Source: a virus. Taken from it: a stretch of DNA of 56,162 bases. Location: IMG/VR virus record IMGVR_UViG_3300035664_000020, positions 1 to 56,162 of that record, one strand, 5' to 3'. The notes under the pieces were generated by a model, which saw only the letters and a list, made by a program, of their open reading frames with translations, did not search any database and had not been told where the DNA came from. Shown here in pieces: positions 1 to 56,162 of this stretch. The translations under genes and the position numbers were made by a program. Positions within the stretch are counted from its first letter, which is position 1. Every line of letters starts with the position of its first letter.

Positions 1-1
1 T

Positions 2-547
2 GCTCAACGTAATTGGGTATGGGGAATGTCTGGAATTGGCTCGAATGTGAGCCGTGACGGAACCTCAACGGTGATTGCTAATCTGCCAAAGTCGAATGTG
101 CAGATGGAGAGCATCAATAACTCCGGTCCACCATTTGCCGCTGGGTCTAATATTGAGCTAGCTGGTACTTTTACTCCTGGGGCTGGTGGTTCTCCAGGTG
201 TTTTTAACGGAACTGTAATTTTCTTTGGAAGAAATCCAAAGAAAACAACAACGACAACTAGCAGTACAACAACGACCACGCCGCCACCAACTACTACTAC
301 ATCTTCGACTACAACGAGTAGCACCACGAGCACCACTAGCACCACGACAAGTACTACAACAACGACTAGTTCCACGACTACGACTTCAAGCACGACGACA
401 ACTTCGACTAGCACGACGACAACTCCACCTCCCACAACTAGCACGACGACAACAGCGCCACCAACGACGACAACGACCACACCTGCGCCAACGACTTCAT
501 CAACTTCATCAACAACTACAAGCACAACCACTACAGCACCGCCATAA
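2..547 (+). CDS. Partial tail/fibre-like protein with Thr-rich C-terminal tail
   Basis: The frame is open to the window edge, so the 5' end is missing; 181 residues are visible. The first ~75 residues are mixed sequence with Gly/Pro turns (GAGGSPGVFNG). The remainder, from about position 235 to the stop, is almost pure Thr/Ser with short Pro-Ala breaks (PPPTTTT, APPTTTTTT). The underlying DNA is an ACN-type triplet repeat. Such mucin-like tails are known as flexible or glycosylated stalks on surface and fibre proteins; that role is inferred. It sits 3 nt upstream of a methyltransferase gene in a glycan/virion block. A fibre, decoration or adhesin-like virion protein is the best guess; no domain is recognised. 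Confidence 0.6.
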   Translation, partial: AQRNWVWGMSGIGSNVSRDGTSTVIANLPKSNVQMESINNSGPPFAAGSNIELAGTFTPGAGGSPGVFNGTVIFFGRNPKKTTTTTSSTTTTTPPPTTTTSSTTTSSTTSTTSTTTSTTTTTSSTTTTSSTTTTSTSTTTTPPPTTSTTTTAPPTTTTTTPAPTTSSTSSTTTSTTTTAPP

Positions 548-550
548 TTC

Positions 551-1129
551 ATGCTCACAATACCGGAGGCTAGATCATATGATGAAAGAAGTGCTGATGC
601 AATACCTTGGCACACAACACTCCTTGGAAACTACATGCAGCACAATTTCTGGATGTATGCAATTATCGACAGGGTAATGCTAGCAAATCCACAAATTCAA
701 TCCATTTTTGAAATTGGAACTGGCTCTGGATGTGTAACTACAATTTTTGGTCTATGGGGAATTCATCGTGGAATACCTGTTGTAAGTATTGACCATGTTC
801 ATCGTCATCACGATCACATTCTCAAAAGACTTGGCGTGGAGTTTTTGCAAATTGACGAAGAGCTTCCATCCACTCAAGATACAATCCTAAATCGAATCGG
901 AGACAAGCCAACATGGTTGTTCTGTGATGGTGGATGCAAAAGTCGCGAGTTGAAACAATTTGCACCATTGCTTCCAAGTGGATCAATTATTTCAGCCCAC
1001 GATCTTGGAACTGAGTTTAGGCACCATGTAGATGCTAAAAAATTGTGCGATGATGGAGTCATTCAGCCATACAAGCCTGAATGGTGGATGGAATTCAACG
1101 TGCAATTAGCCTTGTATAGCAAGTTATGA
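551..1129 (+). CDS. Class I SAM-dependent methyltransferase
   Basis: A 192-residue protein. Motif I of Rossmann-fold methyltransferases is visible as FEIGTGSG at residues 53-60, followed by an acidic/His strand end (VVSIDHVHRHHD) and a later strand-loop SIISAHDLGTEF, as in cephalosporin-hydroxylase/Methyltransf_24-type enzymes. It should transfer a methyl group from SAM to a small molecule, sugar or protein; the substrate is unknown. It starts 3 nt after the Thr-rich gene, overlaps the next gene by 4 nt (ATGA) and lies beside a glycosyltransferase, so sugar methylation is plausible. There is no clear Shine-Dalgarno sequence before the ATG. Confidence 0.75.
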   Translation: MLTIPEARSYDERSADAIPWHTTLLGNYMQHNFWMYAIIDRVMLANPQIQSIFEIGTGSGCVTTIFGLWGIHRGIPVVSIDHVHRHHDHILKRLGVEFLQIDEELPSTQDTILNRIGDKPTWLFCDGGCKSRELKQFAPLLPSGSIISAHDLGTEFRHHVDAKKLCDDGVIQPYKPEWWMEFNVQLALYSKL

Positions 1130-1785
1130 TTGACAGTGTGCTATACGTTGGAAGTGGCCTATCAGCACTCCAAGCAAATGAGTATAGAAGCAAGGTTGAT
1201 GTTTGTTGTTCAGTAAACAACGCATGGCGTGCATTAATGCCAACTGGTTCTGATTATTGGATTTATCCAGGAGACTTCCCACCAGAAAATTTTCCACCAA
1301 AAGAATTCAAGCACCAGAAGATCAGTTACGATGATTTTCAAAACTCAGCAGAAAGAGTTTTTGCTAGATTAGGTCAAAAATATGTATTTCCACAACATAA
1401 AGCTGGATACACTATATTCTTCCAGGGGTTGTATTGGATATTTGATAATTTGAAGCCAAAGAGAATTTACACCATTGGATTTGATCATGATTACTCGGCT
1501 GAAAAAGTGCGTAAATGGATTGAGCACAAATGTCCAGCGCCTAATAATAAGTTCAATGGAGAGTCGCCAGTATCTGTAAAAGATTGGTCTGACAACTTTT
1601 TCAGCAACTGCCCAGAAGATTCAATTTACGGTCATGGAACACCTGATCCATGGAGGCTTGGCATTGATGAGCTTACTGAATTTTTTAATCGCGCATTGGA
1701 GTGTTCGTCCCAACTTGGTATTGCATTATTCAACGCTTCTGGTATAACTAATGGACTGAATAATTTCCCTCAAGGGAAACCATAA
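1126..1785 (+). CDS. Unassigned protein of glycan module (DUF115/GT29-like N-terminus?)
   Basis: A 219-residue protein overlapping the methyltransferase stop by 4 nt (ATGA). It opens with a nucleotide-fold-like strand and glycine loop (VLYVGSGLSALQANEY) and later has IYTIGFDHDYS. The pattern is loosely reminiscent of phage and bacterial proteins built on a DUF115 or sialyltransferase-like Rossmann strand, but no catalytic motif is certain. The position between a methyltransferase and a glycosyltransferase suggests a role in making or attaching a sugar. The function is not recognised. Confidence 0.6.
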   Translation: MIDSVLYVGSGLSALQANEYRSKVDVCCSVNNAWRALMPTGSDYWIYPGDFPPENFPPKEFKHQKISYDDFQNSAERVFARLGQKYVFPQHKAGYTIFFQGLYWIFDNLKPKRIYTIGFDHDYSAEKVRKWIEHKCPAPNNKFNGESPVSVKDWSDNFFSNCPEDSIYGHGTPDPWRLGIDELTEFFNRALECSSQLGIALFNASGITNGLNNFPQGKP

Positions 1786-1795
1786 ATATGAAACT

Positions 1796-2686
1796 ATGAC
1801 ATCACCATCTCTAACCATTTCAATGGCAACCTTCGATGATTTCGATGGAATTTTTTTTTCCGTTCAATCACTCCGAATATACCAAGACCTTCCAGAGAAC
1901 ACTGAATTCCTGATTCTTGACAATAATCCCGACAGTGATCATGGGAGGCAGATCAAGCACTTCGCTAAGGACGTTCCAAATATGCGGGTGGTTGATGTCA
2001 CTGATCGTCAAAGCAGCTTCGTAAAATATGACGCATTCAGTCTTGCTACTGGCGATGTGATCCTTGGCCTCGATTGCCATGTTCTGCTCCAACCTGGATT
2101 CATCGCTTCCATGATGGAATATTGGTCGCGCAATCCAGACTCCAAGAACATGCTTACTGGGCCGTTGATGTACGACAGTCTGAAAGCCACAAGTGAGCAA
2201 ATCGACCCAGTGTGGCGCGGTCACGACTTTGGAATTTGGGGAGACAATAAAGAAGGCTTGAAGTCGGGTGAGCCTTTTGAGATTCCAGCACAAGGAATGG
2301 GATGCTTTTCGTTTATTCGCGCCAACGCTCCTGTGATCAATCAAGGATTCCGAGGCTTTGGTGGCGAGGAATGGTATATGGCCGAGATGGTTCGTCACAA
2401 TGGCGGTAAGGTTATCTGCCATCCAAAAATGGGTTGGAATCACCGTTTCAACTGGCCGAAGCGAACATTCCCACTCACGATTGATGACAAGCTGCACAAC
2501 TACTACACAGGTTGGCTGGAGATTTACCGCAACATCAACCACCCGATGATGGTAGAAATGACACAGCACTGGATTTCTGAGCTTGGGGAGGATGTGGTCA
2601 AGCTGGCTATTTTCAAAGCCGTTCTTGGTAATGCGTTTACGCTGCCAACAAATCCGCCAAAATCCCCCTTGCCCATCCAGCCATAA
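1796..2686 (+). CDS. GT-A fold glycosyltransferase (GT2-like)
   Basis: A 296-residue protein. The N-terminus has the GT2 pattern: an opening strand (LTISMATFDDFDGIFFSVQS), FLILDNNPDS, then a metal-site-like GLDCHV in place of a DxD near residue 90. A later GFGGEEWYM resembles the acceptor/catalytic ED region of GT2 enzymes. It would transfer an activated sugar in the cytoplasm. It is the third gene of the methyltransferase-unknown-glycosyltransferase set, just before the virion genes. The acceptor could be a virion protein such as the Thr-rich stalk, or host surface glycan; this is inference. Confidence 0.8.
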   Translation: MTSPSLTISMATFDDFDGIFFSVQSLRIYQDLPENTEFLILDNNPDSDHGRQIKHFAKDVPNMRVVDVTDRQSSFVKYDAFSLATGDVILGLDCHVLLQPGFIASMMEYWSRNPDSKNMLTGPLMYDSLKATSEQIDPVWRGHDFGIWGDNKEGLKSGEPFEIPAQGMGCFSFIRANAPVINQGFRGFGGEEWYMAEMVRHNGGKVICHPKMGWNHRFNWPKRTFPLTIDDKLHNYYTGWLEIYRNINHPMMVEMTQHWISELGEDVVKLAIFKAVLGNAFTLPTNPPKSPLPIQP

Positions 2687-2698
2687 CGGTTAGAATCG

Positions 2699-3664
2699 GT
2701 GGAGATGTCCACCGGCCTAACAGTTGCGGATGTCAGGTCAATGATTGGCAATGCCATCTTCCCTGGCAATCCTAATTCAGAGCTTTTCCTACCGATTCTC
2801 AATCAGGGAGTCGAGAGGATCATCAACTCTGGTTTGTGGAAGAATATGTACGGCCAAGTGGATTACCCGTCCACGACTGGCTACATTACCCTTCCGAGGC
2901 GCTACGAGTCAATCGTTGGCGTCACTCGCGTCAACTGGCCCACGATGCCATTCTCGCGCATGCAGGAGTTCATGACTTCTGGCCCTGGCTACATTGACGA
3001 GACGACGAGAGATCTTCGCATCATCTTGGATCAAGGCGATGTTTGCACGCAGGAGTATCAAGCTGACGCTGGATTGATCCGCCTCACTATCGCTGACGCA
3101 AACGATGTTGGTCAAGTTGTGCGAATTTACGGTCACGACGCAAACGGCAACACCATTTTCGATGCTAACGGTGTAGAGGGCATTGACCTAACGCTCGTCA
3201 ATCCAACGGCAACTACTGCTGTTCAGATGTTCGTTACTCAGGTTGTCAAGCCTCTCACTACCGGCAACGTCACGCTATCGGTTGTTGTTTCTGGCACTCC
3301 GACTGAGCTTTCTGTCTATGAGCCAAGTGAAACGAATCCTATTTATCGTCGTTACAAAGTTGGCACAATCGAGGCTAGTCCAGACAATAAGCCAGTGCTT
3401 CGATGCCTTTGTAAGCGTCGTTTTGTCCGACTCATTCAAGAGACTGATTTGATCTGGCCCGACAACATTGGTGCGCTGAAATTCGCAATGAAGGCGATTC
3501 AGCTTGAAGACAGTGGAGCTACAGAGCTTCAACAGTCGCAGCTTTTCTGGCAGAAGTGCTACGAAGTTCTTAACCAAGGGCTGAAACAAAACCGAGGAGC
3601 TATCCGTCCTAAAATGGCGATGGACTGGTCTTTCTCAGCCGGACAAACTCCACAAACTCGATAA
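2699..3664 (+). CDS. Virion connector/tail-adaptor-like structural protein
   Basis: A 321-residue protein with a GTG start; an in-frame ATG 6 nt on (2705) is an alternative. The N-terminus (LTVADVRSMIGNAIFPGN, then LPILNQGVERIINSGLW) resembles short phage neck or adaptor proteins that pack against the portal. A beta-rich middle with D-x-N-G repeats (DANGNTIFDANGVEG) and a helical C-terminus follow. It heads a run of plus-strand structural genes leading into the giant polyvalent protein. I infer a head-tail connector or tail-tube role; the exact family is not recognised. Confidence 0.6.
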   Translation: MEMSTGLTVADVRSMIGNAIFPGNPNSELFLPILNQGVERIINSGLWKNMYGQVDYPSTTGYITLPRRYESIVGVTRVNWPTMPFSRMQEFMTSGPGYIDETTRDLRIILDQGDVCTQEYQADAGLIRLTIADANDVGQVVRIYGHDANGNTIFDANGVEGIDLTLVNPTATTAVQMFVTQVVKPLTTGNVTLSVVVSGTPTELSVYEPSETNPIYRRYKVGTIEASPDNKPVLRCLCKRRFVRLIQETDLIWPDNIGALKFAMKAIQLEDSGATELQQSQLFWQKCYEVLNQGLKQNRGAIRPKMAMDWSFSAGQTPQTR

Positions 3665-3667
3665 ATT

Positions 3668-4027
3668 ATGGCATATACACCACGCAGATCAGGCATTAAT
3701 GATTTCCAGATGAAGCAAAATCTTCCATCAGCATACAGTCTCAATACAGGACAAGCTAGTCCTGGTGCTTTGGAAAATATGCAGCGCAACAACAATGAAA
3801 TGCTGCCGCCATCGCTGCAACGCTCAACGCCAGTTGGACGTTCGCGCAACTCTCCTGACCGCATCGCTGAGCGAGAGCTTCGCCTAAAATCGCGTCAGCT
3901 TGACCAAGCTCTTTCTCCATTTGCCCAATCTAATATGCAGTCTGAAGGATTCTCTCAGCCTCAACAAATGGCTCGCAATTCAGTTTTTGGAGCGATGCAA
4001 CCACAAGCATTTACCATTTACCACTAA
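3668..4027 (+). CDS. Small Gln-rich putative structural protein
   Basis: A 119-residue protein starting 3 nt after the previous stop, with leader AAATTATG and no Shine-Dalgarno. It is rich in Gln, Asn, Arg and Pro (RNNNEMLPPSLQRS; SQPQQMARNSVFGAMQPQ) and probably largely disordered. No domain is recognised. Tight spacing in a run of virion genes suggests a minor structural or internal protein. Confidence 0.6.
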   Translation: MAYTPRRSGINDFQMKQNLPSAYSLNTGQASPGALENMQRNNNEMLPPSLQRSTPVGRSRNSPDRIAERELRLKSRQLDQALSPFAQSNMQSEGFSQPQQMARNSVFGAMQPQAFTIYH

Positions 4028-4032
4028 AAAAC

Positions 4033-4770
4033 ATGGCTACCACAATCGCTGGTGACACAGAATCACCGACATTCAATGCAACGAGTAATCCATACACTGG
4101 AAACACTTATGAATCTTTAGGTGGAGCATCTAGACTCACGCCTAATTTCCAGTCCATTTTTGTCAATACAAGGCCGCAAATCTCAACCGCCGATCAGCTT
4201 CTACAGGCCGCTCGTGAGAGATTGAGGAACGCTGGCGCTGCTGCTCGAATGAAGATGCGTGAGCAGGAGGAACAAGGTGTGCGTTCGTATGTGCCTGCAA
4301 ATCCAGAAGCAGCGGCTGGAGAGCTTTTCACAAGATTGGAATCTTCTAAGTTGCCGATTACAAAATCCTTCGACCCAACCGAACTTCGCCAGCGTCCAAC
4401 TGGTGGCGTTATCGCTTCCTATGGCCCTCAAGAGCGCGTTGTGACTAGCCGCTACGGAACTGGAATCGCAACCGCCCCAACCAGAAAACCAGCAACCTTC
4501 GACGGCAAAACCAAAGCGCAATTCTTCGGTCAAGCCGCTGCTCGCCAAGGAGAAGACAACAAATATGCGCGTGCTGAGAAGACTGGCAAGGTGGATGAAC
4601 TTGGTAATCCAAAGTTCACCAGCAAGGCCATTCCGAAAGGCTCAGACGCAGGTACGGAACGAGTCTTTGAGGCTATGAAGAATGGCCTTCCAATGCCACC
4701 GCGTCAAATGGATGAGTATGAAGCGAGAAAAGCCGCTGAAGCTCTCTGGAAAGAACGCACATCCGCTTAA
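4033..4770 (+). CDS. Hypothetical virion-region protein, helical/charged
   Basis: A 245-residue hydrophilic protein. A disordered Thr/Ser/Asn-rich start is followed by a charged helix around residues 55-85 (ERLRNAGAAARMKMREQEEQ) and a Lys/Glu/Ala-rich C-terminus ending in another helix (YEARKAAEALWKER). It lies 5 nt downstream of the Gln-rich gene and 3 nt upstream of a coiled-coil gene, so it is almost certainly co-transcribed. It probably belongs to the internal or ejected virion proteins that precede polyvalent proteins; that is context, not homology. Confidence 0.55.
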   Translation: MATTIAGDTESPTFNATSNPYTGNTYESLGGASRLTPNFQSIFVNTRPQISTADQLLQAARERLRNAGAAARMKMREQEEQGVRSYVPANPEAAAGELFTRLESSKLPITKSFDPTELRQRPTGGVIASYGPQERVVTSRYGTGIATAPTRKPATFDGKTKAQFFGQAAARQGEDNKYARAEKTGKVDELGNPKFTSKAIPKGSDAGTERVFEAMKNGLPMPPRQMDEYEARKAAEALWKERTSA

Positions 4771-4773
4771 TTT

Positions 4774-6477
4774 ATGCCAGTCATTGACCTTGCCGACTAC
4801 CTTGGAATGCCTGTTCAGGCACCCGCTAATCCAGTTTTTAACCAAACTCGGAAATCTACTGGCGTGGCATCACTTGATCGTGAGGTTGATGATTTCTACA
4901 AGGGTGCGGCAGCAATAGATCAGCTTCGTAGCCTACAACGCCTAGCTCCAGTATTTGAAGCTCAAAAAGCGCAATTTGCTTACGACGAAATCGCGCAAAA
5001 AGCCAACGACTTGCGAAAGAAGCAGGAGATTGAGGCGCAGGTTGAACGTGCGGCGAGCGAACTAGCTGGTGGCAATCTCAATCCTGAGAGCGATGATTTT
5101 GCGGTGAAATATCGCGATCTGGCGACTCGCAATCCTTTGGCATTTAGCGATCCTCGATTTAGCACTGTTGCTGGACTGTATGAAAATCAATACAAGGGCT
5201 ATCAGCAGGCGAAGCAGCAGAGAGCGGAAGCTGAAGCGAGGGCTGCTCAAGCAAGAATTGACGCTGAAAATTCCGCGTATGCCTTTGGTGTTCCGGCTGG
5301 ACGCATTACTCCCGAAATGAGTATCAGGGATATTAACATTGAGCGAGGCAAGGTAAAAACAGCAGGAGCTGGAACTCGTGGCGGAGCGGCTTCAGCAGAA
5401 GAGCGACGGTTGAGTAATATTTTAAATGTCCGTGCAAAAGAATATGAAGACGCCAAAAAGAGAGTTGAGGACTTTGACCTAAAAGATACAGATCAAGAGT
5501 TTATTGACGCAAGAAATGCTTGGAAAGAAGCTAGCAAAAAATATATTCAATTCAACGAGACTGGAGGAGTTCCAGCCGCACCAGCCACTCAGCAGCAGGT
5601 AAGTCCATCTGCCGTAGCCGCAAGTTCTAGCGCGTTGCCTTCCGCTCCAACCTCCTTCAAAGATACCATGAAGGGATTGGCGGCACCTAAGGCAGAAGAT
5701 ATTCTCAAGGTTAATGAGGCTGAGATTTTGCAAGGTATTAATGATCCTTCTGCGGATGAGAATACCTATATAGCAGCTATTGATAGTGGAAACACTTCGC
5801 TAGAGGTCAAGAAGCAGGCTTTGGCAAAATTACAGCAATTTGCTAAATCACCACCACCACGATCCGATTTGACGGTTGGTGAAGCAATTCGTCGCAGAGC
5901 AAATCTTCAAACCTTGGCTGAACAAGCAAAGCAAGAAGTTGATGCCTATCCAGTTGTGCAGCAATACAACAAAGCGTGGTCTGGGATTAAATCCACAATG
6001 GATAAAACTCTGGATGAATTCGCTAAATCCATATCATCATCTAAAGATCAGGTAATCAACTCGCTAAAATCTGGCGAACTGATTCAAGGCATTCCTGGAT
6101 ACGAAACTTCAGATGTCGATCAAGGTGGCGTATCTGTGTATCGCCTATTGAGTGATTATTTCGCCGACAAAATGGGTCAGAAGAGATCGTTTGGCATGAA
6201 TCGCCCCGGTTTAAGCCAAACCGTGGAGGAGCTTGAAGTATTCAGGGCAAGTCCCTTTGCCGCCAAAATTGGCATGCGCGGACCACTGGGACTTGGAGGC
6301 TCCAAAACATGGACCGATGTGTTGGACGTTTATTTGGCGGAAAAATCAGGATCACCATCTCAATCGCCACAGCCAGTTCAAGAATCCATTGTGGAAATTT
6401 CAAACGAGGAAGAAGTTGATGCTTTGCCAAAGGGGTCTAAATTTAGAGGACCGGATGGTAAAGTCCGCATCAAATAA
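4774..6477 (+). CDS. Long coiled-coil putative internal virion protein
   Basis: A 567-residue protein. Residues ~40-170 are strongly helical and rich in Ala, Glu, Gln and Lys (EIAQKANDLRKKQEIEAQVERA; QQAKQQRAEAEARAAQARID), suggesting an extended coiled coil. An Ala/Pro/Gln-rich linker near residues 265-300 leads to a second helical region. The C-terminal PKGSKFRGPDGKVRIK resembles short tails on other phage internal proteins. No enzymatic motif is seen. Its place directly before the giant gene suggests an internal core or ejection protein. Confidence 0.55.
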   Translation: MPVIDLADYLGMPVQAPANPVFNQTRKSTGVASLDREVDDFYKGAAAIDQLRSLQRLAPVFEAQKAQFAYDEIAQKANDLRKKQEIEAQVERAASELAGGNLNPESDDFAVKYRDLATRNPLAFSDPRFSTVAGLYENQYKGYQQAKQQRAEAEARAAQARIDAENSAYAFGVPAGRITPEMSIRDINIERGKVKTAGAGTRGGAASAEERRLSNILNVRAKEYEDAKKRVEDFDLKDTDQEFIDARNAWKEASKKYIQFNETGGVPAAPATQQQVSPSAVAASSSALPSAPTSFKDTMKGLAAPKAEDILKVNEAEILQGINDPSADENTYIAAIDSGNTSLEVKKQALAKLQQFAKSPPPRSDLTVGEAIRRRANLQTLAEQAKQEVDAYPVVQQYNKAWSGIKSTMDKTLDEFAKSISSSKDQVINSLKSGELIQGIPGYETSDVDQGGVSVYRLLSDYFADKMGQKRSFGMNRPGLSQTVEELEVFRASPFAAKIGMRGPLGLGGSKTWTDVLDVYLAEKSGSPSQSPQPVQESIVEISNEEEVDALPKGSKFRGPDGKVRIK

Positions 6478-6485
6478 CTTCTTTT

Positions 6486-9400
6486 ATGGCTTCTGAAACA
6501 GACTGGCTGACAAAATACCCCGAAGTCGAACAAAAATCTTGGCTGGATAAGTATCCAGAGGCCGAGGATAAACCATTTTTCGACCTGTCTGACACTCTTT
6601 CCGCCACTGGAAGAGCTTTTACCTCTCTTGGAACGAGCGTTCCTGCGTCAATGCGTCAGGCATTTGGAGGCTTGGAAAATCCTTGGCAGCGCAGTGAGAG
6701 CTACATGCAAAGTCGGGCAGATATGCAAGCTCTTCAGGAAGAGCTTAATGCTTCCGAAGCAGCCGCTATGGAAGGCGGTGACGCATCATCGGTTTCATCC
6801 TCAATTCGAGAAGCAACTCCAAGCCTTGGATTTTCAGGATCAACTCTGGTTCCAAGTCTTGCGGCAGGTGCCGTAACCGCTCTTGCTACCAAAAGTCCGG
6901 CAGCGGCACGTTCAGCAGCAGCGGGAACATCGCTTTTGATGGCCTACCGCATGGCTGGCGCTCAATTCCTTGATGATTCTCGCGAAAGAATCGACAATTT
7001 CTTCCAAGAGAAGCTGCAACGTCCGCTGACTCCAGAAGAGCAAAATGAGGCATACGAGGAATTGCTTCCTTTAGCCCGTAAATTTGGTGCTGCCGAAGCT
7101 GGTCCAGAAGCTCTTGGCAATATGGCCCTCGGTGGCGCTGGAAAATACATCCGAAAGGCTCTGGGTGGCAAGAATGGCATCATGAGCCTTGCCTCAAATG
7201 CTCTATCTAAGGTCACTGGAGCTAAAGCAGTAGGAGCAGGTATTGGCGCTGCTGCTGGTGAAGTTGGCACAGAGGCGATTACCGCAGTTGAGCAGGATCG
7301 TATCAACAAGGAGTTTGAACAAAGTGTTCTTCGTGGAGAAGCGCCTGAGAGTGTTGTTTTGCCAGACAGGACGGTGCAAGATTATACCAAAGGAATCACT
7401 GAAGTTGCTCCGACAACTCTCGCGATGACTGGATTGATGGGCTTGGCTGGACTTGGACCAACAGCCCTCAATCGAGGTTATAGAGCTTTGCGTCCACAAG
7501 CTGAACAGCGGGCTGTTGAAGCTGAAATTGTTCCAGAGGAACCAGCGCCAGCGCCGCCCCCAGCACCAAAGACTCCAAGCCAAGTCATCGCTGACACGCT
7601 CTTGACCAATGCAGTCAACGTCTCATCTGATGCTACGAAGGCCACAGAAGCCGCGCTTGCAGTTGTGCAAGGCGTTGCAGCTACTACGCCTGTTGAGTTG
7701 CCAGTTCCAACTGTTGCTCCTACCGTAGAAACACCTTCTCCAGCAATGGAGCAGATTAAAACGCCATCACAAACGATCACTGACTCTGCGGAAGCAGGTG
7801 CAGGGGTGGGTGAGGCACCTATTACTGAAGAAACCGTTCTTCCAGCGCAACCCACAACCCAACTAGAAAATGCCCCTCTCAAAATCCCCGAGCAAGAAAG
7901 CCTTCTCCAAGAACCTCAAGGCCGAGTTGAAGGCCGGGAAACCGCTGAAGCAAGCCTTAGCGATCAGCTACTCAGTCCAGCGCCAAGCCAAGAAGAAGTA
8001 GCTCTATTTCAAGAAAAACTTGATTCCTTTTGGCAGGAAAAACCGACTCCACAAACAGTATGGGAGTTGGCCGAATCCGTTCCTGAAGGAGTGTGGGTTG
8101 AAGATGGTTCTGGCGCACTAAGGTCTAAAAAATCAAAGACCAGAACTACTCGAAGAGGCACTCAAGTTATTGAGTTTGAAACTGAATGGTTTAATGAGGA
8201 AACCCAACAATGGGAGCCTCTTCCACAAGGTTATACACAGGTTGAAAAAAGAGCGGATGGTTCATTTGCTTCCAATAACAGCCTGCCTACTGCATGGACA
8301 CCGGGATCATATACTGAAGTATCATCTGGTAAACGTGTTATCACGAAACCAGTAGTTGCATCTCAAGCCACACAGTCAAAAAAACAAGAACCAATCACCC
8401 CGCAAGGGACGCCGACGCCCGCTACCGAAGGCACGGTCATGCCGGGAGGCAGCGCCATGGAGCGGGATGTGACGAAGCCGGAGCAGATGACGCCGGAGGA
8501 ACACTTGAACGCTTGGAATCAATTAAACATTGATGCTCAAAAAGCGAGGGAAAAGGCAAACGCTGCTAAAGCGAAATTGCTTCCTAAAAATCCTGCGTCG
8601 CAAATTAGGCAAATGGAGAAAAACGCCAAACTAGAGCAAGAAGCAATTACTCTAGAAAATTTGAGAGATGAATTTCCTCCAACTCCTAGTTTTGCAATTG
8701 AGAATGCGGTAAAAGAAGGAAAGCCATTCTCGGTAGATCTCCATAAAGCATCAGGATATGCCTATATTCCCTCTGGCTACACCCGCCAAGGCGACCTCTA
8801 TGTATTCCAACCGGGGGCAACTGGCGAACCAGTTCAGGCAGCACCTTCTGCTGCACAGGCCGTGACGAAGCCAGCTACAGTCAAATCTACAGAGTTGCGA
8901 GTTGGTGATGAAGTGTCGTTCAAGGGAAATACATACCGTGTAAAGAGCAAGTTACTTGATGGCAGAGTTCGAGCCGAGTTCACAAATCCAGAAGGCATCG
9001 CCAAACTTCCAGCGGGTTCTGTTAACATCACAACCCTACCTCGTAACGTCAATCTCACACGCATTGAAAAACCATCTCCCCAAACCACAACGGTAGCCAC
9101 ACCAACAGAAACCGCCGCTCCCTTGGCTAAGGAAGCGGCGGTAGCCAGTGTTGTTCAACAACCAGCAGAGGGGTCGATCCCTGCTGTTGAGCAAGAATCT
9201 GCTACAACTGCCATAGAGTCAAATGAAAAAGCGGACATTGCAGATGCCGCAATGGCGTTCTTGGAAGAGGATTTGACCGAGAGCAAAAGGCAATGGAGTC
9301 CAGAAAAGATCGCTGCCGCAAAAGCCTACTTCGCTAGCGGTGGCAAAGACATGGATGTGCTTCGCGCTGCATTTCCAAAGCTAGTTGGCTCTCGTCCGAT

Positions 9401-12400
9401 TGTTCAAGCCTATCTCAAGGCTGATAAGGAGGCATCCGAAGCTCAAGCTAAGCGTGATGCAGCCGATGCCAAGCTCGCCAAGGAAATCGAGCGTGACGAG
9501 AAGGAGCAAGCCAAAGCAGAAGAGGCACAAAGGAAACGCGATGAGCTAAACCTCAAAACACTCAACTCGCTCATTCAGAAAACGCGCACGAACGTCGTTC
9601 AAGGAACCGTCAATCCAACAGATGCCAATCAAGCTGTCGCGATTCTCAATCGTTCAGGCGAGATTCCAAACGTGCTATTCACCTGGATTGGCACCTCAAA
9701 GGATTTCCTTGCTGATCCTGCGAATCGCGTTCGTTATCCTGAGACTTGGGCAGCAGTAAGCGCCGACTCAAAAATCGAAGGCATGTCGGAAAATGGACAG
9801 CCGATTGTTTTCACTGATAACGTAGGCGTATCCGATCTTGATCGCAAGCTAGCCAATCTTCAAGGAACTACGCCAGAAGTGGCGGCAGTTCGTCGCGTCA
9901 TTCTTCATGAGAACATCCACAAGGGCATGTTCTTCTTGTCGATGAAGGAGAAGATGCAGATATTCTCGTTCTTGCGCCGGATGTACTCTCCACAGGAGCT
10001 TGATTCGCTTGCTGAGTCCTACAGCGAGTATGCAGACTGGCGCACAAATCAGATTAGCTACTTCAGCATCCTTGAAGAAGCGATGACTCGCGACTTCGAT
10101 TCAATGGTGGAAATCCCGCGTGATGGCATTTGGGCAGAGTTCATACAATTTCTGCGTGGCATTTGGCAGAAGATCACGGGTAAAACGAGCGAGCCTACCT
10201 TGAAGGACTACAAGGACGTTTTCCGCCTGATTCGCAATAGCTTGAAGAATTCGGAGAAGGTTAATGCTGACATGCTGGTGAATGGTGGTGGCGTGCGGAT
10301 GAGTTACGCAGGCGAAACCTCCATTGAAAATCTTCCCGAAGAACGCCGTCAGTTCATGCGTGACTCGTTGGACACTGCAAAGGTGATGGCCGCAGCAGGC
10401 AAGACGAGCGAAGAGATTCGCGCCGTCGCTGGTTGGTTCCCCGGCAAGTATGACGGGAAGATGCGTTGGGAGGTGCCGGATGAGGGTGCTGCATGGAGCG
10501 GGAGTCTCGACTGGCAAGAGGCTGGAAAAGCATCCGCCAAACCCTCCTTCTACGGGGCGTTCTCGAATCTTCGCGGGGACGATTTCTCCATCCGCAAGCT
10601 GCCGCTGTCCTCCCTGCTAAACCATCCAGCCTTGTATGAGGTGTACCCCGACCTAAAGGACGTTGCGGTTCAGACCATCAATATCAAGCCTTCCCAAGCG
10701 GCATGGGGACCAGCGGGCATCACGATTGACGTTGACGCTTCCCCGGGGGAAGCCTTGTCGTCTGTCCTCCATGAGGTCCAGCATTGGATTCAAAGCAGGG
10801 AGGGATTTGCGGCTGGGTCATCCCCTGATGTTTCTGAAAAGCGGCCATGGGAGTCTATTGTCTCTTCGCATGAGGACACTACTATTGAGTTGTCAGATGC
10901 GTGGTCGCTTCGCAATAGCATAGATAAAGGCTCCACTCTACCCGAGGCGAAGGGAGCTTTTGAAGCTGAGTATGGGCGCAAGCCGCACATCACCTCTGGT
11001 CAGTTGGCTAAAGCGATGACCAAGGATGAGATAAACGCCGAGATGGATCGTCTCGCACAGAGCTTTGAGAAAGCAAGGTTCTTGGCACAGAGGGGGCTAC
11101 TCGGAGACGCTTACAAACAATACTTTAACACAGCAGGCGAGATCGAAGCTCGCGATGTACAAGCACGCCAGAATCTAACACCCGAACAACGTGCAGCCAC
11201 GGCCCCATACTCCTCAGAAAACATCGCCAAGGAAGATGCTATCGTGATGTTTGGTGGCAGTGGAACTCAAGCCTCTGTTGTTACCTACGACTCCCCTAAC
11301 GATGCCGCATTCAACAGTGGCGCTGAAGTAGCTCGCAACACTGACTACGACGAACGCGACAAGGAAGTGCGTTCTACTATTCGTGCGGCATACGATATTG
11401 CTCCGAAAACAAATGGTCCATCGGTGCCACTAGACGAGCTTTTCAGCATCGTGAAGCAGTCGATGCCTGATCTGACAGAAACCGAGTTCAGCCGCATTTT
11501 GCAAGGCTTGTATGAGGACAGTGGGGCGCTGTTGATTGAAGGTGAATCTCCATTTGCTACCTTCACCACCGAAGGCGAACGCGCTGGCTCTGCGATTATC
11601 ATGCCGCCTACCGACATGACTAAGGATGATGTCATTTCCATGCTTCGTGGTATGTCTGCTGCGAATCCAGCGCCATCTGGAGGAATAAACCAAGAATTAT
11701 ATGATACAGTACTTACTCAACTCAGGAATTTTATATCCAATGGAGGGCGAATCCCTTTACCAATTCAATTGGACCGCTCTGGTGAAGCCAATATGGATAA
11801 TTACACCGGCAAAAAGGCCGGACTTGGTGGAGGTTTACGACAAGGTTCTGGAGTTGGCCGGGCTGGACAGACTGATAGCGGGACACCACTCTTCGATGGC
11901 CTTCCAGAAGGAGTACAGGGAGTCATACCACAAGCACAAAGAGTCGAATCAGAAGTTTCTAGAAATCGTGAGGCAATTGCAGGAAGAGGGGAAAATCGCG
12001 AAGGGAAAGCCGGGGCCAGACCTGACATGGGAATGGCAAGTGGTGGCTACACTTTTGCCGATTATGCTCAAATTGCGTCCAGAATTGGAGCAAGAGTTCA
12101 GGAAGTTTCTAACGACATCGGAGGTGGACTGGCTGTTATGGCGGATGAAAATGGGGCCACAACCATCCTCATCAATGCCGCACAACTTAGTGAGCGGATG
12201 GCTGGAATCAGCTTCGGCTTAGATATAAATGGCGCTCTTGAAACTATCGGAAATGCCTTGGTTGAGGAACTGATTCACGCTGCCGACTTTGCAGTTCAAC
12301 GTGAGGCGTGGCTTGCCAGCGGAAGGCGTAAGCCGTTTACTGAATTTGCTACCAACAGCGACAAATCCATGTTGGAAGACATGAGAAAGGTTGTGGCATC

Positions 12401-15400
12401 AAGCAATGATCCAGTAAAAGCAACACGGATACTTTTTGATGCGATTCAAGCATCTCGCCAACTTTACGGTGCAGGCGCAACTCCAAGTGACATTGATGAG
12501 ATATTTTCATCTCCAAATGGCAACATCAGCATAGTGATGTCCGAGTTTGTGCGCCAGATGATTCAGCAAGACATGCACCAAACGGTTTCGGAAGCATCGC
12601 TATTCCGCCGCTTCATTGAGCGCGTGATGAAAATGCTACAAAAGATTCGTGATGCCATCGCTCCTGCAAAGGCTGGCGAGTTTGGCGATATTCTCAAGAA
12701 TCGTATCAACGAGACTGAAATGATGCTGGCGATGGCTTATCAGCAGACTGGCGCAAGGGCATCTATGATTGATCCTGAAGACGCTGCAACCAAGCAGTTC
12801 GCGAAGAATATTAAGGACATCAACAGTGGCACAGCTAAGGCTCCGTTTGGAGGCGTTCAGTTCAAAAACTTCATGCCAATTGACCGCACGGTCAAATCTG
12901 CTGAAGAATACAGTGACGCTGCCATCAAATACGTCAACAACCTTGAGAAGGAAGGCGTTTCGCTTGATGATATTGCGAACTCAGTCATCTCGCCAGCATT
13001 CCTTGAAAGCATCGGTATTGAGCAAGACTTGATGGCCCAAGACGCTCTGACTATCGAAGTCCGTCAACGTGTGGACAACGCTGCACGCGAGGAAAAGTTT
13101 CCAGGAAGAAAGAAGCAACTATCTAAACTTAGCGAGCGCCTATCTGCATTCTGGCAAGGCGTTGGTAGCAAAAAAGGTCAACACCTTGGACAACGACGCT
13201 ATCTTGTGAACAAAGCTCGTTATAGCTGGATGTTCATTCGTGAAATCGCAGAGAAAGCGATGAAGGAGGCTAGAACCAATATCCTCATTTCCAACTTTGG
13301 AGGCGAGAATGCAACTAGCTTCACGCAGAACAGCTATGCCGATTCTGATAAAGCCAATCAGCAGGCTGTTGATGAAGTTGCTAAGGATGTCGTCAACAAT
13401 GATGAGTGGGCATTGATTAAGGAAGGTGAACAGGTGTTTGAAGGCGCTCGTAAAACCATGTGGGAACGAGTTAAGTTCTTGGTTGCTCAGTTAGCCATAT
13501 TTGCTCGCAGAAAGTCAATTAAAGCCTCTAATGCCAAGGCTTCATTCACAGATGCTCAAATGAGCGAGCTAAACGCCATCCTGCAAATGTCGGATGATGA
13601 AGCGGCTAAAGCAGAGGCGAAAGTATTGGCAGAACTGGATTCTCTCATGGCTAAACTGGTTGGCGATGAGTCACCAACCGATACACCTGCCGAAAAGGCC
13701 AAGCGCAAGAAGCGCAAGGAGATCATCGACACGGTGGATAAGCGAGTGAAGGCTGGCGAATCTATTGAGCCAACCGAAGAAACAGAAACTAGCGAGGAAG
13801 AAGTCACAAAGGCTGAAGCCACCGCTCAAGCCATCCTAAAGGATTTGTCAGAGCGTTATTCTGATCCTCTTATCTTCAAAGAAAAGAAGCTGAACATCAA
13901 CGAAATGCGCGAACTCTACAAAGAGCGCGTAAAGCAAGGCAATGGCGCATCGCAAATGACGGAAGATTCATTCGTGAATAAAGCGATTGAACTTGGCGCT
14001 GATGAAAAGACCGCTGGCATTCTTTGGAGTGCGGCAGAACTAGAAATAGATGCCCGTGAGGCAATGCGGCAGGATAAGATCCGTCAACGCAATGCAGCAG
14101 CAGTAGAACGCGCTGATGCACAGGCTCATCGAATCATATTTGCCAAGGAGCGTTTGAAACGCCAAAGCGGATTTGCTGACATAGATACCAATCAGAACAA
14201 AGATACGATTATCAAAGCGTTCCGTGAGCAGGTTGAATCACCTGTTGCGCTTGATGCCTTCGTTCAGCGCCTTATTCCACTCAAGGTTAGTAGGCAGGTT
14301 GCAGAACGTCTATTTAGAGCGGCAGAACGCGAAAAGACCGATCTTGCTGCAATGGCTGTTTTTGATAAGACGCAAGGCCCAAAAGCCCTGCAACGAATGA
14401 TCAATGAGATCAACAACATGCGCCGTGGCGAGGAAATTCCTCTCAGGACACCTATCCCTTGGCGTCAGCTTCTCTCCCAAAGCGCAAAAACAGTTGAAGA
14501 ATACCGCCAACGTATCTTTGACGCTATCTCTGCCAACGAGGAACTCAAGAACGCAACGCCAGAGCAAAAGGCACGTCTTGCAGACTTGTTCGCTGAAGCA
14601 TGGGAATCCAATCGCACTCGTATTCTGGATGGTATGCTTGAGCGCATGATTCGCGCAGAAGAGGCCAAGAAGAATCTCAGCAAAGAAGGCGCTAAAGCTC
14701 TTCAAGCGCAACGGATGCGTATCGTTGAGGACATCAACTTGGGCATCTTCGATAACGATGAACTGGCAAAGCGCATGGCAGAGAAATTCGGCATCAAGTC
14801 CGAGTTCACTGAGACAGAGCGCGAAAAGATCAATTCGCTTATCGAGGTGCTTCAAGACGAAGGATTGAACGCTGTGAAGCGCCAAGTTGCTGCCTACAAG
14901 CTACTTGAGGTGCTGCAAGGCGAACTCAAGATTCCAGTGGCAAAGATGCTCGCTGACTTCTGGGTTTCCAGTGTGCTCTCTGGTCCAAATACTATCGTCT
15001 CAATTGGTCTTGCTGTTGCCAGCGGTGCATTCGAGCTTTCCACGGCATTGTCTCGCGTGTTCATCGCTGGATTCACCAATCCAAAGCAGCTTCCATCTGA
15101 GCTTGCTGGTGCATACAAAACACTCGCTCGATTGCTGAGTGCTTATGGTCGTCAGGCAAACATCGCGTGGCAATACCTTGTGAGTGGTGATCCAGTGTTT
15201 CTTGATCCATCTATGAACGATGTGACCGAGAACATGCAGTGGGGCAATATCGGTAAGAGCAACAAGCTGGCAGAACAAATGGCGAAGTCTGACAAGATTC
15301 TCGTCAAGAGCGCAGGCTTGTTTATGCGGACAGTTAGCCGTTTGCTTACCGCTCTCGACGTATTCAATAGTGGACTCACCAAGGAAGGCTCGCTTTCCAT

Positions 15401-16943
15401 CGTATTCCGCCAGATTGGACTCGATCCAGCTAAGATTGCTGAAATGGAGAAGAAGTCTGATTTGAAGCCTTACAAGGATGCCATTATTCAGAAAGACTTC
15501 AGCGGAACAGCTCCAAAGTCTGCACGCGACAAGGCTATTCTTGATTCCTACGCTCTGGCCGACATGATGGCAGAACTGGATAAACTTGGCAACGTGTCCG
15601 AGAACGCCAACTTCTTCGGTCAACAAGGTGCCATGACGCTTGATCCATCTGGACTTGGTGGTGTCGGTTATCGTGCGATCAGATCGCTTGTTACCAACGC
15701 TGAAGCAGGTGCTGATAGATTCCTAAAGCAAGCTCAACGCGGATGGAATGACTCGGCGCAGAATGGCGATAGGATTCTCTCTGGACTTGAGTTGGCATTC
15801 GCTTACTTCATGCAGTTCGCTGCCTACAATGCAGCTAACTTTGGCGGTGTTCGCTTCGCACGTTTCGCTGGCAACAAATTCAACCAAGGTCTGAGCTTCA
15901 TTCCAGGCATTGGTTTCGCTCGCGCATTCGAGGCTGAATTTGACCCTGATCGTATCAGAGGAAAAGAGGCATTCATCGACTCAATTCGGCGCAATCAGAT
16001 TATTGGAGTGATGTTATTCGCTGCTGGCTATCAAATCCTGAAAGCCATCGCGGACGAGCCAGATGACGAGAAGCGTGGTTGGTTCATCAATGGTAGCTGG
16101 GGTAACCTCACACCTGAGAAGAAGCAGCAGAAGCTAGCCGCTGGCGAGAAAGAGTACACCATCGGCATCAATGGCAAGGTGTTCAATTACGCCAACTGGC
16201 CTATTTCATCTGTGCTTGCAGCTATCGGAAGCCTTTCTGATCTGATCCGCTTCTCGCCAGATCAATGGAATGACAAAAACGTGGCTCAAATTATGGCAAG
16301 TGCCGCAATGTCTGGCGCTGCTGCTGCTGCTGACATTCCTGCTCTTTCCCAGTTCCAAGAGCTATTCGGCAACAGCTTGTCCAGCAAAGACCCCAACGAG
16401 AAGCGCATGGAGCGTTTTGCCAAGGTGATGTCAAGTTACGCTGGTGGCTTCGTTCCTCGATTCTTGAAGGACATCGACTACGCGCAAGATCCAAATCTGC
16501 GTAAATACGAAACACTGTGGGAGAAAACAGCCTCGCACATCCCTGTTTACCGTCGCTACGAAGGCAAGGAGTACTACGACATCTTGGGCCAGCAAATCCA
16601 ACGCAATGTGTATCCTGGAAGCCGCGAGTTCATGGTGAAGCCAACCGATCCGGCCTACAAGGTTCTCGGTGCTCTCAATTCCCGTGGAATTTGGCTGACT
16701 CCTGCCAATGCCGAACACCGCATGGTTGGCAAGGGCGCTCGTCGTCGCTCTCTTACACAGGAAGAAGCCGACAACTACAGCCTTGAAACCGGCAAAGGAT
16801 ACAAGCAGATGCTTCTGCGATACGGCCAGCGTGCGCTCCAGATGCCCACAGAACGCGCTAGAGCATTCTTGTTGGACAAAGCTGACGAAGTGCGCGACAG
16901 GGCGCTAAAGAAGGTCTATAGAGGCTATCAACCTGCAACGTGA
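6486..16943 (+). CDS. Giant polyvalent protein with metallopeptidase-like domains (ejected virion protein)
   Basis: One uninterrupted 3,485-residue frame. The N-terminus has a tandem motif (WLTKYPEVEQK / WLDKYPEAEDK) typical of phage internal proteins. Three metallopeptidase-like sites are visible: HENIH at ~1141, HEVQH at ~1429 in a context (HEVQHWIQSREGF) like the LPD23 domain of large polyvalent proteins, and a degenerate EELIHAAD at ~1927. Long charged helices fill ~2000-2700. The last ~600 residues contain hydrophobic helices and conserved aromatic blocks like the C-terminal region of phage polyvalent proteins. Such proteins are known to be packaged and injected with the genome to counter host defences or prepare the cell. 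Processing at internal sites is possible. An alternative overlapping frame lies at 11701-12222. Confidence 0.85.
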   Translation: MASETDWLTKYPEVEQKSWLDKYPEAEDKPFFDLSDTLSATGRAFTSLGTSVPASMRQAFGGLENPWQRSESYMQSRADMQALQEELNASEAAAMEGGDASSVSSSIREATPSLGFSGSTLVPSLAAGAVTALATKSPAAARSAAAGTSLLMAYRMAGAQFLDDSRERIDNFFQEKLQRPLTPEEQNEAYEELLPLARKFGAAEAGPEALGNMALGGAGKYIRKALGGKNGIMSLASNALSKVTGAKAVGAGIGAAAGEVGTEAITAVEQDRINKEFEQSVLRGEAPESVVLPDRTVQDYTKGITEVAPTTLAMTGLMGLAGLGPTALNRGYRALRPQAEQRAVEAEIVPEEPAPAPPPAPKTPSQVIADTLLTNAVNVSSDATKATEAALAVVQGVAATTPVELPVPTVAPTVETPSPAMEQIKTPSQTITDSAEAGAGVGEAPITEETVLPAQPTTQLENAPLKIPEQESLLQEPQGRVEGRETAEASLSDQLLSPAPSQEEVALFQEKLDSFWQEKPTPQTVWELAESVPEGVWVEDGSGALRSKKSKTRTTRRGTQVIEFETEWFNEETQQWEPLPQGYTQVEKRADGSFASNNSLPTAWTPGSYTEVSSGKRVITKPVVASQATQSKKQEPITPQGTPTPATEGTVMPGGSAMERDVTKPEQMTPEEHLNAWNQLNIDAQKAREKANAAKAKLLPKNPASQIRQMEKNAKLEQEAITLENLRDEFPPTPSFAIENAVKEGKPFSVDLHKASGYAYIPSGYTRQGDLYVFQPGATGEPVQAAPSAAQAVTKPATVKSTELRVGDEVSFKGNTYRVKSKLLDGRVRAEFTNPEGIAKLPAGSVNITTLPRNVNLTRIEKPSPQTTTVATPTETAAPLAKEAAVASVVQQPAEGSIPAVEQESATTAIESNEKADIADAAMAFLEEDLTESKRQWSPEKIAAAKAYFASGGKDMDVLRAAFPKLVGSRPIVQAYLKADKEASEAQAKRDAADAKLAKEIERDEKEQAKAEEAQRKRDELNLKTLNSLIQKTRTNVVQGTVNPTDANQAVAILNRSGEIPNVLFTWIGTSKDFLADPANRVRYPETWAAVSADSKIEGMSENGQPIVFTDNVGVSDLDRKLANLQGTTPEVAAVRRVILHENIHKGMFFLSMKEKMQIFSFLRRMYSPQELDSLAESYSEYADWRTNQISYFSILEEAMTRDFDSMVEIPRDGIWAEFIQFLRGIWQKITGKTSEPTLKDYKDVFRLIRNSLKNSEKVNADMLVNGGGVRMSYAGETSIENLPEERRQFMRDSLDTAKVMAAAGKTSEEIRAVAGWFPGKYDGKMRWEVPDEGAAWSGSLDWQEAGKASAKPSFYGAFSNLRGDDFSIRKLPLSSLLNHPALYEVYPDLKDVAVQTINIKPSQAAWGPAGITIDVDASPGEALSSVLHEVQHWIQSREGFAAGSSPDVSEKRPWESIVSSHEDTTIELSDAWSLRNSIDKGSTLPEAKGAFEAEYGRKPHITSGQLAKAMTKDEINAEMDRLAQSFEKARFLAQRGLLGDAYKQYFNTAGEIEARDVQARQNLTPEQRAATAPYSSENIAKEDAIVMFGGSGTQASVVTYDSPNDAAFNSGAEVARNTDYDERDKEVRSTIRAAYDIAPKTNGPSVPLDELFSIVKQSMPDLTETEFSRILQGLYEDSGALLIEGESPFATFTTEGERAGSAIIMPPTDMTKDDVISMLRGMSAANPAPSGGINQELYDTVLTQLRNFISNGGRIPLPIQLDRSGEANMDNYTGKKAGLGGGLRQGSGVGRAGQTDSGTPLFDGLPEGVQGVIPQAQRVESEVSRNREAIAGRGENREGKAGARPDMGMASGGYTFADYAQIASRIGARVQEVSNDIGGGLAVMADENGATTILINAAQLSERMAGISFGLDINGALETIGNALVEELIHAADFAVQREAWLASGRRKPFTEFATNSDKSMLEDMRKVVASSNDPVKATRILFDAIQASRQLYGAGATPSDIDEIFSSPNGNISIVMSEFVRQMIQQDMHQTVSEASLFRRFIERVMKMLQKIRDAIAPAKAGEFGDILKNRINETEMMLAMAYQQTGARASMIDPEDAATKQFAKNIKDINSGTAKAPFGGVQFKNFMPIDRTVKSAEEYSDAAIKYVNNLEKEGVSLDDIANSVISPAFLESIGIEQDLMAQDALTIEVRQRVDNAAREEKFPGRKKQLSKLSERLSAFWQGVGSKKGQHLGQRRYLVNKARYSWMFIREIAEKAMKEARTNILISNFGGENATSFTQNSYADSDKANQQAVDEVAKDVVNNDEWALIKEGEQVFEGARKTMWERVKFLVAQLAIFARRKSIKASNAKASFTDAQMSELNAILQMSDDEAAKAEAKVLAELDSLMAKLVGDESPTDTPAEKAKRKKRKEIIDTVDKRVKAGESIEPTEETETSEEEVTKAEATAQAILKDLSERYSDPLIFKEKKLNINEMRELYKERVKQGNGASQMTEDSFVNKAIELGADEKTAGILWSAAELEIDAREAMRQDKIRQRNAAAVERADAQAHRIIFAKERLKRQSGFADIDTNQNKDTIIKAFREQVESPVALDAFVQRLIPLKVSRQVAERLFRAAEREKTDLAAMAVFDKTQGPKALQRMINEINNMRRGEEIPLRTPIPWRQLLSQSAKTVEEYRQRIFDAISANEELKNATPEQKARLADLFAEAWESNRTRILDGMLERMIRAEEAKKNLSKEGAKALQAQRMRIVEDINLGIFDNDELAKRMAEKFGIKSEFTETEREKINSLIEVLQDEGLNAVKRQVAAYKLLEVLQGELKIPVAKMLADFWVSSVLSGPNTIVSIGLAVASGAFELSTALSRVFIAGFTNPKQLPSELAGAYKTLARLLSAYGRQANIAWQYLVSGDPVFLDPSMNDVTENMQWGNIGKSNKLAEQMAKSDKILVKSAGLFMRTVSRLLTALDVFNSGLTKEGSLSIVFRQIGLDPAKIAEMEKKSDLKPYKDAIIQKDFSGTAPKSARDKAILDSYALADMMAELDKLGNVSENANFFGQQGAMTLDPSGLGGVGYRAIRSLVTNAEAGADRFLKQAQRGWNDSAQNGDRILSGLELAFAYFMQFAAYNAANFGGVRFARFAGNKFNQGLSFIPGIGFARAFEAEFDPDRIRGKEAFIDSIRRNQIIGVMLFAAGYQILKAIADEPDDEKRGWFINGSWGNLTPEKKQQKLAAGEKEYTIGINGKVFNYANWPISSVLAAIGSLSDLIRFSPDQWNDKNVAQIMASAAMSGAAAAADIPALSQFQELFGNSLSSKDPNEKRMERFAKVMSSYAGGFVPRFLKDIDYAQDPNLRKYETLWEKTASHIPVYRRYEGKEYYDILGQQIQRNVYPGSREFMVKPTDPAYKVLGALNSRGIWLTPANAEHRMVGKGARRRSLTQEEADNYSLETGKGYKQMLLRYGQRALQMPTERARAFLLDKADEVRDRALKKVYRGYQPAT
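11701..12222 (+). CDS. Candidate overlapping ORF inside the giant gene
   Basis: A 173-residue frame lies wholly inside the giant gene, shifted by one frame. It reads as an amphipathic, charged helical protein (RPDLVEVYDKVLELAGLDR; NQKFLEIVRQLQEEGKIA; LRPELEQEFRKFLTT). Here the main frame becomes a Gly/Arg-rich low-complexity linker (GLGGGLRQGSGVGRAGQ). Third codon positions of the alternative frame look G/C-biased by eye. GGAGGAAT occurs 17 nt before the ATG, which is far for a ribosome site. This could be true overprinting, or a segment acquired in another frame. It may also be chance. Confidence 0.25.
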   Translation: MIQYLLNSGILYPMEGESLYQFNWTALVKPIWIITPAKRPDLVEVYDKVLELAGLDRLIAGHHSSMAFQKEYRESYHKHKESNQKFLEIVRQLQEEGKIAKGKPGPDLTWEWQVVATLLPIMLKLRPELEQEFRKFLTTSEVDWLLWRMKMGPQPSSSMPHNLVSGWLESASA

Positions 16944-17584
16944 TGCAAGAACTCATCCGCAAGAACACCATCCCAAAGGAATTCAACCACGCGAAACTGC
17001 GTGAGCTATTTCCAACGGCTGTCATCACTGGCGATACATACGGATTCTTTTACCACGTTGAAGCTACAAATACAGTGTTCGTCAGATACGGTTGGCGTGA
17101 TCTAGCGAAATCCGTTCAAGAGCACCTGGAAGGAAATGGTATTGAGATTCCAGCGAATCTTGGCCTCATCATGCAGGAGGCATTCTGCCAGCATCGTCCT
17201 GATTTATGCGTTGATCGTGATCCTGACAGCGAGGCTAAAATTGGAGCGTTTCAAATGATGAAGCGGTTCTACAACTCCGCCGTGAAGCCTTACTTGGCTG
17301 GCGAGCTTGTTGATCAAGCGGAGGCAAATCGAAGAGCGGCTATTTGTGCAACTTGCCCCAAGAACACGGATAAGATTGTGGAGTTCTGCGTTAGCTGCTC
17401 AACTCGTAGCCTTGTTGGGCATATAAACCAGTTCTTAACGAGTCGGCATACGCCTAGCGATCCGCTGTTGAAGACGTGCCAGATTTGCAGCTGTGATCTT
17501 CGTATGAAGTGCTGGTGTCCTACAGAGGCAATGCGAGAACCTGAGTTGGCTGACAAGTGGCCTGATCACTGTTGGATGAAGTAG
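16943..17584 (+). CDS. Cys-rich putative zinc-binding protein
   Basis: A 213-residue protein. The ATG overlaps the giant gene's stop (TGATG); a GTG 3 nt upstream is also possible. The C-terminal half has paired cysteines: CATCP then CVSC, and CQICSCDLRMKCWCP with a final HCW, so probably two zinc knuckles at ~133-200. The N-terminal half is mixed alpha/beta without recognised motifs. It is the last plus-strand gene before the convergent minus-strand module. Function is unknown; a small zinc-binding virion-associated or regulatory protein is likely. Confidence 0.65.
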   Translation: MQELIRKNTIPKEFNHAKLRELFPTAVITGDTYGFFYHVEATNTVFVRYGWRDLAKSVQEHLEGNGIEIPANLGLIMQEAFCQHRPDLCVDRDPDSEAKIGAFQMMKRFYNSAVKPYLAGELVDQAEANRRAAICATCPKNTDKIVEFCVSCSTRSLVGHINQFLTSRHTPSDPLLKTCQICSCDLRMKCWCPTEAMREPELADKWPDHCWMK

Positions 17585-17602
17585 CTAAACTTCCGCTGTA
17601 GC

Positions 17603-17872
17603 CTACGCTTGATTGTCAGTCGGACAAAATTGAAGTTCATCTAGCATATCAGAAGGTTCTGCCTTCCCGTTTGCCATCGTTTCAATCCAGCGTGCAGGGT
17701 CAATGGTTGCTGTGTGCTTCCATCCAACATCCAACATCGCAGATTCAAACTGGCATATTTCGTCAGCGGAGAAGCATTTAATCACTCCGTTAAGCGCATA
17801 GACAAAAAGCATCCGGCCCAACAAGGCTTCTGATGAAACGCTGACAACATCGTTCTTGGATTCTGTATTCAT
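17603..17872 (-). CDS. Hypothetical small protein at end of early operon
   Basis: An 89-residue protein, the last gene of the minus-strand block, ending 18 nt from the convergent plus-strand gene. The start overlaps the preceding gene's stop by 4 nt (ATGA), so it is probably translationally coupled. Mixed composition with a hydrophobic stretch (LGRMLFVYALNGVIKCF) and no recognised motif. I see no clear Rho-independent terminator in the 18-nt convergent gap. Confidence 0.5.
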   Translation of the reverse strand: MNTESKNDVVSVSSEALLGRMLFVYALNGVIKCFSADEICQFESAMLDVGWKHTATIDPARWIETMANGKAEPSDMLDELQFCPTDNQA

Positions 17873-18090
17873 TCGCGGTGAGCTTCTACTTTAGCATTCG
17901 GCAGCACAATCTTCCTCCAATGTGTTGCGTGATCATAACCACGGTCAAATGCACCTTCCCAGATGTCATCGCCATCAGACCAATCTACATCGCCGTATTT
18001 ATTGGCGTCTTCTTTGGTTGGCAGGCGATCATCAATTAGAACCCATGAGAGTTCGAGTAGCATCTTTTGCAGTTCATCAATGGTTTTCAT
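17869..18090 (-). CDS. Hypothetical small acidic protein
   Basis: A 73-residue protein, rich in Asp and Trp (YGDVDWSDGDDIWEGAFDRGYDHATHW). Its start codon has an A/T leader (CCGAATATGAAA) without a Shine-Dalgarno. It is coupled to the following 89-residue gene. No family recognised; acidic small early phage proteins are sometimes host-inhibitor or DNA-mimic proteins, but nothing here proves that. Confidence 0.5.
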   Translation of the reverse strand: MKTIDELQKMLLELSWVLIDDRLPTKEDANKYGDVDWSDGDDIWEGAFDRGYDHATHWRKIVLPNAKVEAHRE

Positions 18091-18148
18091 ATTCGGTATC
18101 TAACTATACGTCCGTTTTTGGTTGAGATGCAAGGGGGATTTCAAAACT

Positions 18149-19894
18149 TCATTTTGATGCCGCTGAAAAAGAAAAGGTATTTTTATGGTACTTCAACTTA
18201 AAGCTTCCTACCCAACCACTAACGCGCTGCTTTTCAATGATCACTTCAGTGTCGTGCATAGCGTCGATTATCTCGCGAGATTTACCAGCCTTGATAGCGT
18301 CATCCTTCGCCTTATTTCTAATGATAATTGCAACATTGTCTGGATTGTCGATGAGTGCAGATGATCCCTTGACGTGATACATTGTTGGTCTTTCGCCTTC
18401 AACTGGCTTGCGAAAATGACATACGAGATGCACATGACTGCCGCTTTCCTTGACAAAATTTTGCAGAGTGTTCACGATTTCAGCCTGCTTTTCCATGTCA
18501 GCTTGACCTTTAATTCTCATCATTGAGTCAATAATGAAATCTGTGCATCCATATCTACGATTGGCAAACCATAGCATTTCCATCAACTCTTCCATTGCTA
18601 TACTTCCAACGACATCAGCAAATAGAAGATACCTACCTATTTCTTGACAGAATCGACGCAACTTCGGCTCGTTGATCTCATGACCCATACAAACCTTTGC
18701 CAACCTGCCGATTTGATTCTCAACCAACATCTCCATGGTTGCCTCAAAAATATATCTCCTCTTACTTACTACGTTTGCCTTCAAAAAGTTAAGCATAGTA
18801 CTCTTGCCAGCAAAGGCTAAACCGCCCCATACTGTCAATTCTCCTGGTCGAAAATAAAACCCGGTACCCTCATGCCAATCGCCCTTAAAAAATGGCAATG
18901 TAAAGGCTTCCTCCTTGGGGGTGTATGAAGCCACAACACGTTCCTCCAACTCATCACCACGCACGAATTTATGGATTGCGGCCATCTTGGCATTTCCAAT
19001 CCAATCTAAAGCGTCCTTTTGAGTGTAGCCAGATTTTAGACAATCGTTCGCATCCTTTTTGGGCATTGAGACAATCATGCAACGATGCTTACCTAGACGC
19101 TGGATGATCTTGTCGGTTAATTCTCTTCCGGCTTTGTCTTGATCAAATGCCAGATAAATTGTGTCAAATGGAGCTAGATTATCCCACTCGTACTCAACCC
19201 ATGATGTGCCGGTGCCATTAGGAATAGAGATAGAATCGACTCCCCATTGAGTCCAAGTCATGCAGTCGATTTGACCCTCGCAAATGAGAACTGTTTTATC
19301 CTTATATGCTTGTTCATTGAGTGCATGCCATCCAAACATACATGGGGCGCAATCTTTTTCCTGCCATACCTGCTTAGGTTCAGTAAGAGTACGATATGAA
19401 CGATTGATCAACTCGCCATCTGGCGCGTAGCATGGAAAAACAATAGCCTGTCTTTCGCGGACTCCCTCAACCTTAAATTTCCGTATGATGTCAATCTTCA
19501 AATGCCTAGCACCTGTGAGATATGCAACACCTCTACCCTCTGTGGCAAGTTCAGGTATGGAATTTACAGGCTTGCGGTAATCCTTCTTTTTTGCATCGAC
19601 TGGATCATTAATACCAAGGTAATGTTTAGCCTCCTTGATGGCTTGTGCCGCTGTAATTCCTTTTGTGATGCGCCACAAATCGAGAAGATCGCCTTTATTG
19701 GAATCATCAGCCCAATCTCGCCAGTTTCCAACGTAACTGCCAACAAAAGCCACCTTCAGGCTTTTTCCTGGCGATCCAGCAATGTCTCCACACACCCAAA
19801 ACTGTCCATCTTCTTTGCCGCCAGGAAGAAGAAGCTTACAGACCTCTAAAGCCTTGTTTGAGAGCTTTTGGCTAATATCAGCTACCGTTACCAT
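18149..19894 (-). CDS. TOPRIM primase-DnaB-type helicase (T7 gp4-like, no N-terminal zinc finger)
   Basis: A 581-residue protein. The TOPRIM primase domain shows VLICEGQID with the catalytic Glu at ~206 and LAFDQDKAGRE with the DxD at ~251-253. A RecA/DnaB-like helicase follows, with Walker A GLAFAGKST at ~358-366 and Walker B DFIIDS with Asp at ~456. It should unwind DNA and synthesise primers at the fork. The Cys4 zinc finger of T7 gp4 is absent at the N-terminus, which may mean template recognition by a partner. The start has a strong Shine-Dalgarno (GAGGAGGTG) and overlaps the stop of the loader-like gene by 7 nt. Confidence 0.9.
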   Translation of the reverse strand: MVTVADISQKLSNKALEVCKLLLPGGKEDGQFWVCGDIAGSPGKSLKVAFVGSYVGNWRDWADDSNKGDLLDLWRITKGITAAQAIKEAKHYLGINDPVDAKKKDYRKPVNSIPELATEGRGVAYLTGARHLKIDIIRKFKVEGVRERQAIVFPCYAPDGELINRSYRTLTEPKQVWQEKDCAPCMFGWHALNEQAYKDKTVLICEGQIDCMTWTQWGVDSISIPNGTGTSWVEYEWDNLAPFDTIYLAFDQDKAGRELTDKIIQRLGKHRCMIVSMPKKDANDCLKSGYTQKDALDWIGNAKMAAIHKFVRGDELEERVVASYTPKEEAFTLPFFKGDWHEGTGFYFRPGELTVWGGLAFAGKSTMLNFLKANVVSKRRYIFEATMEMLVENQIGRLAKVCMGHEINEPKLRRFCQEIGRYLLFADVVGSIAMEELMEMLWFANRRYGCTDFIIDSMMRIKGQADMEKQAEIVNTLQNFVKESGSHVHLVCHFRKPVEGERPTMYHVKGSSALIDNPDNVAIIIRNKAKDDAIKAGKSREIIDAMHDTEVIIEKQRVSGWVGSFKLKYHKNTFSFSAASK

Positions 19895-20790
19895 ACTGAC
19901 ACCTCCTCGACGCTCTGAGGGCCATCTGTGTGCGAAATAGAGGCATCTGGTGAATTATTTTCACGGTATGATTCCAAAACTTTGTTGAAATCGACATCTA
20001 TGGTCGATTCTGGCTCTGGAGGAAGCTTTTCAAACCACTCTTGAAATTCCATAAAATTAGGGTTGTCCTTGATTGGATCGGCAAATTTAACCTGTGGCTG
20101 TTTAATGTCGGCCCGCTCGATTTCTTCTCCATCTTCCCACCCTCTCGCATTTAGCCATGTTGCGGGATGGGGGATGAATTGTCCATTGTCTTTTAGCCAG
20201 TCAGGTGATTCCAAGGCAACTCTAAGGCCAGAAAGTAACATATCGTTGGTTACGCCCTTGAGTGCCTTGAATGCCTTTAAGGCTTGCCCCTTCGACTTCT
20301 TCCTTGGATAAAGTTTCCAAAACTGCTGGAATGGCAATGGATAAAAATCATCCTGCTCAATAAGTTGGTTTTTATTCTTTTCTTCTTTGGGTGCTTCTTT
20401 TTCAGTACTTAGTACATGCTGGTTTCCAGAGATGGCTTCCCGTAATACGGCTTCCCGTTGATGGGTAGCCGCATCTGGAAAGCCGTTACTGGATGGATTA
20501 TCTTGCCACTCCCAGATAGATGGAAGTATTTTACCAGTTTCCTCGCACTTTTGTTGCGTTCTCTTGAGGTAATTAAACTGCTCCAATTCTCTAAATGCCC
20601 CATGAAGTGCCTCGCGCCCCTCAGTTCCCTGTTCTTGAATCCAAGAGGCGTGCGATTTCCAGTCATTCGGGAGAGACAACATCATGGCGAGAATGCCGCG
20701 AGACTTGAACGACAATCTTTTGTCACGCAAAAGGTCGTTTGGAAGTATTGTGTAATTTGCCGATAGCTTTTGTCTGTGGATAGTGATCAT
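19888..20790 (-). CDS. Replisome organiser / helicase-loader-like protein with winged helix
   Basis: A 300-residue protein. The N-terminal ~100 residues resemble the winged-helix domain of phage replication organisers (LPNDLLRDKRLSFKSRGILA, then SLPNDW, then LHGAFRELEQFNYLKR). After a Lys/Glu/Gln linker, the C-terminal half has FYPLPFQQFWKLYPRKK and WLNARGWEDGEE, a pattern common in DnaD- and replication-O-like proteins. It probably binds the origin and loads the adjacent primase-helicase, with which it overlaps by 7 nt. Strong Shine-Dalgarno AAGGAGGT 9 nt before the ATG. Confidence 0.75.
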   Translation of the reverse strand: MITIHRQKLSANYTILPNDLLRDKRLSFKSRGILAMMLSLPNDWKSHASWIQEQGTEGREALHGAFRELEQFNYLKRTQQKCEETGKILPSIWEWQDNPSSNGFPDAATHQREAVLREAISGNQHVLSTEKEAPKEEKNKNQLIEQDDFYPLPFQQFWKLYPRKKSKGQALKAFKALKGVTNDMLLSGLRVALESPDWLKDNGQFIPHPATWLNARGWEDGEEIERADIKQPQVKFADPIKDNPNFMEFQEWFEKLPPEPESTIDVDFNKVLESYRENNSPDASISHTDGPQSVEEVSVW

Positions 20791-21281
20791 TTCAAATCCA
20801 CCTCCTTATCAAAAATAGATGTAGCCTTTTTCATTAAATTATGAATCCTTCTTACGCGAGTCTTGCGCAGTGACTCCTTTTTTCGCTCATCAGTTTTGAT
20901 GTTTTTGAAAAGGTTGATGCATTCAAGCATGCTCTCGCAGAACTCAACAAGATCAGGATGATTAGAATCCATCGACTCTTGTACGCTGAACATCAAGAGG
21001 CATCGAATTGGATCACGAAGCATGGTTTTATTGAAAGCAGTTCTTCCTTCGTGATAATCTTGGTGGCACGAATGACACAAGCAGGCTAATTCAGAATCGT
21101 CGTATTCCCATGGTTCTGCACCTTTTCGATAGTCCCAATGATGAATATGCAATTCTTCTGATGGATCGGCGCAAAAAGAGCAGGAGAATTCATGCTTCTT
21201 CATTATTTCCAACCGTCGCTTTTGCCAGCGTGGGTCTTTGAGTTTTTGCCAATAAGGGATTGTGGAAATAGACATAGACAT
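20787..21281 (-). CDS. HNH endonuclease
   Basis: A 164-residue protein. A CxxC pair (CSFC) is followed by the HNH core LHIHHWDYRKG, then CLCHSCHQDYH, giving two zinc-binding Cys pairs around a metal-dependent nuclease centre. The C-terminus is basic and helical. It is the first of three overlapping replication genes (ATGA overlap with the loader-like gene). A homing endonuclease or a replication-linked nuclease are both possible. Translation is probably controlled: its SD AAGGGGG is buried in an 11-bp hairpin (see 21288-21337). Confidence 0.8.
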   Translation of the reverse strand: MSMSISTIPYWQKLKDPRWQKRRLEIMKKHEFSCSFCADPSEELHIHHWDYRKGAEPWEYDDSELACLCHSCHQDYHEGRTAFNKTMLRDPIRCLLMFSVQESMDSNHPDLVEFCESMLECINLFKNIKTDERKKESLRKTRVRRIHNLMKKATSIFDKEVDLK

Positions 21282-21287
21282 AGAAAT

Positions 21288-21337
21288 CCCCCTTCAAGTG
21301 AGGCCCACCGATGCGAACAAAGGTGGCTTGAAGGGGG
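21288..21337 (-). promoter_or_regulatory. SD-sequestering hairpin before HNH gene
   Basis: Perfect 11-bp inverted repeat: CCCCCTTCAAG at 21288-21298 and CTTGAAGGGGG at 21327-21337 (plus-strand reading). It is extended by CCACC (21305-21309) pairing with GGTGG (21322-21326) across a 6-nt bulge, with a 12-nt loop. On the minus-strand RNA the 3' arm contains AAGGGGG, ending 6 nt before the HNH start codon at 21281, which is an ideal SD position. The SD is thus paired in the folded leader, implying repressed or conditional translation. Confidence 0.75.
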
Positions 21338-21352
21338 TAAATTTATTTCTGC

Positions 21353-21375
21353 AATCATTGGCCTCAACAATGATT
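21353..21375. repeat. Second leader hairpin upstream of HNH gene
   Basis: Inverted repeat AATCATTG (21353-21360) and CAATGATT (21368-21375), 8 bp with a 7-nt loop. It lies in the same 147-nt untranslated stretch as the SD-sequestering hairpin and could act as a pause site, an operator or part of a larger leader fold. Confidence 0.4.
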
Positions 21376-21428
21376 TGTCGTATTCGACACACAACTTTGA
21401 TCCAAGTTGCCAAGAGCGTCAACAAAAA

Positions 21429-21800
21429 CTACCCAATTGCGGCCAGTTCTTCGTGCTGTGCCAGCACATTCTGCACATAGGAAGAGTCATCAACTCCAGC
21501 TTCGAGCAGGCAATTGTAAAGCCTGTCTGCATCCTTGCGCGATTCGGCCAGCTTACCACGCCATATATCTTCGATGCGGATCAGTTGCGCCTGGAAGCTC
21601 TCCTGGCGTTCTTGAAGGCGCTGGTTTAACTCGGTGATCACCTCACCTATTTTGAGGCATTTAAGCTCCAATTCGGCAGATTTCTTGATGATACTGTTAC
21701 GTTCTAGCTCAAGTTGACGGGCGAAGTCTGTAGGAACCATGTATTCTTGGGCAAAAGCCATTTTCTCAGCCGCATCTGTCTCTGGTGTTGGTGTATTCAT
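21429..21800 (-). CDS. Coiled-coil phage protein
   Basis: A 123-residue protein, predominantly helical. The start (MNTPTPETDAAEKMAFAQEY, then VPTDFARQLELERN) matches a style of small phage proteins common in early regions. Residues ~35-85 form a likely coiled coil (IIKKSAELELKCLKIGEVI; LQERQESFQAQL). A/T leader TGAATATG without SD. Function unknown. The gene ends 147 nt before the HNH gene; the gap is filled by hairpins. Confidence 0.6.
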   Translation of the reverse strand: MNTPTPETDAAEKMAFAQEYMVPTDFARQLELERNSIIKKSAELELKCLKIGEVITELNQRLQERQESFQAQLIRIEDIWRGKLAESRKDADRLYNCLLEAGVDDSSYVQNVLAQHEELAAIG

Positions 21801-21802
21801 AT

Positions 21803-22066
21803 TCAGTTATTGATAAAGTGTGCGTCAATCTCTGCTGCAATGTCCTCAACCATGTCGTCCAAAGTATCCACAGCACATTCCCAGACTGCATCGCGCATCA
21901 ATGGGTCGTAGCTGGCGATTTGAACGGCTAGCAGGTGGATAAGTACTTGGGTGGTTTCATCCCTAGATGCCTTCGTGTTATTAAGAGTACGAGCCAACTG
22001 ATTGTGAAGTCGGCACTCTGCCGATGGTTGTTTTGAGTTTGGCATTATTTGATTGTTCTCCGGCAT
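21803..22066 (-). CDS. Hypothetical small protein
   Basis: An 87-residue mainly helical protein (TTQVLIHLLAVQIASYDPLM; VDTLDDMVEDIAAEIDAHF). The stop is 2 nt from the next gene's start, and the 5' end overlaps the HNH gene by 22 nt. No recognised family. The overlap suggests that the HNH gene upstream was inserted next to its start. Confidence 0.5.
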   Translation of the reverse strand: MPENNQIMPNSKQPSAECRLHNQLARTLNNTKASRDETTQVLIHLLAVQIASYDPLMRDAVWECAVDTLDDMVEDIAAEIDAHFINN

Positions 22067-22689
22067 CTTCTTACACCTTTTGGTGTTGTTAAAATTTCTT
22101 CATCGCTCCATCCATTTTGGATTCTGTTCCATATTACAGAATGAGGCCAGTTCAATTCACGGCACCATTGAGTAAGCAGTTTAGACTCTCCATTTAAAGT
22201 TAAAAATTTAGAGTCACAACGATTCTCAGCTTGTTGCTTTGCCGTTGCCCATCTCACGTTGCACGGCTCATAATTTCCATTATTATTGATTCTGTCTAAT
22301 GAGTAAGATGAATCTGGAGGATGACCAACATCTTTAAAAAACAGATCAAACGGACTTTCTCCATTTTCACCAAATCTCCAACGGTTACACACTTGAATAC
22401 CACGTTTGCGATAATTCACATGTTGAGGTTTTGATCCATAACATCTGTTAAGCATAGATCTCCAAGCCATGTGAGTTTTTGATTCAATATCACCTCTGTA
22501 TTGCCCGTGTTTTACAGGTGAATTTTTACCTTTTAGGCAACCGCAACTTTTCTGCTTCAGCTTTTTCCCATCAATGCCTATCCATTTTTTGTTTCCACAA
22601 CTACATGCACAAAAGCAGTACCATTTGTTTTTTAGATATTGAAATTGATGATCAAGAACCAAAAGGTTATCAAATTGATTTCCCACCAT
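22045..22689 (-). CDS. HNH homing endonuclease with N-terminal CxCG/SCGC zinc module
   Basis: A 214-residue protein from the ATG at 22689; an in-frame ATG at 22806 would run through the conserved small gene at 22670-22810, so I prefer the inner start. Residues 1-57 form a zinc module (CACSCGNKKW then KSCGC), the same module found alone at 32034, 33420 and 35210. An HNH-type nuclease core follows: WRSMLNRCYG, YSLDRINNNGNYEPCNVRW. The C-terminus has a small repeat-like recognition part (LTLNGESKLLTQWCRELNW). Such proteins are mobile endonucleases that copy themselves into allelic sites. Confidence 0.8.
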   Translation of the reverse strand: MVGNQFDNLLVLDHQFQYLKNKWYCFCACSCGNKKWIGIDGKKLKQKSCGCLKGKNSPVKHGQYRGDIESKTHMAWRSMLNRCYGSKPQHVNYRKRGIQVCNRWRFGENGESPFDLFFKDVGHPPDSSYSLDRINNNGNYEPCNVRWATAKQQAENRCDSKFLTLNGESKLLTQWCRELNWPHSVIWNRIQNGWSDEEILTTPKGVRRCRRTIK

Positions 22690-22810
22690 TTTTTTTCGGT
22701 CTTCCGCCCTTTTTGCCATTAAGTTTAGACGATTGTGACTTAGCCATACTTTTTGCGCTGCCGCCTTTTTTTCCAAGTTCAACTGCGTTTGGATTTTTGT
22801 TTTCATTCAT
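22670..22810 (-). CDS. Small basic GKKGGRP protein
   Basis: A 46-residue ORF with NPNAVELGKKGGSAKSMAKS and NGKKGGRPKKNGGKS. This resembles a recurrent family of tiny basic proteins with Lys-Gly-Gly-Arg-Pro motifs, similar to AT-hooks, so DNA or RNA binding is plausible. It overlaps the HNH endonuclease start by 20 nt and an earlier possible HNH start entirely. The leader is ATTATTATCATTATG without SD. Confidence 0.6.
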   Translation of the reverse strand: MNENKNPNAVELGKKGGSAKSMAKSQSSKLNGKKGGRPKKNGGKSI

Positions 22811-22838
22811 AATGATAATAACCTAAGCGTTTAGCTTT

Positions 22839-23170
22839 TCAAGAGAAAATATCAATAATCACTTTTTCTTCTTCGCCTTTTTCTGCCTTGCGTTGGATTG
22901 TCTCAATTTTTGTTTTGCTTGCTTCGTCGCCAGATATGATTCCAGCGTATCTGCATAAATCGACATGGTATTTTTCGCACAAATTGTCTTCGTCGATAAG
23001 TCGTTTGCGGACGCTCGTAACACGGACAAGAATTCTTTGGCTAGTTGATCCTTGAACTTTTTTCTTGCCCAATGGTGCATCCCTAGAATCTCGTTCCATG
23101 ATGGTAACTTGCTTGGAATTGTAAGCGAGCAGATCGGGACTGGCATTTGGGAAATGTCGCAAGATTCCAT
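22839..23170 (-). CDS. RusA-like Holliday junction resolvase, apparently made by -1 frameshift
   Basis: Two overlapping frames hold the two halves of a RusA-like protein. The 5' frame (starting 23170; stopping at 22859 if unshifted, 103 residues) has LTIPSKLPSWNEILGMHHWA, the RusA N-terminus. The 3' frame has VTSVRKRLIDEDNLCEKYHV and DLCRYAGIISGDE, with the catalytic-type acidic DxDN region. They meet at A AAA AAG (minus strand, 23063-23057) placed exactly in X XXY YYZ phase; a -1 slip there gives 110 residues, close to RusA's ~120. RusA cuts four-way junctions during recombination. A decayed gene or indel is the alternative. Part of the RecE-like/RecT/SSB module. Confidence 0.7.
23057..23063 (-). 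promoter_or_regulatory. Slippery heptamer A AAA AAG (putative -1 frameshift site)
   Basis: The 0-frame codons are AGA AAA AAG, giving the canonical heptamer that E. coli dnaX uses. After a -1 slip, reading continues GTT CAA GGA into the frame carrying the RusA catalytic region. An upstream AGGG lies about 17 nt away, a weak stimulator candidate. Confidence 0.6.
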
Positions 23171-23187
23171 GGTAATTTAGAGTCACA

Positions 23188-23328
23188 TTATCCCTCCATT
23201 TCCAATTCAATCACGCGAATCCTTGCCCACTCAATCCATTCGGATTCGGCTTTGCTGATTTCCTCTTTGCAGGAGTGATAGACAATCGCATCGTCAAACA
23301 GTGCGATCTTTTCTTTGTTTGGATTCAT
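23188..23328 (-). CDS. Hypothetical 46-residue protein
   Basis: Small ORF reading MNPNKEKIALFDDAIVYHSC, then KEEISKAESEWIEWARIRVI and a short acidic end. The start overlaps the previous gene's stop by 4 nt (ATGA), which supports coupled translation. Its 3' end carries GGAGGGA, which may serve as ribosome site for the downstream RusA-like frame, though the 20-nt spacing is long. Helical; no family recognised. Confidence 0.5.
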   Translation of the reverse strand: MNPNKEKIALFDDAIVYHSCKEEISKAESEWIEWARIRVIELEMEG

Positions 23329-23519
23329 ACGTCGATCTCGTCTGTATTGAAATAATTACGCACGTTGCTACTTGGGTATGCAGCGCTAAGAAGCGGAAAC
23401 ACCAAGTCCATAATTGTGGCTCGGCATGTCATGTCATCGTCCGGAATCTCAATCGAGATCGTTGGTGATGGTATGCCTTCTCGCGGAGGATTGATTGTTG
23501 GTTCAAGAGTAAGTTTCAT
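23325..23519 (-). CDS. Hypothetical small protein
   Basis: A 64-residue protein from the inner ATG (MKLTLEPTINPPREG); an ATG 33 nt upstream is possible. The MKLT(L/V) opening recurs in two other early genes (27600 and 28551). Beta-type sequence with PTISIEIPDDD. The stop overlaps the next small ORF (ATGA). Function unknown. Confidence 0.5.
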   Translation of the reverse strand: MKLTLEPTINPPREGIPSPTISIEIPDDDMTCRATIMDLVFPLLSAAYPSSNVRNYFNTDEIDV

Positions 23520-23589
23520 ATAAAAAGTGTGGCCGATATAACCCTCGGCCAACGGGCTTGTTGATTTAGATTACTGCCAGATTTTCGTT

Positions 23590-23964
23590 CTAAAACGGAA
23601 TATCATCACCATTATCTAATTCTGTTTCTTGCCGCTTAGCTGGAGTTGCTGTTTTTGGCGCAGAACGAGATCCACCATCGAAGATGAACTCTTTTCCATT
23701 GCCAATAAATGGAGTGTACTTCTTGGCTTGGCGTTCTTCCTTGGTGGTGCTCTCAGATACACTGTGAGTTTTGCCAAACTTGTCTTCGCCATCACGGTTG
23801 CTTTTCACATCCAGAGATAGGTAACACTTGCCATTTGCATGTGCGTTGATGCGGCTCTCTGGGATGCAGATTGCGACATACTCTTTGCCGTCTTTTCCGG
23901 TGATTTTCTTTGCGCCCTGAAGAGCGAGAAGATCAAAACTGATATTGATTGTGCTATTTGCCAT
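23590..23964 (-). CDS. Single-stranded DNA-binding protein (SSB-like)
   Basis: A 124-residue protein. An N-terminal ~95-residue beta-rich domain (MANSTINISFDLLALQGAKK; YVAICIPESRINAHANGKCY) is followed by a Lys/Thr/Pro linker and the acidic tail DNGDDIPF, the hallmark C-terminal tip by which SSBs recruit partners. It sits 10 nt from the RecE-like gene and upstream of RusA, as in phage recombination operons. It should coat single strands during replication and annealing. The OB-fold assignment is inferred from size, tail and context. Leader AACAAAAACAATATG, no SD. Confidence 0.75.
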   Translation of the reverse strand: MANSTINISFDLLALQGAKKITGKDGKEYVAICIPESRINAHANGKCYLSLDVKSNRDGEDKFGKTHSVSESTTKEERQAKKYTPFIGNGKEFIFDGGSRSAPKTATPAKRQETELDNGDDIPF

Positions 23965-23974
23965 ATTGTTTTTG

Positions 23975-24769
23975 TTATTTTAACCAGCGTTTTTGCTCCC
24001 AGATTGGTACATCTAGTGAGATGATTCCTTTACCGTATCCTTGCCACTGTCCGGTTTCAAGACACTTCTTATAAGTTTCGACAGCGTAGTCCATCTGTGC
24101 CTGACCAATGGCAATTGCCTCTGGTGGTGGCTGATAAATGCACACGTCTGCGGCTTCGTTTGTCTCAGCAACCAGCCAAAAATAGGCCGGTTCTACATCA
24201 AGGCCAAGCTCAAGTGAGAGCAACGCCTTGTAATACTGCATCTGCATCATGTAGCGCAGACCGAAAGCCTTGCGTCCCCATAGCTCAGGATCAGCTTCTG
24301 AAGTTGTTTTGAAGTCCACGATGATAGGCTTACCACTTTCATCCTGGCCGTATGCGTCAAGCCTTCCCTTAATCTCAACACCCTTGTAATTGTTCACAAT
24401 ACCTATCTCACGCTGCTTGCACAAGTTGAGCATGTATTGAGCATCTGGGCTATTGCGGACAGCCTCAACAGTGCGGACAACTGTTGCATGCTCAGCCAGA
24501 GACAGGATGGTCATGCCAGCGTGTTTATCGCGCCATGCCTTTCCTTCTTTGGTCCGAAGATCAATATCAACAGGCTTAACGGTATGGCTGTATGGTTTGC
24601 CTTCGAGCACAGTTTCGTGAACGATGGTTCCAATAGTCATCTCAATCGTTGGCTCAAAGGATTTCTTGAGCGATGACTGATAATGCTTTGGGGACTTGAG
24701 GATCGTCTTCAAGCTGCTGAAATTAGCAGCCGGATGAGAGCGGTATGTTTGTTCGTCTAGGATAATCAT
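23975..24769 (-). CDS. RecE-like PDDEXK exonuclease (DUF3799 type)
   Basis: A 264-residue protein. Early motif NFSSLKTILKSPKHYQ and GTIVHETVLEG match the helical lead-in of exonuclease-VIII-like proteins. The nuclease core is GRLDAYG followed by PIIVDFKTT (D...D-x-K) and MMQMQYYKALLSLELGLDV (Q-xxx-Y), typical of PDDEXK nucleases. It resects double-strand ends 5' to 3' to expose single strands for the neighbouring RecT. The start overlaps the recT stop by 4 nt. Confidence 0.85.
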   Translation of the reverse strand: MIILDEQTYRSHPAANFSSLKTILKSPKHYQSSLKKSFEPTIEMTIGTIVHETVLEGKPYSHTVKPVDIDLRTKEGKAWRDKHAGMTILSLAEHATVVRTVEAVRNSPDAQYMLNLCKQREIGIVNNYKGVEIKGRLDAYGQDESGKPIIVDFKTTSEADPELWGRKAFGLRYMMQMQYYKALLSLELGLDVEPAYFWLVAETNEAADVCIYQPPPEAIAIGQAQMDYAVETYKKCLETGQWQGYGKGIISLDVPIWEQKRWLK

Positions 24770-25503
24770 GCTGCAACCTCCTGCATCGAAGGAAGCGCAA
24801 GGCTTGCGGTTGGTTTTGGAGTTACATCGCGTTCAAGAACGACATCGCCATCTTTCTCGATGTGCTCTGCGATCTCGCTAGCAAGTGGCAGCAGTTTGCA
24901 CAGTCGGCGCAAAGTGGTCTTCTTTGCCATCTCACCGTAATCCGTAACCCATGGACCGGAGTTGCCAGAACGCGAACGCTTGCGGATAGCATCAACCTCA
25001 TCCTTTGTCATTGTAGCGGTTTGAGTCTCACCGGACTTGAGCACAGCTTCTGCGTACACAGCCTGGATTTCTCCACGAGGTTTACGCCACTCGACCTTGT
25101 GCGTGATTTTGCCATTTTCCCATACGAACTCATCATTCTCACAAACGAGTTCAGAGCGAATGCTGACAACATCGCCAGAGCGACGGACAAGCTCGATCAT
25201 ACCAATATATGAAAGAATCAGAGTGCATTCAGATCCGTAAGGAATCAGATAAGCGCGACGGCCATCTGGTTCAAGGCCAGCGGCTGATAAATCAAGCAAG
25301 CACTTAAAAAGGCTCGTTTGCGTGCAATCCTGCAACTTTGGAGTTCGCTGCAATGCTGTGAGAGCAATGCGTGAGAACCGCTCAGGAGTCATGTGCTTTG
25401 GCAGCGCCAATGCTACTTGCTCACGGAACTTTTCTCCGCCGATCATCTCTTTGAGAGTCGGCTGCTTAATCGTTGGTTTTGTTTCTGTATTGTTGTCGCT
25501 CAT
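24766..25503 (-). CDS. recT: RecT-family single-strand annealing protein
   Basis: A 245-residue protein. RecT hallmarks: RFSRIALTALQRTPKLQDC, SLFKCLLDLSAAGLEPDG, RRAYLIPYGSECTLILSYIG, then a GEMAKKTTLRRLCKLLP block at the C-terminal end. It anneals complementary single strands and works with the RecE-like nuclease encoded directly downstream. The leader is A-rich (ACAAAACACATG) with no Shine-Dalgarno. Together with SSB and RusA this is a complete phage recombination set. Confidence 0.9.
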   Translation of the reverse strand: MSDNNTETKPTIKQPTLKEMIGGEKFREQVALALPKHMTPERFSRIALTALQRTPKLQDCTQTSLFKCLLDLSAAGLEPDGRRAYLIPYGSECTLILSYIGMIELVRRSGDVVSIRSELVCENDEFVWENGKITHKVEWRKPRGEIQAVYAEAVLKSGETQTATMTKDEVDAIRKRSRSGNSGPWVTDYGEMAKKTTLRRLCKLLPLASEIAEHIEKDGDVVLERDVTPKPTASLALPSMQEVAA

Positions 25504-25526
25504 GTGTTTTGTATGTGGGTGAGAAA

Positions 25527-25688
25527 TTAACTGAACCTAAGTTTGAATGCTGCGATAATGCTTTTCCAGTTATCCGGTTTTCGTTTTGGAAATGGATGGT
25601 TGGTGCGCCCGATAACTGGCATGGTGCCAACATCAATGCCGAGGTAATCGAGTGCGGCGATGACGCCAGGAGTGCGATCTACATTCAT
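25527..25688 (-). CDS. Hypothetical 53-residue protein
   Basis: ORF beginning MNVDRTPGVIAALDYLGIDV and ending with a basic, aromatic segment (NHPFPKRKPDNWKSIIAAF). It overlaps the stop of the MazG-like gene by 4 nt (ATGA), so translational coupling is likely. No family recognised. Confidence 0.5.
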   Translation of the reverse strand: MNVDRTPGVIAALDYLGIDVGTMPVIGRTNHPFPKRKPDNWKSIIAAFKLRFS

Positions 25689-26035
25689 GCCAGTTTTCCG
25701 TGCATGTATTCGCGACCTGCGTTGTAAGCCATCTTCAATTCGACGGCTTTGCCAATGTCGATGCCACGAGCTTTAGACGAGTCAAGAACGCGGATAATAA
25801 TGTCTGCGAATTCCTCTTCTTCGCAGGTAAGCGGGCAATCTTTATCGCACTGGCTTTCAAGGTGGCCTTTGCGTGCTGCCTCCCAAAGTTCGCTCACTTC
25901 TCCGTGAAGGTTTGCTGTCCATTTGGAGTAGAGTTCGACGGAAGAGTATTCGTAATCCGCGTCATGGAATCCTTTGTCGGATGCGTTTTTGTAGGCTGCA
26001 TCGGCCAGTTCATTTAGTGCTTCTCTTGTATTCAT
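25685..26035 (-). CDS. MazG-like nucleotide pyrophosphohydrolase
   Basis: A 116-residue protein. The all-alpha NTP pyrophosphohydrolase signature is visible: NLHGEVSELWEAARKG (ExxE) and, after a Cys-rich insertion, EEEEFADIIIRVLD (ExxD), then GIDIGKAVELKMAYNAGRE. Family members hydrolyse NTPs, dUTP or alarmone-like nucleotides to monophosphates. Phage versions may tune host (p)ppGpp or nucleotide pools. The insertion CDKDCPLTC between the two acidic helices is unusual and could bind metal. Confidence 0.8.
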   Translation of the reverse strand: MNTREALNELADAAYKNASDKGFHDADYEYSSVELYSKWTANLHGEVSELWEAARKGHLESQCDKDCPLTCEEEEFADIIIRVLDSSKARGIDIGKAVELKMAYNAGREYMHGKLA

Positions 26036-26059
26036 ATTTTATCGGGTTGAGTTGTAATG

Positions 26060-26278
26060 TTAGTCTGATTTGTCCGCTTTGTCCAGTTGCTTTTTCGGCG
26101 CTTTCAAAGATTGCAAGTATTCCACAATCGTTGGAACCGTTTCTTTGCGCGGCTTTACTTTGCCGCTAGCCCATTCGTAAAGGCGCTGGCGATCAGTGCC
26201 GATCAGTCGAGCCATTTTAGTTGCTGATCCGTGCGGACCTTCATCGAGGTGTTTTTTGAGTAGTGCTGCGAGGTTCAT
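26060..26278 (-). CDS. Cro/repressor-like HTH DNA-binding protein
   Basis: A 72-residue protein from the ATG at 26278; a longer ORF upstream overlaps the preceding gene. A helix-turn-helix is visible at ~20-45 (ATKMARLIGTDRQRLYEWAS, then GKVKPRKET), similar to Cro/YdaS-type regulators. It likely regulates early transcription, for example at the divergent region near 30.3 kb. The stop of the preceding gene is 2 nt away. Confidence 0.7.
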   Translation of the reverse strand: MNLAALLKKHLDEGPHGSATKMARLIGTDRQRLYEWASGKVKPRKETVPTIVEYLQSLKAPKKQLDKADKSD

Positions 26279-26280
26279 AT

Positions 26281-26853
26281 TTATACTTTCTTGGAACAAG
26301 GTTCCCAAGCTGTTGCGTCCCATTTGCCAGTGAGGGGGATGGAGCGATTGATCTCTGATCCATTTTTGTGTAACTCATCCCACGGATATTCTTTGGCGCA
26401 TCCAGGTTGATCACAATTGCGCCAATAGCGAATGCCCTCAGTGGAACAAGATGTGATAAGGCACCAACCAACATTAGAAGGGTCTTTGGCTTCACCAGCC
26501 CCACGAAAAACCGATCCTGGAGGGCAGTCATCAGGTCCAAGCGGCATCGTCGTCTTTGGCGTGCGCCATTTAAGCACGCGGTAAGCAATGATGTCGCCCA
26601 AGAGATTTGCATGTGACCATCGTAGTCTAGATGGATACGATTCTAGACATGATTCATCATCGAATATCTTGTCTTCATCGATCATCTTGTATTCAAGAAC
26701 TTCTACTTCCTCATCATTTAGTGGACAACTTCCACCGTGCCACTCAATCCAGGGTGGTGAATCTTCTAGATCGTTAGGTTCAGGCCATAAGTTTCCGGCT
26801 TCAATAATGTCTGCTGCCAGGCGTAGTTGTTCTGCTATTTGTTCTTTGTTCAT
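26281..26853 (-). CDS. Hypothetical phage protein, acidic/Trp-rich
   Basis: A 190-residue protein from the ATG at 26853 (MNKEQIAEQLRLAADIIEAG); an ATG 48 nt upstream is less likely. After a helical start it is rich in Trp, Asp and Cys (PPWIEWHGGSCPLNDEEVEV; YRVLKWRTPK; GWCLITSCSTEGIRYWRNC). The style recalls small phage proteins that combine a helical head with a short beta domain. Spacing to the HTH gene is 2 nt. Function not recognised. Confidence 0.55.
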   Translation of the reverse strand: MNKEQIAEQLRLAADIIEAGNLWPEPNDLEDSPPWIEWHGGSCPLNDEEVEVLEYKMIDEDKIFDDESCLESYPSRLRWSHANLLGDIIAYRVLKWRTPKTTMPLGPDDCPPGSVFRGAGEAKDPSNVGWCLITSCSTEGIRYWRNCDQPGCAKEYPWDELHKNGSEINRSIPLTGKWDATAWEPCSKKV

Positions 26854-26854
26854 A

Positions 26855-27076
26855 TTAGTGGACTGAAAGATATTCGAGGGATTCCATGCAATCAGGCTCA
26901 CGAGCAGCCCAGCGCATGATGATGGCTTTCATGGTGCCTATTTTGGCAACTCTTCGGGAAGCGCCGTCCTTGTATTGTTTTGCGGCACTTTCGAGAATGG
27001 TTTCGAGCAGTTGCTCGGCTCGTTCATATCGTTCGGTGAATGTCGTCACCAGTTCTGGGTCTGCTTCAGTTGTCAT
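26855..27076 (-). CDS. Hypothetical small helical protein
   Basis: A 73-residue protein, helical and charged (FTERYERAEQLLETILESAA). It ends 1 nt before the next gene's start. A/T leader CCAAATATG without SD. No family recognised. Confidence 0.5.
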   Translation of the reverse strand: MTTEADPELVTTFTERYERAEQLLETILESAAKQYKDGASRRVAKIGTMKAIIMRWAAREPDCMESLEYLSVH

Positions 27077-27145
27077 ATTTGGTTATTAACTTTGGTTCAA
27101 TCGTCCGTTTTTTGCAAATGGTTTTTCGGCCCTTGGAGATGATTT

Positions 27146-27292
27146 TCACGGCTCCTGCCACCAGGGCTTGAGCTTGGCAAGTTTGCGGTCCTCGGCCTCG
27201 CGTCTCTCTTGCGCTTGCCGCGCTTCCTGCTCTCGCTGGCGTTGTGCCAGGAGAGCGAAGAAAGCGGCGAGTTTGTCTGTTTGCTGGTTCAT
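27146..27292 (-). CDS. Small Gln/Arg-rich helical protein
   Basis: A 48-residue ORF: MNQQTDKLAAFFALLAQRQR, then a run of QEARQAQERREAEDRKLAKL and a Trp-Trp end. It is a single charged helix, probably RNA- or protein-binding. The ATG overlaps the preceding gene's stop by 4 nt (ATGA), supporting real translation. Confidence 0.5.
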   Translation of the reverse strand: MNQQTDKLAAFFALLAQRQREQEARQAQERREAEDRKLAKLKPWWQEP

Positions 27293-27600
27293 GTGGTTTT
27301 AAGAATTGCAGCAGCAAGGAAACGCTCTTGTGGCGATGCTGTTGGATCAAGAACCATGGCTCTAAGCCCGGCTTTCCGATCGTCTGCCCAATGGGCCGGA
27401 TGCTGGCGAAGGCATGGCATAGGCGGATACTGGACAGAGGGCGGCAGCGTCCCCGCTTCTTCGGCTCTCTCGATGGCATCCGCGATGAGCGCGGCAACAT
27501 CTCGTGTAGCGTTGCTGGTCGGAAAGGATGCCCGCATTTCGTGGCAGGTAATCCAGCCTTTTTCGTCTTCGTTCAGTTCGATTGTAACGGTAAGTTTCAT
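27289..27600 (-). CDS. Hypothetical early protein
   Basis: A 103-residue protein opening MKLTVTIELNEDEKGW, followed by a helix (ATRDVAALIADAIERAEEAG) and a C-terminal His/Pro/Trp region (PMPCLRQHPAHWADDRKAG). The leader contains a small GGCGC/GCGCC hairpin and ACAAAGGATAACC ahead of the ATG. No family recognised. Confidence 0.5.
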   Translation of the reverse strand: MKLTVTIELNEDEKGWITCHEMRASFPTSNATRDVAALIADAIERAEEAGTLPPSVQYPPMPCLRQHPAHWADDRKAGLRAMVLDPTASPQERFLAAAILKTT

Positions 27601-27693
27601 ATTGTGGTTATCCTTTGTTTATTCGGCGCATAATCGCGCCCTCTTGCCATCTTGGTGACTGGCGATGCCACAGAGATAGCGAACGGGCGGGAT

Positions 27694-28029
27694 TTAGGCT
27701 TTATCAGGAACGGCCCACGCTGGCGTTTCGCGAGCGCCTCGCATTTCTCGTGCCTCGTTTGAACGCTCCGCCAAGCGTCGAACGTGGGCGCGGTGCGAGT
27801 CCATCTCTTGACGGCTTGCGAACTTAGATGGCAAGATTTCCAAGTGCAAGCGAGCGGCCAGGGCATAGAGATCATCAAGCGACATCTGCGCGATAGGAAC
27901 GCGGAGTTCTCCGGCCTCGTCTTTTCGGACTTCGCACGCGATTACTTGACCGGATGGCAAGCGGTCTATTGCGAGGCCCACGATGTTGTTGATTGCGCAG
28001 AATTCCTGCGCGTTGTGGTTTAGTATCAT
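27694..28029 (-). CDS. Hypothetical early protein
   Basis: A 111-residue protein. Beta-strand-rich first half (NIVGLAIDRLPSGQVIACEV), then MSLDDLYALAARLHLEI and a strongly basic helix (HRAHVRRLAERSNEAREMRG). The start lies 10 nt after an AACCAAAAAC leader and downstream of a hairpin (28067-28089). No family recognised. Confidence 0.5.
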   Translation of the reverse strand: MILNHNAQEFCAINNIVGLAIDRLPSGQVIACEVRKDEAGELRVPIAQMSLDDLYALAARLHLEILPSKFASRQEMDSHRAHVRRLAERSNEAREMRGARETPAWAVPDKA

Positions 28030-28039
28030 ATTCGTTTTC

Positions 28040-28089
28040 GTTTTTGGTTTTAGCCTGTCTCGTCAGTTTTCGGGAGGCTAGCCCGAAAA
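28040..28089 (-). promoter_or_regulatory. Hairpin plus AACCAAAAAC leader (unit 1)
   Basis: On the minus strand the order is hairpin, A-rich motif, ATG. The hairpin has 8-bp perfect arms (TTTTCGGG at 28067-28074 and CCCGAAAA at 28082-28089). The motif AACCAAAAAC is at 28049-28040, 10 nt before the start at 28029. A second small stem, CCGC/GCGG at 28092-28103, precedes it. No Shine-Dalgarno is present. Confidence 0.55.
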
Positions 28090-28110
28090 GACCGCCGCAG
28101 CGGTTTCGAC

Positions 28111-28551
28111 TTACCATTTCCAGAGGTTATCTTTGCAAGCACCACGCGCCTCGGCAAAAGCGCAGAGAAGCCTAAAATCTTGCGACGGCTCAAGCCTCAC
28201 CTGTTGAATCCAAGCGTTAGTTAAGTCGCATGGTTCGCTCGCATTTCCAAGATGCGTCCAATCCTCTCGCTCATCTTCCGTGGCGCTTGATTGATCTTCT
28301 TCTGACACGAGGAAGGATTTCCCCAGGCCAGAATCAATCAACTCGTCAAGCGCATCTTGCTCGTGCGAGGCCCAAACAGCGCCAACTGCGCCGAATTCGT
28401 GACCGATAACGTACAAGGTAACCTTGTGCGGATTGAATTCCCAAGGAAGAATTACATTATTGCAAAGAACTTCTTCTTCATTGAGTTCGACTTCTCGTGA
28501 TGGGAGGCAATTGAAAGTCCCGCTGTTTACTGGTTTTAGAGTTAGTTTCAT
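28111..28551 (-). CDS. Conserved-looking hypothetical phage/plasmid protein
   Basis: A 146-residue protein. Begins MKLTLKPVNSGTFNCLPSRE. A central block, LYVIGHEFGAVGAVWASHEQ followed by DALDELIDSGLG, resembles a pattern seen in plasmid and phage accessory proteins of unknown role. Acidic stretch SEEDQSSATEDERED and a Cys/Arg-rich C-terminus. ATG lies 8 nt after an AACCAAAAAC motif. Function unknown. Confidence 0.55.
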   Translation of the reverse strand: MKLTLKPVNSGTFNCLPSREVELNEEEVLCNNVILPWEFNPHKVTLYVIGHEFGAVGAVWASHEQDALDELIDSGLGKSFLVSEEDQSSATEDEREDWTHLGNASEPCDLTNAWIQQVRLEPSQDFRLLCAFAEARGACKDNLWKW

Positions 28552-28559
28552 GTTCTTTT

Positions 28560-28618
28560 GTTTTTGGTTTCTTGCTAGGGTTTGCGCCCTTTGCTCCCCT
28601 CGCTTGTGGCAAGGGGAG
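28560..28618 (-). promoter_or_regulatory. Hairpin plus AACCAAAAAC leader (unit 2)
   Basis: Minus-strand hairpin with a 10-bp stem (CTCCCCTTGC, loop CACAA, GCGAGGGGAG; plus coordinates 28594-28618, one G-T pair). It is followed by AACCAAAAAC at 28569-28560, 8 nt before the start at 28551. The order is the same as in unit 1. There is no U-run, so it is not a standard terminator. Confidence 0.55.
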
Positions 28619-28630
28619 ACAAGGAGGCAA

Positions 28631-28915
28631 TTACTTCGATTCCCGCACCGTGTCTATGCCGGCCAGGAAAGCACGCATTGCCGTTTCAAGCTCGCGCTTT
28701 GGAACGTGTCCATGGATTAGTGGCGTGGTTACTCCACCGCCCTCGCTATGCATGCGATGGAGGCACCAGCCGCCGTAAGCGCCGGATAGGTGGTAATTGC
28801 CGATATTAGCGCGCAGGGTTCCGGACTCGTCACGAGTGTACGGTGTTAAAGGTGAACCAGTGCGTTCATTGATCCAGCGGCAAAGCGTTTCCAGTGTCTT
28901 GATTGATGTTCTCAT
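28631..28915 (-). CDS. Hypothetical early protein
   Basis: A 94-residue protein from the ATG at 28915, chosen because an AACCAAAAAC motif (28940-28931) lies 15 nt upstream; a longer frame to 29020 exists. Helical start (MRTSIKTLETLCRWINERTG), then a beta part with GNYHLSGAYGGWCLHRM, and a helical end (KRELETAMRAFLAGIDTVRE). No family recognised. Confidence 0.5.
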   Translation of the reverse strand: MRTSIKTLETLCRWINERTGSPLTPYTRDESGTLRANIGNYHLSGAYGGWCLHRMHSEGGGVTTPLIHGHVPKRELETAMRAFLAGIDTVRESK

Positions 28916-28950
28916 GTGTTTTTGTATTTCGTTTTTGGTTTTAGTTTTTG

Positions 28951-29100
28951 TTAAAGTATGGAGGCGGCGCATCCTGCCAAGATTCCAGCGATGGCGAAAA
29001 GCCAGAGCCAAAGAAGGCATTGGCGGTGGAACTGCTGGCGCTGGCGATGGCGTGAGGCGGCTAGATAGTGAAGGCGGAGGTTATTCGGTTCGGTGGTCAT
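28951..29100 (-). CDS. Small single-pass membrane protein
   Basis: A 49-residue protein from the ATG at 29100. A basic, Gln/Arg-rich N-terminus (RHRQRQQFHRQ) is followed by one hydrophobic segment (CLLWLWLFAIAGILAGCAA) ending near the C-terminus. Start is 8 nt after AACCAAAAAC. Topology would put the N-terminus inside. It might affect the host membrane or superinfection; no evidence beyond the segment. Confidence 0.55.
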   Translation of the reverse strand: MTTEPNNLRLHYLAASRHRQRQQFHRQCLLWLWLFAIAGILAGCAASIL

Positions 29101-29108
29101 GTGTATTT

Positions 29109-29168
29109 GTTTTTGGTTCGTTCGTGGGCCTTGTAGCTCACGCATTGACGCACCCCAAAGGATGCGCC
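29109..29168 (-). promoter_or_regulatory. Hairpin plus AACCAAAAAC leader (unit 3)
   Basis: Minus-strand hairpin with a 9-bp stem including two G-T pairs (GGCGCATCC, loop TTTG, GGGTGCGTC; plus coordinates 29147-29168). AACCAAAAAC follows at 29118-29109, 8 nt before the start at 29100. Third instance of the same stop-hairpin-motif-ATG order. Confidence 0.55.
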
Positions 29169-29182
29169 AAAGCGCGGGCTAG

Positions 29183-29581
29183 TTATGATCCAAGGTAGAA
29201 GCTGATCTTCCCATCATCGCCTTTACTGATATTCGATGGAATCCGCCCCTCCATTGCCATCTTTTCGTACTCTTCCCAGTCGATCTCGTTTAACGAGTCA
29301 GCGCCCGCTTCGCGAACGTCACCCGCAACCCATTGCAAGAATAGAGCATTCACCTCTTCCGCGCTCCATGCTGCTATTTCTTCCCGTGTCCAGCCGCCGG
29401 AGCTTCGCGCGAAGTCGCGCATTGCCTCCAGTTTCTCTTCCGTGTCGAGCAAAGGGGTTTCTTTGGCCTGCGCTTTGCTGGCGTTCCATGTGTTCCGGCC
29501 TGCGTTTTCGCCGCCCTCTGCGCGAGAGTGTGAAAGGTCGAAACAGTCCAATTCAAGCAGCGATGTGATTTCGATGTACAT
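29183..29581 (-). CDS. Hypothetical early protein
   Basis: A 132-residue acidic protein. Begins MYIEITSLLELDCFDLSHSR; middle WTREEIAAWSAEEVNALFLQ; end DGKISFYLGS. The helix-rich WxxEEI...EVN pattern recurs in small phage proteins of unknown function. The leader CACTAAAACAACATG is A-rich with no SD. Confidence 0.5.
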   Translation of the reverse strand: MYIEITSLLELDCFDLSHSRAEGGENAGRNTWNASKAQAKETPLLDTEEKLEAMRDFARSSGGWTREEIAAWSAEEVNALFLQWVAGDVREAGADSLNEIDWEEYEKMAMEGRIPSNISKGDDGKISFYLGS

Positions 29582-29601
29582 GTTGTTTTAGTGGTTTGAG
29601 G

Positions 29602-29703
29602 TTAGTGCCAAAGGATGATTGCAGTGGAAAGCAAGGCGATGGTGCCGAGAATCCAAGCGCCAAGGAGAGCGAACATTTCGGCGGGGGTGTCGTGGGGTGT
29701 CAT
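29602..29703 (-). CDS. Very small membrane protein
   Basis: A 33-residue ORF: MTPHDTPAEMFALLGAWILG, then a hydrophobic end (TIALLSTAIILWH). One transmembrane helix covers most of the protein. It fits exactly between two neighbouring genes (4 nt to the upstream stop at 29708). Too short for family assignment. Confidence 0.45.
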   Translation of the reverse strand: MTPHDTPAEMFALLGAWILGTIALLSTAIILWH

Positions 29704-29707
29704 TGGA

Positions 29708-30046
29708 TTAGTTTTCTTCGTTTTCTTCTTCGTTTTCTTCTTCCCAGGGAAGTGCGATTGCCTTCAATGGTGAATCATTTTCAGCCCACACGATGAACGC
29801 GCACGGGACACAGTTACACGCGAGGCCGAATGCCGGATAACGATAAAATGACGGTTCCGCGTTATCGTCAAAAACTAGGTCAGTTTTAAGGCCCGGATAA
29901 TCCCGCGCCATCTTTTCAGAAAGGTTTTTTAGCCACTCGTCACAATTAGCCACATCCTCATCTTCAATACCGCTGGCATCGCCGTTGATGATGTAGCTCA
30001 AAGCGTAGTCGGGGCAATTGTCTTCAATGTAGTCGATTATTTTCAT
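29708..30046 (-). CDS. Conserved-looking phage hypothetical protein
   Basis: A 112-residue acidic protein. MKIIDYIEDNCPDYALSYII and NGDASGIEDEDVANCDEWL, then YRYPAFGLACNCVPCAFIVW and a Glu/Asn-rich tail. The DYIEDNCP...NGDASG...AFGLACN pattern is one I associate with a widespread small phage/plasmid protein of unknown function. Leader is A-rich (AAACATATG), downstream of a hairpin at 30080-30098. Confidence 0.6.
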   Translation of the reverse strand: MKIIDYIEDNCPDYALSYIINGDASGIEDEDVANCDEWLKNLSEKMARDYPGLKTDLVFDDNAEPSFYRYPAFGLACNCVPCAFIVWAENDSPLKAIALPWEEENEEENEEN

Positions 30047-30079
30047 ATGTTTATGCGTTGCGTGTTTTGTTTTGTTTAT

Positions 30080-30098
30080 CCGCGTGTAAGATGCGCGG
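30080..30098 (-). promoter_or_regulatory. Leader hairpin before 30046 gene
   Basis: CCGCGTGT (30080-30087), loop AAG, ATGCGCGG (30091-30098): 8-bp stem with two G-T pairs. It is flanked on the minus strand by AACCAAAACAAAG before and AAACAAAACAAAAC after, then the start codon at 30046. A variant of the hairpin/A-rich leader. Confidence 0.45.
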
Positions 30099-30112
30099 CC
30101 CCTTTGTTTTGG

Positions 30113-30265
30113 TTAGAATTCACAAGCTAAAGCTAGGCGCACAGCATCCGGTTCTCCCGTTTTAAGGGCACGGATTACGGCGTCACACTCAAGGGCAAGG
30201 GAAGGTTCAATTGTGAACTCTTCACAGATTGCGATGAATTCGGTTTTTGTTAGCTTTGTTTTCAT
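30113..30265 (-). CDS. Hypothetical 50-residue protein, first gene of early operon
   Basis: ORF MKTKLTKTEFIAICEEFTIE, then PSLALECDAVIRALKTGEPD. Helical, with a short C-terminal LALACEF. It is the promoter-proximal minus-strand gene beside the divergent control region, so it would be the first early protein made. Leader GGAAAACAAAACATATG. Confidence 0.5.
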   Translation of the reverse strand: MKTKLTKTEFIAICEEFTIEPSLALECDAVIRALKTGEPDAVRLALACEF

Positions 30266-30416
30266 ATGTTTTGTTTTCCTTGGGTTATCCTAACACGCAA
30301 AGGATAACAGAAAGCGGACACTTTATCAAGCAGAAAAGCGGACAGATTTAAAAAAGAGTTGAGAAAATAAGGGAAAGGGGGGAAGGCTTTGTCCAACAAA
30401 GTGAAGAAATAAGACC
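30266..30416. promoter_or_regulatory. Divergent control region between early and plus-strand operons
   Basis: 151 nt between divergent genes. It contains: an inverted repeat GTTATCCT (30284-30291) / AGGATAAC (30301-30308) with a 9-nt spacer; a direct repeat AAAGCGGACA at 30311-30320 and 30335-30344 (24-nt period); a run of A/G-rich sequence; and a hairpin CTTTGT-CCA-ACAAAG (30387-30401) just before the plus-strand ATG. These are candidate operators or an origin; promoter boxes are not clear by eye. Confidence 0.6.
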
Positions 30417-30914
30417 ATGCCTGAAGCAATATTGAGCCAAGCCGAATGGGACGCAATTAAAGCAGCCTCAATTCGCGGCGTGCCGGATAATGAATTAGCG
30501 GAGCAATTCGGAATCGAAAAGAACGCCATTCACCAGCGCAGATTCAGGGATGAGGTATGGTCAGCAGTAATTAAGGCAAAGGCGCAAGCTGTAAGTGAAT
30601 GTAAGAACCCGCCTGAAATCACCGCAATTGCACAGAAAGCAGCCTCTAGCGTGTCGGAGAATATCGCCCGACTAGGGGAGGACAACCGCCTTCTGGCGCT
30701 CCAAATCGCGGGAAAAGGGCTAAAGCAAGCGAATGCTACTCCGCCGGATGTGCAATCGTGGCAGGATGTCAAAGCACTGATGGACATCGTGGCTAAAGCT
30801 AGCGGCATGGATCAGGCCCAAGCCGTGCAAGTTAACGTGTTGAGTTCTCAGCCGATGGAATTTTGCCCTCACTTCGAGCCTGCTATTGAGACTGGAAACG
30901 TGGTTGAGGTGTAA
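30417..30914 (+). CDS. HTH protein, possible small terminase subunit
   Basis: A 165-residue protein. The N-terminal ~55 residues include a helix-turn-helix-like segment (VPDNELAEQFGIEKNAIHQR). A helical middle (VSENIARLGEDNRLLALQI) could oligomerise, and the C-terminus is short and acidic. Size, HTH start and helical core fit small terminase subunits, which recognise packaging sites. But no large subunit is adjacent, so a transcription regulator is an alternative. First gene of the plus-strand operon. Confidence 0.5.
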   Translation: MPEAILSQAEWDAIKAASIRGVPDNELAEQFGIEKNAIHQRRFRDEVWSAVIKAKAQAVSECKNPPEITAIAQKAASSVSENIARLGEDNRLLALQIAGKGLKQANATPPDVQSWQDVKALMDIVAKASGMDQAQAVQVNVLSSQPMEFCPHFEPAIETGNVVEV

Positions 30915-31240
30915 AGTGTTGAGGATCAGTAACCTTCAATTTTATGTGCTCGCTGTAGTAAGTATGTATAACTTTACCCTGCCATATCCGGCCTGTTTTT
31001 CCCTCGATTGTGTCAGGGCATGGGGGTTGCTACTGCGCTAGCTAGCAGCGGTAGGCGGTAGCAGTGGTAGCGAGCGAGAGGGGTGGCAGTGAGGAGCGGT
31101 AGCCACGGGGCGGGTGACGGCAGGCACCGAGGGCGAGCGGCCCATGTTGTGCGTAGATTCACTCCCCTCACAAAAGTTCCCCACATTGAATCTTACACCA
31201 CACCACTTGACTCTCTCCATCTTCAATCTTACACTCACCA
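30915..31240. other. 326-nt gene-free stretch with imperfect palindrome and GGTAG repeats
   Basis: No convincing ORF. The middle (31030-31054) is a near-perfect palindrome centred on GCTAGCTAGC with CTACTGC/GCGGTAG flanks. It is followed by a strand-biased G-rich run with repeated GGTAGC/GCGGTAG units to about 31120, then a C/T-rich segment in which AATCTTACAC occurs twice just before the methyltransferase start. This could be an origin, a packaging or attachment region, or a leader. Confidence 0.45.
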
Positions 31241-32032
31241 ATGGACGACCTCTTTAATACCCCTAAATCTAAAATAGCCACCTCTATAACCCTACTTCTT
31301 GGAGAATGCCTTGAGCGCATGAAGGAGATTCCAGATGGCAGTGTGGATATGGTAATGGCAGATTTGCCGTATGGGACGACGGCCTGCAAGTGGGACAGCG
31401 TTATCCCGTTTGAGCCACTGTGGGCGCAATACCGGCGTGTGTGCAAGAAGAACGCGGCGATAGTGCTGACGGCGAGCCAGCCGTTCACGTCGGCGCTGGT
31501 GATGAGTAACCCGACTATGTTCAAATACTGCTGGGTGTGGGAGAAGTCCAAGGGTTCTAACTTCCAACACTCCAAGTATCAACCTCTAAAAGTTCACGAG
31601 GACCTCGTGGTCTTCAGCAGTTCGGCAGCAGCGCAAGGAACTAAAAACCCGATGAGTTACTTCCCGCAGAAAGTGGCAGGTAAAGAATACAAAGGGTTCA
31701 ACAACCCCATCGGGGCTATCGGAACCATGTCTAAAGGCAACCTCGTTGCTACATCAGAGGTCAAAGGCGCGGAACGCTACCCGAGGAGCGTTTACTACCA
31801 AGCGACCGCAGAGAACGAAGGGAAGTTCCACCCCACCCAAAAGCCCGTGGCATTGATGGAATACCTGATCCGCACCTACACCAATGAGGGAGAGACAGTG
31901 CTCGACAACACAATGGGTAGCGGCACAACTGGCGTAGCCTGCATCAACACAGGGCGCAACTTCATCGGTATTGAGCGCGATGAGGGCTACTTCAAGATCG
32001 CACAGGCTCGCTGCGGCATAACCACCGAATAA
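31241..32032 (+). CDS. DNA adenine/cytosine-N4 methyltransferase (N6_N4_Mtase, beta order)
   Basis: A 263-residue protein. Catalytic motif IV is DLPYG (41-45, a DPPY variant), preceded by VDMVMA. The SAM-binding FxGxG-equivalent is LDNTMGSGTTG (221-231), and HPTQKPVALMEYLIRTY precedes it. Motif IV before the SAM loop gives the beta arrangement of PF01555 enzymes. It should methylate an exocyclic amino group in DNA, most likely adenine N6. No restriction partner is visible, so protection of phage DNA or regulation is likely. Followed after 1 nt by a zinc module gene. Confidence 0.88.
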   Translation: MDDLFNTPKSKIATSITLLLGECLERMKEIPDGSVDMVMADLPYGTTACKWDSVIPFEPLWAQYRRVCKKNAAIVLTASQPFTSALVMSNPTMFKYCWVWEKSKGSNFQHSKYQPLKVHEDLVVFSSSAAAQGTKNPMSYFPQKVAGKEYKGFNNPIGAIGTMSKGNLVATSEVKGAERYPRSVYYQATAENEGKFHPTQKPVALMEYLIRTYTNEGETVLDNTMGSGTTGVACINTGRNFIGIERDEGYFKIAQARCGITTE

Positions 32033-32033
32033 T

Positions 32034-32252
32034 ATGCCACGACCATCCATTTCTCTTCTCGGCCAACGCAAAGGCTCTCTTGTTATTCTCTCAATGCTTG
32101 ACCGCAACAAGCACGGCAACTCACGTTGGTTGTGTCGCTGCGACTGCGGGAAAGAGTTGGCTGTATGGTATCAGCACCTCACCACCGGTAAAAGCGGATC
32201 ATGTGGCTGTCGAATCAAGCCGAAGGCCACCCCATCTTCTCCTGAAAACTAG
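32034..32252 (+). CDS. Stand-alone CxCG/SCGC zinc module
   Basis: A 72-residue protein. Core: GNSRWLCRCDCGKE and, 14 residues after the last Cys pair, TTGKSGSCGC, then a short basic tail. The same module is the N-terminus of the HNH endonuclease at 22045-22689, and stands alone again at 33420 and 35210. Known phage HNH proteins carry it as a DNA-binding part. Here the nuclease is missing. The gene is 1 nt from the N6 methyltransferase, so it may guide or regulate that enzyme (inference), or be a nuclease remnant. Confidence 0.7.
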   Translation: MPRPSISLLGQRKGSLVILSMLDRNKHGNSRWLCRCDCGKELAVWYQHLTTGKSGSCGCRIKPKATPSSPEN

Positions 32253-32343
32253 CCACCCAGGGGTCTTTTCTGTAAAATCATCCTCAATAATTTTTCCCTC
32301 TAAATTATTTCTTATACCATTTGATTCCGTCCGTTTGTGTGTG

Positions 32344-33423
32344 ATGTTTACCGCAGTGAACTACTACAATGAATATGACAAAAAGACCGCCGCATGGCTG
32401 CGAGAACTCATCAAGGCTGGACTTATTCCAGATGGAGTTGTGGACGAGCGATCAATTACAGATGTGCGTTCAAGCGATCTTGCCGGATACACGCAGTGCC
32501 ATTTCTTCGCCGGAATCGGAGGATGGAGCCTTGCTTTGCAACTTGCAGGATGGCCCTCAGATCGTCCTGTGTGGACAGGAAGCTGCCCCTGTCAGCCCTT
32601 CTCAACCGCAGGAAAAGGACTCGCTCAAGCCGATGAACGACATCTCTGGCCTGTGTTCTTTAATCTCATCAAGGAATGCCGACCTGAACATGTCTTTGGG
32701 GAGCAGGTTGCAAGCGCGATTGGCAAAGGTTGGCTCGATGGAATATCGGCAGACTTGGGCGAAGAAGGTTACACCTGCGGGTCTGCCGTATTGGGCGCAC
32801 ACAGCGTCGGCAGTCCGCATATCAGACAAAGATTGTACTGGGTGGCCGACTCCAACCACACGGGACCACAAGGACGGCAGCAATGTGACGGGAGTTCCAG
32901 CCAATGCGCTACTGGGTCGAGTGTGTCATCTGTCAGGGTGGCCAACGCCAACAGTGGACGATTCCAGCAACGTGACGAGGGAATCGGGAGCGTTCCAGAG
33001 TTTGACAAGGACGGCGCAGATGGCGGGATGGGCGACTCCGGTGGTGAACGACATAACGGGCAGCACTCACTGCTACGGAAAGAAGAACCAAGATGGGACA
33101 CGGGAGATATTCTACAAGCTGCCGGGTCATGCGAAGCTAGTGGGATGGCCAACACCGATGGCATTAGATCATTGGATGGCATCAACAGAGAGGAAGGACA
33201 GGGGCCAGAAGCAATTACCAAACATTGCAGCAGTGTCTGGTCTGACTTCCAGCTTGTCTCCTGCCGAGACGGGAAAACCCGGCGCGTTCCAACTGAACCC
33301 GCATTTTTCCCGTTATCTTATGGGGTTCCCGCCAGAGTGGTGCGACTGCGCGGTTACGGCAATGCAATCGTTCCCCAAATTGCGGCGGAGTTCGCCAAAG
33401 CATATTTAGAAATTTCCCAATGA
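32344..33423 (+). CDS. DNA (cytosine-5) methyltransferase
   Basis: A 359-residue protein. Motif I FAGIGGW (55-61), motif IV PCQPFS with catalytic Cys (82-87), motif VI-like GEQVAS (119-124, where ENV is usual), motif VIII RQRLYW (161-166) and final GNAIVPQIA. The start at 32344 is preferred over an in-frame ATG at 32080, which would run through the zinc-module gene. Residues ~167-290 are a repetitive low-complexity region (VADS, VANA, MGDS, MANT units), whose DNA also encodes an overlapping frame. GEQV instead of ENV is a change in a catalytic Glu motif, though the Glu is kept. Confidence 0.85.
   Translation: MFTAVNYYNEYDKKTAAWLRELIKAGLIPDGVVDERSITDVRSSDLAGYTQCHFFAGIGGWSLALQLAGWPSDRPVWTGSCPCQPFSTAGKGLAQADERHLWPVFFNLIKECRPEHVFGEQVASAIGKGWLDGISADLGEEGYTCGSAVLGAHSVGSPHIRQRLYWVADSNHTGPQGRQQCDGSSSQCATGSSVSSVRVANANSGRFQQRDEGIGSVPEFDKDGADGGMGDSGGERHNGQHSLLRKEEPRWDTGDILQAAGSCEASGMANTDGIRSLDGINREEGQGPEAITKHCSSVWSDFQLVSCRDGKTRRVPTEPAFFPLSYGVPARVVRLRGYGNAIVPQIAAEFAKAYLEISQ
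32369..33409 (+). CDS. Overprinted ORF within the C5 methyltransferase gene
   Basis: A 346-residue frame covering nearly the whole methyltransferase gene, one frame off. It carries four spaced W(P/A)TP motifs: GWPTPTTRDHKDGSN, GWPTPTVDDSSNVT, GWATPVVNDITGST and GWPTPMALDHW. Its C-terminus is LNPHFSRYLMGFPPEWCDCA. I recall phage and prophage entries annotated as DNA methyltransferase with this WPTP/GFPPEW style, so this frame may be expressed or widely conserved; that is memory, not a search. No SD is obvious at its ATG. Alternatively it is a by-product of the repeat structure. Confidence 0.45.
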   Translation: MNMTKRPPHGCENSSRLDLFQMELWTSDQLQMCVQAILPDTRSAISSPESEDGALLCNLQDGPQIVLCGQEAAPVSPSQPQEKDSLKPMNDISGLCSLISSRNADLNMSLGSRLQARLAKVGSMEYRQTWAKKVTPAGLPYWAHTASAVRISDKDCTGWPTPTTRDHKDGSNVTGVPANALLGRVCHLSGWPTPTVDDSSNVTRESGAFQSLTRTAQMAGWATPVVNDITGSTHCYGKKNQDGTREIFYKLPGHAKLVGWPTPMALDHWMASTERKDRGQKQLPNIAAVSGLTSSLSPAETGKPGAFQLNPHFSRYLMGFPPEWCDCAVTAMQSFPKLRRSSPKHI

Positions 33424-33896
33424 TTTCATCATTCCATCCAAACTTCAAAAATCTCACGGGTAAACGCTTTGGTCGCTGGACGGTTCTCTCCCATGTTCCT
33501 ACGGGCAGGAAAGGATCTTCAACCTGGAGGTGCCAGTGCGACTGTGGGCGCATCAAGCAGAACGTGTTCTACACCGCTTTAACAACGGGCAAGTCGCTTT
33601 CCTGTGGATGCCTTAGAACTGATCTACTGCGCGGTAAATCAGTGGATGTGAAGCCAGAAAGCCCAACTGCTGTTGAGGAGCCTATTGGCGATTTGGCTGA
33701 GCTTGAGGCGATGCTGACTGATTCCAAGAAGCCTGTGGTATCTGAGGCTAAAAAACTCACCCTCAACGATCAACGTCTCTGGCGCTGCATTGCTCGTTGC
33801 CGGGTCAAAGGACTCACCTACAAGGGCCAGAAGCCAACGGATTTCTACGTCAAGCTGGCGATGAAGGATGAGCTTGCGATTTGGCTGAGAGGATAA
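33420..33896 (+). CDS. CxCG/SCGC zinc-module protein with extra C-terminal domain
   Basis: A 158-residue protein. Residues ~10-61 carry the zinc module (GKRFGRWTVLSHVPTGRKG; WRCQCDCGR; TTGKSLSCGC). An acidic linker leads to a ~60-residue C-terminal helical domain (LNDQRLWRCIARCRVKGLTY; DFYVKLAMKDELAIWLRG) absent from the other copies. Its ATG overlaps the methyltransferase stop (ATGA), so the two are translationally coupled. This is the second case of methyltransferase followed by zinc module. Confidence 0.7.
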   Translation: MISSFHPNFKNLTGKRFGRWTVLSHVPTGRKGSSTWRCQCDCGRIKQNVFYTALTTGKSLSCGCLRTDLLRGKSVDVKPESPTAVEEPIGDLAELEAMLTDSKKPVVSEAKKLTLNDQRLWRCIARCRVKGLTYKGQKPTDFYVKLAMKDELAIWLRG

Positions 33897-33984
33897 ATAT
33901 CTTATCGCATTTGTTGCATCGACAGAATCGGTGTGCGATGGTTGGTGACGATATGAGCAATAGACCAACAACCAAACTAACTAT

Positions 33985-34617
33985 ATGAGAAACATCAACC
34001 TCCCAAAAACTAAAGTATACATCCGCTGTGACGCCTTCGGTGGTCCAGAAAACGAATTTGAAACAGCTTGGCTTGTATCTGTTCGAGCGATGCGTAACCG
34101 TCCATTCTGCTTCCAGGTGTGGGTCGAAAAGTATGCGGCATGCTTCGATAAGATTCCGCCGCAGTGCGTCTATTGGTATGAGCCGGAAGACGATCACAAG
34201 TCGCTGCCTCTGCACAAAGTTCAGATGTGGGAGTGCTTGTCAGGGTCCATTGAGCTTTGGCGCAAGGATCAGTTGAGCGACGTGCCGGTTTTGGTTAACC
34301 TTGGCAAAGGCAATCCACCGATAGAAGGCCACTACTGGTTCACGATTGATCACCTGCCAGAAGGGCAATCATCTGGCCTCCTGGACGTGGGTGACTCCGA
34401 GCTACTTGAAGAGCATAAGGAGGGTAATGTCATTAAATTATCCAACGGCCAAATTGCAATCTATCCAAATAACCGAATCAAATGGCTTCCCGTTTCGCTG
34501 ACCGGCAAAGATGCCGCCTCGACCATCCCCGATTGGAACGTGGCTACTAACGCTCAGTGGGACGAATGGTGGTCTGACTCTGACGAAATCCTTGGCGATG
34601 CTAAATGGGCGTATTAA
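33985..34617 (+). CDS. Hypothetical protein, Trp-rich
   Basis: A 210-residue protein. Beta-rich and aromatic (MRNINLPKTKVYIRCDAFGG; CVYWYEPEDDHKS; WLPVSLTGKD), with acidic C-terminus (WDEWWSDSDEILGDAKWAY). No catalytic motif or family recognised. Leader ACTAACTATATG without SD, about 90 nt after the previous gene. Confidence 0.5.
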   Translation: MRNINLPKTKVYIRCDAFGGPENEFETAWLVSVRAMRNRPFCFQVWVEKYAACFDKIPPQCVYWYEPEDDHKSLPLHKVQMWECLSGSIELWRKDQLSDVPVLVNLGKGNPPIEGHYWFTIDHLPEGQSSGLLDVGDSELLEEHKEGNVIKLSNGQIAIYPNNRIKWLPVSLTGKDAASTIPDWNVATNAQWDEWWSDSDEILGDAKWAY

Positions 34618-34637
34618 AACCAACGTAGGACATAAAT

Positions 34638-34928
34638 ATGAACCGTTCCTCTCAATCGTCTTGTTCTCCGTCGCTTGTCCCCATACTTATGAAAGACCTA
34701 CACACTCCAATCGAGCCAAAGCAACTGCATCCGATGTTGTTGGATGATGCTCACATAGGCGAAATCGTCGCATTCGACTGCCGCGAAAGGATGCTCACCA
34801 TCCAAGTCGATGAGATGCCAAGCGGCAAAAAGCCTGGACACAGGCTTGGAGCGCGGGCGATTTTGGTATTCCTGCCGGAGAACGACCCACATCAAGCGAC
34901 GGCAAGCGCTGGACCATTGAAAACATAA
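34638..34928 (+). CDS. Hypothetical small protein
   Basis: A 96-residue protein with the start at 34638 (leader ACATAAATATG); an inner ATG at 34689 (MKDLHTPIEPKQ) is an alternative. Beta-type core GEIVAFDCRERMLTIQVDEM and GARAILVFLPEND. No family recognised. Confidence 0.45.
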   Translation: MNRSSQSSCSPSLVPILMKDLHTPIEPKQLHPMLLDDAHIGEIVAFDCRERMLTIQVDEMPSGKKPGHRLGARAILVFLPENDPHQATASAGPLKT

Positions 34929-34964
34929 CCAAAATCCACATTGACGCAGGAATTAAACACGGAA

Positions 34965-35210
34965 ATGAAACCCATGAAGACCAACAGTGCCTTGATTCGG
35001 CTTCCTAATGATGTGGCCCGATGTGATGGCGTAGGATTTGATGAAAACGGCAGTTGGGACTGGCGCGAAGGCTGCGAGACGTGTTTACGCCGCACCGCTC
35101 CACGCGGAGATATGACGCTAATATCGTTTATCCATCCGCCTGCTATCATCGCTTTCGAGTGCGAGTTCCTCATTGAGCCAGACAGCAACCATCCAAACCT
35201 AACACCTTAA
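34965..35210 (+). CDS. Small Cys-containing hypothetical protein
   Basis: An 81-residue protein from the ATG at 34965 (MKPMKTNSALIRLPNDVARC); a TTG 24 nt upstream is less likely. Motifs VARCDGVGFDENG, WREGCETCLRRTAP and FECEFLIEP, with three spaced Cys suggesting metal binding. This resembles small phage proteins of unknown role. Stop overlaps the next start by 1 nt (TAATG). Confidence 0.5.
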   Translation: MKPMKTNSALIRLPNDVARCDGVGFDENGSWDWREGCETCLRRTAPRGDMTLISFIHPPAIIAFECEFLIEPDSNHPNLTP

Positions 35211-35431
35211 TGGGACGCTCACCAAAATCACTTATCAACGAAACCTTCGGCAGCTTGATCGTTGTCGAACTTGTATCGCGCAATACCCATGGCAATAGCC
35301 GCTGGCTGTGCCAATGCGAGTGCGGCAAAAAAACCGAGGTATATTACCAAAATCTCACCTCTGGCAGTGTGCAGTCCTGTGGCTGCTTGCCGAAAGGAAG
35401 GAAGATTGGCTCCAAGAAACAATCCAAGTAA
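35210..35431 (+). CDS. Stand-alone CxCG/SCGC zinc module (third copy)
   Basis: A 73-residue protein. GNSRWLCQCECGKK and LTSGSVQSCGC match the 32034 copy closely (GNSRWLC identical), while the DNA differs at many synonymous sites, so this is an older duplication or separate acquisition. Basic C-terminal tail (GRKIGSKKQSK). The stop overlaps the next start (TAATG). DNA binding is likely; a nuclease domain is absent. Confidence 0.7.
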   Translation: MGRSPKSLINETFGSLIVVELVSRNTHGNSRWLCQCECGKKTEVYYQNLTSGSVQSCGCLPKGRKIGSKKQSK

Positions 35432-35889
35432 TGATCATGAATACAGAACACGACAAACCAACGCCGCCTCCAGGATTCAAACTTGTTAAGGGTGCTGAAT
35501 TAAAATCTCCATTTGATGCCAGATTGCTTGTGTTTACCTGTGAAGACACATGGGATGAATCTTGTTATGCAGGTTCAGATGAAGCAATGGACGAAATAGA
35601 TCTTTCTTCATGGTATGCGACACCAGATTCACAGCAATCCATTTCCGAGGAGGCCGCAGCAATCGTCGCTGGAGATCGCGAAGCCGACTACGGCGAAGTA
35701 AACGAATCTTTCTCCCGCATCGCAAAGCTGTGGAGTGCCTATACAGGATCGACCATTGAGCCTTGGGATGTGGCACAGATGATGATTTTGCTGAAAGTCA
35801 GCCGAGCCAAGACAAGCAAGAAGAGAGACACCTTGGTTGACATCATCGGATATGCCGAGTGTGCAGCGAAACTTAACAAAGCTGAATAA
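35431..35889 (+). CDS. DUF6378-like phage protein
   Basis: A 152-residue protein from the ATG overlapping the previous stop; a second ATG 6 nt on is equally possible. The C-terminal block matches the pattern I associate with DUF6378: EAAAIVAGDREADYGEVNES, then FSRIAKLWSAYTG, WDVAQMMILLKVSRAKTSKK and DTLVDIIGYAECA. This helical domain occurs in many phage small proteins, sometimes fused to a variable N-terminus, here acidic. Molecular role unknown. Confidence 0.7.
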   Translation: MIMNTEHDKPTPPPGFKLVKGAELKSPFDARLLVFTCEDTWDESCYAGSDEAMDEIDLSSWYATPDSQQSISEEAAAIVAGDREADYGEVNESFSRIAKLWSAYTGSTIEPWDVAQMMILLKVSRAKTSKKRDTLVDIIGYAECAAKLNKAE

Positions 35890-36097
35890 TATTTGGGCTA
35901 TGCGGTCCTGATGCCAGACTTTGGGTGGGGAAAATGTGAAAAAGTGTAAAAGTCGAGCACATGCAGAAAACAGGCTGTAAACCATTGATGATCAATGAGA
36001 AAAGCGCGTAAAGCTAACATAATAGAATAGACAAGTGGTTAACACAATTCAAGATAGTTCATGTTGACTCTTAACTAGAACTAACGCATTATGGCTC
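35890..36097. promoter_or_regulatory. 208-nt control region with perfect palindrome
   Basis: No ORF. CATTGAT-G-ATCAATG (35983-35997) is a perfect 7-bp inverted repeat around one base, a typical dimeric repressor operator. An A/T-rich stretch with TAACATAATAGAATAG follows, and TTGACT at 36063-36068 could be a -35 box, though no well-spaced -10 is clear. It probably drives the replication-like gene at 36098. Confidence 0.5.
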
Positions 36098-36769
36098 ATG
36101 TCGTTCATCAAGGCGCACTGCGAATTAGTCACTTCCTCAGTATGGGAAGGTCCGTATCACCAGAGGATTGCGTGGATGGCCCTGATGGTAACTTGTAAAA
36201 CTAACGGCATCAGCCCGATTACCGAGGCGTCTCTTTACCGGGTGGCAAATATTACCAAGGAAGAAGCGGATGACGCAATTCTAGCTTTTACATCGCCAGA
36301 CCCAAAATCACGCACCCCAGATAATGAAGGGAGACGTATCGAGCGAGTCAGCGGTGGATTCAAAATCCTAAACTATTTTCAATATCGAGATATAAGGACT
36401 CCAGAACAAAAAAACGCCTACATGCGCGATTACATGAAAAAGTATCGCAAGCAGAAAAAGGATAACCTTTCATGGGAAGAGGTTTACAAGATGGAGGCTG
36501 ACGACGCTATGACGCTTCCAATACCTGGTGAGTTTGATGCCTCAGTCGAGGCTGCAATAATCGACTTTCTCAATATGCGTTATGAGCTAGCGACAGCACC
36601 AAAGCGTAAGCAGGATCGAGTTCGTTTCTCTGCCTCCATGGCAAAAGCCCTTTTTGACGAAACCCGTGTAGCACTCATAACTCTAACGGCAGCCGAAGTG
36701 GCAGCTAAACTGCGTAATACAGCAATCAGCGGATATCGCTCACCGCGCTTCAACTCGATCTACCGATGA
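36098..36769 (+). CDS. Phage replication-protein-like, winged-helix DNA-binding
   Basis: A 223-residue protein. The first ~95 residues (SVWEGPYHQRIAWMALMVTC; ASLYRVANITKEEADDAILA; ERVSGGFKILNYFQYRD) resemble the wHTH of phage replication-initiation proteins. The central Lys/Arg-rich segment NAYMRDYMKKYRKQKKD is a common linker in that group. The C-terminal ~90 residues are helical. Likely binds DNA at an origin or operator; a second such protein is at 19888-20790. Ends in an ATGA overlap. Confidence 0.6.
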   Translation: MSFIKAHCELVTSSVWEGPYHQRIAWMALMVTCKTNGISPITEASLYRVANITKEEADDAILAFTSPDPKSRTPDNEGRRIERVSGGFKILNYFQYRDIRTPEQKNAYMRDYMKKYRKQKKDNLSWEEVYKMEADDAMTLPIPGEFDASVEAAIIDFLNMRYELATAPKRKQDRVRFSASMAKALFDETRVALITLTAAEVAAKLRNTAISGYRSPRFNSIYR

Positions 36770-36999
36770 ATATTCCAGAAACATTCAGGTTACCAGCAGA
36801 AGCCATGGCTGCTAGAAGACTAACTGGGATAACAGACGACAGCCAGCGCCAAAAGATCATCAATGAGATTTCCGAGGAAGAGTGGAAACTCGACAGAATT
36901 GAATGGCGCAACTGGATGGAAATGATGCGAGGTAAATTTGCCAGAATACACCCAACCCCACTAGACCGAGTAAATTATGAACGAAGAAACAGAAAATGA
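36766..36999 (+). CDS. Hypothetical small protein
   Basis: A 77-residue protein, coupled to the preceding gene (ATGA). Helical and charged (SQRQKIINEISEEEWKLDRI, then EWRNWMEMMRG). Overlaps the next gene by 23 nt. No family recognised; perhaps a partner of the replication-like protein. Confidence 0.5.
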   Translation: MNIPETFRLPAEAMAARRLTGITDDSQRQKIINEISEEEWKLDRIEWRNWMEMMRGKFARIHPTPLDRVNYERRNRK

Positions 37000-37252
37000 A
37001 TGGGAAGAAAAATGCCGCAAAGAAGTTGCTGTCAGAGATGAGAAAACAAAGATTTTTGGTGTTTTGAGCGACAGGAATTTGCGCGGATACATGACAAACT
37101 ACGGAATACTTATCAGTATTGATAATGAACATGAGGATTGGTCGAAAGTATTAAGCGCCTCAATTTATGCTGAAAAAGTCAGAGAACTTATTGGTCTTGA
37201 GTCGCCTGATTATTCAAGAGATGAAATTCCAGCCACATCCACAATGGATTAA
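36977..37252 (+). CDS. Hypothetical small protein
   Basis: A 91-residue protein. Charged helical start (MNEETENEWEEKCRKEVAVR) and an alpha/beta middle (YMTNYGILISIDNEHEDW). Overlaps the preceding gene by 23 nt in another frame. A 99-nt gap without clear features follows. Function unknown. Confidence 0.5.
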   Translation: MNEETENEWEEKCRKEVAVRDEKTKIFGVLSDRNLRGYMTNYGILISIDNEHEDWSKVLSASIYAEKVRELIGLESPDYSRDEIPATSTMD

Positions 37253-37351
37253 AACAATTACCAGCTAACAAAAACAACCACTTGCCTCCACCCAAGAAAC
37301 AGCATAAGATATCCAATGGGAAACATTACCCACTGCTAAACCTAAAAATAT

Positions 37352-37810
37352 ATGAGAATCATTGACCCAACATGTACGATTGGACATCTAGCCAAAAATC
37401 CTGAGATAAGCGCAGCAAAACTTGCGTCTTGGTCATCAAAAGGCGCGGAGATTTGCAATGATAGTAAACTGTGGCGCTTGTATAGTGGAGATGAGCCATG
37501 CAGCAAAATGATCACCGCTACTGTGATGGAGGCTTCCGCATGGAATAAAAATGCCAGAGCCTTTGCAGGATGGCAAGCGTCACTTGGACGAGTGGCTCTC
37601 CCCATCTTTGACCTTCGTGAAGAAGATGACCCTGAAAAAACATCAATGTGGAAAATCACCTTCAAAGAAGGCGGCGTTGAAGATGTTGAACTTGTGTGTG
37701 CAGAAACAAAAACGGAGGCTCGCCGTCAGTTTGACAAAATGGCAAGAGTTACTTGGGTTGTAAAAAGCATTGACAAGGTAGAGAAGAAACAAGTAAATAT
37801 AAATCAATAA
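37352..37810 (+). CDS. Hypothetical protein
   Basis: A 152-residue protein. Starts MRIIDPTCTIGHLAKNPEIS; middle with EASAWNKNARAFAGWQ; C-terminal alpha/beta part MWKITFKEGGVEDVELVCAE followed by a helix (KTEARRQFDKMARVTW), which resembles the small strand-helix domain found in other phage accessory proteins. Leader AAAATATATG. Function unknown. Confidence 0.5.
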   Translation: MRIIDPTCTIGHLAKNPEISAAKLASWSSKGAEICNDSKLWRLYSGDEPCSKMITATVMEASAWNKNARAFAGWQASLGRVALPIFDLREEDDPEKTSMWKITFKEGGVEDVELVCAETKTEARRQFDKMARVTWVVKSIDKVEKKQVNINQ

Positions 37811-37814
37811 CCAT

Positions 37815-38048
37815 ATGGAAAAGAAGTTTTCTAAAACGATCAAGAATCCTGATACTGGCCGTGAAAAGACGGTGAAATACGGCCAAAAAGGCAGCAAAAT
37901 TGGTCCTATTGGCAGCAAGCGTGCTGATGCGTATTGTGCTCGCAGCAACAACATTGCTGGCGATTGGCGCTCTGATTCTAATTCGCCAAATTCCCTGTCT
38001 CGTAAAAAATGGGGTTGCTCAGGTGCTAAAAGCGTGAAGAAGAAGTAA
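37815..38048 (+). CDS. Small basic Cys-containing protein
   Basis: A 77-residue protein, strongly basic (KNPDTGREKTVKYGQKGSKI; SLSRKKWGCSGAKSVKKK) with DAYCARSNNIAGDW. The YCARS...LSRKKWxC pattern occurs in small phage proteins encoded near structural genes, related in style to DUF5872. Two Cys may bind metal; nucleic-acid binding is likely. Starts 4 nt after the previous stop. Confidence 0.6.
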   Translation: MEKKFSKTIKNPDTGREKTVKYGQKGSKIGPIGSKRADAYCARSNNIAGDWRSDSNSPNSLSRKKWGCSGAKSVKKK

Positions 38049-38052
38049 CACC

Positions 38053-38151
38053 ATGAATACTGAAACAGTCTGGATGTCAGTCATTCTTCTTTGCATTTTC
38101 CTGGTCAAATGCCTGACTGAAATCGGAAAACATAATCTCAATCTACCATGA
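38053..38151 (+). CDS. Very small membrane protein
   Basis: A 32-residue ORF: MNTETVWMSVILLCIFLVKC, then a short polar end. One hydrophobic helix. The stop overlaps the next ATG by 4 nt (ATGA), and the start is 4 nt after the previous stop, so it fits the operon exactly. Confidence 0.5.
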   Translation: MNTETVWMSVILLCIFLVKCLTEIGKHNLNLP

Positions 38152-38486
38152 AGGACTCCTGCTACAAAAAGGTCAAAGCAAGCTACGACGTGTTTCCATC
38201 GGCTCGCGCTTCTCAAGCCATTGCCAAGTGCCGCAAGGAAAGCGGTAATGTTCGCAAGACTGAAGCTGGCTCCAATCTTAAACGATGGGAGAAGGAGAAC
38301 TGGAAAGACCAGCGCACTGGCAAGCCTTGCGGATCAGGTGGTGATAACGAGTATTGCCGCCCAACGAAGCGAGTATCATCTGACACCCCTAAAACGGCTA
38401 GCGAATTAGGGCGCAATAAGGTTCAGGCCAAGATGCGCGAGAAAGCCCGTGTTGGCATGGGTGCTAAAGTCAGTGCAGCTAAGTAA
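38148..38486 (+). CDS. Basic phage protein (CYKKVKxxYxVxPSAxAS type)
   Basis: A 112-residue protein. The N-terminal CYKKVKASYDVFPSARASQA then IAKCRKESG matches a small basic motif frequent in virus and phage structural regions. A second part, WKDQRTGKPCGSGGDNEYCR then PTKRVSSDTPKTASELG, has two Cys and looks like the companion DUF5872-type segment. Both parts are Lys/Arg-rich, suggesting DNA condensation or virion packing. Confidence 0.65.
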   Translation: MKDSCYKKVKASYDVFPSARASQAIAKCRKESGNVRKTEAGSNLKRWEKENWKDQRTGKPCGSGGDNEYCRPTKRVSSDTPKTASELGRNKVQAKMREKARVGMGAKVSAAK

Positions 38487-38643
38487 CAATTTGCCCGCCG
38501 TGCCTGTGCTGGCCGAAGTACCTCGCCAAATTGGATTGGTAATTACCGACGAGAAAGTAGTGGTCGAAAAGCGCAAGAGAGCACACAACTTATGTGAAGA
38601 GGCTCAGCCTCGGATCGAGACTCTTGCGGCGGCGGGCAGCTAA
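38449..38643 (+). CDS. Possible small protein in gap (start uncertain)
   Basis: An open frame of 64 residues filling the gap between two genes. From about 38497 it reads VPVLAEVPRQIGLVITDEKV and EKRKRAHNLCEEAQPRIETL, which is protein-like. The ATG at 38449 would overlap the previous gene by 38 nt; a TTG or GTG near 38494-38503 would avoid overlap. Not recognised. Confidence 0.3.
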   Translation: MLAWVLKSVQLSNNLPAVPVLAEVPRQIGLVITDEKVVVEKRKRAHNLCEEAQPRIETLAAAGS

Positions 38644-38658
38644 TTTCAATATATCAAT

Positions 38659-39252
38659 ATGGACGAAATGACAAAATCCCACAAGTGCCGAGTCAGGCAT
38701 GGAGACTATCAGTTTATTAAAGGATCAGTCCTTGATATTGGCTGTGGTCCAGACGCCATCAAACTTAATCCACCATCAACCGTTCGAGGTTGGGACTTGC
38801 CTGATGGAGACGCGCAATATCTGACCGGCGTTAATGACAAGTCGTTTGATTGTGTAGTGAGCGCCCATTGCCTGGAGCACATGAACGATCCAGAAGTAGC
38901 TCTTCAAAACTGGAGCCGAGTTCTCAAGGAGGGCGGATATGTGTACATTCTAGTTCCGCTCTACAGTGCTTATGAGAAGTTCCGCGACTTCCGTTTTGGC
39001 AGTTCGCATCAAGCACGCTTTAATCCAGATCACAAAACATCATGGGATATTGTCAGCGTGGACAAGCCGATGAACCACGATCACTACGACTACAAGCGCA
39101 TCGTGCAAATGGGAAAAGATGCTGGATTGCACCTTGTTGATCTGCGTATGGAACTAGACGGCTTCCATTGGGACAAGTGGAACGATCCTGATTTTGACTC
39201 GACTATGCACGGTGGCCTCTCCCAACTTTGCATTATTTACCAGAAAATATGA
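38659..39252 (+). CDS. SAM-dependent methyltransferase (Methyltransf_11-like)
   Basis: A 197-residue protein. Motif I VLDIGCGPD (24-32), then WDLPDGDAQ as motif II and CVVSAHCLEHMNDPEVAL as the motif IV/post-I region, with LKEGGYVYILVP. This is a class I methyltransferase of the type found in sugar and lipopolysaccharide clusters. It begins the second glycan module and overlaps the next gene (ATGA). Substrate unknown; a sugar or capsule component is plausible. Confidence 0.82.
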   Translation: MDEMTKSHKCRVRHGDYQFIKGSVLDIGCGPDAIKLNPPSTVRGWDLPDGDAQYLTGVNDKSFDCVVSAHCLEHMNDPEVALQNWSRVLKEGGYVYILVPLYSAYEKFRDFRFGSSHQARFNPDHKTSWDIVSVDKPMNHDHYDYKRIVQMGKDAGLHLVDLRMELDGFHWDKWNDPDFDSTMHGGLSQLCIIYQKI

Positions 39253-39857
39253 CATCACTGCTACCAGTAGTCCTCAACATAGCGCCTCATGAAAAACGTC
39301 AGGCTGAACGCTTGGTGCAATATTTGAAGGAACTAGATGGCACCGAGGTAATTACGATGTCGTTTCAAGATCCTCCTGGTATGCGTTATCCAGAGGTGGC
39401 AAATTTGGCGTTTAAGCAGTGCGCTAAGGCAATGTGTGGCAAGCCTTTCTTCTGGCTAGAGTGTGATGTTGTAGTTCTGAAGAAAGGATGGCTGAGAAAT
39501 ATTACAGATGAGTATGATAGGCAAGGAAAGCCATATCTCTACGCGAAAATGATGCCATCGGAGTTTGATAGGTTTTCTGGTATCGGAGTTCAGGGGCCAA
39601 ACGCATACGACCAAGCGCCATCAGACGAAAAACATGTTGGGTTTGATGAGGTTATCGTACGCACTTATCCAAATCAGATTGGACGCACCGATTTGATCCA
39701 ACACCAATATGGGAATTATGATCAGAACGGTCAGGTATCATTGTATGAGTTTCCACGCGACTTGCATGTGATCAAGGAAAGTGCAGTCGTGTTTCACAAA
39801 ACGCAGTACTCAGACCTTTTAAAGATTATGGCTGAAAAATACGGAATAAAAATTTGA
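39249..39857 (+). CDS. GT-A-like glycosyltransferase/nucleotide-sugar protein
   Basis: A 202-residue protein from the ATG overlapping the previous stop. FFWLECDVVVLKKGWLRNIT resembles the DxD strand-loop of GT-A glycosyltransferases, with FQDPPGMRYPEVANLAFKQC before it and GRTDLIQHQYGNYD after. The protein is short for a full enzyme, so it may be a minimal transferase or an accessory. It is part of the methyltransferase-glycosyltransferase operon. Confidence 0.6.
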   Translation: MTSLLPVVLNIAPHEKRQAERLVQYLKELDGTEVITMSFQDPPGMRYPEVANLAFKQCAKAMCGKPFFWLECDVVVLKKGWLRNITDEYDRQGKPYLYAKMMPSEFDRFSGIGVQGPNAYDQAPSDEKHVGFDEVIVRTYPNQIGRTDLIQHQYGNYDQNGQVSLYEFPRDLHVIKESAVVFHKTQYSDLLKIMAEKYGIKI

Positions 39858-39872
39858 CGATATTGGAGATTA

Positions 39873-40388
39873 ATGATAACCAATGTTACCATGCCTAAGT
39901 TAATACCAGTAAAAACGGGAAATTTCGCCATTGTTGATGATGAGGACTTTGATGAGCTTTCAAAAAGAAATTGGTTTAACTACGGAAGTTGTGGACTGTA
40001 TGCAGCAACAAGCATCAATGGAGAAAATGTGATGATGCATCGGATTATCATGATGGCTGAAAAGCCTCTTATTGTTGATCATATCAACAATAACTCATTT
40101 GATAATCGCAGATCAAATTTAAGGATTTGTCTTGGCATGGAAAATAATATAAATGTGAGGAAAGCGTTGTCTGCAAAAAATGACCGGGTAACAACCAGTA
40201 AGTATAAGGGCGTTTCTTTTAGGGGAGACAGGCAAAGGTGGACGGCATATGTTGGCTCTGGAAAAGATAGAACATGCCTTGGATGCTTTTCTAGCCAAGA
40301 GGAGGCTGCTCTAGCTTATAATAAAGCCGCTCTAGCAAAATGGGGCGAATTTGCCAAATTAAATGTTATCAATGATGATGAATACTAG
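39873..40388 (+). CDS. HNH-AP2 homing endonuclease
   Basis: A 171-residue protein. HNH_3-type core with MMHRIIMMAEKPLIVDHINN then NSFDNRRSNLRICLGMENN. A C-terminal AP2/ERF-like DNA-binding domain follows (SKYKGVSFRGDRQRWTAYVG; LGCFSSQEEAALAYNKAALA). This is the classic phage homing endonuclease layout. It sits between two glycosyltransferase-like genes and overlaps the downstream start by 26 nt, as expected for a selfish insertion. Confidence 0.9.
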   Translation: MITNVTMPKLIPVKTGNFAIVDDEDFDELSKRNWFNYGSCGLYAATSINGENVMMHRIIMMAEKPLIVDHINNNSFDNRRSNLRICLGMENNINVRKALSAKNDRVTTSKYKGVSFRGDRQRWTAYVGSGKDRTCLGCFSSQEEAALAYNKAALAKWGEFAKLNVINDDEY

Positions 40389-41463
40389 GCCTAGATGCGT
40401 TACAAGTTCTGGTGATTTGGGTGACTGCGTGGCCTCCATGGCAACTATTTTTCACAAAAATGAACCGTGTTTTTATCTATTATTGGACGATGGAAAAACA
40501 AAAGGGATCATTAGTCGCGCTCACATCATTAGGCCATTGCTTGAGTCTCAGCCACTAATTGAGTCTGTTCGACCATGGAGAAATGAAGTGGTAGATTGGG
40601 CATCAGAAGGCTTCAGGCCAAGTTGGCATGACAGAAGACGTAATCTTGCTACCTGCCATGCTCAGCATGCTCTTGACACGCACTTCATCGACACGCTACC
40701 AGACATGAGCAAGCCGTGGCTGACAGTTGAGCAAAACAAGAAGTTCAACGGCCTCATAGTCATCAATCGCAGTCCTCGCTACAATAATCCACATTTTCCA
40801 TGGAGAGAGGTAGTTGAACACTATGGAAATCTTTTGTGCTTCATTGGATTGCCGCAGGAGCACGCTGATTTTGAGTATCATTTTGGCAAGGTTCGCTACA
40901 TCGTCACACACGATATGCTGGAAGTTGCACAGGCGATTGCCGGAAGTGAGTTGTTTATTGGCAACCAAAGCTCGTGCATGACAATTGCCGAAGGATTGAA
41001 GCACCCTCGAATTCTTGAGGGATCACTCATCATTCCAGACTGCATTTATCCAAAAGCGCATAACGCTCAGTATGTCTTTGATGGAACGGTTACTCTTCCA
41101 TCCGTTGCTCATGTTCCAGCAAAAAACCTCAAGTCTAACGCCATTCATTGGTCAAACTTCGACACAACGATTGTGCCAAAAGTTGGACGGGGATATGGTT
41201 GGATCTATGACCATGGCAGCATTCGGATTCAAGAGGGCACCGTGAGAAAAACAGCATTCAAGGTATCCAAGCTGCTTGGAATTAGCCATGAGCAAGCCGA
41301 AGCAGAAGTTGTTAAGGCTACCGTTAAAGCTGCGCCAAACTCTTTCAGTGGCAATCTACGCATGTCAAACATGACTGCCGCGATGGATGCCCTTCGTGAG
41401 AATGGCTACACAGATCATCCAATCTTTACTCTAACGAGTGGAAATATTGGAGATTTGCTTTGA
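40363..41463 (+). CDS. GT9/GT-B-like glycosyltransferase
   Basis: A 366-residue protein. Several in-frame ATGs (40363, 40372, 40375, 40378) make the start uncertain; 40378 (MNTRPRCVTSSGDLGDC) would reduce overlap with the endonuclease. The pattern LIVINRSPRYNNPHFPW, then CFIGLPQEHADFEYHFG and SELFIGNQSSCMTIAEGLKH, matches GT-B heptosyltransferase-like (GT9) C-terminal domains. Likely transfers sugar to a phage or host acceptor. A ~100-residue helical C-terminal extension has no assignment. Confidence 0.75.
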   Translation: MLSMMMNTRPRCVTSSGDLGDCVASMATIFHKNEPCFYLLLDDGKTKGIISRAHIIRPLLESQPLIESVRPWRNEVVDWASEGFRPSWHDRRRNLATCHAQHALDTHFIDTLPDMSKPWLTVEQNKKFNGLIVINRSPRYNNPHFPWREVVEHYGNLLCFIGLPQEHADFEYHFGKVRYIVTHDMLEVAQAIAGSELFIGNQSSCMTIAEGLKHPRILEGSLIIPDCIYPKAHNAQYVFDGTVTLPSVAHVPAKNLKSNAIHWSNFDTTIVPKVGRGYGWIYDHGSIRIQEGTVRKTAFKVSKLLGISHEQAEAEVVKATVKAAPNSFSGNLRMSNMTAAMDALRENGYTDHPIFTLTSGNIGDLL

Positions 41464-41511
41464 AATTCTATTTGACCACTTTCAATCAAACCCTTATAAC
41501 CAAGAAATCTT

Positions 41512-42558
41512 ATGCTCTTAGCTATTCCTGTTAGTGCCAGTGACGCCAAAAACCTGCCCCATACGGCGGAAATCTTCAAGAAGTTCGGTCCTTATGCTGG
41601 TTTCCAGTGTGCAATCTTTGCCCGCTTAGAAATTGAAAATGAAGCTCGCGTGTTTGCTGAGCAGATTAAGCCTTTATTCTCCAACCTAGACATTCACATT
41701 ATCGACTTCCACTCCAATGGAGCTACGGAAGCTGCCGCTAAGCATTTCCGCGCTGTTGCTCAGACGGTAAGTGAGAAATATACCGCTGGACCTTGGTACT
41801 TCTATGAGTTGGATAATACGCCAATTCAAATTGGCTGGCTGAGTAAACTCCAACGTGAGCATCACGAATCTGGTAAGGCTCACATGGGGGCAATCGTTCC
41901 AACCCGTGGATTTTCTATCATGCAGGACGGATCACTCAAGCCGTCATTTGGCGATCCTCACATGGTTGGCACCGGCATCTACCATCATGCAATGGGCGCT
42001 CTTTCGCCAAACATTGGTCAACTTGACCGCTCTATGCCTTGGGCTGGTCCGCTTGAGCCTTTTGACATCCGACTTCGCTATGAGGTTGTTCCACACGCTC
42101 ACAATACGATTCTCATCCAGCACAACTGGAACACGGGCAACTACCGCGTAGAAAATGGACAAATTGTCTGTGATGATCTTTCTGGTGACGTGAACCTTAG
42201 CCATGCCAAGCCTTATGACGGTCACGCAGTAGTCGTTCACGGTTGCAAAGATGGAAGTCTCGCGAAACTGGTTTTGGCTGACAAGATCACCACTAAGGCT
42301 TCCGAAGCTAATAAGGTTGAACCAAAAACGGTGGTTGAAGAACCTAAAAGCCTCACTGGACAAGAAGGCCAGCTTCCATCTGTTGGATTCCTCGCCTTCC
42401 GCATCAAAGGAGTTGTGGAGGCCAGTAAGGATCGCCTGACAGCCAAGAAGATTGCAGAGCAACTCGGCGTTAAGATTGAAGAGATCGTTTCCGCATGTTC
42501 CGAAACTGGAAGTGGATTGAAGGTTGCGGGACCGCCTAAATGGGTTAGCCTCGCATAA
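41512..42558 (+). CDS. Glycosyltransferase-like protein with C-terminal winged-helix-like domain
   Basis: A 348-residue protein. Residues ~1-230 look GT-A-like: LLAIPVSASDAKNLPHTAEI, WYFYELDNTPIQIGWLSKLQ (DxD-type ELD), and HNTILIQHNWNTGNYR. A Lys/Glu/Pro-rich linker (~265-290) leads to ~55 residues that read as a helix-turn-helix (LTAKKIAEQLGVKIEEIVSA, then a beta hairpin to WVSLA). The combination is unusual. It ends 2 nt before the portal gene, so expression is linked to virion assembly. Confidence 0.65.
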   Translation: MLLAIPVSASDAKNLPHTAEIFKKFGPYAGFQCAIFARLEIENEARVFAEQIKPLFSNLDIHIIDFHSNGATEAAAKHFRAVAQTVSEKYTAGPWYFYELDNTPIQIGWLSKLQREHHESGKAHMGAIVPTRGFSIMQDGSLKPSFGDPHMVGTGIYHHAMGALSPNIGQLDRSMPWAGPLEPFDIRLRYEVVPHAHNTILIQHNWNTGNYRVENGQIVCDDLSGDVNLSHAKPYDGHAVVVHGCKDGSLAKLVLADKITTKASEANKVEPKTVVEEPKSLTGQEGQLPSVGFLAFRIKGVVEASKDRLTAKKIAEQLGVKIEEIVSACSETGSGLKVAGPPKWVSLA

Positions 42559-42560
42559 TT

Positions 42561-44837
42561 ATGGCTGATTCCACAAATACCCTTGAGTCTTATAATCCTC
42601 CCGTCGTAGATGACCGGGGCAAATTCCTTGACGAGCGAATCAAGGATGTTGGCGCTGCTCGAAGCCTTTGGTTCCGACTTCAACAGGCTGATTTGAAGTC
42701 GAATCAGCAGATGGCAAAGGTTCAAGCAATGGTGGATGGCGCTCCTCCATTAGACCAAATGCAGCTTGCCAAGCAGGGTCTAGCCTACATGTCCAACTTC
42801 AATCCAGGCGATGCCAAAGCCGTTCTGGATACATCTCTTGCTGCATTCTATGACCTCATCTCTGGCACCGAAAGCCTGATTGACCTTCGCACTAAATATG
42901 GTTCCGAACAGGAGCGTCAAGAATGGTCGCAGAAGATGAGCCTGAATATGAGCCGCGTCATTCGTCGCTGGCCTCAGTTCAACTTCAAGTACAGCTACAT
43001 TCCGCACTACATGGTTCTCCACGGTGTTGGTATTGCTTACTTCCAAGACCCTCTCAATTGGGAATGGGACGTGACGAATCTTGCCTACTTCAAGATTCCA
43101 CGTCAGACACGCGCTAACGAAGCTGAAATCCAATACGCCTGTCTCAAGAAGCTGGAGAATCCTGCTGATTTGATGAAGTACATCAACATGGGCGAGATTG
43201 CTGATGAGCAAGGATGGGATCGCGATCAACTCAAGAAGGCAATCATGAACGCCTCTGAGCAGATTCCAGACATGCTCAACTGGATGGAATGGGAAGCTCG
43301 CTGGAAAGACAACGACATCACCTATGGCGAGACGAGTCCGTCTATCTCTGTGATTTACATGTGGGTGCAGGAGCTTGATGGGAGCTACTCCATGTATGCT
43401 TTTGCCGAGAATGGCTACCCGATTACCGATGGAGTTCCTGAGAACTTCCTCTTTAAGCGTCGTCACCTTTATCGCAATGCTAGCGAAGCATTTACCTTCT
43501 TCACTCGCGGTATCGGCACCAATGGTAATTATCATGGCATTCGCGGCCTTGGCTCTGACATGTTCAATGCTTTCCAGCAGTTGATGCGCTTGGAAAACAA
43601 GAAAGTGGATGTCGCACAAACCGCTGGCCCACACTGGCAGGTTGAAAGCGAAGAGGCAGTCGAAAACTTCCGCATCGTTCCGTATGGCGCTGGCTACCTT
43701 GTGACTCCTGGAGCAAACTTCGTCCAGGTTCAGCAGCCAAATATCATCCAGAACATTGAGCCAGCCGTTCAAAGTCTGCGTCAGACTTTCTACAACAACA
43801 TTGCTCAATACACGAGCAGCAAAACGCTCGATACCGGCAGGGAGCTTTCTAAGTTTGAGGCGATGAGCCGCATGGAGATGGCATCTCAGCTTTCTGTGAC
43901 TTCCATCAACCTGTTCATGCAGCCGTTTGATCGACTGATGAACGAAGTTGGTCGTCGTTTCTTCCGTCCAGGATACCAACGTGGTGAGCCTGGAGGAGAG
44001 GAAGTTTGGCAGTTCCGCCAAATGTGCCTTGAAGATGGTATTCCAGAAGAGGCATTGAAGAACATGGACTTGCGCTACACGCGAGCCAGCCGCTCCATTG
44101 GCTTCGGTAGTCCTTCCGCACGTCGCTTGGCATACGAGAACCTGATGCCAATGTATCCGTATTACGATGAATACGGCAAGCAGACTCTCATCCGCAACTT
44201 CACTGGCGCTATCGCTGGCTGGCAGATGGCTGATGAGCTTACAACTCCTGCTGGAGCCAATCAGCGCCCACCGATTGATGCCGCTATTGCCGATGCTCAG
44301 AATGCAATTCTTGCTCAAGGCGCTACTCAAGCAATCCTGCCAAACGAGAACAAGAGCGTTCATTTGCAGACTCACATTGCCAAACTGACTGAGTTTTATC
44401 AGCAGTTTGACCAAGCAGGTCAGAATCCTGAGATGTACGCTCAGATTGTTCCGCCAATGTCAAACATCTTTGATCATGCTGCTCAGACTCTTGAGCAGTT
44501 CACTGGTCCAGAAGCTCCTCAATTCCGTCAGCAACTTCAACAGTTCAATGAGATCATTGTCAATGGCTCGCGACATTTACAGAAACAGCAGGCGATGGAG
44601 GCGGAGGCATCTGGTCAACCTCAAGAAGATCAAGGACCGTCTGAGATTGAAATGAAGATGGCTGAGTGGCGTGCAAAAATGGATCAACGAGCCGAGGAGT
44701 TCCGCATGAAAATGGAACAACGCCAAGCTGATGCTGCTCAAGCTCGCGCTCTAAAAGATACCGCTGCCGCTGCCGCTATTGCCTTGAAGGGCGCTTCATA
44801 TCAAGCGCAACAGGCATCCATTAGAAGTTCTCTATGA
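42561..44837 (+). CDS. Portal protein
   Basis: A 758-residue protein, in the size range of podovirus-type portals. N-terminal ERIKDVGAARSLWFRLQQAD, then a long alpha/beta body (FNFKYSYIPHYMVLHGVGIA; ENKKVDVAQTAGPHWQV; NPNIIQ-type wing region) and an extended helical C-terminal barrel rich in Gln/Ala/Glu (EMKMAEWRAKMDQRAEEFRM). It should form the dodecameric DNA channel at the capsid vertex. The following gene overlaps by 4 nt, then scaffold and capsid, the standard head order. Assignment rests on context and architecture. Confidence 0.75.
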   Translation: MADSTNTLESYNPPVVDDRGKFLDERIKDVGAARSLWFRLQQADLKSNQQMAKVQAMVDGAPPLDQMQLAKQGLAYMSNFNPGDAKAVLDTSLAAFYDLISGTESLIDLRTKYGSEQERQEWSQKMSLNMSRVIRRWPQFNFKYSYIPHYMVLHGVGIAYFQDPLNWEWDVTNLAYFKIPRQTRANEAEIQYACLKKLENPADLMKYINMGEIADEQGWDRDQLKKAIMNASEQIPDMLNWMEWEARWKDNDITYGETSPSISVIYMWVQELDGSYSMYAFAENGYPITDGVPENFLFKRRHLYRNASEAFTFFTRGIGTNGNYHGIRGLGSDMFNAFQQLMRLENKKVDVAQTAGPHWQVESEEAVENFRIVPYGAGYLVTPGANFVQVQQPNIIQNIEPAVQSLRQTFYNNIAQYTSSKTLDTGRELSKFEAMSRMEMASQLSVTSINLFMQPFDRLMNEVGRRFFRPGYQRGEPGGEEVWQFRQMCLEDGIPEEALKNMDLRYTRASRSIGFGSPSARRLAYENLMPMYPYYDEYGKQTLIRNFTGAIAGWQMADELTTPAGANQRPPIDAAIADAQNAILAQGATQAILPNENKSVHLQTHIAKLTEFYQQFDQAGQNPEMYAQIVPPMSNIFDHAAQTLEQFTGPEAPQFRQQLQQFNEIIVNGSRHLQKQQAMEAEASGQPQEDQGPSEIEMKMAEWRAKMDQRAEEFRMKMEQRQADAAQARALKDTAAAAAIALKGASYQAQQASIRSSL

Positions 44838-45187
44838 TACCAGCAAATACACAAAAAACGAGACTTGAAAAATTCAGAGATGGAGATGGTCCTGGGCGTC
44901 TTGCTACGCTGCTCAAAGACCCAGTGATGATTGAAGCTCTAGCGATTATTGAAGAAAAAACCGAGCCTAACGATTCGATTCTGACTGGCCTTGTTCGCGA
45001 CTACAAAGCAGAAGCTCCTATGGTTATCTCTATGATCCATGCCGGACAGGCTGGCATTCGTCGCACGTTGCGATTGTTGAAAGCGTTGGCATTTAGACCT
45101 CAAGCTGACAACCAACACATGGACGCATTCACTCTTGAAGCGTACAGCCACATTGACGAAAAATATCTCGAACAGACCCATCAGTAA
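44834..45187 (+). CDS. Hypothetical head-region protein
   Basis: A 117-residue helical protein coupled to the portal gene (ATGA). LARLLKD-like start (GRLATLLKDPVMIEALAIIE) and GIRRTLRLLKALAFRP. Its place between portal and scaffold suggests a head-assembly or minor head protein. No family recognised. Confidence 0.5.
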   Translation: MIPANTQKTRLEKFRDGDGPGRLATLLKDPVMIEALAIIEEKTEPNDSILTGLVRDYKAEAPMVISMIHAGQAGIRRTLRLLKALAFRPQADNQHMDAFTLEAYSHIDEKYLEQTHQ

Positions 45188-45192
45188 AATAT

Positions 45193-46353
45193 ATGGACAC
45201 CGAAAACACACAGCCACCAGAATACGACGCAACAGCAGAAGCTCAAGCCATGTGGGATCGCGCCCAATCGTTCCTTCCTACAGAGAACGAAGCCAAGGTT
45301 GAGGAGAAAGTTGCACCCACTGATCCAGAGCCATCCAAGGATGATGTGAAGCGTGATGAGCCTGGTGAAAAGATCGAGGAAGTCACTGAAAACGATCTTC
45401 CAAAAGGATCTAAAGCTACTCCTGAAGCCATTTCCACATGGAAGGACATGAAGGCTGAGCTGAAACAGCTTCGTGAAGAACGCGACAGCTTGAAGAATAC
45501 GCTTCCTGAAAAGGACAAGACTGTTCAAGAGAAGATGATCGAAATCGAAGAGATGCGGAAGAAGATTGCCGAGTTTGAGGGCAAGGATATTTCCGCATAC
45601 GAGAGGCGTATTTCCGAGATGGAGTCGAAACTTGGTGAGCATGAACAGTTTCGCTCTATCCACGATGTTCAGAACTCCACCGCCTACTATGAGTCCATCC
45701 TCGAACCTGCTGCCGCTATTGGTCAGGCAATTGAAGTGCTGGCAGGCGCAAATGACGTTGATGCAAAGACGCTTCAGGGCGTTTTGGAGATTAGCGATCC
45801 TATTGAGCAGCGTAAAAAACTGCGTGAAGTGACTGAAGGTTGGCACCCAACAGATGCCGCTGAACTCATGGAGCATGCTCGCAATACTCAGTCGCTTCTC
45901 AGGAAGTCGTCCGACATGCTTGAGAATGCCGACAGGGCTAAGCAAGAGCTTTCATTCATGGAGCAAGAGAAAGCTCGCAGAGCCAAAGAGGATGAAGACA
46001 AGCAATTCTCGTCTGCTACCGAAGCTGCAAATAAGCTGCTCCAAGAGAAGATTCCTTTTCTCAAAGATAACAAAGATCTCATGGAGGCAGTCTCAAAGGC
46101 TGAGATCAGAAAAGACCCTGCTAGCATGGCTGTAGCAGCGCGTGCAAGCGTGATTCTTCCACATTTGTTGCGTCAGCTTGACGAGCGTAATGCCAAGATT
46201 TCCGAACTTGAGACTTCGCTAAAGTCACGCATTGCAGCTTCACCGCGTCCTTCTAGCACTTCTACGCCTGCGAGCACGAGCGATAACCTGCCTACTGGCT
46301 ACGACATGGATTCGATTATGGCTCGATTCCAAGCGCACCAGCGGCAAGGGTGA
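45193..46353 (+). CDS. Putative capsid scaffold protein
   Basis: A 386-residue, acidic, helical protein. Coiled coils at ~75-150 (TWKDMKAELKQLREERDSLK; EKMIEIEEMRKKIAEFEGKD) and ~230-320. Its position (portal, small protein, this gene, then capsid), acidic charge and coiled coils fit scaffolding proteins that template the procapsid and are removed. The C-terminal Ser/Thr/Pro stretch with a short helix could be the capsid-binding tip. A 1.7-kb island separates it from the capsid gene. Confidence 0.7.
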   Translation: MDTENTQPPEYDATAEAQAMWDRAQSFLPTENEAKVEEKVAPTDPEPSKDDVKRDEPGEKIEEVTENDLPKGSKATPEAISTWKDMKAELKQLREERDSLKNTLPEKDKTVQEKMIEIEEMRKKIAEFEGKDISAYERRISEMESKLGEHEQFRSIHDVQNSTAYYESILEPAAAIGQAIEVLAGANDVDAKTLQGVLEISDPIEQRKKLREVTEGWHPTDAAELMEHARNTQSLLRKSSDMLENADRAKQELSFMEQEKARRAKEDEDKQFSSATEAANKLLQEKIPFLKDNKDLMEAVSKAEIRKDPASMAVAARASVILPHLLRQLDERNAKISELETSLKSRIAASPRPSSTSTPASTSDNLPTGYDMDSIMARFQAHQRQG

Positions 46354-46356
46354 TGC

Positions 46357-46656
46357 TCATGGCATAATAATCAACGGTGCATCGTCAGGTTTAACTTCCT
46401 GATTTTGCTTGTTGAGAATATGAAGGTCTTCAATAGTTGCCCTTTTCTTGAAGTCGCGCACCTGAAGAAGCGCCTGCGTGATTCGCTGCATCATGCCAAC
46501 GAATGGCTCATGCTCGTCTTCTGACTCAAATACGGGAGATTTGAAGCCTGCCACTTGGCCTGTTTTGTCGTCGCCAATAACGAGTTGTGCCTCAAAACGG
46601 GAGTTTGAGCCGACTGGCAGTTGGTCGATGCGGATGTAGATGGATGGGGTTGTCAT
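46357..46656 (-). CDS. Antisense-oriented hypothetical protein in capsid region
   Basis: A 99-residue protein on the minus strand within an otherwise plus-strand late region. It starts at 46656 with leader CCTATATG. MTTPSIYIRIDQLPVGSNSR, then FEAQLVIGDDKTGQVAG and a helix (FVGMMQRITQALLQVRDFKK), a compact alpha/beta fold. It ends 3 nt from the scaffold stop (convergent). A strong hairpin (46675-46706) lies in its 5' leader. The opposite orientation suggests its own promoter and separate acquisition. Confidence 0.55.
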   Translation of the reverse strand: MTTPSIYIRIDQLPVGSNSRFEAQLVIGDDKTGQVAGFKSPVFESEDEHEPFVGMMQRITQALLQVRDFKKRATIEDLHILNKQNQEVKPDDAPLIIMP

Positions 46657-46674
46657 ATAGGATTGAAATTGGCA

Positions 46675-46706
46675 ACGCCGTGGGAGCAACCAACTCGCCA
46701 CGGCGT
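46675..46706. repeat. Strong hairpin in island (9+3 bp)
   Basis: ACGCCGTGG (46675-46683) / CCACGGCGT (46698-46706), with GAG/CTC extending inside past a single bulged G: about 12 bp with a 7-nt loop. It lies 18 nt before the minus-strand gene's ATG, in its leader, and about 320 nt after the scaffold stop. No U-run on either side, so a regulatory or RNA-processing structure is more likely than a terminator. Confidence 0.55.
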
Positions 46707-46818
46707 CTGGCACTAGGGACACATGAAAACAAAACCTTGTGCGTGAGAAAACATCGCAGATGGATTTGGATTCGTCAAGAACCTCTTGAAGAGAGAGCGA
46801 TCCTGGGTTAAAAAAGCA

Positions 46819-46849
46819 ATGCCGCTGGAATTGGCGTTCCGAGCGGCAT
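46819..46849. repeat. Second strong hairpin in island (8+4 bp), possible minus-strand terminator
   Basis: ATGCCGCT (46819-46826) / AGCGGCAT (46842-46849), with GGAA/TTCC inside and one bulged G in the same relative place as the 46675 hairpin. On the minus strand it is followed by TGCTTTTTTAACC, so it could terminate minus-strand transcription. It is 27 nt before the HNH gene start on the plus strand. Confidence 0.55.
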
Positions 46850-46876
46850 CTATCAACACAACTAAAAGAACTAGTC

Positions 46877-47803
46877 ATGCAGAATGAAATTATTATCACC
46901 GACGTGGCCGATAAGGTCAAGAAGAAGCGTTGGGACACCCGCGAAGATGGTAAGGTCTTTTGGGGAATGAGAGGAGATGGCCGTGAAATATGGCTACCAG
47001 TGGAAACCGCCAAGAAGCGGCAGGCAGATTCAGATCGTCGCAATGACGAGTACAGAAAACGCAAGTTGGCAAAATCTGTTAAACCGGAGAATCCTCGGAA
47101 ACGCGGGGAGACGCGAGATGACGGAATGATCTTTTTCTCGTATTCCAATGTCGGCAGTGAGGTTTGGGTGACTACTGACGAGTTTAAGCGACGTTGTGAT
47201 AAACAGACTCAGGCCAGAAAGAGGTATGCCAAGGATAATGTAGAGGCTGAGAGGTTGAGAGCAAAGAAATGGCAGGAGGAGAATCCTGAAAAATTTAAGG
47301 CGTCTCATCGAGCCAGCAGGGAGAAACATAGGGAGAAGCGCCTTCAGATGACTCGTGATTGGAGGGAGAGGAACAAGGAGCACTTGAGAGCGTATTATGA
47401 AACGAACAAAGATCGAAGCCGGAAGAATCTCAGGAGATGGGTAAAGGCTCGATATGCTTCTGATCCAAAATATGCACTGATCAGCAAGGTGCGCCGATTA
47501 ACGTTATATGCTATTTCTCGTTTTGGATTTAAGAAGAACTGCAAAACTTCTATTATTCTTGGTTGTGATTGGGAAACCCTCCAAGCTCATATTGAGTCAC
47601 AATTTTATGACGGAATGACGTGGGAATCATTTCAAGAGAAGAATTATACCGGAACCTCAATGGTTGAGATTGATCATATCATTCCAATTTCTTCCGCAAA
47701 AACGGAAGAGGATGTGATAAGACTTGCTCATTTTTCCAATTTGCAACCAATGTGGTGGTGGGAAAATAGAGAGAAAAGGGATAAAATGCCCCACTCCGTA
47801 TAA
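46877..47803 (+). CDS. HNH endonuclease with N-terminal DTREDGKxFW repeats
   Basis: A 308-residue protein. Two N-terminal repeats (KKRWDTREDGKVFWGMRGDG and RKRGETRDDGMIFFSYSNVG) probably bind DNA or zinc-free nucleic acid. A long Arg/Glu-rich helix (~95-190) follows. The C-terminal nuclease shows MVEIDHIIPISSAKTEEDVI then HFSNLQPMWWWENREK, an HNH pattern (DHI...N...N). Probably a homing endonuclease; its location between scaffold and capsid is a typical mobile-endonuclease site in essential genes. Confidence 0.82.
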   Translation: MQNEIIITDVADKVKKKRWDTREDGKVFWGMRGDGREIWLPVETAKKRQADSDRRNDEYRKRKLAKSVKPENPRKRGETRDDGMIFFSYSNVGSEVWVTTDEFKRRCDKQTQARKRYAKDNVEAERLRAKKWQEENPEKFKASHRASREKHREKRLQMTRDWRERNKEHLRAYYETNKDRSRKNLRRWVKARYASDPKYALISKVRRLTLYAISRFGFKKNCKTSIILGCDWETLQAHIESQFYDGMTWESFQEKNYTGTSMVEIDHIIPISSAKTEEDVIRLAHFSNLQPMWWWENREKRDKMPHSV

Positions 47804-47829
47804 TTTCAGTAAAATAATCTTGACTGTTG

Positions 47830-47942
47830 AGCTTATGGTGACATCATCGCCATGAGCTAAAAAGCGTGTATCAACGCTCCTAGGAGGCTCTCTAGGTGAA
47901 ATGGTGACTGAGCGCCCTACACGGGGCAAACCCAGCAATGGG
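47830..47942 (+). ncRNA. Candidate structured RNA / 5' leader of capsid gene
   Basis: The 266-nt gap between HNH and capsid genes begins with consecutive potential stems: 12-bp stem 47830-47841/47847-47858 (with two G-U pairs); AGCGT/ACGCT 47863-47878; CCTA-GAG/CTC-TAGG with a bulged G, 47879-47896; GCCC/GGGC 47914-47927; and CCCA-GCAA-TGGG with a GNRA tetraloop, 47931-47942. GGCATTCC occurs twice further on. This density suggests a folded RNA: a capsid leader, a mobile-element remnant or a separate small RNA. I found no group I intron core. Confidence 0.45.
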
Positions 47943-48069
47943 GCATTCCAGGCTCAAGAATGGAAGCAGAACAAGTGTCGTGGCATTCCGCTACGATCTA
48001 TTTCGTTCAAACAAGCAACCCGTTCCAACACCCGCCTAATAGGCAAAACAACTAAACTCACTTAAGATT

Positions 48070-49248
48070 ATGGCATGTACAGATATTAATCAATTCTTGG
48101 AGTCGGAATCAAACCGGATCGTCGATGATCCTTCCGAGAAGCAATTCATCAGCAATCCTTGGCAGAACGACTCTATCGTTCCGCGTTCCCGCTGGCCCAA
48201 TGGTATGGGCGATACCCCGAACTTCCTGACATTTGAGCGTGCGATGCCGTTCGGTTCCGATGTCACGTTCACCACCTACGGCTTCAATGACGGCGGTAGC
48301 GGTGACGAAGGCGGTTCTTGCCAGCCTCCTGTGTCCACAATCTATCCTTCGCAGACTCGCCGCTCGATGGAACTCAAGATTGCGGCTGTCGAAAGCCCTC
48401 CCTTCTGTATCGAAGATGCTCGCATGAGCTACAACATCGTTCAGCAGGCTGCTGCCTTCATCCGTAACCTTCGTGGATACTCCCGCTACCTGTGGGAAAA
48501 TCAGCGCCGCGACCAGTTCACGTCCATCTGCTCCAACAAGTACGTCGCTGACGCTGGCCTTACGGTCAACTCCGCTTCGTTCGCCACTGGAACGATTGGC
48601 ACCCTGAAGCGCGAGATGCTTGATTACATCCGCTACAGCCTCATCCGCAATGGAGCAGACATTCAGAACGGCCTCTCCGTCAATAAGATGGGTCAGCCTC
48701 TTCTGCCACTCGTCCTCTCCGATGAAGCTCAGCAGACGCTCGCTACCGATGGCGTGACCATCCAGAACATCCGCTGGGACTCCGAAAAGGTCCGTGCGCT
48801 CAACAATGCCCCTGGTTCCTTTGACAGCCTCAACGGCTTCAAGATGACCATCGACATCGCTGCTGCTCGCTGGAATCTTGTCGGTGGTGCTTGGGTGCGC
48901 GTTCCCTTCATGCTCCCTGCTACCAACAAGGGTGATCCTGCGAACGTCAATCCAGCCTACTTCACGGCTCAATACGAAGATGCGATCATCGCTACCAAGC
49001 AGGTTGTGAAGTTTGCGATTCCTGATTCTCAGCTTGCCGCTGGGGAAATGAAATTCGCTCCTCAGGACTACCTTGGCCGATTCAACTGGATCAACAAGTA
49101 TGACCGCACTTGCAACGTTGACGAAAACATTGGCTTCTTCCGTGGCAAGTTCGCCTACGGTGCTCAGCCAGTGATTCCTGAATACGGCGCAATCCTCCGC
49201 TTCCGTCGCTGCCCAACCAACTGGGTTGTGAACACCGCTTGCTCTTAA
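48070..49248 (+). CDS. Major capsid protein
   Basis: A 392-residue protein following portal and scaffold. It is rich in Asn, Pro, Tyr and Arg with balanced beta/alpha content (FIRNLRGYSRYLWENQRRDQ; DYIRYSLIRNGADIQNGLSV; LVLSDEAQQTLATDGV; YGAILRFRRCPTNWVV). Codon use is clearly more C-ending than in neighbouring genes, as expected for the most abundant protein. A strong terminator follows directly. HK97-fold is presumed from position, length and composition; no family was confirmed. Confidence 0.8.
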   Translation: MACTDINQFLESESNRIVDDPSEKQFISNPWQNDSIVPRSRWPNGMGDTPNFLTFERAMPFGSDVTFTTYGFNDGGSGDEGGSCQPPVSTIYPSQTRRSMELKIAAVESPPFCIEDARMSYNIVQQAAAFIRNLRGYSRYLWENQRRDQFTSICSNKYVADAGLTVNSASFATGTIGTLKREMLDYIRYSLIRNGADIQNGLSVNKMGQPLLPLVLSDEAQQTLATDGVTIQNIRWDSEKVRALNNAPGSFDSLNGFKMTIDIAAARWNLVGGAWVRVPFMLPATNKGDPANVNPAYFTAQYEDAIIATKQVVKFAIPDSQLAAGEMKFAPQDYLGRFNWINKYDRTCNVDENIGFFRGKFAYGAQPVIPEYGAILRFRRCPTNWVVNTACS

Positions 49249-49265
49249 TTGAGTAGAACCACTTG

Positions 49266-49303
49266 AGGCGGGGTTAGTCTAAAAAACTAGCCCCGCCTTT
49301 CTT
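49266..49303 (+). terminator. Rho-independent terminator after capsid gene
   Basis: AGGCGGGGTTAGT (49266-49278) pairs with ACTAGCCCCGCCT (49286-49298), a 13-bp stem with one G-T pair and a 7-nt CTAAAAA loop, followed by TTTCTT. It lies 18 nt after the capsid stop and would end the head-gene transcript. Confidence 0.9.
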
Positions 49304-49340
49304 GCATACACACCAAAACTCTGCTAATAGCTAATTGCTT

Positions 49341-49613
49341 ATGAAACTCTCTTTTACCTCACCTGAAGGCTGGCAAATGCCAGAAGACGCAACACCTGGA
49401 CAGCCTTTTCAAGCTGTTGGAACATTCCTCGCCGATGAAGACGGCAATCTCACTCTGACAGCCATTGATGGAACTGAAATTCCAATGATGGAAGACGACG
49501 AGATGGAGATGGAAGATGAAGGAGTTGAAGTCGAAGTGACGATGCCCGAAAAAGAAATGTCTGAAGAAGAAGACATGATGGATCGCGCTAAGAAAATGGG
49601 CGTCTTCAAATAA
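49341..49613 (+). CDS. Small acidic protein after capsid
   Basis: A 90-residue protein. Beta-type start (MKLSFTSPEGWQMPEDATPG) and a strongly acidic, Met/Glu-rich C-terminal half (PMMEDDEMEMEDEGVEVEV, EKEMSEEEDMM). Size and location just after the capsid gene suggest a head decoration or head-completion protein; not recognised. Confidence 0.55.
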   Translation: MKLSFTSPEGWQMPEDATPGQPFQAVGTFLADEDGNLTLTAIDGTEIPMMEDDEMEMEDEGVEVEVTMPEKEMSEEEDMMDRAKKMGVFK

Positions 49614-49625
49614 ACATCTCATCTT

Positions 49626-49994
49626 ATGAGGCCAGCATTTTCTGATGAAGTAAACGCAATGGTTGTTTTCGTTGCCGGAGACACATGGAATGGATTTCCG
49701 TCCATCACCGTGTCCAATCGTATTGCGCCTGGAGATCTGGCCTCAGTTAAGATGGCATTCAAGCTCAACCCCAAGAGCACAATGCCAACGCTGGAACTCA
49801 CCAGTGGAAATGCCGACATCACCATTAGTGATCCGTCGAATTGGGTATTTACCATCAATCCAGGTCGATACGAATTGCCAATTGGGCAATATGTCTGGCA
49901 GATTGAAACGACTGACGACAGCGCCCCTGCTTATGTCGAAACATTGATGGAAGGCATCGGAGAAGTGCTCTCCAACTACACGACCACAACCTGA
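49626..49994 (+). CDS. Beta-sandwich-like small virion protein
   Basis: A 122-residue protein. MVVFVAGDTWNGFPSITVSN, then LASVKMAFKLNPKS and GRYELPIGQYVWQIETTDD give the alternating strands of an Ig-like or BppU-type phage domain. It overlaps the fibre gene start by 1 nt (TGATG), so the two are probably made together. Likely a fibre-base or tail-associated protein. Confidence 0.55.
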   Translation: MRPAFSDEVNAMVVFVAGDTWNGFPSITVSNRIAPGDLASVKMAFKLNPKSTMPTLELTSGNADITISDPSNWVFTINPGRYELPIGQYVWQIETTDDSAPAYVETLMEGIGEVLSNYTTTT

Positions 49995-52900
49995 TGAGCC
50001 AGACAAACATTTCAGTCAATTCCACACTTGGTCCAACGATTGAGGTTCTAAGTGACGGAGGCATTGTAATCAATGTTGCTAATCCAGTCAGTGGAACTGG
50101 AGATGTGACTAGCTCAAGCTCTTCGGTAGATAACCAGATTGTCCGTTTTGATGGGACAAGTGGCAAAATTATCCAGAACTCTGGAATCACGATTGCTGAT
50201 GGCGCTACTGGAACGCTTTCTGGCACGAATACAGGTGACGTAACAATTGGAACGGCAAATGGATTGTCCATTGCTGGTCAGGCATTGAGCCTTGGAACAG
50301 CTTCCGCATCAACCACTGGCGCATTGACATCCACTGATTGGAGCACGTTCAACAGTAAGCAGCCTGCTGGCAATTACATCACGGCACTCACTGGAGATGT
50401 CACCGCATCTGGCCCCGGTTCTGCTGCTGCAACACTTACATCAACGGCTGTAACTCCAGGAGCATACACACTGGCAAATATCACGGTTGATAGCAAGGGT
50501 CGCATCACATCTGCTGCCAATGGCTCTGCTGGAACTGGAACCGTTACAAGTGTTGGCATCACTGGAACAGATGGCATCCAAGTTGATTCAGGATCGCCAG
50601 TAACGACATCTGGAGACATTCAACTTGGTGTTGATGCTGCCACAATGAAGACCACGCTAAATCTGGCTGGCACGAATACCGGAGATCAAAACCTTTTCGG
50701 CACGTTTGCTGTTGCAGGTCAAAGCAACGTAGTGGCAGATTCCACCAGTGATACACTCACGCTTGTAGCTGGTAGCAATATTACCATCACGACGAATGCC
50801 TCAACGGATTCGATCACGATTAACTCGACGGCCAGTGGCTCAGGTGATGTCGTTGGTCCAGCTTCGGCAACTGATAATGCGATTGCTCGTTATGATCAAA
50901 CTACTGGCAAGCTGATTCAAAATTCAGGGATCACTATCGCTGACGGTGCATCAGGAACACTCAGCGGAACTAACAGCGGTGACCAAAACCTATTTGGAAC
51001 CATTGCTGTAGCTGGGCAGTCAAATGTAGTGGCAGACTCTACAAGCGACACGTTGACATTGGTAGCTGGTTCAAACATCACAATCACTACCAATGATTCT
51101 ACCGATAGCATCACGATCAATTCCACAGCTAGCGGATCTGGAGATGTTGTTGGACCTGCTTCCGCGACTGATAACGCCTTAGTTCGTTACGATGGTACTA
51201 CTGGTAAGCTGATCCAGAACGGTCAAGTCACACAATCGGATACTGGCGATCTTGCTGCCATCAATTCGATGACGATGGACACCACGCCAACAGGCAGTCT
51301 CGCCGCACAAGGGCAGATGATGTGGAACGCTGACGAAGAAACACTGGACATCCAGTTGAACGGTTTCGCTCTACATGTTGGAGAACATGTCGTTTATCAC
51401 GTCAAAAATAGCACTGGCAGCACGATTGCTAAAGGTGTTCCTGTGATGTTTGCTGGCACCACTGGCAACAGCGGAAAGCTGCTCATCCAACCGTGGAATG
51501 GCACCAGCCCTGCTACGTTGTTCATGGGTCTTACTGCTGAATCGCTCACAACTGGAAGCGAAGGGTTCGTCATCGCGTTTGGTAAACTGCGCGGCATTCA
51601 AACCAATGGCGCAAACTACGGTCAAACATGGGTTGATGGCGAAATCATCTACGCTGGAACAACGACTGGATCGCTAACTAAAACGCAGCCTTCAGCGCCA
51701 AATCCAATCGTTCAAGTCTTGGCAGTAGTCCATGCTCACGCATCAAATGGGACTTACTTCATTCGACCAAATTATATCCTTGGCGATGTTTTTGGTCCTG
51801 CTAGCTCAACAGATAATGCACTGGTTCGATTTGATAGCACCACTGGAAAGCTGATTCAAGTTAGCGGAATCACTGTGGCTGATGGGGCTAGCGGCACTCT
51901 TGCTGGTAGTAACAGTGGCGACGTATCTCTCGCTGGAACTCCTGACTATATCACGATTTCAGGCCAGACAATCACTCGCGGACTAATCGACCTTGCCGCT
52001 GATGTAACCGGCGATTTACCACTAGCAAATCTAACCCAATCATCCGCTGCATCCAAACTACTTGGACGAGGAAGTGCATCTGGCGCTGGTGATTTTGAAG
52101 AGATTACAATTGGTTCTGGACTAACCATGTCTGGCACAACTATTAGCGCATCAGGAGGAGGTGGATCACCTGGAGGTGTTGACACCGAGTTGCAATTCAA
52201 CAACTCTGGAGCCTTTGGAGGCGCGGATATTCGTTGGGTTGATCCATATTTGGAAATGCCAATTGATGGAACCGTTGCGACAAGGGCAAAAATAGGGATG
52301 CAATCTGGTGCTGATAACGGCGCTTTCACAGCTAATGCTGGAAATTTACTAACCTACGGAGGCAACGGTGGACCAACACCACAAAGTCCAGGAGGTGGGT
52401 CTGGGGGTTCCGGTGGATATATCCGTACTTTTGGCGGAAACGGATTTACAAGCGGCGAGCCTGGAGGCGACTACGGCGGAGGTAATGGTGGTTACATTGA
52501 CACATCTGGCGGTGAAGCATCAGACGGTCAAAACGGTAATCCAGGCGGCTATATTAATACGAGCAATGGCGGAGGAAATATCGACACCAACCAAGGCTTC
52601 ATTGAGCTTGGTCAAGTCGGCAGTAGAACCACTATCGACAGCGGAGCAACAACCGATTACACGCTAATCACACCAACAGGTCCAGGTACTGCTGGTCAAT
52701 TACTAAATATTGCAAGCGTATCAAGCGGACTTGTTCAACTTGGTTACCTCTCTACACCCATTGCTATCGCCAACGGCGGCACAGGTCAAACCACCGCAGT
52801 AGCTGCGTTTGATGCGCTCGCGCCAACCACGACAAAAGGCGATCTTATTGCTCACAATGGCACCGATAATATCCGAGTTGCTGTAGGTGCTACTAACGGC

Positions 52901-53413
52901 CATGTGCTGACTGTTGACAGCGCCGAGGCAAGTGGAATCAAATGGGCTGCGGCAAGCAGTGGGAAACTAGCCCAAGCGGTTACTGCATCGTCTGTAACAT
53001 CTGGATCAACTACAGCAAACATACCATTTGACGACACCATTCCGCAAAACACGGAAGGACTTGAAATATTAACGCTAGCAATAACACCGACAAATGCCAG
53101 CAGCACGCTCCAAATTACTGCGACCGTGACGGTTTCTGGCGGCGGAATAGTGAGTGTGGCTGGGGCATTGTTTGTTGATTCAACGGCTAACGCAATTGCG
53201 GCAAACCTTAACACTGTTGGAGGTCTTGGGTATTTCAGTTTTTTAACTGTCGTAGCATCCATTTCAGCAGGCTCAACCTCCGCTCGAACCTATAAATTTC
53301 GTATAGGTAATTCAACCGGCGGCACTGTTTATTACAATAGATGGGCGACTGGTGACTTATACTCAACTGCTGGACCAGAGACTAGAATAACAATTCTCGA
53401 AATATTACCATGA
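49994..53413 (+). CDS. Repetitive tail fibre protein
   Basis: A 1,139-residue protein built of repeated fibre motifs: SGDVVGPASATDNA / RYDGTTGKLIQN / GITIADGASGTLSGTNSGD units at least four times, and GTVTSVG-type segments. Gly-rich stretch at ~790-860 (GGNGGPTPQSPGGGSGGSGG) may be a collagen- or polyglycine-like shaft. The C-terminal ~130 residues (NIPFDDTIPQNTEGLEILTL onward) form a beta tip domain for receptor binding. It would trimerise on the tail. Ends in an ATGA overlap with the next gene. Confidence 0.85.
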   Translation: MSQTNISVNSTLGPTIEVLSDGGIVINVANPVSGTGDVTSSSSSVDNQIVRFDGTSGKIIQNSGITIADGATGTLSGTNTGDVTIGTANGLSIAGQALSLGTASASTTGALTSTDWSTFNSKQPAGNYITALTGDVTASGPGSAAATLTSTAVTPGAYTLANITVDSKGRITSAANGSAGTGTVTSVGITGTDGIQVDSGSPVTTSGDIQLGVDAATMKTTLNLAGTNTGDQNLFGTFAVAGQSNVVADSTSDTLTLVAGSNITITTNASTDSITINSTASGSGDVVGPASATDNAIARYDQTTGKLIQNSGITIADGASGTLSGTNSGDQNLFGTIAVAGQSNVVADSTSDTLTLVAGSNITITTNDSTDSITINSTASGSGDVVGPASATDNALVRYDGTTGKLIQNGQVTQSDTGDLAAINSMTMDTTPTGSLAAQGQMMWNADEETLDIQLNGFALHVGEHVVYHVKNSTGSTIAKGVPVMFAGTTGNSGKLLIQPWNGTSPATLFMGLTAESLTTGSEGFVIAFGKLRGIQTNGANYGQTWVDGEIIYAGTTTGSLTKTQPSAPNPIVQVLAVVHAHASNGTYFIRPNYILGDVFGPASSTDNALVRFDSTTGKLIQVSGITVADGASGTLAGSNSGDVSLAGTPDYITISGQTITRGLIDLAADVTGDLPLANLTQSSAASKLLGRGSASGAGDFEEITIGSGLTMSGTTISASGGGGSPGGVDTELQFNNSGAFGGADIRWVDPYLEMPIDGTVATRAKIGMQSGADNGAFTANAGNLLTYGGNGGPTPQSPGGGSGGSGGYIRTFGGNGFTSGEPGGDYGGGNGGYIDTSGGEASDGQNGNPGGYINTSNGGGNIDTNQGFIELGQVGSRTTIDSGATTDYTLITPTGPGTAGQLLNIASVSSGLVQLGYLSTPIAIANGGTGQTTAVAAFDALAPTTTKGDLIAHNGTDNIRVAVGATNGHVLTVDSAEASGIKWAAASSGKLAQAVTASSVTSGSTTANIPFDDTIPQNTEGLEILTLAITPTNASSTLQITATVTVSGGGIVSVAGALFVDSTANAIAANLNTVGGLGYFSFLTVVASISAGSTSARTYKFRIGNSTGGTVYYNRWATGDLYSTAGPETRITILEILP
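50668..51211 (+). repeat. Tandem ~85-residue duplication in tail fibre
   Basis: Two consecutive units (from ~50668 and ~50965) encode nearly the same ~86 residues, with about seven differences, yet the DNA differs at many synonymous sites, including Ser AGC-to-TCA/TCT switches. The protein repeat is therefore older than recent DNA duplication or has been recoded. Confidence 0.7.
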
Positions 53414-53790
53414 AACATATAGAATTAATCGGCAACATGGTTACATCAGTGCGATCCGCTCCATATCCAATCGAATCACCAACAACCATTGAAGCGCCTA
53501 ACGAGGTGGAGTGTGGTTGGATTAAAAACGGTGACGAGTGGATTGCCCCCGTGGTACCAGTAGTCGTCAGTTTCCGCTCCTTAGCATTCGCCCTCCTCGA
53601 AGCCGGACTCTACCCGCAGGTCAAAGCCGCCGCTTTAGCAACTCCAGAAGGAGAAATTTGGTGGAACACGGCGCAAAGCACTACAGTCCATCGCGATCAT
53701 CCATTTGTGATTGAGCTTGGCGCTGCTATCGGTCAAACACCTGAGCAGTTAGATGCCATTTTCGCATCGGCATTGGCTTCTCAATCTTAA
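53410..53790 (+). CDS. Tail fibre assembly-like protein
   Basis: A 126-residue protein coupled to the fibre gene (ATGA). N-terminal NGDEWIAPVVPVVVS follows the WxxxGxEW pattern of small fibre-associated proteins. The C-terminal half is helical (FRSLAFALLEAGLYPQVKAA; HPFVIELGAAIGQTPEQLDA), as in host-nuclease-like caps and fibre chaperones. A fibre assembly or chaperone role is inferred from position. Confidence 0.55.
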   Translation: MKHIELIGNMVTSVRSAPYPIESPTTIEAPNEVECGWIKNGDEWIAPVVPVVVSFRSLAFALLEAGLYPQVKAAALATPEGEIWWNTAQSTTVHRDHPFVIELGAAIGQTPEQLDAIFASALASQS

Positions 53791-53809
53791 CAAAACTAAT
53801 TCACAAATC

Positions 53810-54121
53810 ATGAGCCACGACGAATCTCTCGCCATTGACGAACTTCGCAAAACCATCCGATGGCTCATTGGCGGTGTCATTGGACTTTTGAGCGGTGCCG
53901 CTGGCGTAGGAGGATGGGTAGCAACGCAAGAAGGTCGAATTTCAAGTCTTGCTGAGGCGGATAAAATCTCTATTACAGACCGATCTGAAATGCGTGGCGA
54001 ACTGAGAGCGCATTCATCCATCATTAACGCCATCCAAAAGGACTCAGCCGTTCAATCGCGAGATCTGCAATACATTCGCGAGGCGGTGACGGAGATTAAG
54101 GAGTCCATGAAAAAGCCTTAA
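53810..54121 (+). CDS. Membrane-anchored coiled-coil protein (holin/spanin-like candidate)
   Basis: A 103-residue protein from the ATG at 53810. One hydrophobic segment near residues 18-38 (WLIGGVIGLLSGAAGVGGWV), then a polar coiled-coil region (ADKISITDRSEMRGELRAHS; LQYIREAVTEIKESM). The layout is common to small phage lysis or tail-associated membrane proteins. It begins a group of possible lysis genes. A true holin cannot be proven. Confidence 0.5.
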   Translation: MSHDESLAIDELRKTIRWLIGGVIGLLSGAAGVGGWVATQEGRISSLAEADKISITDRSEMRGELRAHSSIINAIQKDSAVQSRDLQYIREAVTEIKESMKKP

Positions 54122-54124
54122 CTT

Positions 54125-54577
54125 ATGTGGCCTTTCACCTCCAAGCCTAAGCGACAACTTCGCTGTCTAAACGGGGCCACGGTTCATTCGCTAGTAGTGC
54201 GAGCACTTGAGGGAAAAACGCTATCTAATTTCAGATTCCTCATGCAGAAGGGCATCATGGCTTGCCCGTCTAAGCCAATGCTGCGTAAGGTAGCAGATCA
54301 AGCCTATAGACCTTGGCAAAGCGAATTGTGGGAATGCGAGGACCAAGCTCGTGCAGTTGTTCATCAAGCGCAGCTTGCTGCCGCTAAAGAAGGATGCTCT
54401 TGGGCTGTAGGAACGCTGCGTGCAAATGCTCCTGAAGGCTCAAGCCACGATCTCCATGTGTTCGTGTGGGCTATACTTGATTTACCAGAAGGTCTGCAAT
54501 TTACCTTGTTCGACCCAACTGCCGACGACTGGGCAGATGTGCCAGACCTATCTGGCGTTGATTACGCACTGACATGA
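54125..54577 (+). CDS. Possible transglutaminase/papain-like Cys peptidase
   Basis: A 150-residue protein. Order of candidate catalytic residues: Cys71 in WECEDQAR, His108 or His111 in SSHDLHVFVW, and Asp130 in LFDPTADDW, matching the Cys-His-Asp order of transglutaminase-like folds. The preceding gene is a membrane protein and the next is NlpC/P60-like, so a lysis or virion-entry role is possible. Starts 3 nt after the previous stop; ends with an ATGA overlap. Confidence 0.45.
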   Translation: MWPFTSKPKRQLRCLNGATVHSLVVRALEGKTLSNFRFLMQKGIMACPSKPMLRKVADQAYRPWQSELWECEDQARAVVHQAQLAAAKEGCSWAVGTLRANAPEGSSHDLHVFVWAILDLPEGLQFTLFDPTADDWADVPDLSGVDYALT

Positions 54578-55053
54578 ATATGGAACCAAACATGAAGCCT
54601 CGCATTGCCCTATTCAATGGCGATGGAGTGGTATCTTGGCTTATCAAAAAGCAGACGCGCTCAAAGTATTCACATGCGGCGATGCTTATTCCTGGCACCA
54701 CAAATCGCATTATTGAATCGCGAGAGTTCAAGGGGGTCCGGCTCCACACTCTGGACGAATCAGATAACCGACTGATCGACTGGTTTGCCATTCCAAGCAT
54801 GAGTGATGAGGATTACAATCATGCCATTAGCCTATTCTTGGGCCAGCTTGGAATGCCATACGACTACTGGAGCGTTGCTCGATTCGTCACCAAAAAGCCA
54901 GCGCGAGAGAATGGCAAATGGTTCTGCTCCGAGGCAGTTCACAAGATGCTAGCGGATGCCGGAACTCGTCTTCTTGTTCGCATTCCTTCAGCAGAAGTTT
55001 CTCCTGCCCACTTGGGCATTTCACCACTACTTGTTCAAGTTGCCGCACCATGA
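54574..55053 (+). CDS. NlpC/P60-like (YiiX-type) hydrolase
   Basis: A 159-residue protein; the ATG at 54574 overlaps the previous stop, and an inner ATG at 54592 is possible. YSHAAMLI (His34) and WFCSEAVHKMLADAG (Cys118, Glu120) are the hallmark of permuted papain-like YiiX/YebB enzymes, where His precedes Cys. Members cleave peptide or acyl bonds, in phages often as cell-wall hydrolases. Likely an endolysin or tail-tip hydrolase. Ends in an ATGA overlap with the lipoprotein gene. Confidence 0.72.
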   Translation: MNMEPNMKPRIALFNGDGVVSWLIKKQTRSKYSHAAMLIPGTTNRIIESREFKGVRLHTLDESDNRLIDWFAIPSMSDEDYNHAISLFLGQLGMPYDYWSVARFVTKKPARENGKWFCSEAVHKMLADAGTRLLVRIPSAEVSPAHLGISPLLVQVAAP

Positions 55054-55244
55054 AATACCTCTCACTTATCCTTGTCGTCTCAACGCTGTCTTCTTGCTCG
55101 ATTACAGACTCATCCAACGTAAAACGCATCGCTGTGGCTGGAGGAGTCGGTTATCTCACCGGTGGCAAAGCTGGGGCAATTTCCGCCGCCACTGCCGAGT
55201 TTAGCAGAACCAGCGCAAAATCCCCTCGCAATATTCAACCATGA
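55050..55244 (+). CDS. Small lipoprotein (outer-spanin-like)
   Basis: A 64-residue protein: signal peptide MKYLSLILVVSTLSSC with a lipobox ending in the first Cys (residue 16). A Gly/Ala-rich segment (IAVAGGVGYLTGGKAGAISA) follows, and a polar tail. Size and location after hydrolase genes fit an o-spanin or lysis-linked lipoprotein; a lipid-anchored glycine-zipper-like protein is another reading. Coupled to the previous gene (ATGA). Confidence 0.6.
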   Translation: MKYLSLILVVSTLSSCSITDSSNVKRIAVAGGVGYLTGGKAGAISAATAEFSRTSAKSPRNIQP

Positions 55245-55336
55245 GTTTATATTTAACCGCTAATGAGTTTATAGGATTCAGTTTTGCAGTGGTATCCATA
55301 TCAGTCTGGGCGCTAATAGTTTCAGTAAAACCATAA
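55241..55336 (+). CDS. Very small membrane protein
   Basis: A 31-residue ORF: MSLYLTANEFIGFSFAVVSI, then SVWALIVSVKP. One transmembrane helix. The ATG overlaps the lipoprotein stop by 4 nt. Could be a small holin-like or lysis-regulating peptide. Confidence 0.5.
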   Translation: MSLYLTANEFIGFSFAVVSISVWALIVSVKP

Positions 55337-55346
55337 AATATACCAA

Positions 55347-55466
55347 ATGAAAAAACCAACAAAGCCAGCCAAAACAGTCAAGAAAGCCGTCAAAACACAG
55401 GGCAAAGATACACTATCCTTCCTTGGAATCCCATTTGGGAAGATCCCCAAAGGAATGAAGAAGTAA
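55347..55466 (+). CDS. Small basic Lys-rich protein
   Basis: A 39-residue ORF: MKKPTKPAKTVKKAVKTQGK, then DTLSFLGIPFGKIPKGMKK. Lys-rich start and a hydrophobic middle. Likely DNA- or membrane-binding. It lies 10 nt after the previous stop and 24 nt before the phosphoesterase. Confidence 0.45.
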   Translation: MKKPTKPAKTVKKAVKTQGKDTLSFLGIPFGKIPKGMKK

Positions 55467-55490
55467 ACCATCAACACCTATCCTCGCGAT

Positions 55491-56162
55491 ATGAAAAACT
55501 GGTCCACCGCTGTTCATGAAACCCAAGAGATTCGCCACAAGAAGACTGTGGCCGACTTTGAGAGTGAGCGTAAAAAGCTGCTCAACGTCATTTCAGAAAA
55601 GGACAATCAGCTTAATATCGCACTTGGAATCGGCGGTGTTAAGCCTGTTGCTTCCAAGATCAATGCAGTCAGCGATTTTGACTCCGAAGCAACTTTTGTA
55701 GCCGTCGCATCAGATTGGCATGTCGAAGAGACAGTTGAAGGAAAAACCATCAACAACCTCAACGAGTTCAATCTTGATATTGCTGAACAGCGAATCAATC
55801 GCTTCTGGAACTCGATTATTCGCATGGCAAAGATTCAACGCCATGGTGCCAAAATTGATCGCCTTGTACTGATCTTAGGTGGCGATTTAATGACTGGCTA
55901 TATCCACGAGGAACTGTTGGAGAATAACGCTCTGTCTCCAACGCAGACAGTGTTGTGGCTTCAAGATCAGATCGCCAGTGGAGTTGAATTGCTTTCTAAG
56001 CACTTTGGAGAAATTGTGATTCCATGTTGCTACGGGAATCACGGACGCAACACTCGCAAGCCACGTCATGCTACAGGCGCTGCCAACAGCTACGAATGGA
56101 TGCTTTACAAAACAATGGCGAAGCATCTTGCTGACAAGGCTTCTTGGCACGTTTCTGACGGC
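55491..56162 (+). CDS. Calcineurin-like metallophosphoesterase (partial, 3' end outside)
   Basis: 224 residues visible; the frame is open at the window edge. After a coiled-coil start, metal-binding motifs appear in order: SDWHVEE (Asp75, His77), LGGDLMTG (Asp132) and YGNHGRNTRK (Asn183, His184). This is the GDxH/GNH pattern of binuclear metallophosphoesterases. It could process DNA ends, nucleotides or a phosphorylated substrate; no nuclease-specific cap is visible in the part seen. Confidence 0.85.
   Translation, partial: MKNWSTAVHETQEIRHKKTVADFESERKKLLNVISEKDNQLNIALGIGGVKPVASKINAVSDFDSEATFVAVASDWHVEETVEGKTINNLNEFNLDIAEQRINRFWNSIIRMAKIQRHGAKIDRLVLILGGDLMTGYIHEELLENNALSPTQTVLWLQDQIASGVELLSKHFGEIVIPCCYGNHGRNTRKPRHATGAANSYEWMLYKTMAKHLADKASWHVSDG

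Follow-up and report, generated by a model that had tools for sequence, protein, structure and literature searches.

In the leader of repZ, a replication gene of the IncI plasmid ColIb-P9, the loop of an upstream hairpin pairs near the Shine–Dalgarno (SD) region, and the rep leaders of staphylococcal and streptococcal plasmids work through transcription attenuation. That this attenuation serves copy control is described in PMC8383071. Hairpins that hide the ribosome-binding site of nuclease genes are described for I-TevI and segB in phage T4 and for mobE, which encodes an HNH enzyme, in phage Aeh1 (PMC2988022). Outside a few models, little is known about how phages time the expression of their replication genes and keep it in check. 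Among open-access papers, we found no description of an element like the one reported here, and a search on the CI RNA of phage P4 gave nothing relevant.

We analyzed a viral DNA of 56,162 nt (IMG/VR record IMGVR_UViG_3300035664_000020), hereafter called the window, in which the leader of an HNH nuclease gene is read on the minus strand, as are all of the leader features below. The 147-nt leader (21428..21282) lies between a preceding ORF of unknown function (21800..21429) and the HNH ORF, and it carries an ideal SD, AAGGGGG (21294..21288), 6 nt (AUUUCU) ahead of the AUG at 21281. The stem that closes just before the start codon, P1, is a perfect inverted repeat that also appears in the minimum free energy (MFE) fold; its 5' arm CCCCCUUCAAG (21327..21337, read 21337..21327) and its 3' arm CUUGAAGGGGG (21288..21298, read 21298..21288), which contains the SD, form Watson–Crick pairs at 11/11 positions. 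Within P1, the MFE fold places a 5-bp stem-loop, P2 (21305..21326; CCACC at 21326..21322 with GGUGG at 21309..21305), and a 6-nt bulge, GCCUCA (21299..21304), separates P2 from P1 on the 3' side; P1 and P2 together enclose the whole SD. Farther upstream lies an 8-bp hairpin, H1 (21353..21375; AAUCAUUG-UUGAGGC-CAAUGAUU), and the 5' part of the leader holds a weaker hairpin in the MFE fold (CAACUU/AAGUUG with flanking pairs, 21391..21420), which shows a few changes among relatives. The 67-nt SD stem-loop has an MFE of -27.9 kcal/mol (z -4.56; 0/200 shuffles equally good), and the entire leader with the start codon gave z -2.99 (1/200 shuffles equally good). The first-pass annotation had reported the leader length, the ideal SD, its complete pairing in a perfect 11-bp stem with five further pairs beyond a bulge, as well as another 8-bp hairpin upstream, and the coordinates, the ORF list, the sequence and the fold bear out each of these points. 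As a bare inverted repeat, P1 is unremarkable, because a repeat search of the window returned 11 inverted repeats of at least 10 nt, of which three were perfect.

What the first-pass annotation had missed is a link between the two hairpins, which makes the element richer than it had described. The bulge GCCUCA is complementary over 6/6 nt to 6 of the 7 nt in the H1 loop UUGAGGC, and we propose it as the kissing partner of that loop (UGAGGC, 21366..21361). To express this arrangement as an architecture score, we combined a hairpin, the pairing of its loop into a stem, and the closure of that stem near an AUG. The leader ranked first among the 2140 ATG-preceding segments of 230 nt on both strands of the window, and its score was reached by 0/2000 dinucleotide shuffles; a cruder single-locus test, which took the longest stretch of the upstream segment able to pair with the interior of P1, gave p = 0.119 (200 shuffles). 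Position, stability and, above all, bulge/loop complementarity make the hairpin more than a chance feature. The second-best locus in the architecture scan was a very stable terminator-like hairpin, GAGGCGGGGUUAG...CUAGCCCCGCCUU, on the plus strand at ~49350-49435.

Downstream of the leader, the first gene (20787..21281, minus strand) encodes a 164-aa HNH nuclease that matches PHROG HNH families (best E 3.8e-12) and has no Pfam match. The replication initiator gene follows on the same strand (19888..20790; phrog_270, E 4.2e-33), its start overlapping the HNH stop codon (AUGA), and the primase/helicase gene (18149..19894, minus strand; phrog_239, E 2.9e-92; Toprim_2 and DnaB_C) in turn starts within the initiator end. 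With their ends overlapping in this way, the three genes look like one operon. In 18 of 20 operons tested, the gene 3' of HNH matched replication initiator, primosomal, O-like, DnaD-like or replisome-organizer PHROGs; in the exceptions, L043 and L047, it matched families of unknown function only. Elsewhere in the window, a second, unrelated HNH gene (22045-22806; phrog_3377, phrog_374) lies three genes upstream of the leader and is missing at the matching place in the related record L007, and one ORF (6486-16943) reaches 3485 aa, an unusual length in a phage record of such size.

A pattern scan recovered the window's form of leader, type A, from four further records (L002=L005, L003=L006, L007 and L009), and a second pattern search returned the same four only. 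Matches to the exact hairpin pattern in L004, L008 and L010 were unrelated and were dropped as chance or local repeats; on two of these unrelated contigs (L004, ~2640-2760; L010, ~1250-1370), CCCCCTTCAAG/CTTGAAGGGGG-like units are clustered in direct and inverted orientation and are perhaps iteron-like. The kissing helix is invariant in the five type A records, which are near-identical, and type A thus offers no covariation. L002=L005 and L003=L006 carry the leader with the same HNH gene as the window. In L007 and L009, the leader is 97-98% identical to that of the window, but the HNH gene is a different one (34% identity over 73 aa) that is fused to a T5orf172/MUG113 domain; the initiator N terminus also differs, and similarity to the window resumes in the initiator C terminus. 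At this hybrid leader-gene junction (L007, 8373-8430; L009, 1999-2056), the AUG at the ideal distance from the SD is out of frame with HNH and opens an ORF of 17 codons overlapping HNH-T5orf172, whose in-frame AUG lies 14 nt from the SD. In these two records, SD masking may act on the 17-codon ORF.

Among relatives of the HNH-T5orf172 gene, a second leader, type B, was found in front of the same fused gene. When reference L031 (=L007) was compared with the type B loci L034, L038, L039 and L042, identity was 95.6-97.2% for the HNH genes and 97.1-98.4% over the 1140 nt that follow, whereas leaders A and B at these loci shared 38.7-46.2% identity, which is the level of shuffled sequence (mean 36.7, maximum 47.4). 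Since the operons are near-identical, unrelated leaders evidently replace each other in one operon, and the swap spans the stretch from the end of the upstream gene to the start codon. A fifth type B locus, L043, differs downstream as well. In L045 and L066, which are the same contig, the leader and the 5' part of HNH are apparently deleted, and the upstream gene runs straight into the HNH coding region.

We then analyzed how widespread such leaders are. A profile search with six HNH proteins returned 80 loci from viruses and 9 from genomes. Together with the window and L029, these gave 87 leaders with enough upstream sequence, of which 61 were non-redundant. After four groups of the int-alpA type (considered below) had been set aside, 57 remained: 27 spaced leaders (at least 90 nt, or no ORF, upstream) and 30 with less than 90 nt, which served as a built-in control. 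The architecture score reached p ≤ 0.05 (60 shuffles each) in 18/27 spaced leaders, the other 9/27 missing this threshold, compared to 3/30 of the control (Fisher p 9.4e-6). As 30/61 HNH leaders have no room for the RNA, such operons can do without it. Loop-target complementarity of at least 7 nt was found in 18/25 matched leaders versus 19% of mismatched leader pairs, the pairs not being independent; two of the 27 had been dropped for a weak stem, the automatic choice of P1 was wrong for several leaders (e.g., L078, L079, L089, L108, L109 and L121), and we used only the pooled contrast, single-locus shuffles often being not significant. Placement by hand gave one and the same order of H1 loop, P1, target and start for 26 leaders belonging to 23 groups; this set, picked by eye, is a description and not a test. 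When 23 leaders were ranked within their own loci, 14 ranked first and 20 fell in the top 5% (the misses were L114, L078 and L109); L029, added later, ranked 12/283. Among cultivated phages, a DNA search gave no match and searches with HNH proteins returned only Pan5 and Abp95, where no comparable leader was seen by eye in the stretches inspected.

With Rfam release 15, the whole window gave 0 matches at the gathering cut-off and the leader region a single chance match far below it (E ≤ 10), and no family matches the type A, B or C leaders or that of L029. Among relatives, only int-alpA was recovered, in other leaders, besides chance matches below the threshold. The same slot is filled by the int-alpA RNA (RF02996) in eight loci, above the gathering cut-off in L076, L107 and L133 and below it in L094, L095, L101, L106 and L127. 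In the first three, it lies directly 5' of HNH (2417-2485, 2414-2484 and 2417-2485, respectively); L076 also has a replication initiator, and L133 is a Dyella genome. Like the leaders described here, int-alpA is thus a structured RNA directly 5' of HNH genes, and in its alignment, read by eye, its hairpin loop looks complementary to its own 3' end. Unlike them, it has a conserved sequence core, its loop partner lies downstream rather than upstream, and it does not match the window leader. Its place next to HNH and replication genes may hint at the function of int-alpA.

Unrelated leader sequences share the architecture. In type B, the H1 loop GUAGUG meets the target CACUAC, or GUUGCG meets CGCAAC, with GUAGAGA and UCUCUAC in L071; in type C, the loop GUGGAAAC is matched by GUUUCCAC, or GUGGAAG by CUUCCAC; and in L079-like leaders, AUGCGAC is matched by GUCGCAU, or GUACCAG by CUGGUAC. 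Covariation was counted at named pairs on four alignments, of which A3, A4 and A5 cover few lineages. In A3 (type B; 13 rows, 7 distinct), 94.7% of cells were paired, with row L071, one column out of register, showing as unpaired cells, and 2/6 kissing pairs were changed on both sides. The corresponding values were 98.7% and 1/7 for A4 (type C; 4 rows, only 3 distinct), 92.4% and 4/7 for A5 (4 rows), and 100% and 1/7 for A7 (13 rows, 8 distinct), in which neither both-side changes nor further pair types rise above the shuffled level. When the partners were shifted by 1-3 columns, pairing fell to 30-58% in each of the four alignments. On these counts, the predicted kissing helix covaries in four families other than type A.

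A second set, anchored on the L030 primase and thus independent of HNH, comprised 26 loci, 23 of them with usable upstream sequence. The architecture stood directly before the first gene of the operon in 20/23 loci from seven groups, 13 of the 20 being one close group; the best position was taken among all NTG codons over ~2.4 kb, and the shuffle counts are uncorrected for that choice. L162 (3/200 shuffles) was counted as a miss, its architecture lying ~2 kb from the primase; L152 gave 11/200 shuffles, and L149 is cut by the contig end. In three groups, L142 (=L030), L145 and L146/L147, tblastn with five HNH queries found no HNH gene. The first gene of the operon is instead a 46-codon Cys-containing ORF in L142, a DUF559 protein (E 2.3e-19) in L145 and, in L146/L147, a protein of 119 aa whose weak match to PF12843 stays below the cut-off; in L030, L145 and L147, the gene that follows matches replication initiators. 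The genes at the initiator position had no match in L143 and L155, and in L153 the only match was to a family of unknown function. Because leaders are swapped, the leader also precedes a different HNH gene, the RNA persists without HNH, and an initiator comes next in 18/20 operons, the element is the leader of a replication operon and not an HNH accessory.

These results bear on two readings centered on the nuclease. The first-pass annotation had likened the locus to T4, where a simple SD-hiding hairpin would delay HNH translation and the upstream hairpin would be incidental. Its sequestration component holds: as in the I-TevI, segB and mobE leaders (PMC2988022), a phage nuclease gene is preceded by a good SD that a stable hairpin encloses completely. 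The notion of a device traveling with its endonuclease gene does not, given the exchange of leaders, the different HNH gene and the RNA without HNH; moreover, the leader stands at the head of a replication operon, its second hairpin is able to kiss the bulge, and the loop/bulge match, its recurrence and the covariation of the kissing helix all argue against an incidental H1. Nor was a promoter, such as the late promoter of T4-type leaders, seen within the hairpin: a scan for the sigma-70 type only found none near the leader on the minus strand and none on either strand within 21282-21428. An independent example of T4-type control is possible for this one phage, but it does not explain the class, and overall we regard this explanation as quite unlikely. 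The RNA might instead be the ribonucleoprotein partner of the nuclease, in the way that omegaRNA is the RNA partner of IscB, and in many phages its position is indeed immediately 5' of a small HNH gene; with RNAs lacking an HNH gene, 30/61 HNH genes lacking room for an RNA, and one HNH gene preceded by the unrelated leaders A and B, we consider such a partnership highly improbable.

The closing stem appears to differ in its output among relatives. In the window, no U-tract follows P1 and the SD sits inside it. In comparison, 9/21 significant leaders had UUUU where the automatically chosen P1 ends (8% background), and a U-tract followed P1 in 14/23 hand-set groups (tails, arms included). P1 would thus be a terminator in many relatives and an SD mask in the window, as expected of a cis-acting leader with exchangeable expression platforms. 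The U-tracts, together with the eight loci in which an RNA typed as "sRNA" in Rfam (int-alpA) occupies the same slot, would also suit a trans-acting small RNA that ends at P1 and acts elsewhere, the slot being merely the site of its gene. We judge this to be a fairly unlikely explanation, as P1 ends only 7-27 nt ahead of the AUG in 25/26 hand-set leaders, the window has an SD in place of a U-tract, and the slot stays fixed while the sequence and the first gene vary. A DNA element, i.e., a replication origin or nuclease site using the inverted repeats as hairpins or a cruciform, would fit the repeats and the position in a replication module. The orientation of the element is fixed relative to the gene, however, the U-tracts lie on the sense strand and complementarity of the kissing kind is typical of RNA; a search for iteron-like repeats near the leader found none, GC skew (in coarse 2-kb windows) shows no clear turn there, and a DNA element seems very unlikely.

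With moderate confidence, we favor a structured 5' leader acting in cis as the gate of a phage replication operon (HNH, initiator and primase/helicase). We infer that the RNA is a switch with P1 as its output and with translational coupling through the operon. In this model, H1 would fold first, and its loop would then pair with the bulge in the start-proximal stem-loop, yielding a compact pseudoknotted fold closed by P1. In the window phage, with the SD held within P1, translation of HNH would be blocked, and through the overlapping stop and start codons that of the initiator and primase would probably be reduced too. In most relatives, where a U-tract follows P1, transcription would stop immediately ahead of the first start codon. 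Several observations count against the model: the type A leader does not covary, the AUG at the ideal spacing is out of frame in L007 and L009, 30/61 HNH leaders leave no space for the RNA, 9/27 spaced leaders miss the score threshold, the hand-set structures were picked by eye, and the scan found no sigma-70-like promoter near the leader on the minus strand. Candidate triggers are an antisense or trans RNA, a protein of the operon, and the timing of transcription. The first-pass annotation had also offered two sensor readings. A small-molecule sensor finds no support in the comparison of leaders A and B, which share no sequence core, and no conserved ligand-binding core of the kind found in a metabolite riboswitch was seen; for an RNA thermometer, the very stable stem (calculated at 37 °C) speaks against that interpretation.

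If the favored model is correct, one RNA fold, rebuilt from unrelated sequences, gates the initiator operon in many uncultivated phages. Replication operons could then be found without protein homology, and the case shows why sequence-based RNA catalogues miss such elements. We also entertain, as an unlikely extension, a class of replication-gating leader RNAs defined by the kissing architecture rather than by sequence, in which additional pairing in trans between coinfecting genomes would have led loop/bulge pairs to diversify and to be swapped as cassettes; the leader would then be an RNA locus for copy control or superinfection immunity, equivalent in phages to the incompatibility RNAs of plasmids.

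The favored model, if correct, would give phages a parallel to the RNA control of plasmid copy number. With the staphylococcal and streptococcal rep leaders, this locus would share an attenuator in a replication-gene leader, which in those plasmids sets copy number; it differs in that no antisense RNA is known here and the predicted loop-bulge kissing occurs in cis. With repZ of ColIb-P9, it shares a place in the leader of a replication gene and a predicted pseudoknot, the loop of an upstream hairpin pairing, in silico, close to the SD-bearing stem. repZ has an antisense RNA to its loop and a leader peptide, neither of which is known for the present leaders; it belongs to a plasmid, whereas the present leaders belong to phages, and in the relatives of the window leader the start-proximal stem is usually terminator-like.

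Follow-up and report, generated by a model that had tools for sequence, protein, structure and literature searches.

A RusA-type resolvase of a phage lineage group probably divided between two overlapping genes

Two overlapping open reading frames on the minus strand of a 56,162-nucleotide viral sequence (IMG/VR record IMGVR_UViG_3300035664_000020, positions 1 to 56,162; this whole stretch is referred to here as the window) each carry one of two complementary blocks of RusA. We consider it probable that they represent a RusA-type Holliday-junction resolvase split into two genes that are translated separately, with the products assembling after translation. It is also likely, at slightly lower confidence, that this phage lineage group encodes an obligate two-subunit RusA, the subunits being halves of one small domain, each encoded in a frame that fully overlaps the other, with a helix of one half and the adjacent strand of the other specified by the same bases, and with a new C-terminal helix in the product of gene A.

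The coordinates of the locus are given in Table 1. Gene A is nested within gene B and lies in the +1 frame relative to it. The start of its translation reads ...LTIPSKLPSWNEILGMHHWARKKFKDQLAKEFLSVLRAS, and the tail at the other end is lysine-rich, as described in an earlier note on this DNA for the product made in frame A without slippage. Frame B, one base earlier than frame A, is open over 22839-23210 (minus strand) and contains RILVRVTSVRKRLIDEDNLCEKYHVDLCRYAGIISGDE.

Table 1. Features of the gene A and gene B locus and of the adjacent recombination genes in the window.
Feature	Coordinates	Strand	Details
Gene A	22859..23170	-	103 aa; RusA strand 1, PSWN loop, helix 1 and C-terminal lysine-rich helix
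Gene B	22839..23186	-	115 aa from GTG 23186; own N-terminal segment and RusA catalytic half (strand 2, D65, D67, K72, D87)
GGAGGG, Shine-Dalgarno-like site ahead of the B start	23192..23197	-	B start SD energy -9.8 kcal/mol
A AAA AAG heptamer	23057..23063	-	in phase, not conserved
A helix 1 DNA (A residues 33-57)	23000..23074	-	AlphaFold2 model and residue-level selection
B strand 2 DNA (B residues 52-60), doubly constrained zone inside A helix-1 DNA	23007..23033	-	AlphaFold2 model, codon-position profile, third-base diversity 0.07 at codon -9
B catalytic residues	22926..22994	-	D65 22994-22992, D67 22988-22986, K72 22973-22971, D87 22928-22926; alignment invariance
A C-terminal helix (A residues 68-102) over B catalytic DNA	22865..22969	-	model; partly above synonymous null
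FPNASPDLL motif, B N-terminus	23127..23153	-	common to many lineages
RecE/exonuclease VIII-like PD-(D/E)XK nuclease	23975..24769	-	PF12684 5e-21, phrog_412 2.1e-54
RecT single-strand annealing protein	24766..25503	-	PF03837 1.2e-46

Both halves are homologous to RusA. Two ordinary single-frame RusA genes, L163 and L164, were met during the search for relatives; on L163 a profile of A matches residues 3-35 and a profile of B residues 46-107, side by side, which bears out the earlier note's observation that the two frames hold complementary RusA blocks. When the profile is joined, with A taken through helix 1 and B from strand 2, it matches L163 as one domain over residues 7-108 (32.7 bits). With junctions picked by eye from the RusA block order, the joined halves of the window match phrog_1682 (RusA-like) at an E-value of 6.6e-7, compared with 0.013 for a fusion at the heptamer, 0.29 for A alone and no match for B alone; the joined halves match it in 20 of 21 lineages (best 2.4e-9), A alone in none of 46, and B alone in nine of 47. 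A Pfam search gave no match for either half, and the joined halves match PF05866 in one of 21 lineages (E 0.039). No further RusA match was found elsewhere in the window.

The N-terminal strand, PSxN loop and helix 1 of RusA are present in gene A, where P23 and N26 are invariant. The invariant columns of B in a 47-row alignment are R60, D65, D67, K72, D76, R79, D87 and Q98, of which D65, D67, K72 and D87 correspond to the RusA acidic residues when B is aligned with L163. The block order (strand 1, PSxN, helix 1, strand 2, DxD, K, D) is that of the RusA family (PF05866; phrog_1682, phrog_34), and the place in a recT/recE recombination module is also shared, but two polypeptides from overlapping frames stand here in place of one chain of about 120 aa, and PSxN to DxD spans 37 codons rather than about 54 as in L163. 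Variant active-site motifs are seen in the catalytic block of some B relatives, with DEDN replaced by DEDG or DWDG in L100 and L045 (RLADEDGLCEK, RLADWDGIVGK), and DPDG or DADG in L158, L189, L190 and L196.

AlphaFold2 single-chain models give a strand-helix-strand-strand arrangement for B and two helices for A. Foldseek comparison of the B model with solved RusA structures finds 2h8c weakly (E about 2, ranks 35 and 46), and finds no solved RusA with the A model; sequence and profile searches of solved structures return no significant match, with the joined profile finding 1q8r at E 1.3. Weak structure matches are as expected for half domains, though no proof of them.

The two-frame layout is deeply conserved. 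Relatives were found by searching viral contigs and bacterial genome contigs with B, disregarding A, and dozens of viral contigs, several of them tied to Verrucomicrobia, carry the split pair with its frames in the same relation; the relatives include Verrucomicrobium sp. BvORR034 and BvORR106 and two Verrucomicrobia MAGs. Phage and plasmid record collections yielded none, save one weak archaeal-virus match. The A block, with the motif PS[WL]N...HW.R.K.K or one close to it, lies in the +1 frame of B in each split relative that was read, with gene A identities of 27-100%, and reduction to <90% identity leaves 59 lineages, their median B-core identity being 0.45. The P codon of PSWN and the first catalytic D codon (DxDN) are separated by exactly 110 nt in all 81 measured loci; in the most divergent lineages the separation is 107 nt (L158, L189, L190, L196) or 122 nt (L159), always 2 mod 3, and indels have therefore been retained only in multiples of three. 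In all of the split lineages examined the RusA blocks are in different frames rather than on one continuous chain.

Relative to the single-frame RusA L163, the spacing in the window is shorter by 52 nt (3n+1), as might result from a sequencing error, an assembly indel or the recent decay of a RusA gene. There is a parallel in the RusA-like gene 44 of SPP1 (product G44P), which once seemed to be without its N-terminal part, and where the apparent truncation was a sequencing error (PMC3485210). Here, in contrast, the two-frame state is conserved across lineages, with dozens of independent assemblies, some as low as about 37% in identity, showing the same layout, and with both frames open and selected. 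Conservation across 59 lineages therefore excludes error and recent decay, to which we assign a negligible probability, in agreement with the earlier note that the gene is not decayed.

That note proposed that programmed -1 slippage at the A AAA AAG heptamer, as in dnaX, joins the frames into a single, near-full-length RusA of 110 residues. The heptamer does lie in X XXY YYZ phase on the minus strand (A codons AGA AAA AAG), it is shared by the close clade of the window and a few other lineages, and the fusion matches RusA, although weakly. AAAAAAG is present eight times in the window compared with 17 expected by chance, and the heptamer alone is thus not unusual. Among the lineages that keep the two-frame layout, the heptamer is not conserved: A AAA AAG or A AAA AAA is in phase in only nine of 66, at three different positions, and is missing from the 57 others, which have codons such as AGA AAG AAG, TAC AAG TTC or GCA AAG CTA at the same place. 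No stimulating RNA structure was found downstream of the window heptamer, where folding is less stable than in shuffled sequences (z +1.12), and no Rfam elements were found in the window or in the close relative L097. Because the heptamer is rare and the RNA structure lacking, slippage is not what maintains the layout.

Further evidence against slippage comes from the frames themselves. Upstream of the site, all 59 lineages have frame B open (33.8 expected), and frame A is under selection downstream of it. The fusion is without the end of helix 1, and a profile of it splits into two domains on L163 with a gap at residues 40-53; in five paired tests of the RusA match the joined halves scored better than the slipped fusion in all five. 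A single slip is unable to restore RusA because the end of helix 1 in A and strand 2 in B share the same bases. We therefore regard programmed frameshifting as quite improbable; the likeness to dnaX ends with the in-phase heptamer of the window, and differs in that the heptamer is not conserved, a stimulating structure is lacking, and the two frames are selected separately. The earlier note, which cautioned that a helix is missing from the fused product, is partly supported: its observation was right and its caution proved to be the key, but the mechanism was wrong.

Both frames are under selection. The most variable codon position passes from the third base of A upstream to the third base of B downstream, with the handover at the helix/strand zone, and codon-position variability indicates restraint on both frames in an interval that begins about 45 nt ahead of the catalytic D codon and ends about 20 nt ahead of it. 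Null tests, which take the lineages as independent and so overstate the exact odds while leaving the direction unaffected, were made for A by holding the B amino acids and redrawing the codons from local usage; A residues above this null include F-13 (98% vs 35%), L-12 (77% vs 20%) and L-9 (98% vs 30%, with 32% stops). At fourfold-degenerate B codons, third-base diversity is 0.07 at codon -9 compared with about 0.65 elsewhere. The conserved A residues are hydrophobic helix positions that are reached through varying bases in divergent lineages, and selection on protein rather than on RNA is therefore favored. The tail of A is a long helix in the model and has probably acquired a role, since it is partly above the synonymous null (L+16, 68% vs 17%; Y+19, 55% vs 11%); it is mostly missing in L151 and L159.

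At several positions the A tail tracks B closely, as would be the case if B were the sole gene and A a by-product of B codon choice. Upstream of the overlap, however, the dependence runs the other way: B residues before strand 2 are mostly dictated by A (E-34, 85% vs 89% in the null; L-26, 91% vs 91%), and the third positions of A are the most variable there. The by-product reading is refuted for the N-terminal part of A, and as an account of the whole gene we consider it very unlikely. Frame A is open past the overlap in 57 of 59 lineages, compared with 31 expected, and since both frames are open beyond chance, both are most likely translated through.

In the window and at many other loci each frame has a clear start of its own. 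The ATG of gene A (23170) is 16 nt beyond the GTG of gene B (23186), and B is thus not a 3' extension of A. An SD energy scan found no clear Shine-Dalgarno sequence for the gene A start in the window. The start of B in the open reading frame list, TTG 23210, is not conserved, with a stop between it and the GTG in several close relatives. The B and A starts are also 16 nt apart in L086, L091 and L092 and are 7 to 10 nt apart in others, and in another lineage group the start of A coincides with strand 1, tens of bases within B.

The N-terminal modules of B vary, and include FPNASPDLL, CxxC...CPKC that is zinc-ribbon-like (L105, L108, L111), and DAMRRCMHREP (L110, L128); these alternatives support an upstream start for B. 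A nearby ATG for B is lacking in several marine lineages (L173, L179-L181), where B may start 78 nt ahead of the catalytic Asp codon, at a TTG, GTG or ATG that the A tryptophan codon creates. Against such a late start, frame B continues open upstream of this point in all lineages, in excess of the chance expectation, and recognisable N-terminal modules lie upstream in many. We note that in L105, L108 and L111 it is the LCHRCGEHYIGRACPKC zinc-ribbon-like segment that replaces FPNASPDLL at the B N-terminus, and the module seems to have been swapped between lineages.

From these comparisons we infer separate translation, assembly and activity of the two products, together with a route of origin. 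The pair would probably have arisen from a normal RusA gene that was shortened out of frame, by about 52 nt, between helix 1 and strand 2; frame A would from then on read the strand-2 DNA as the end of its helix; frame B would then have gained an upstream start, with selection keeping both frames. B, which begins first, would be translated from its own start and supply strand 2 and the catalytic acidic residues, and A, nested in its +1 frame, would supply strand 1, the PSxN loop and helix 1, as well as the extra lysine-rich helix. The two polypeptides would associate to rebuild one RusA fold, and two A+B pairs would probably form the usual RusA dimer.

Alternatively, A and B could be overlapping genes with separate jobs and no rebuilt enzyme, in which case B alone might act as a minimal nuclease, and A might bind DNA or have a regulatory function while retaining an old piece of RusA. 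The second selected segment of A and the variable N-terminal modules of B are in keeping with this, as each protein may thereby have gained functions. However, in every lineage examined the RusA blocks complement one another exactly, and none was found with the A or the B block alone, and strand 1 and helix 1 belong to the core fold of RusA. Separate jobs thus seem unlikely to us, and a two-polypeptide RusA remains the reading that we prefer.

The proposed arrangement has some likeness to other phage systems. Rz and Rz1 of phage lambda are an out-of-frame nested gene pair, both products of which are needed for one task; nesting of one gene in another frame of a second is common to both loci, but the products here would be halves of one small enzyme domain. 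Two-polypeptide phage endolysins are likewise made from a single locus, but their second product is read in the frame of the first and ends at the same stop codon (PMC9430671), whereas A and B differ in frame. No earlier description of a split RusA was found in the open-access literature searched.

If it is borne out, the A/B locus would provide a clear example from nature of overprinting that has split a single enzyme domain, two adjoining parts of the same fold being encoded in two frames by one stretch of DNA, and it would illustrate how an out-of-frame event can yield a stable two-subunit enzyme rather than a dead gene. It also offers a test bed for mutual constraint between overlapping genes. 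Gene finders and frameshift predictors are likely to label such loci as pseudogenes, sequencing errors or programmed frameshifts, and phages with a split RusA appear to be without a resolvase because profile searches mostly miss both halves.

The A/B pair is flanked by the RecE-like exonuclease and RecT genes on one side and by replication initiator and primase-helicase genes on the other; phages often keep a resolvase in recombination and replication neighborhoods of this type. At the expected place of ssb, a 124-aa open reading frame (23590-23964, minus strand) ends in DNGDDIPF, an acidic tail like those of single-stranded DNA-binding proteins, and its family matches are weak. Two putative endonuclease insertions lie at or beside the locus. 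In L097 (3193-4160), B is cut after DEDNLCEK by a segment with an endonuclease-like open reading frame, the remainder of the B catalytic half was not found at that locus, and contig L098 ends at the same point; a mobile endonuclease may have inserted there, among the active-site codons. Immediately downstream of A/B in the window clade is an HNH endonuclease open reading frame (22045-22806, minus strand), which is probably a homing endonuclease insertion, since A/B is followed directly by the next gene (MPNSKQPS.../MPNAKQPS...), with no HNH open reading frame between, in L007 and in relatives of the L086 type.
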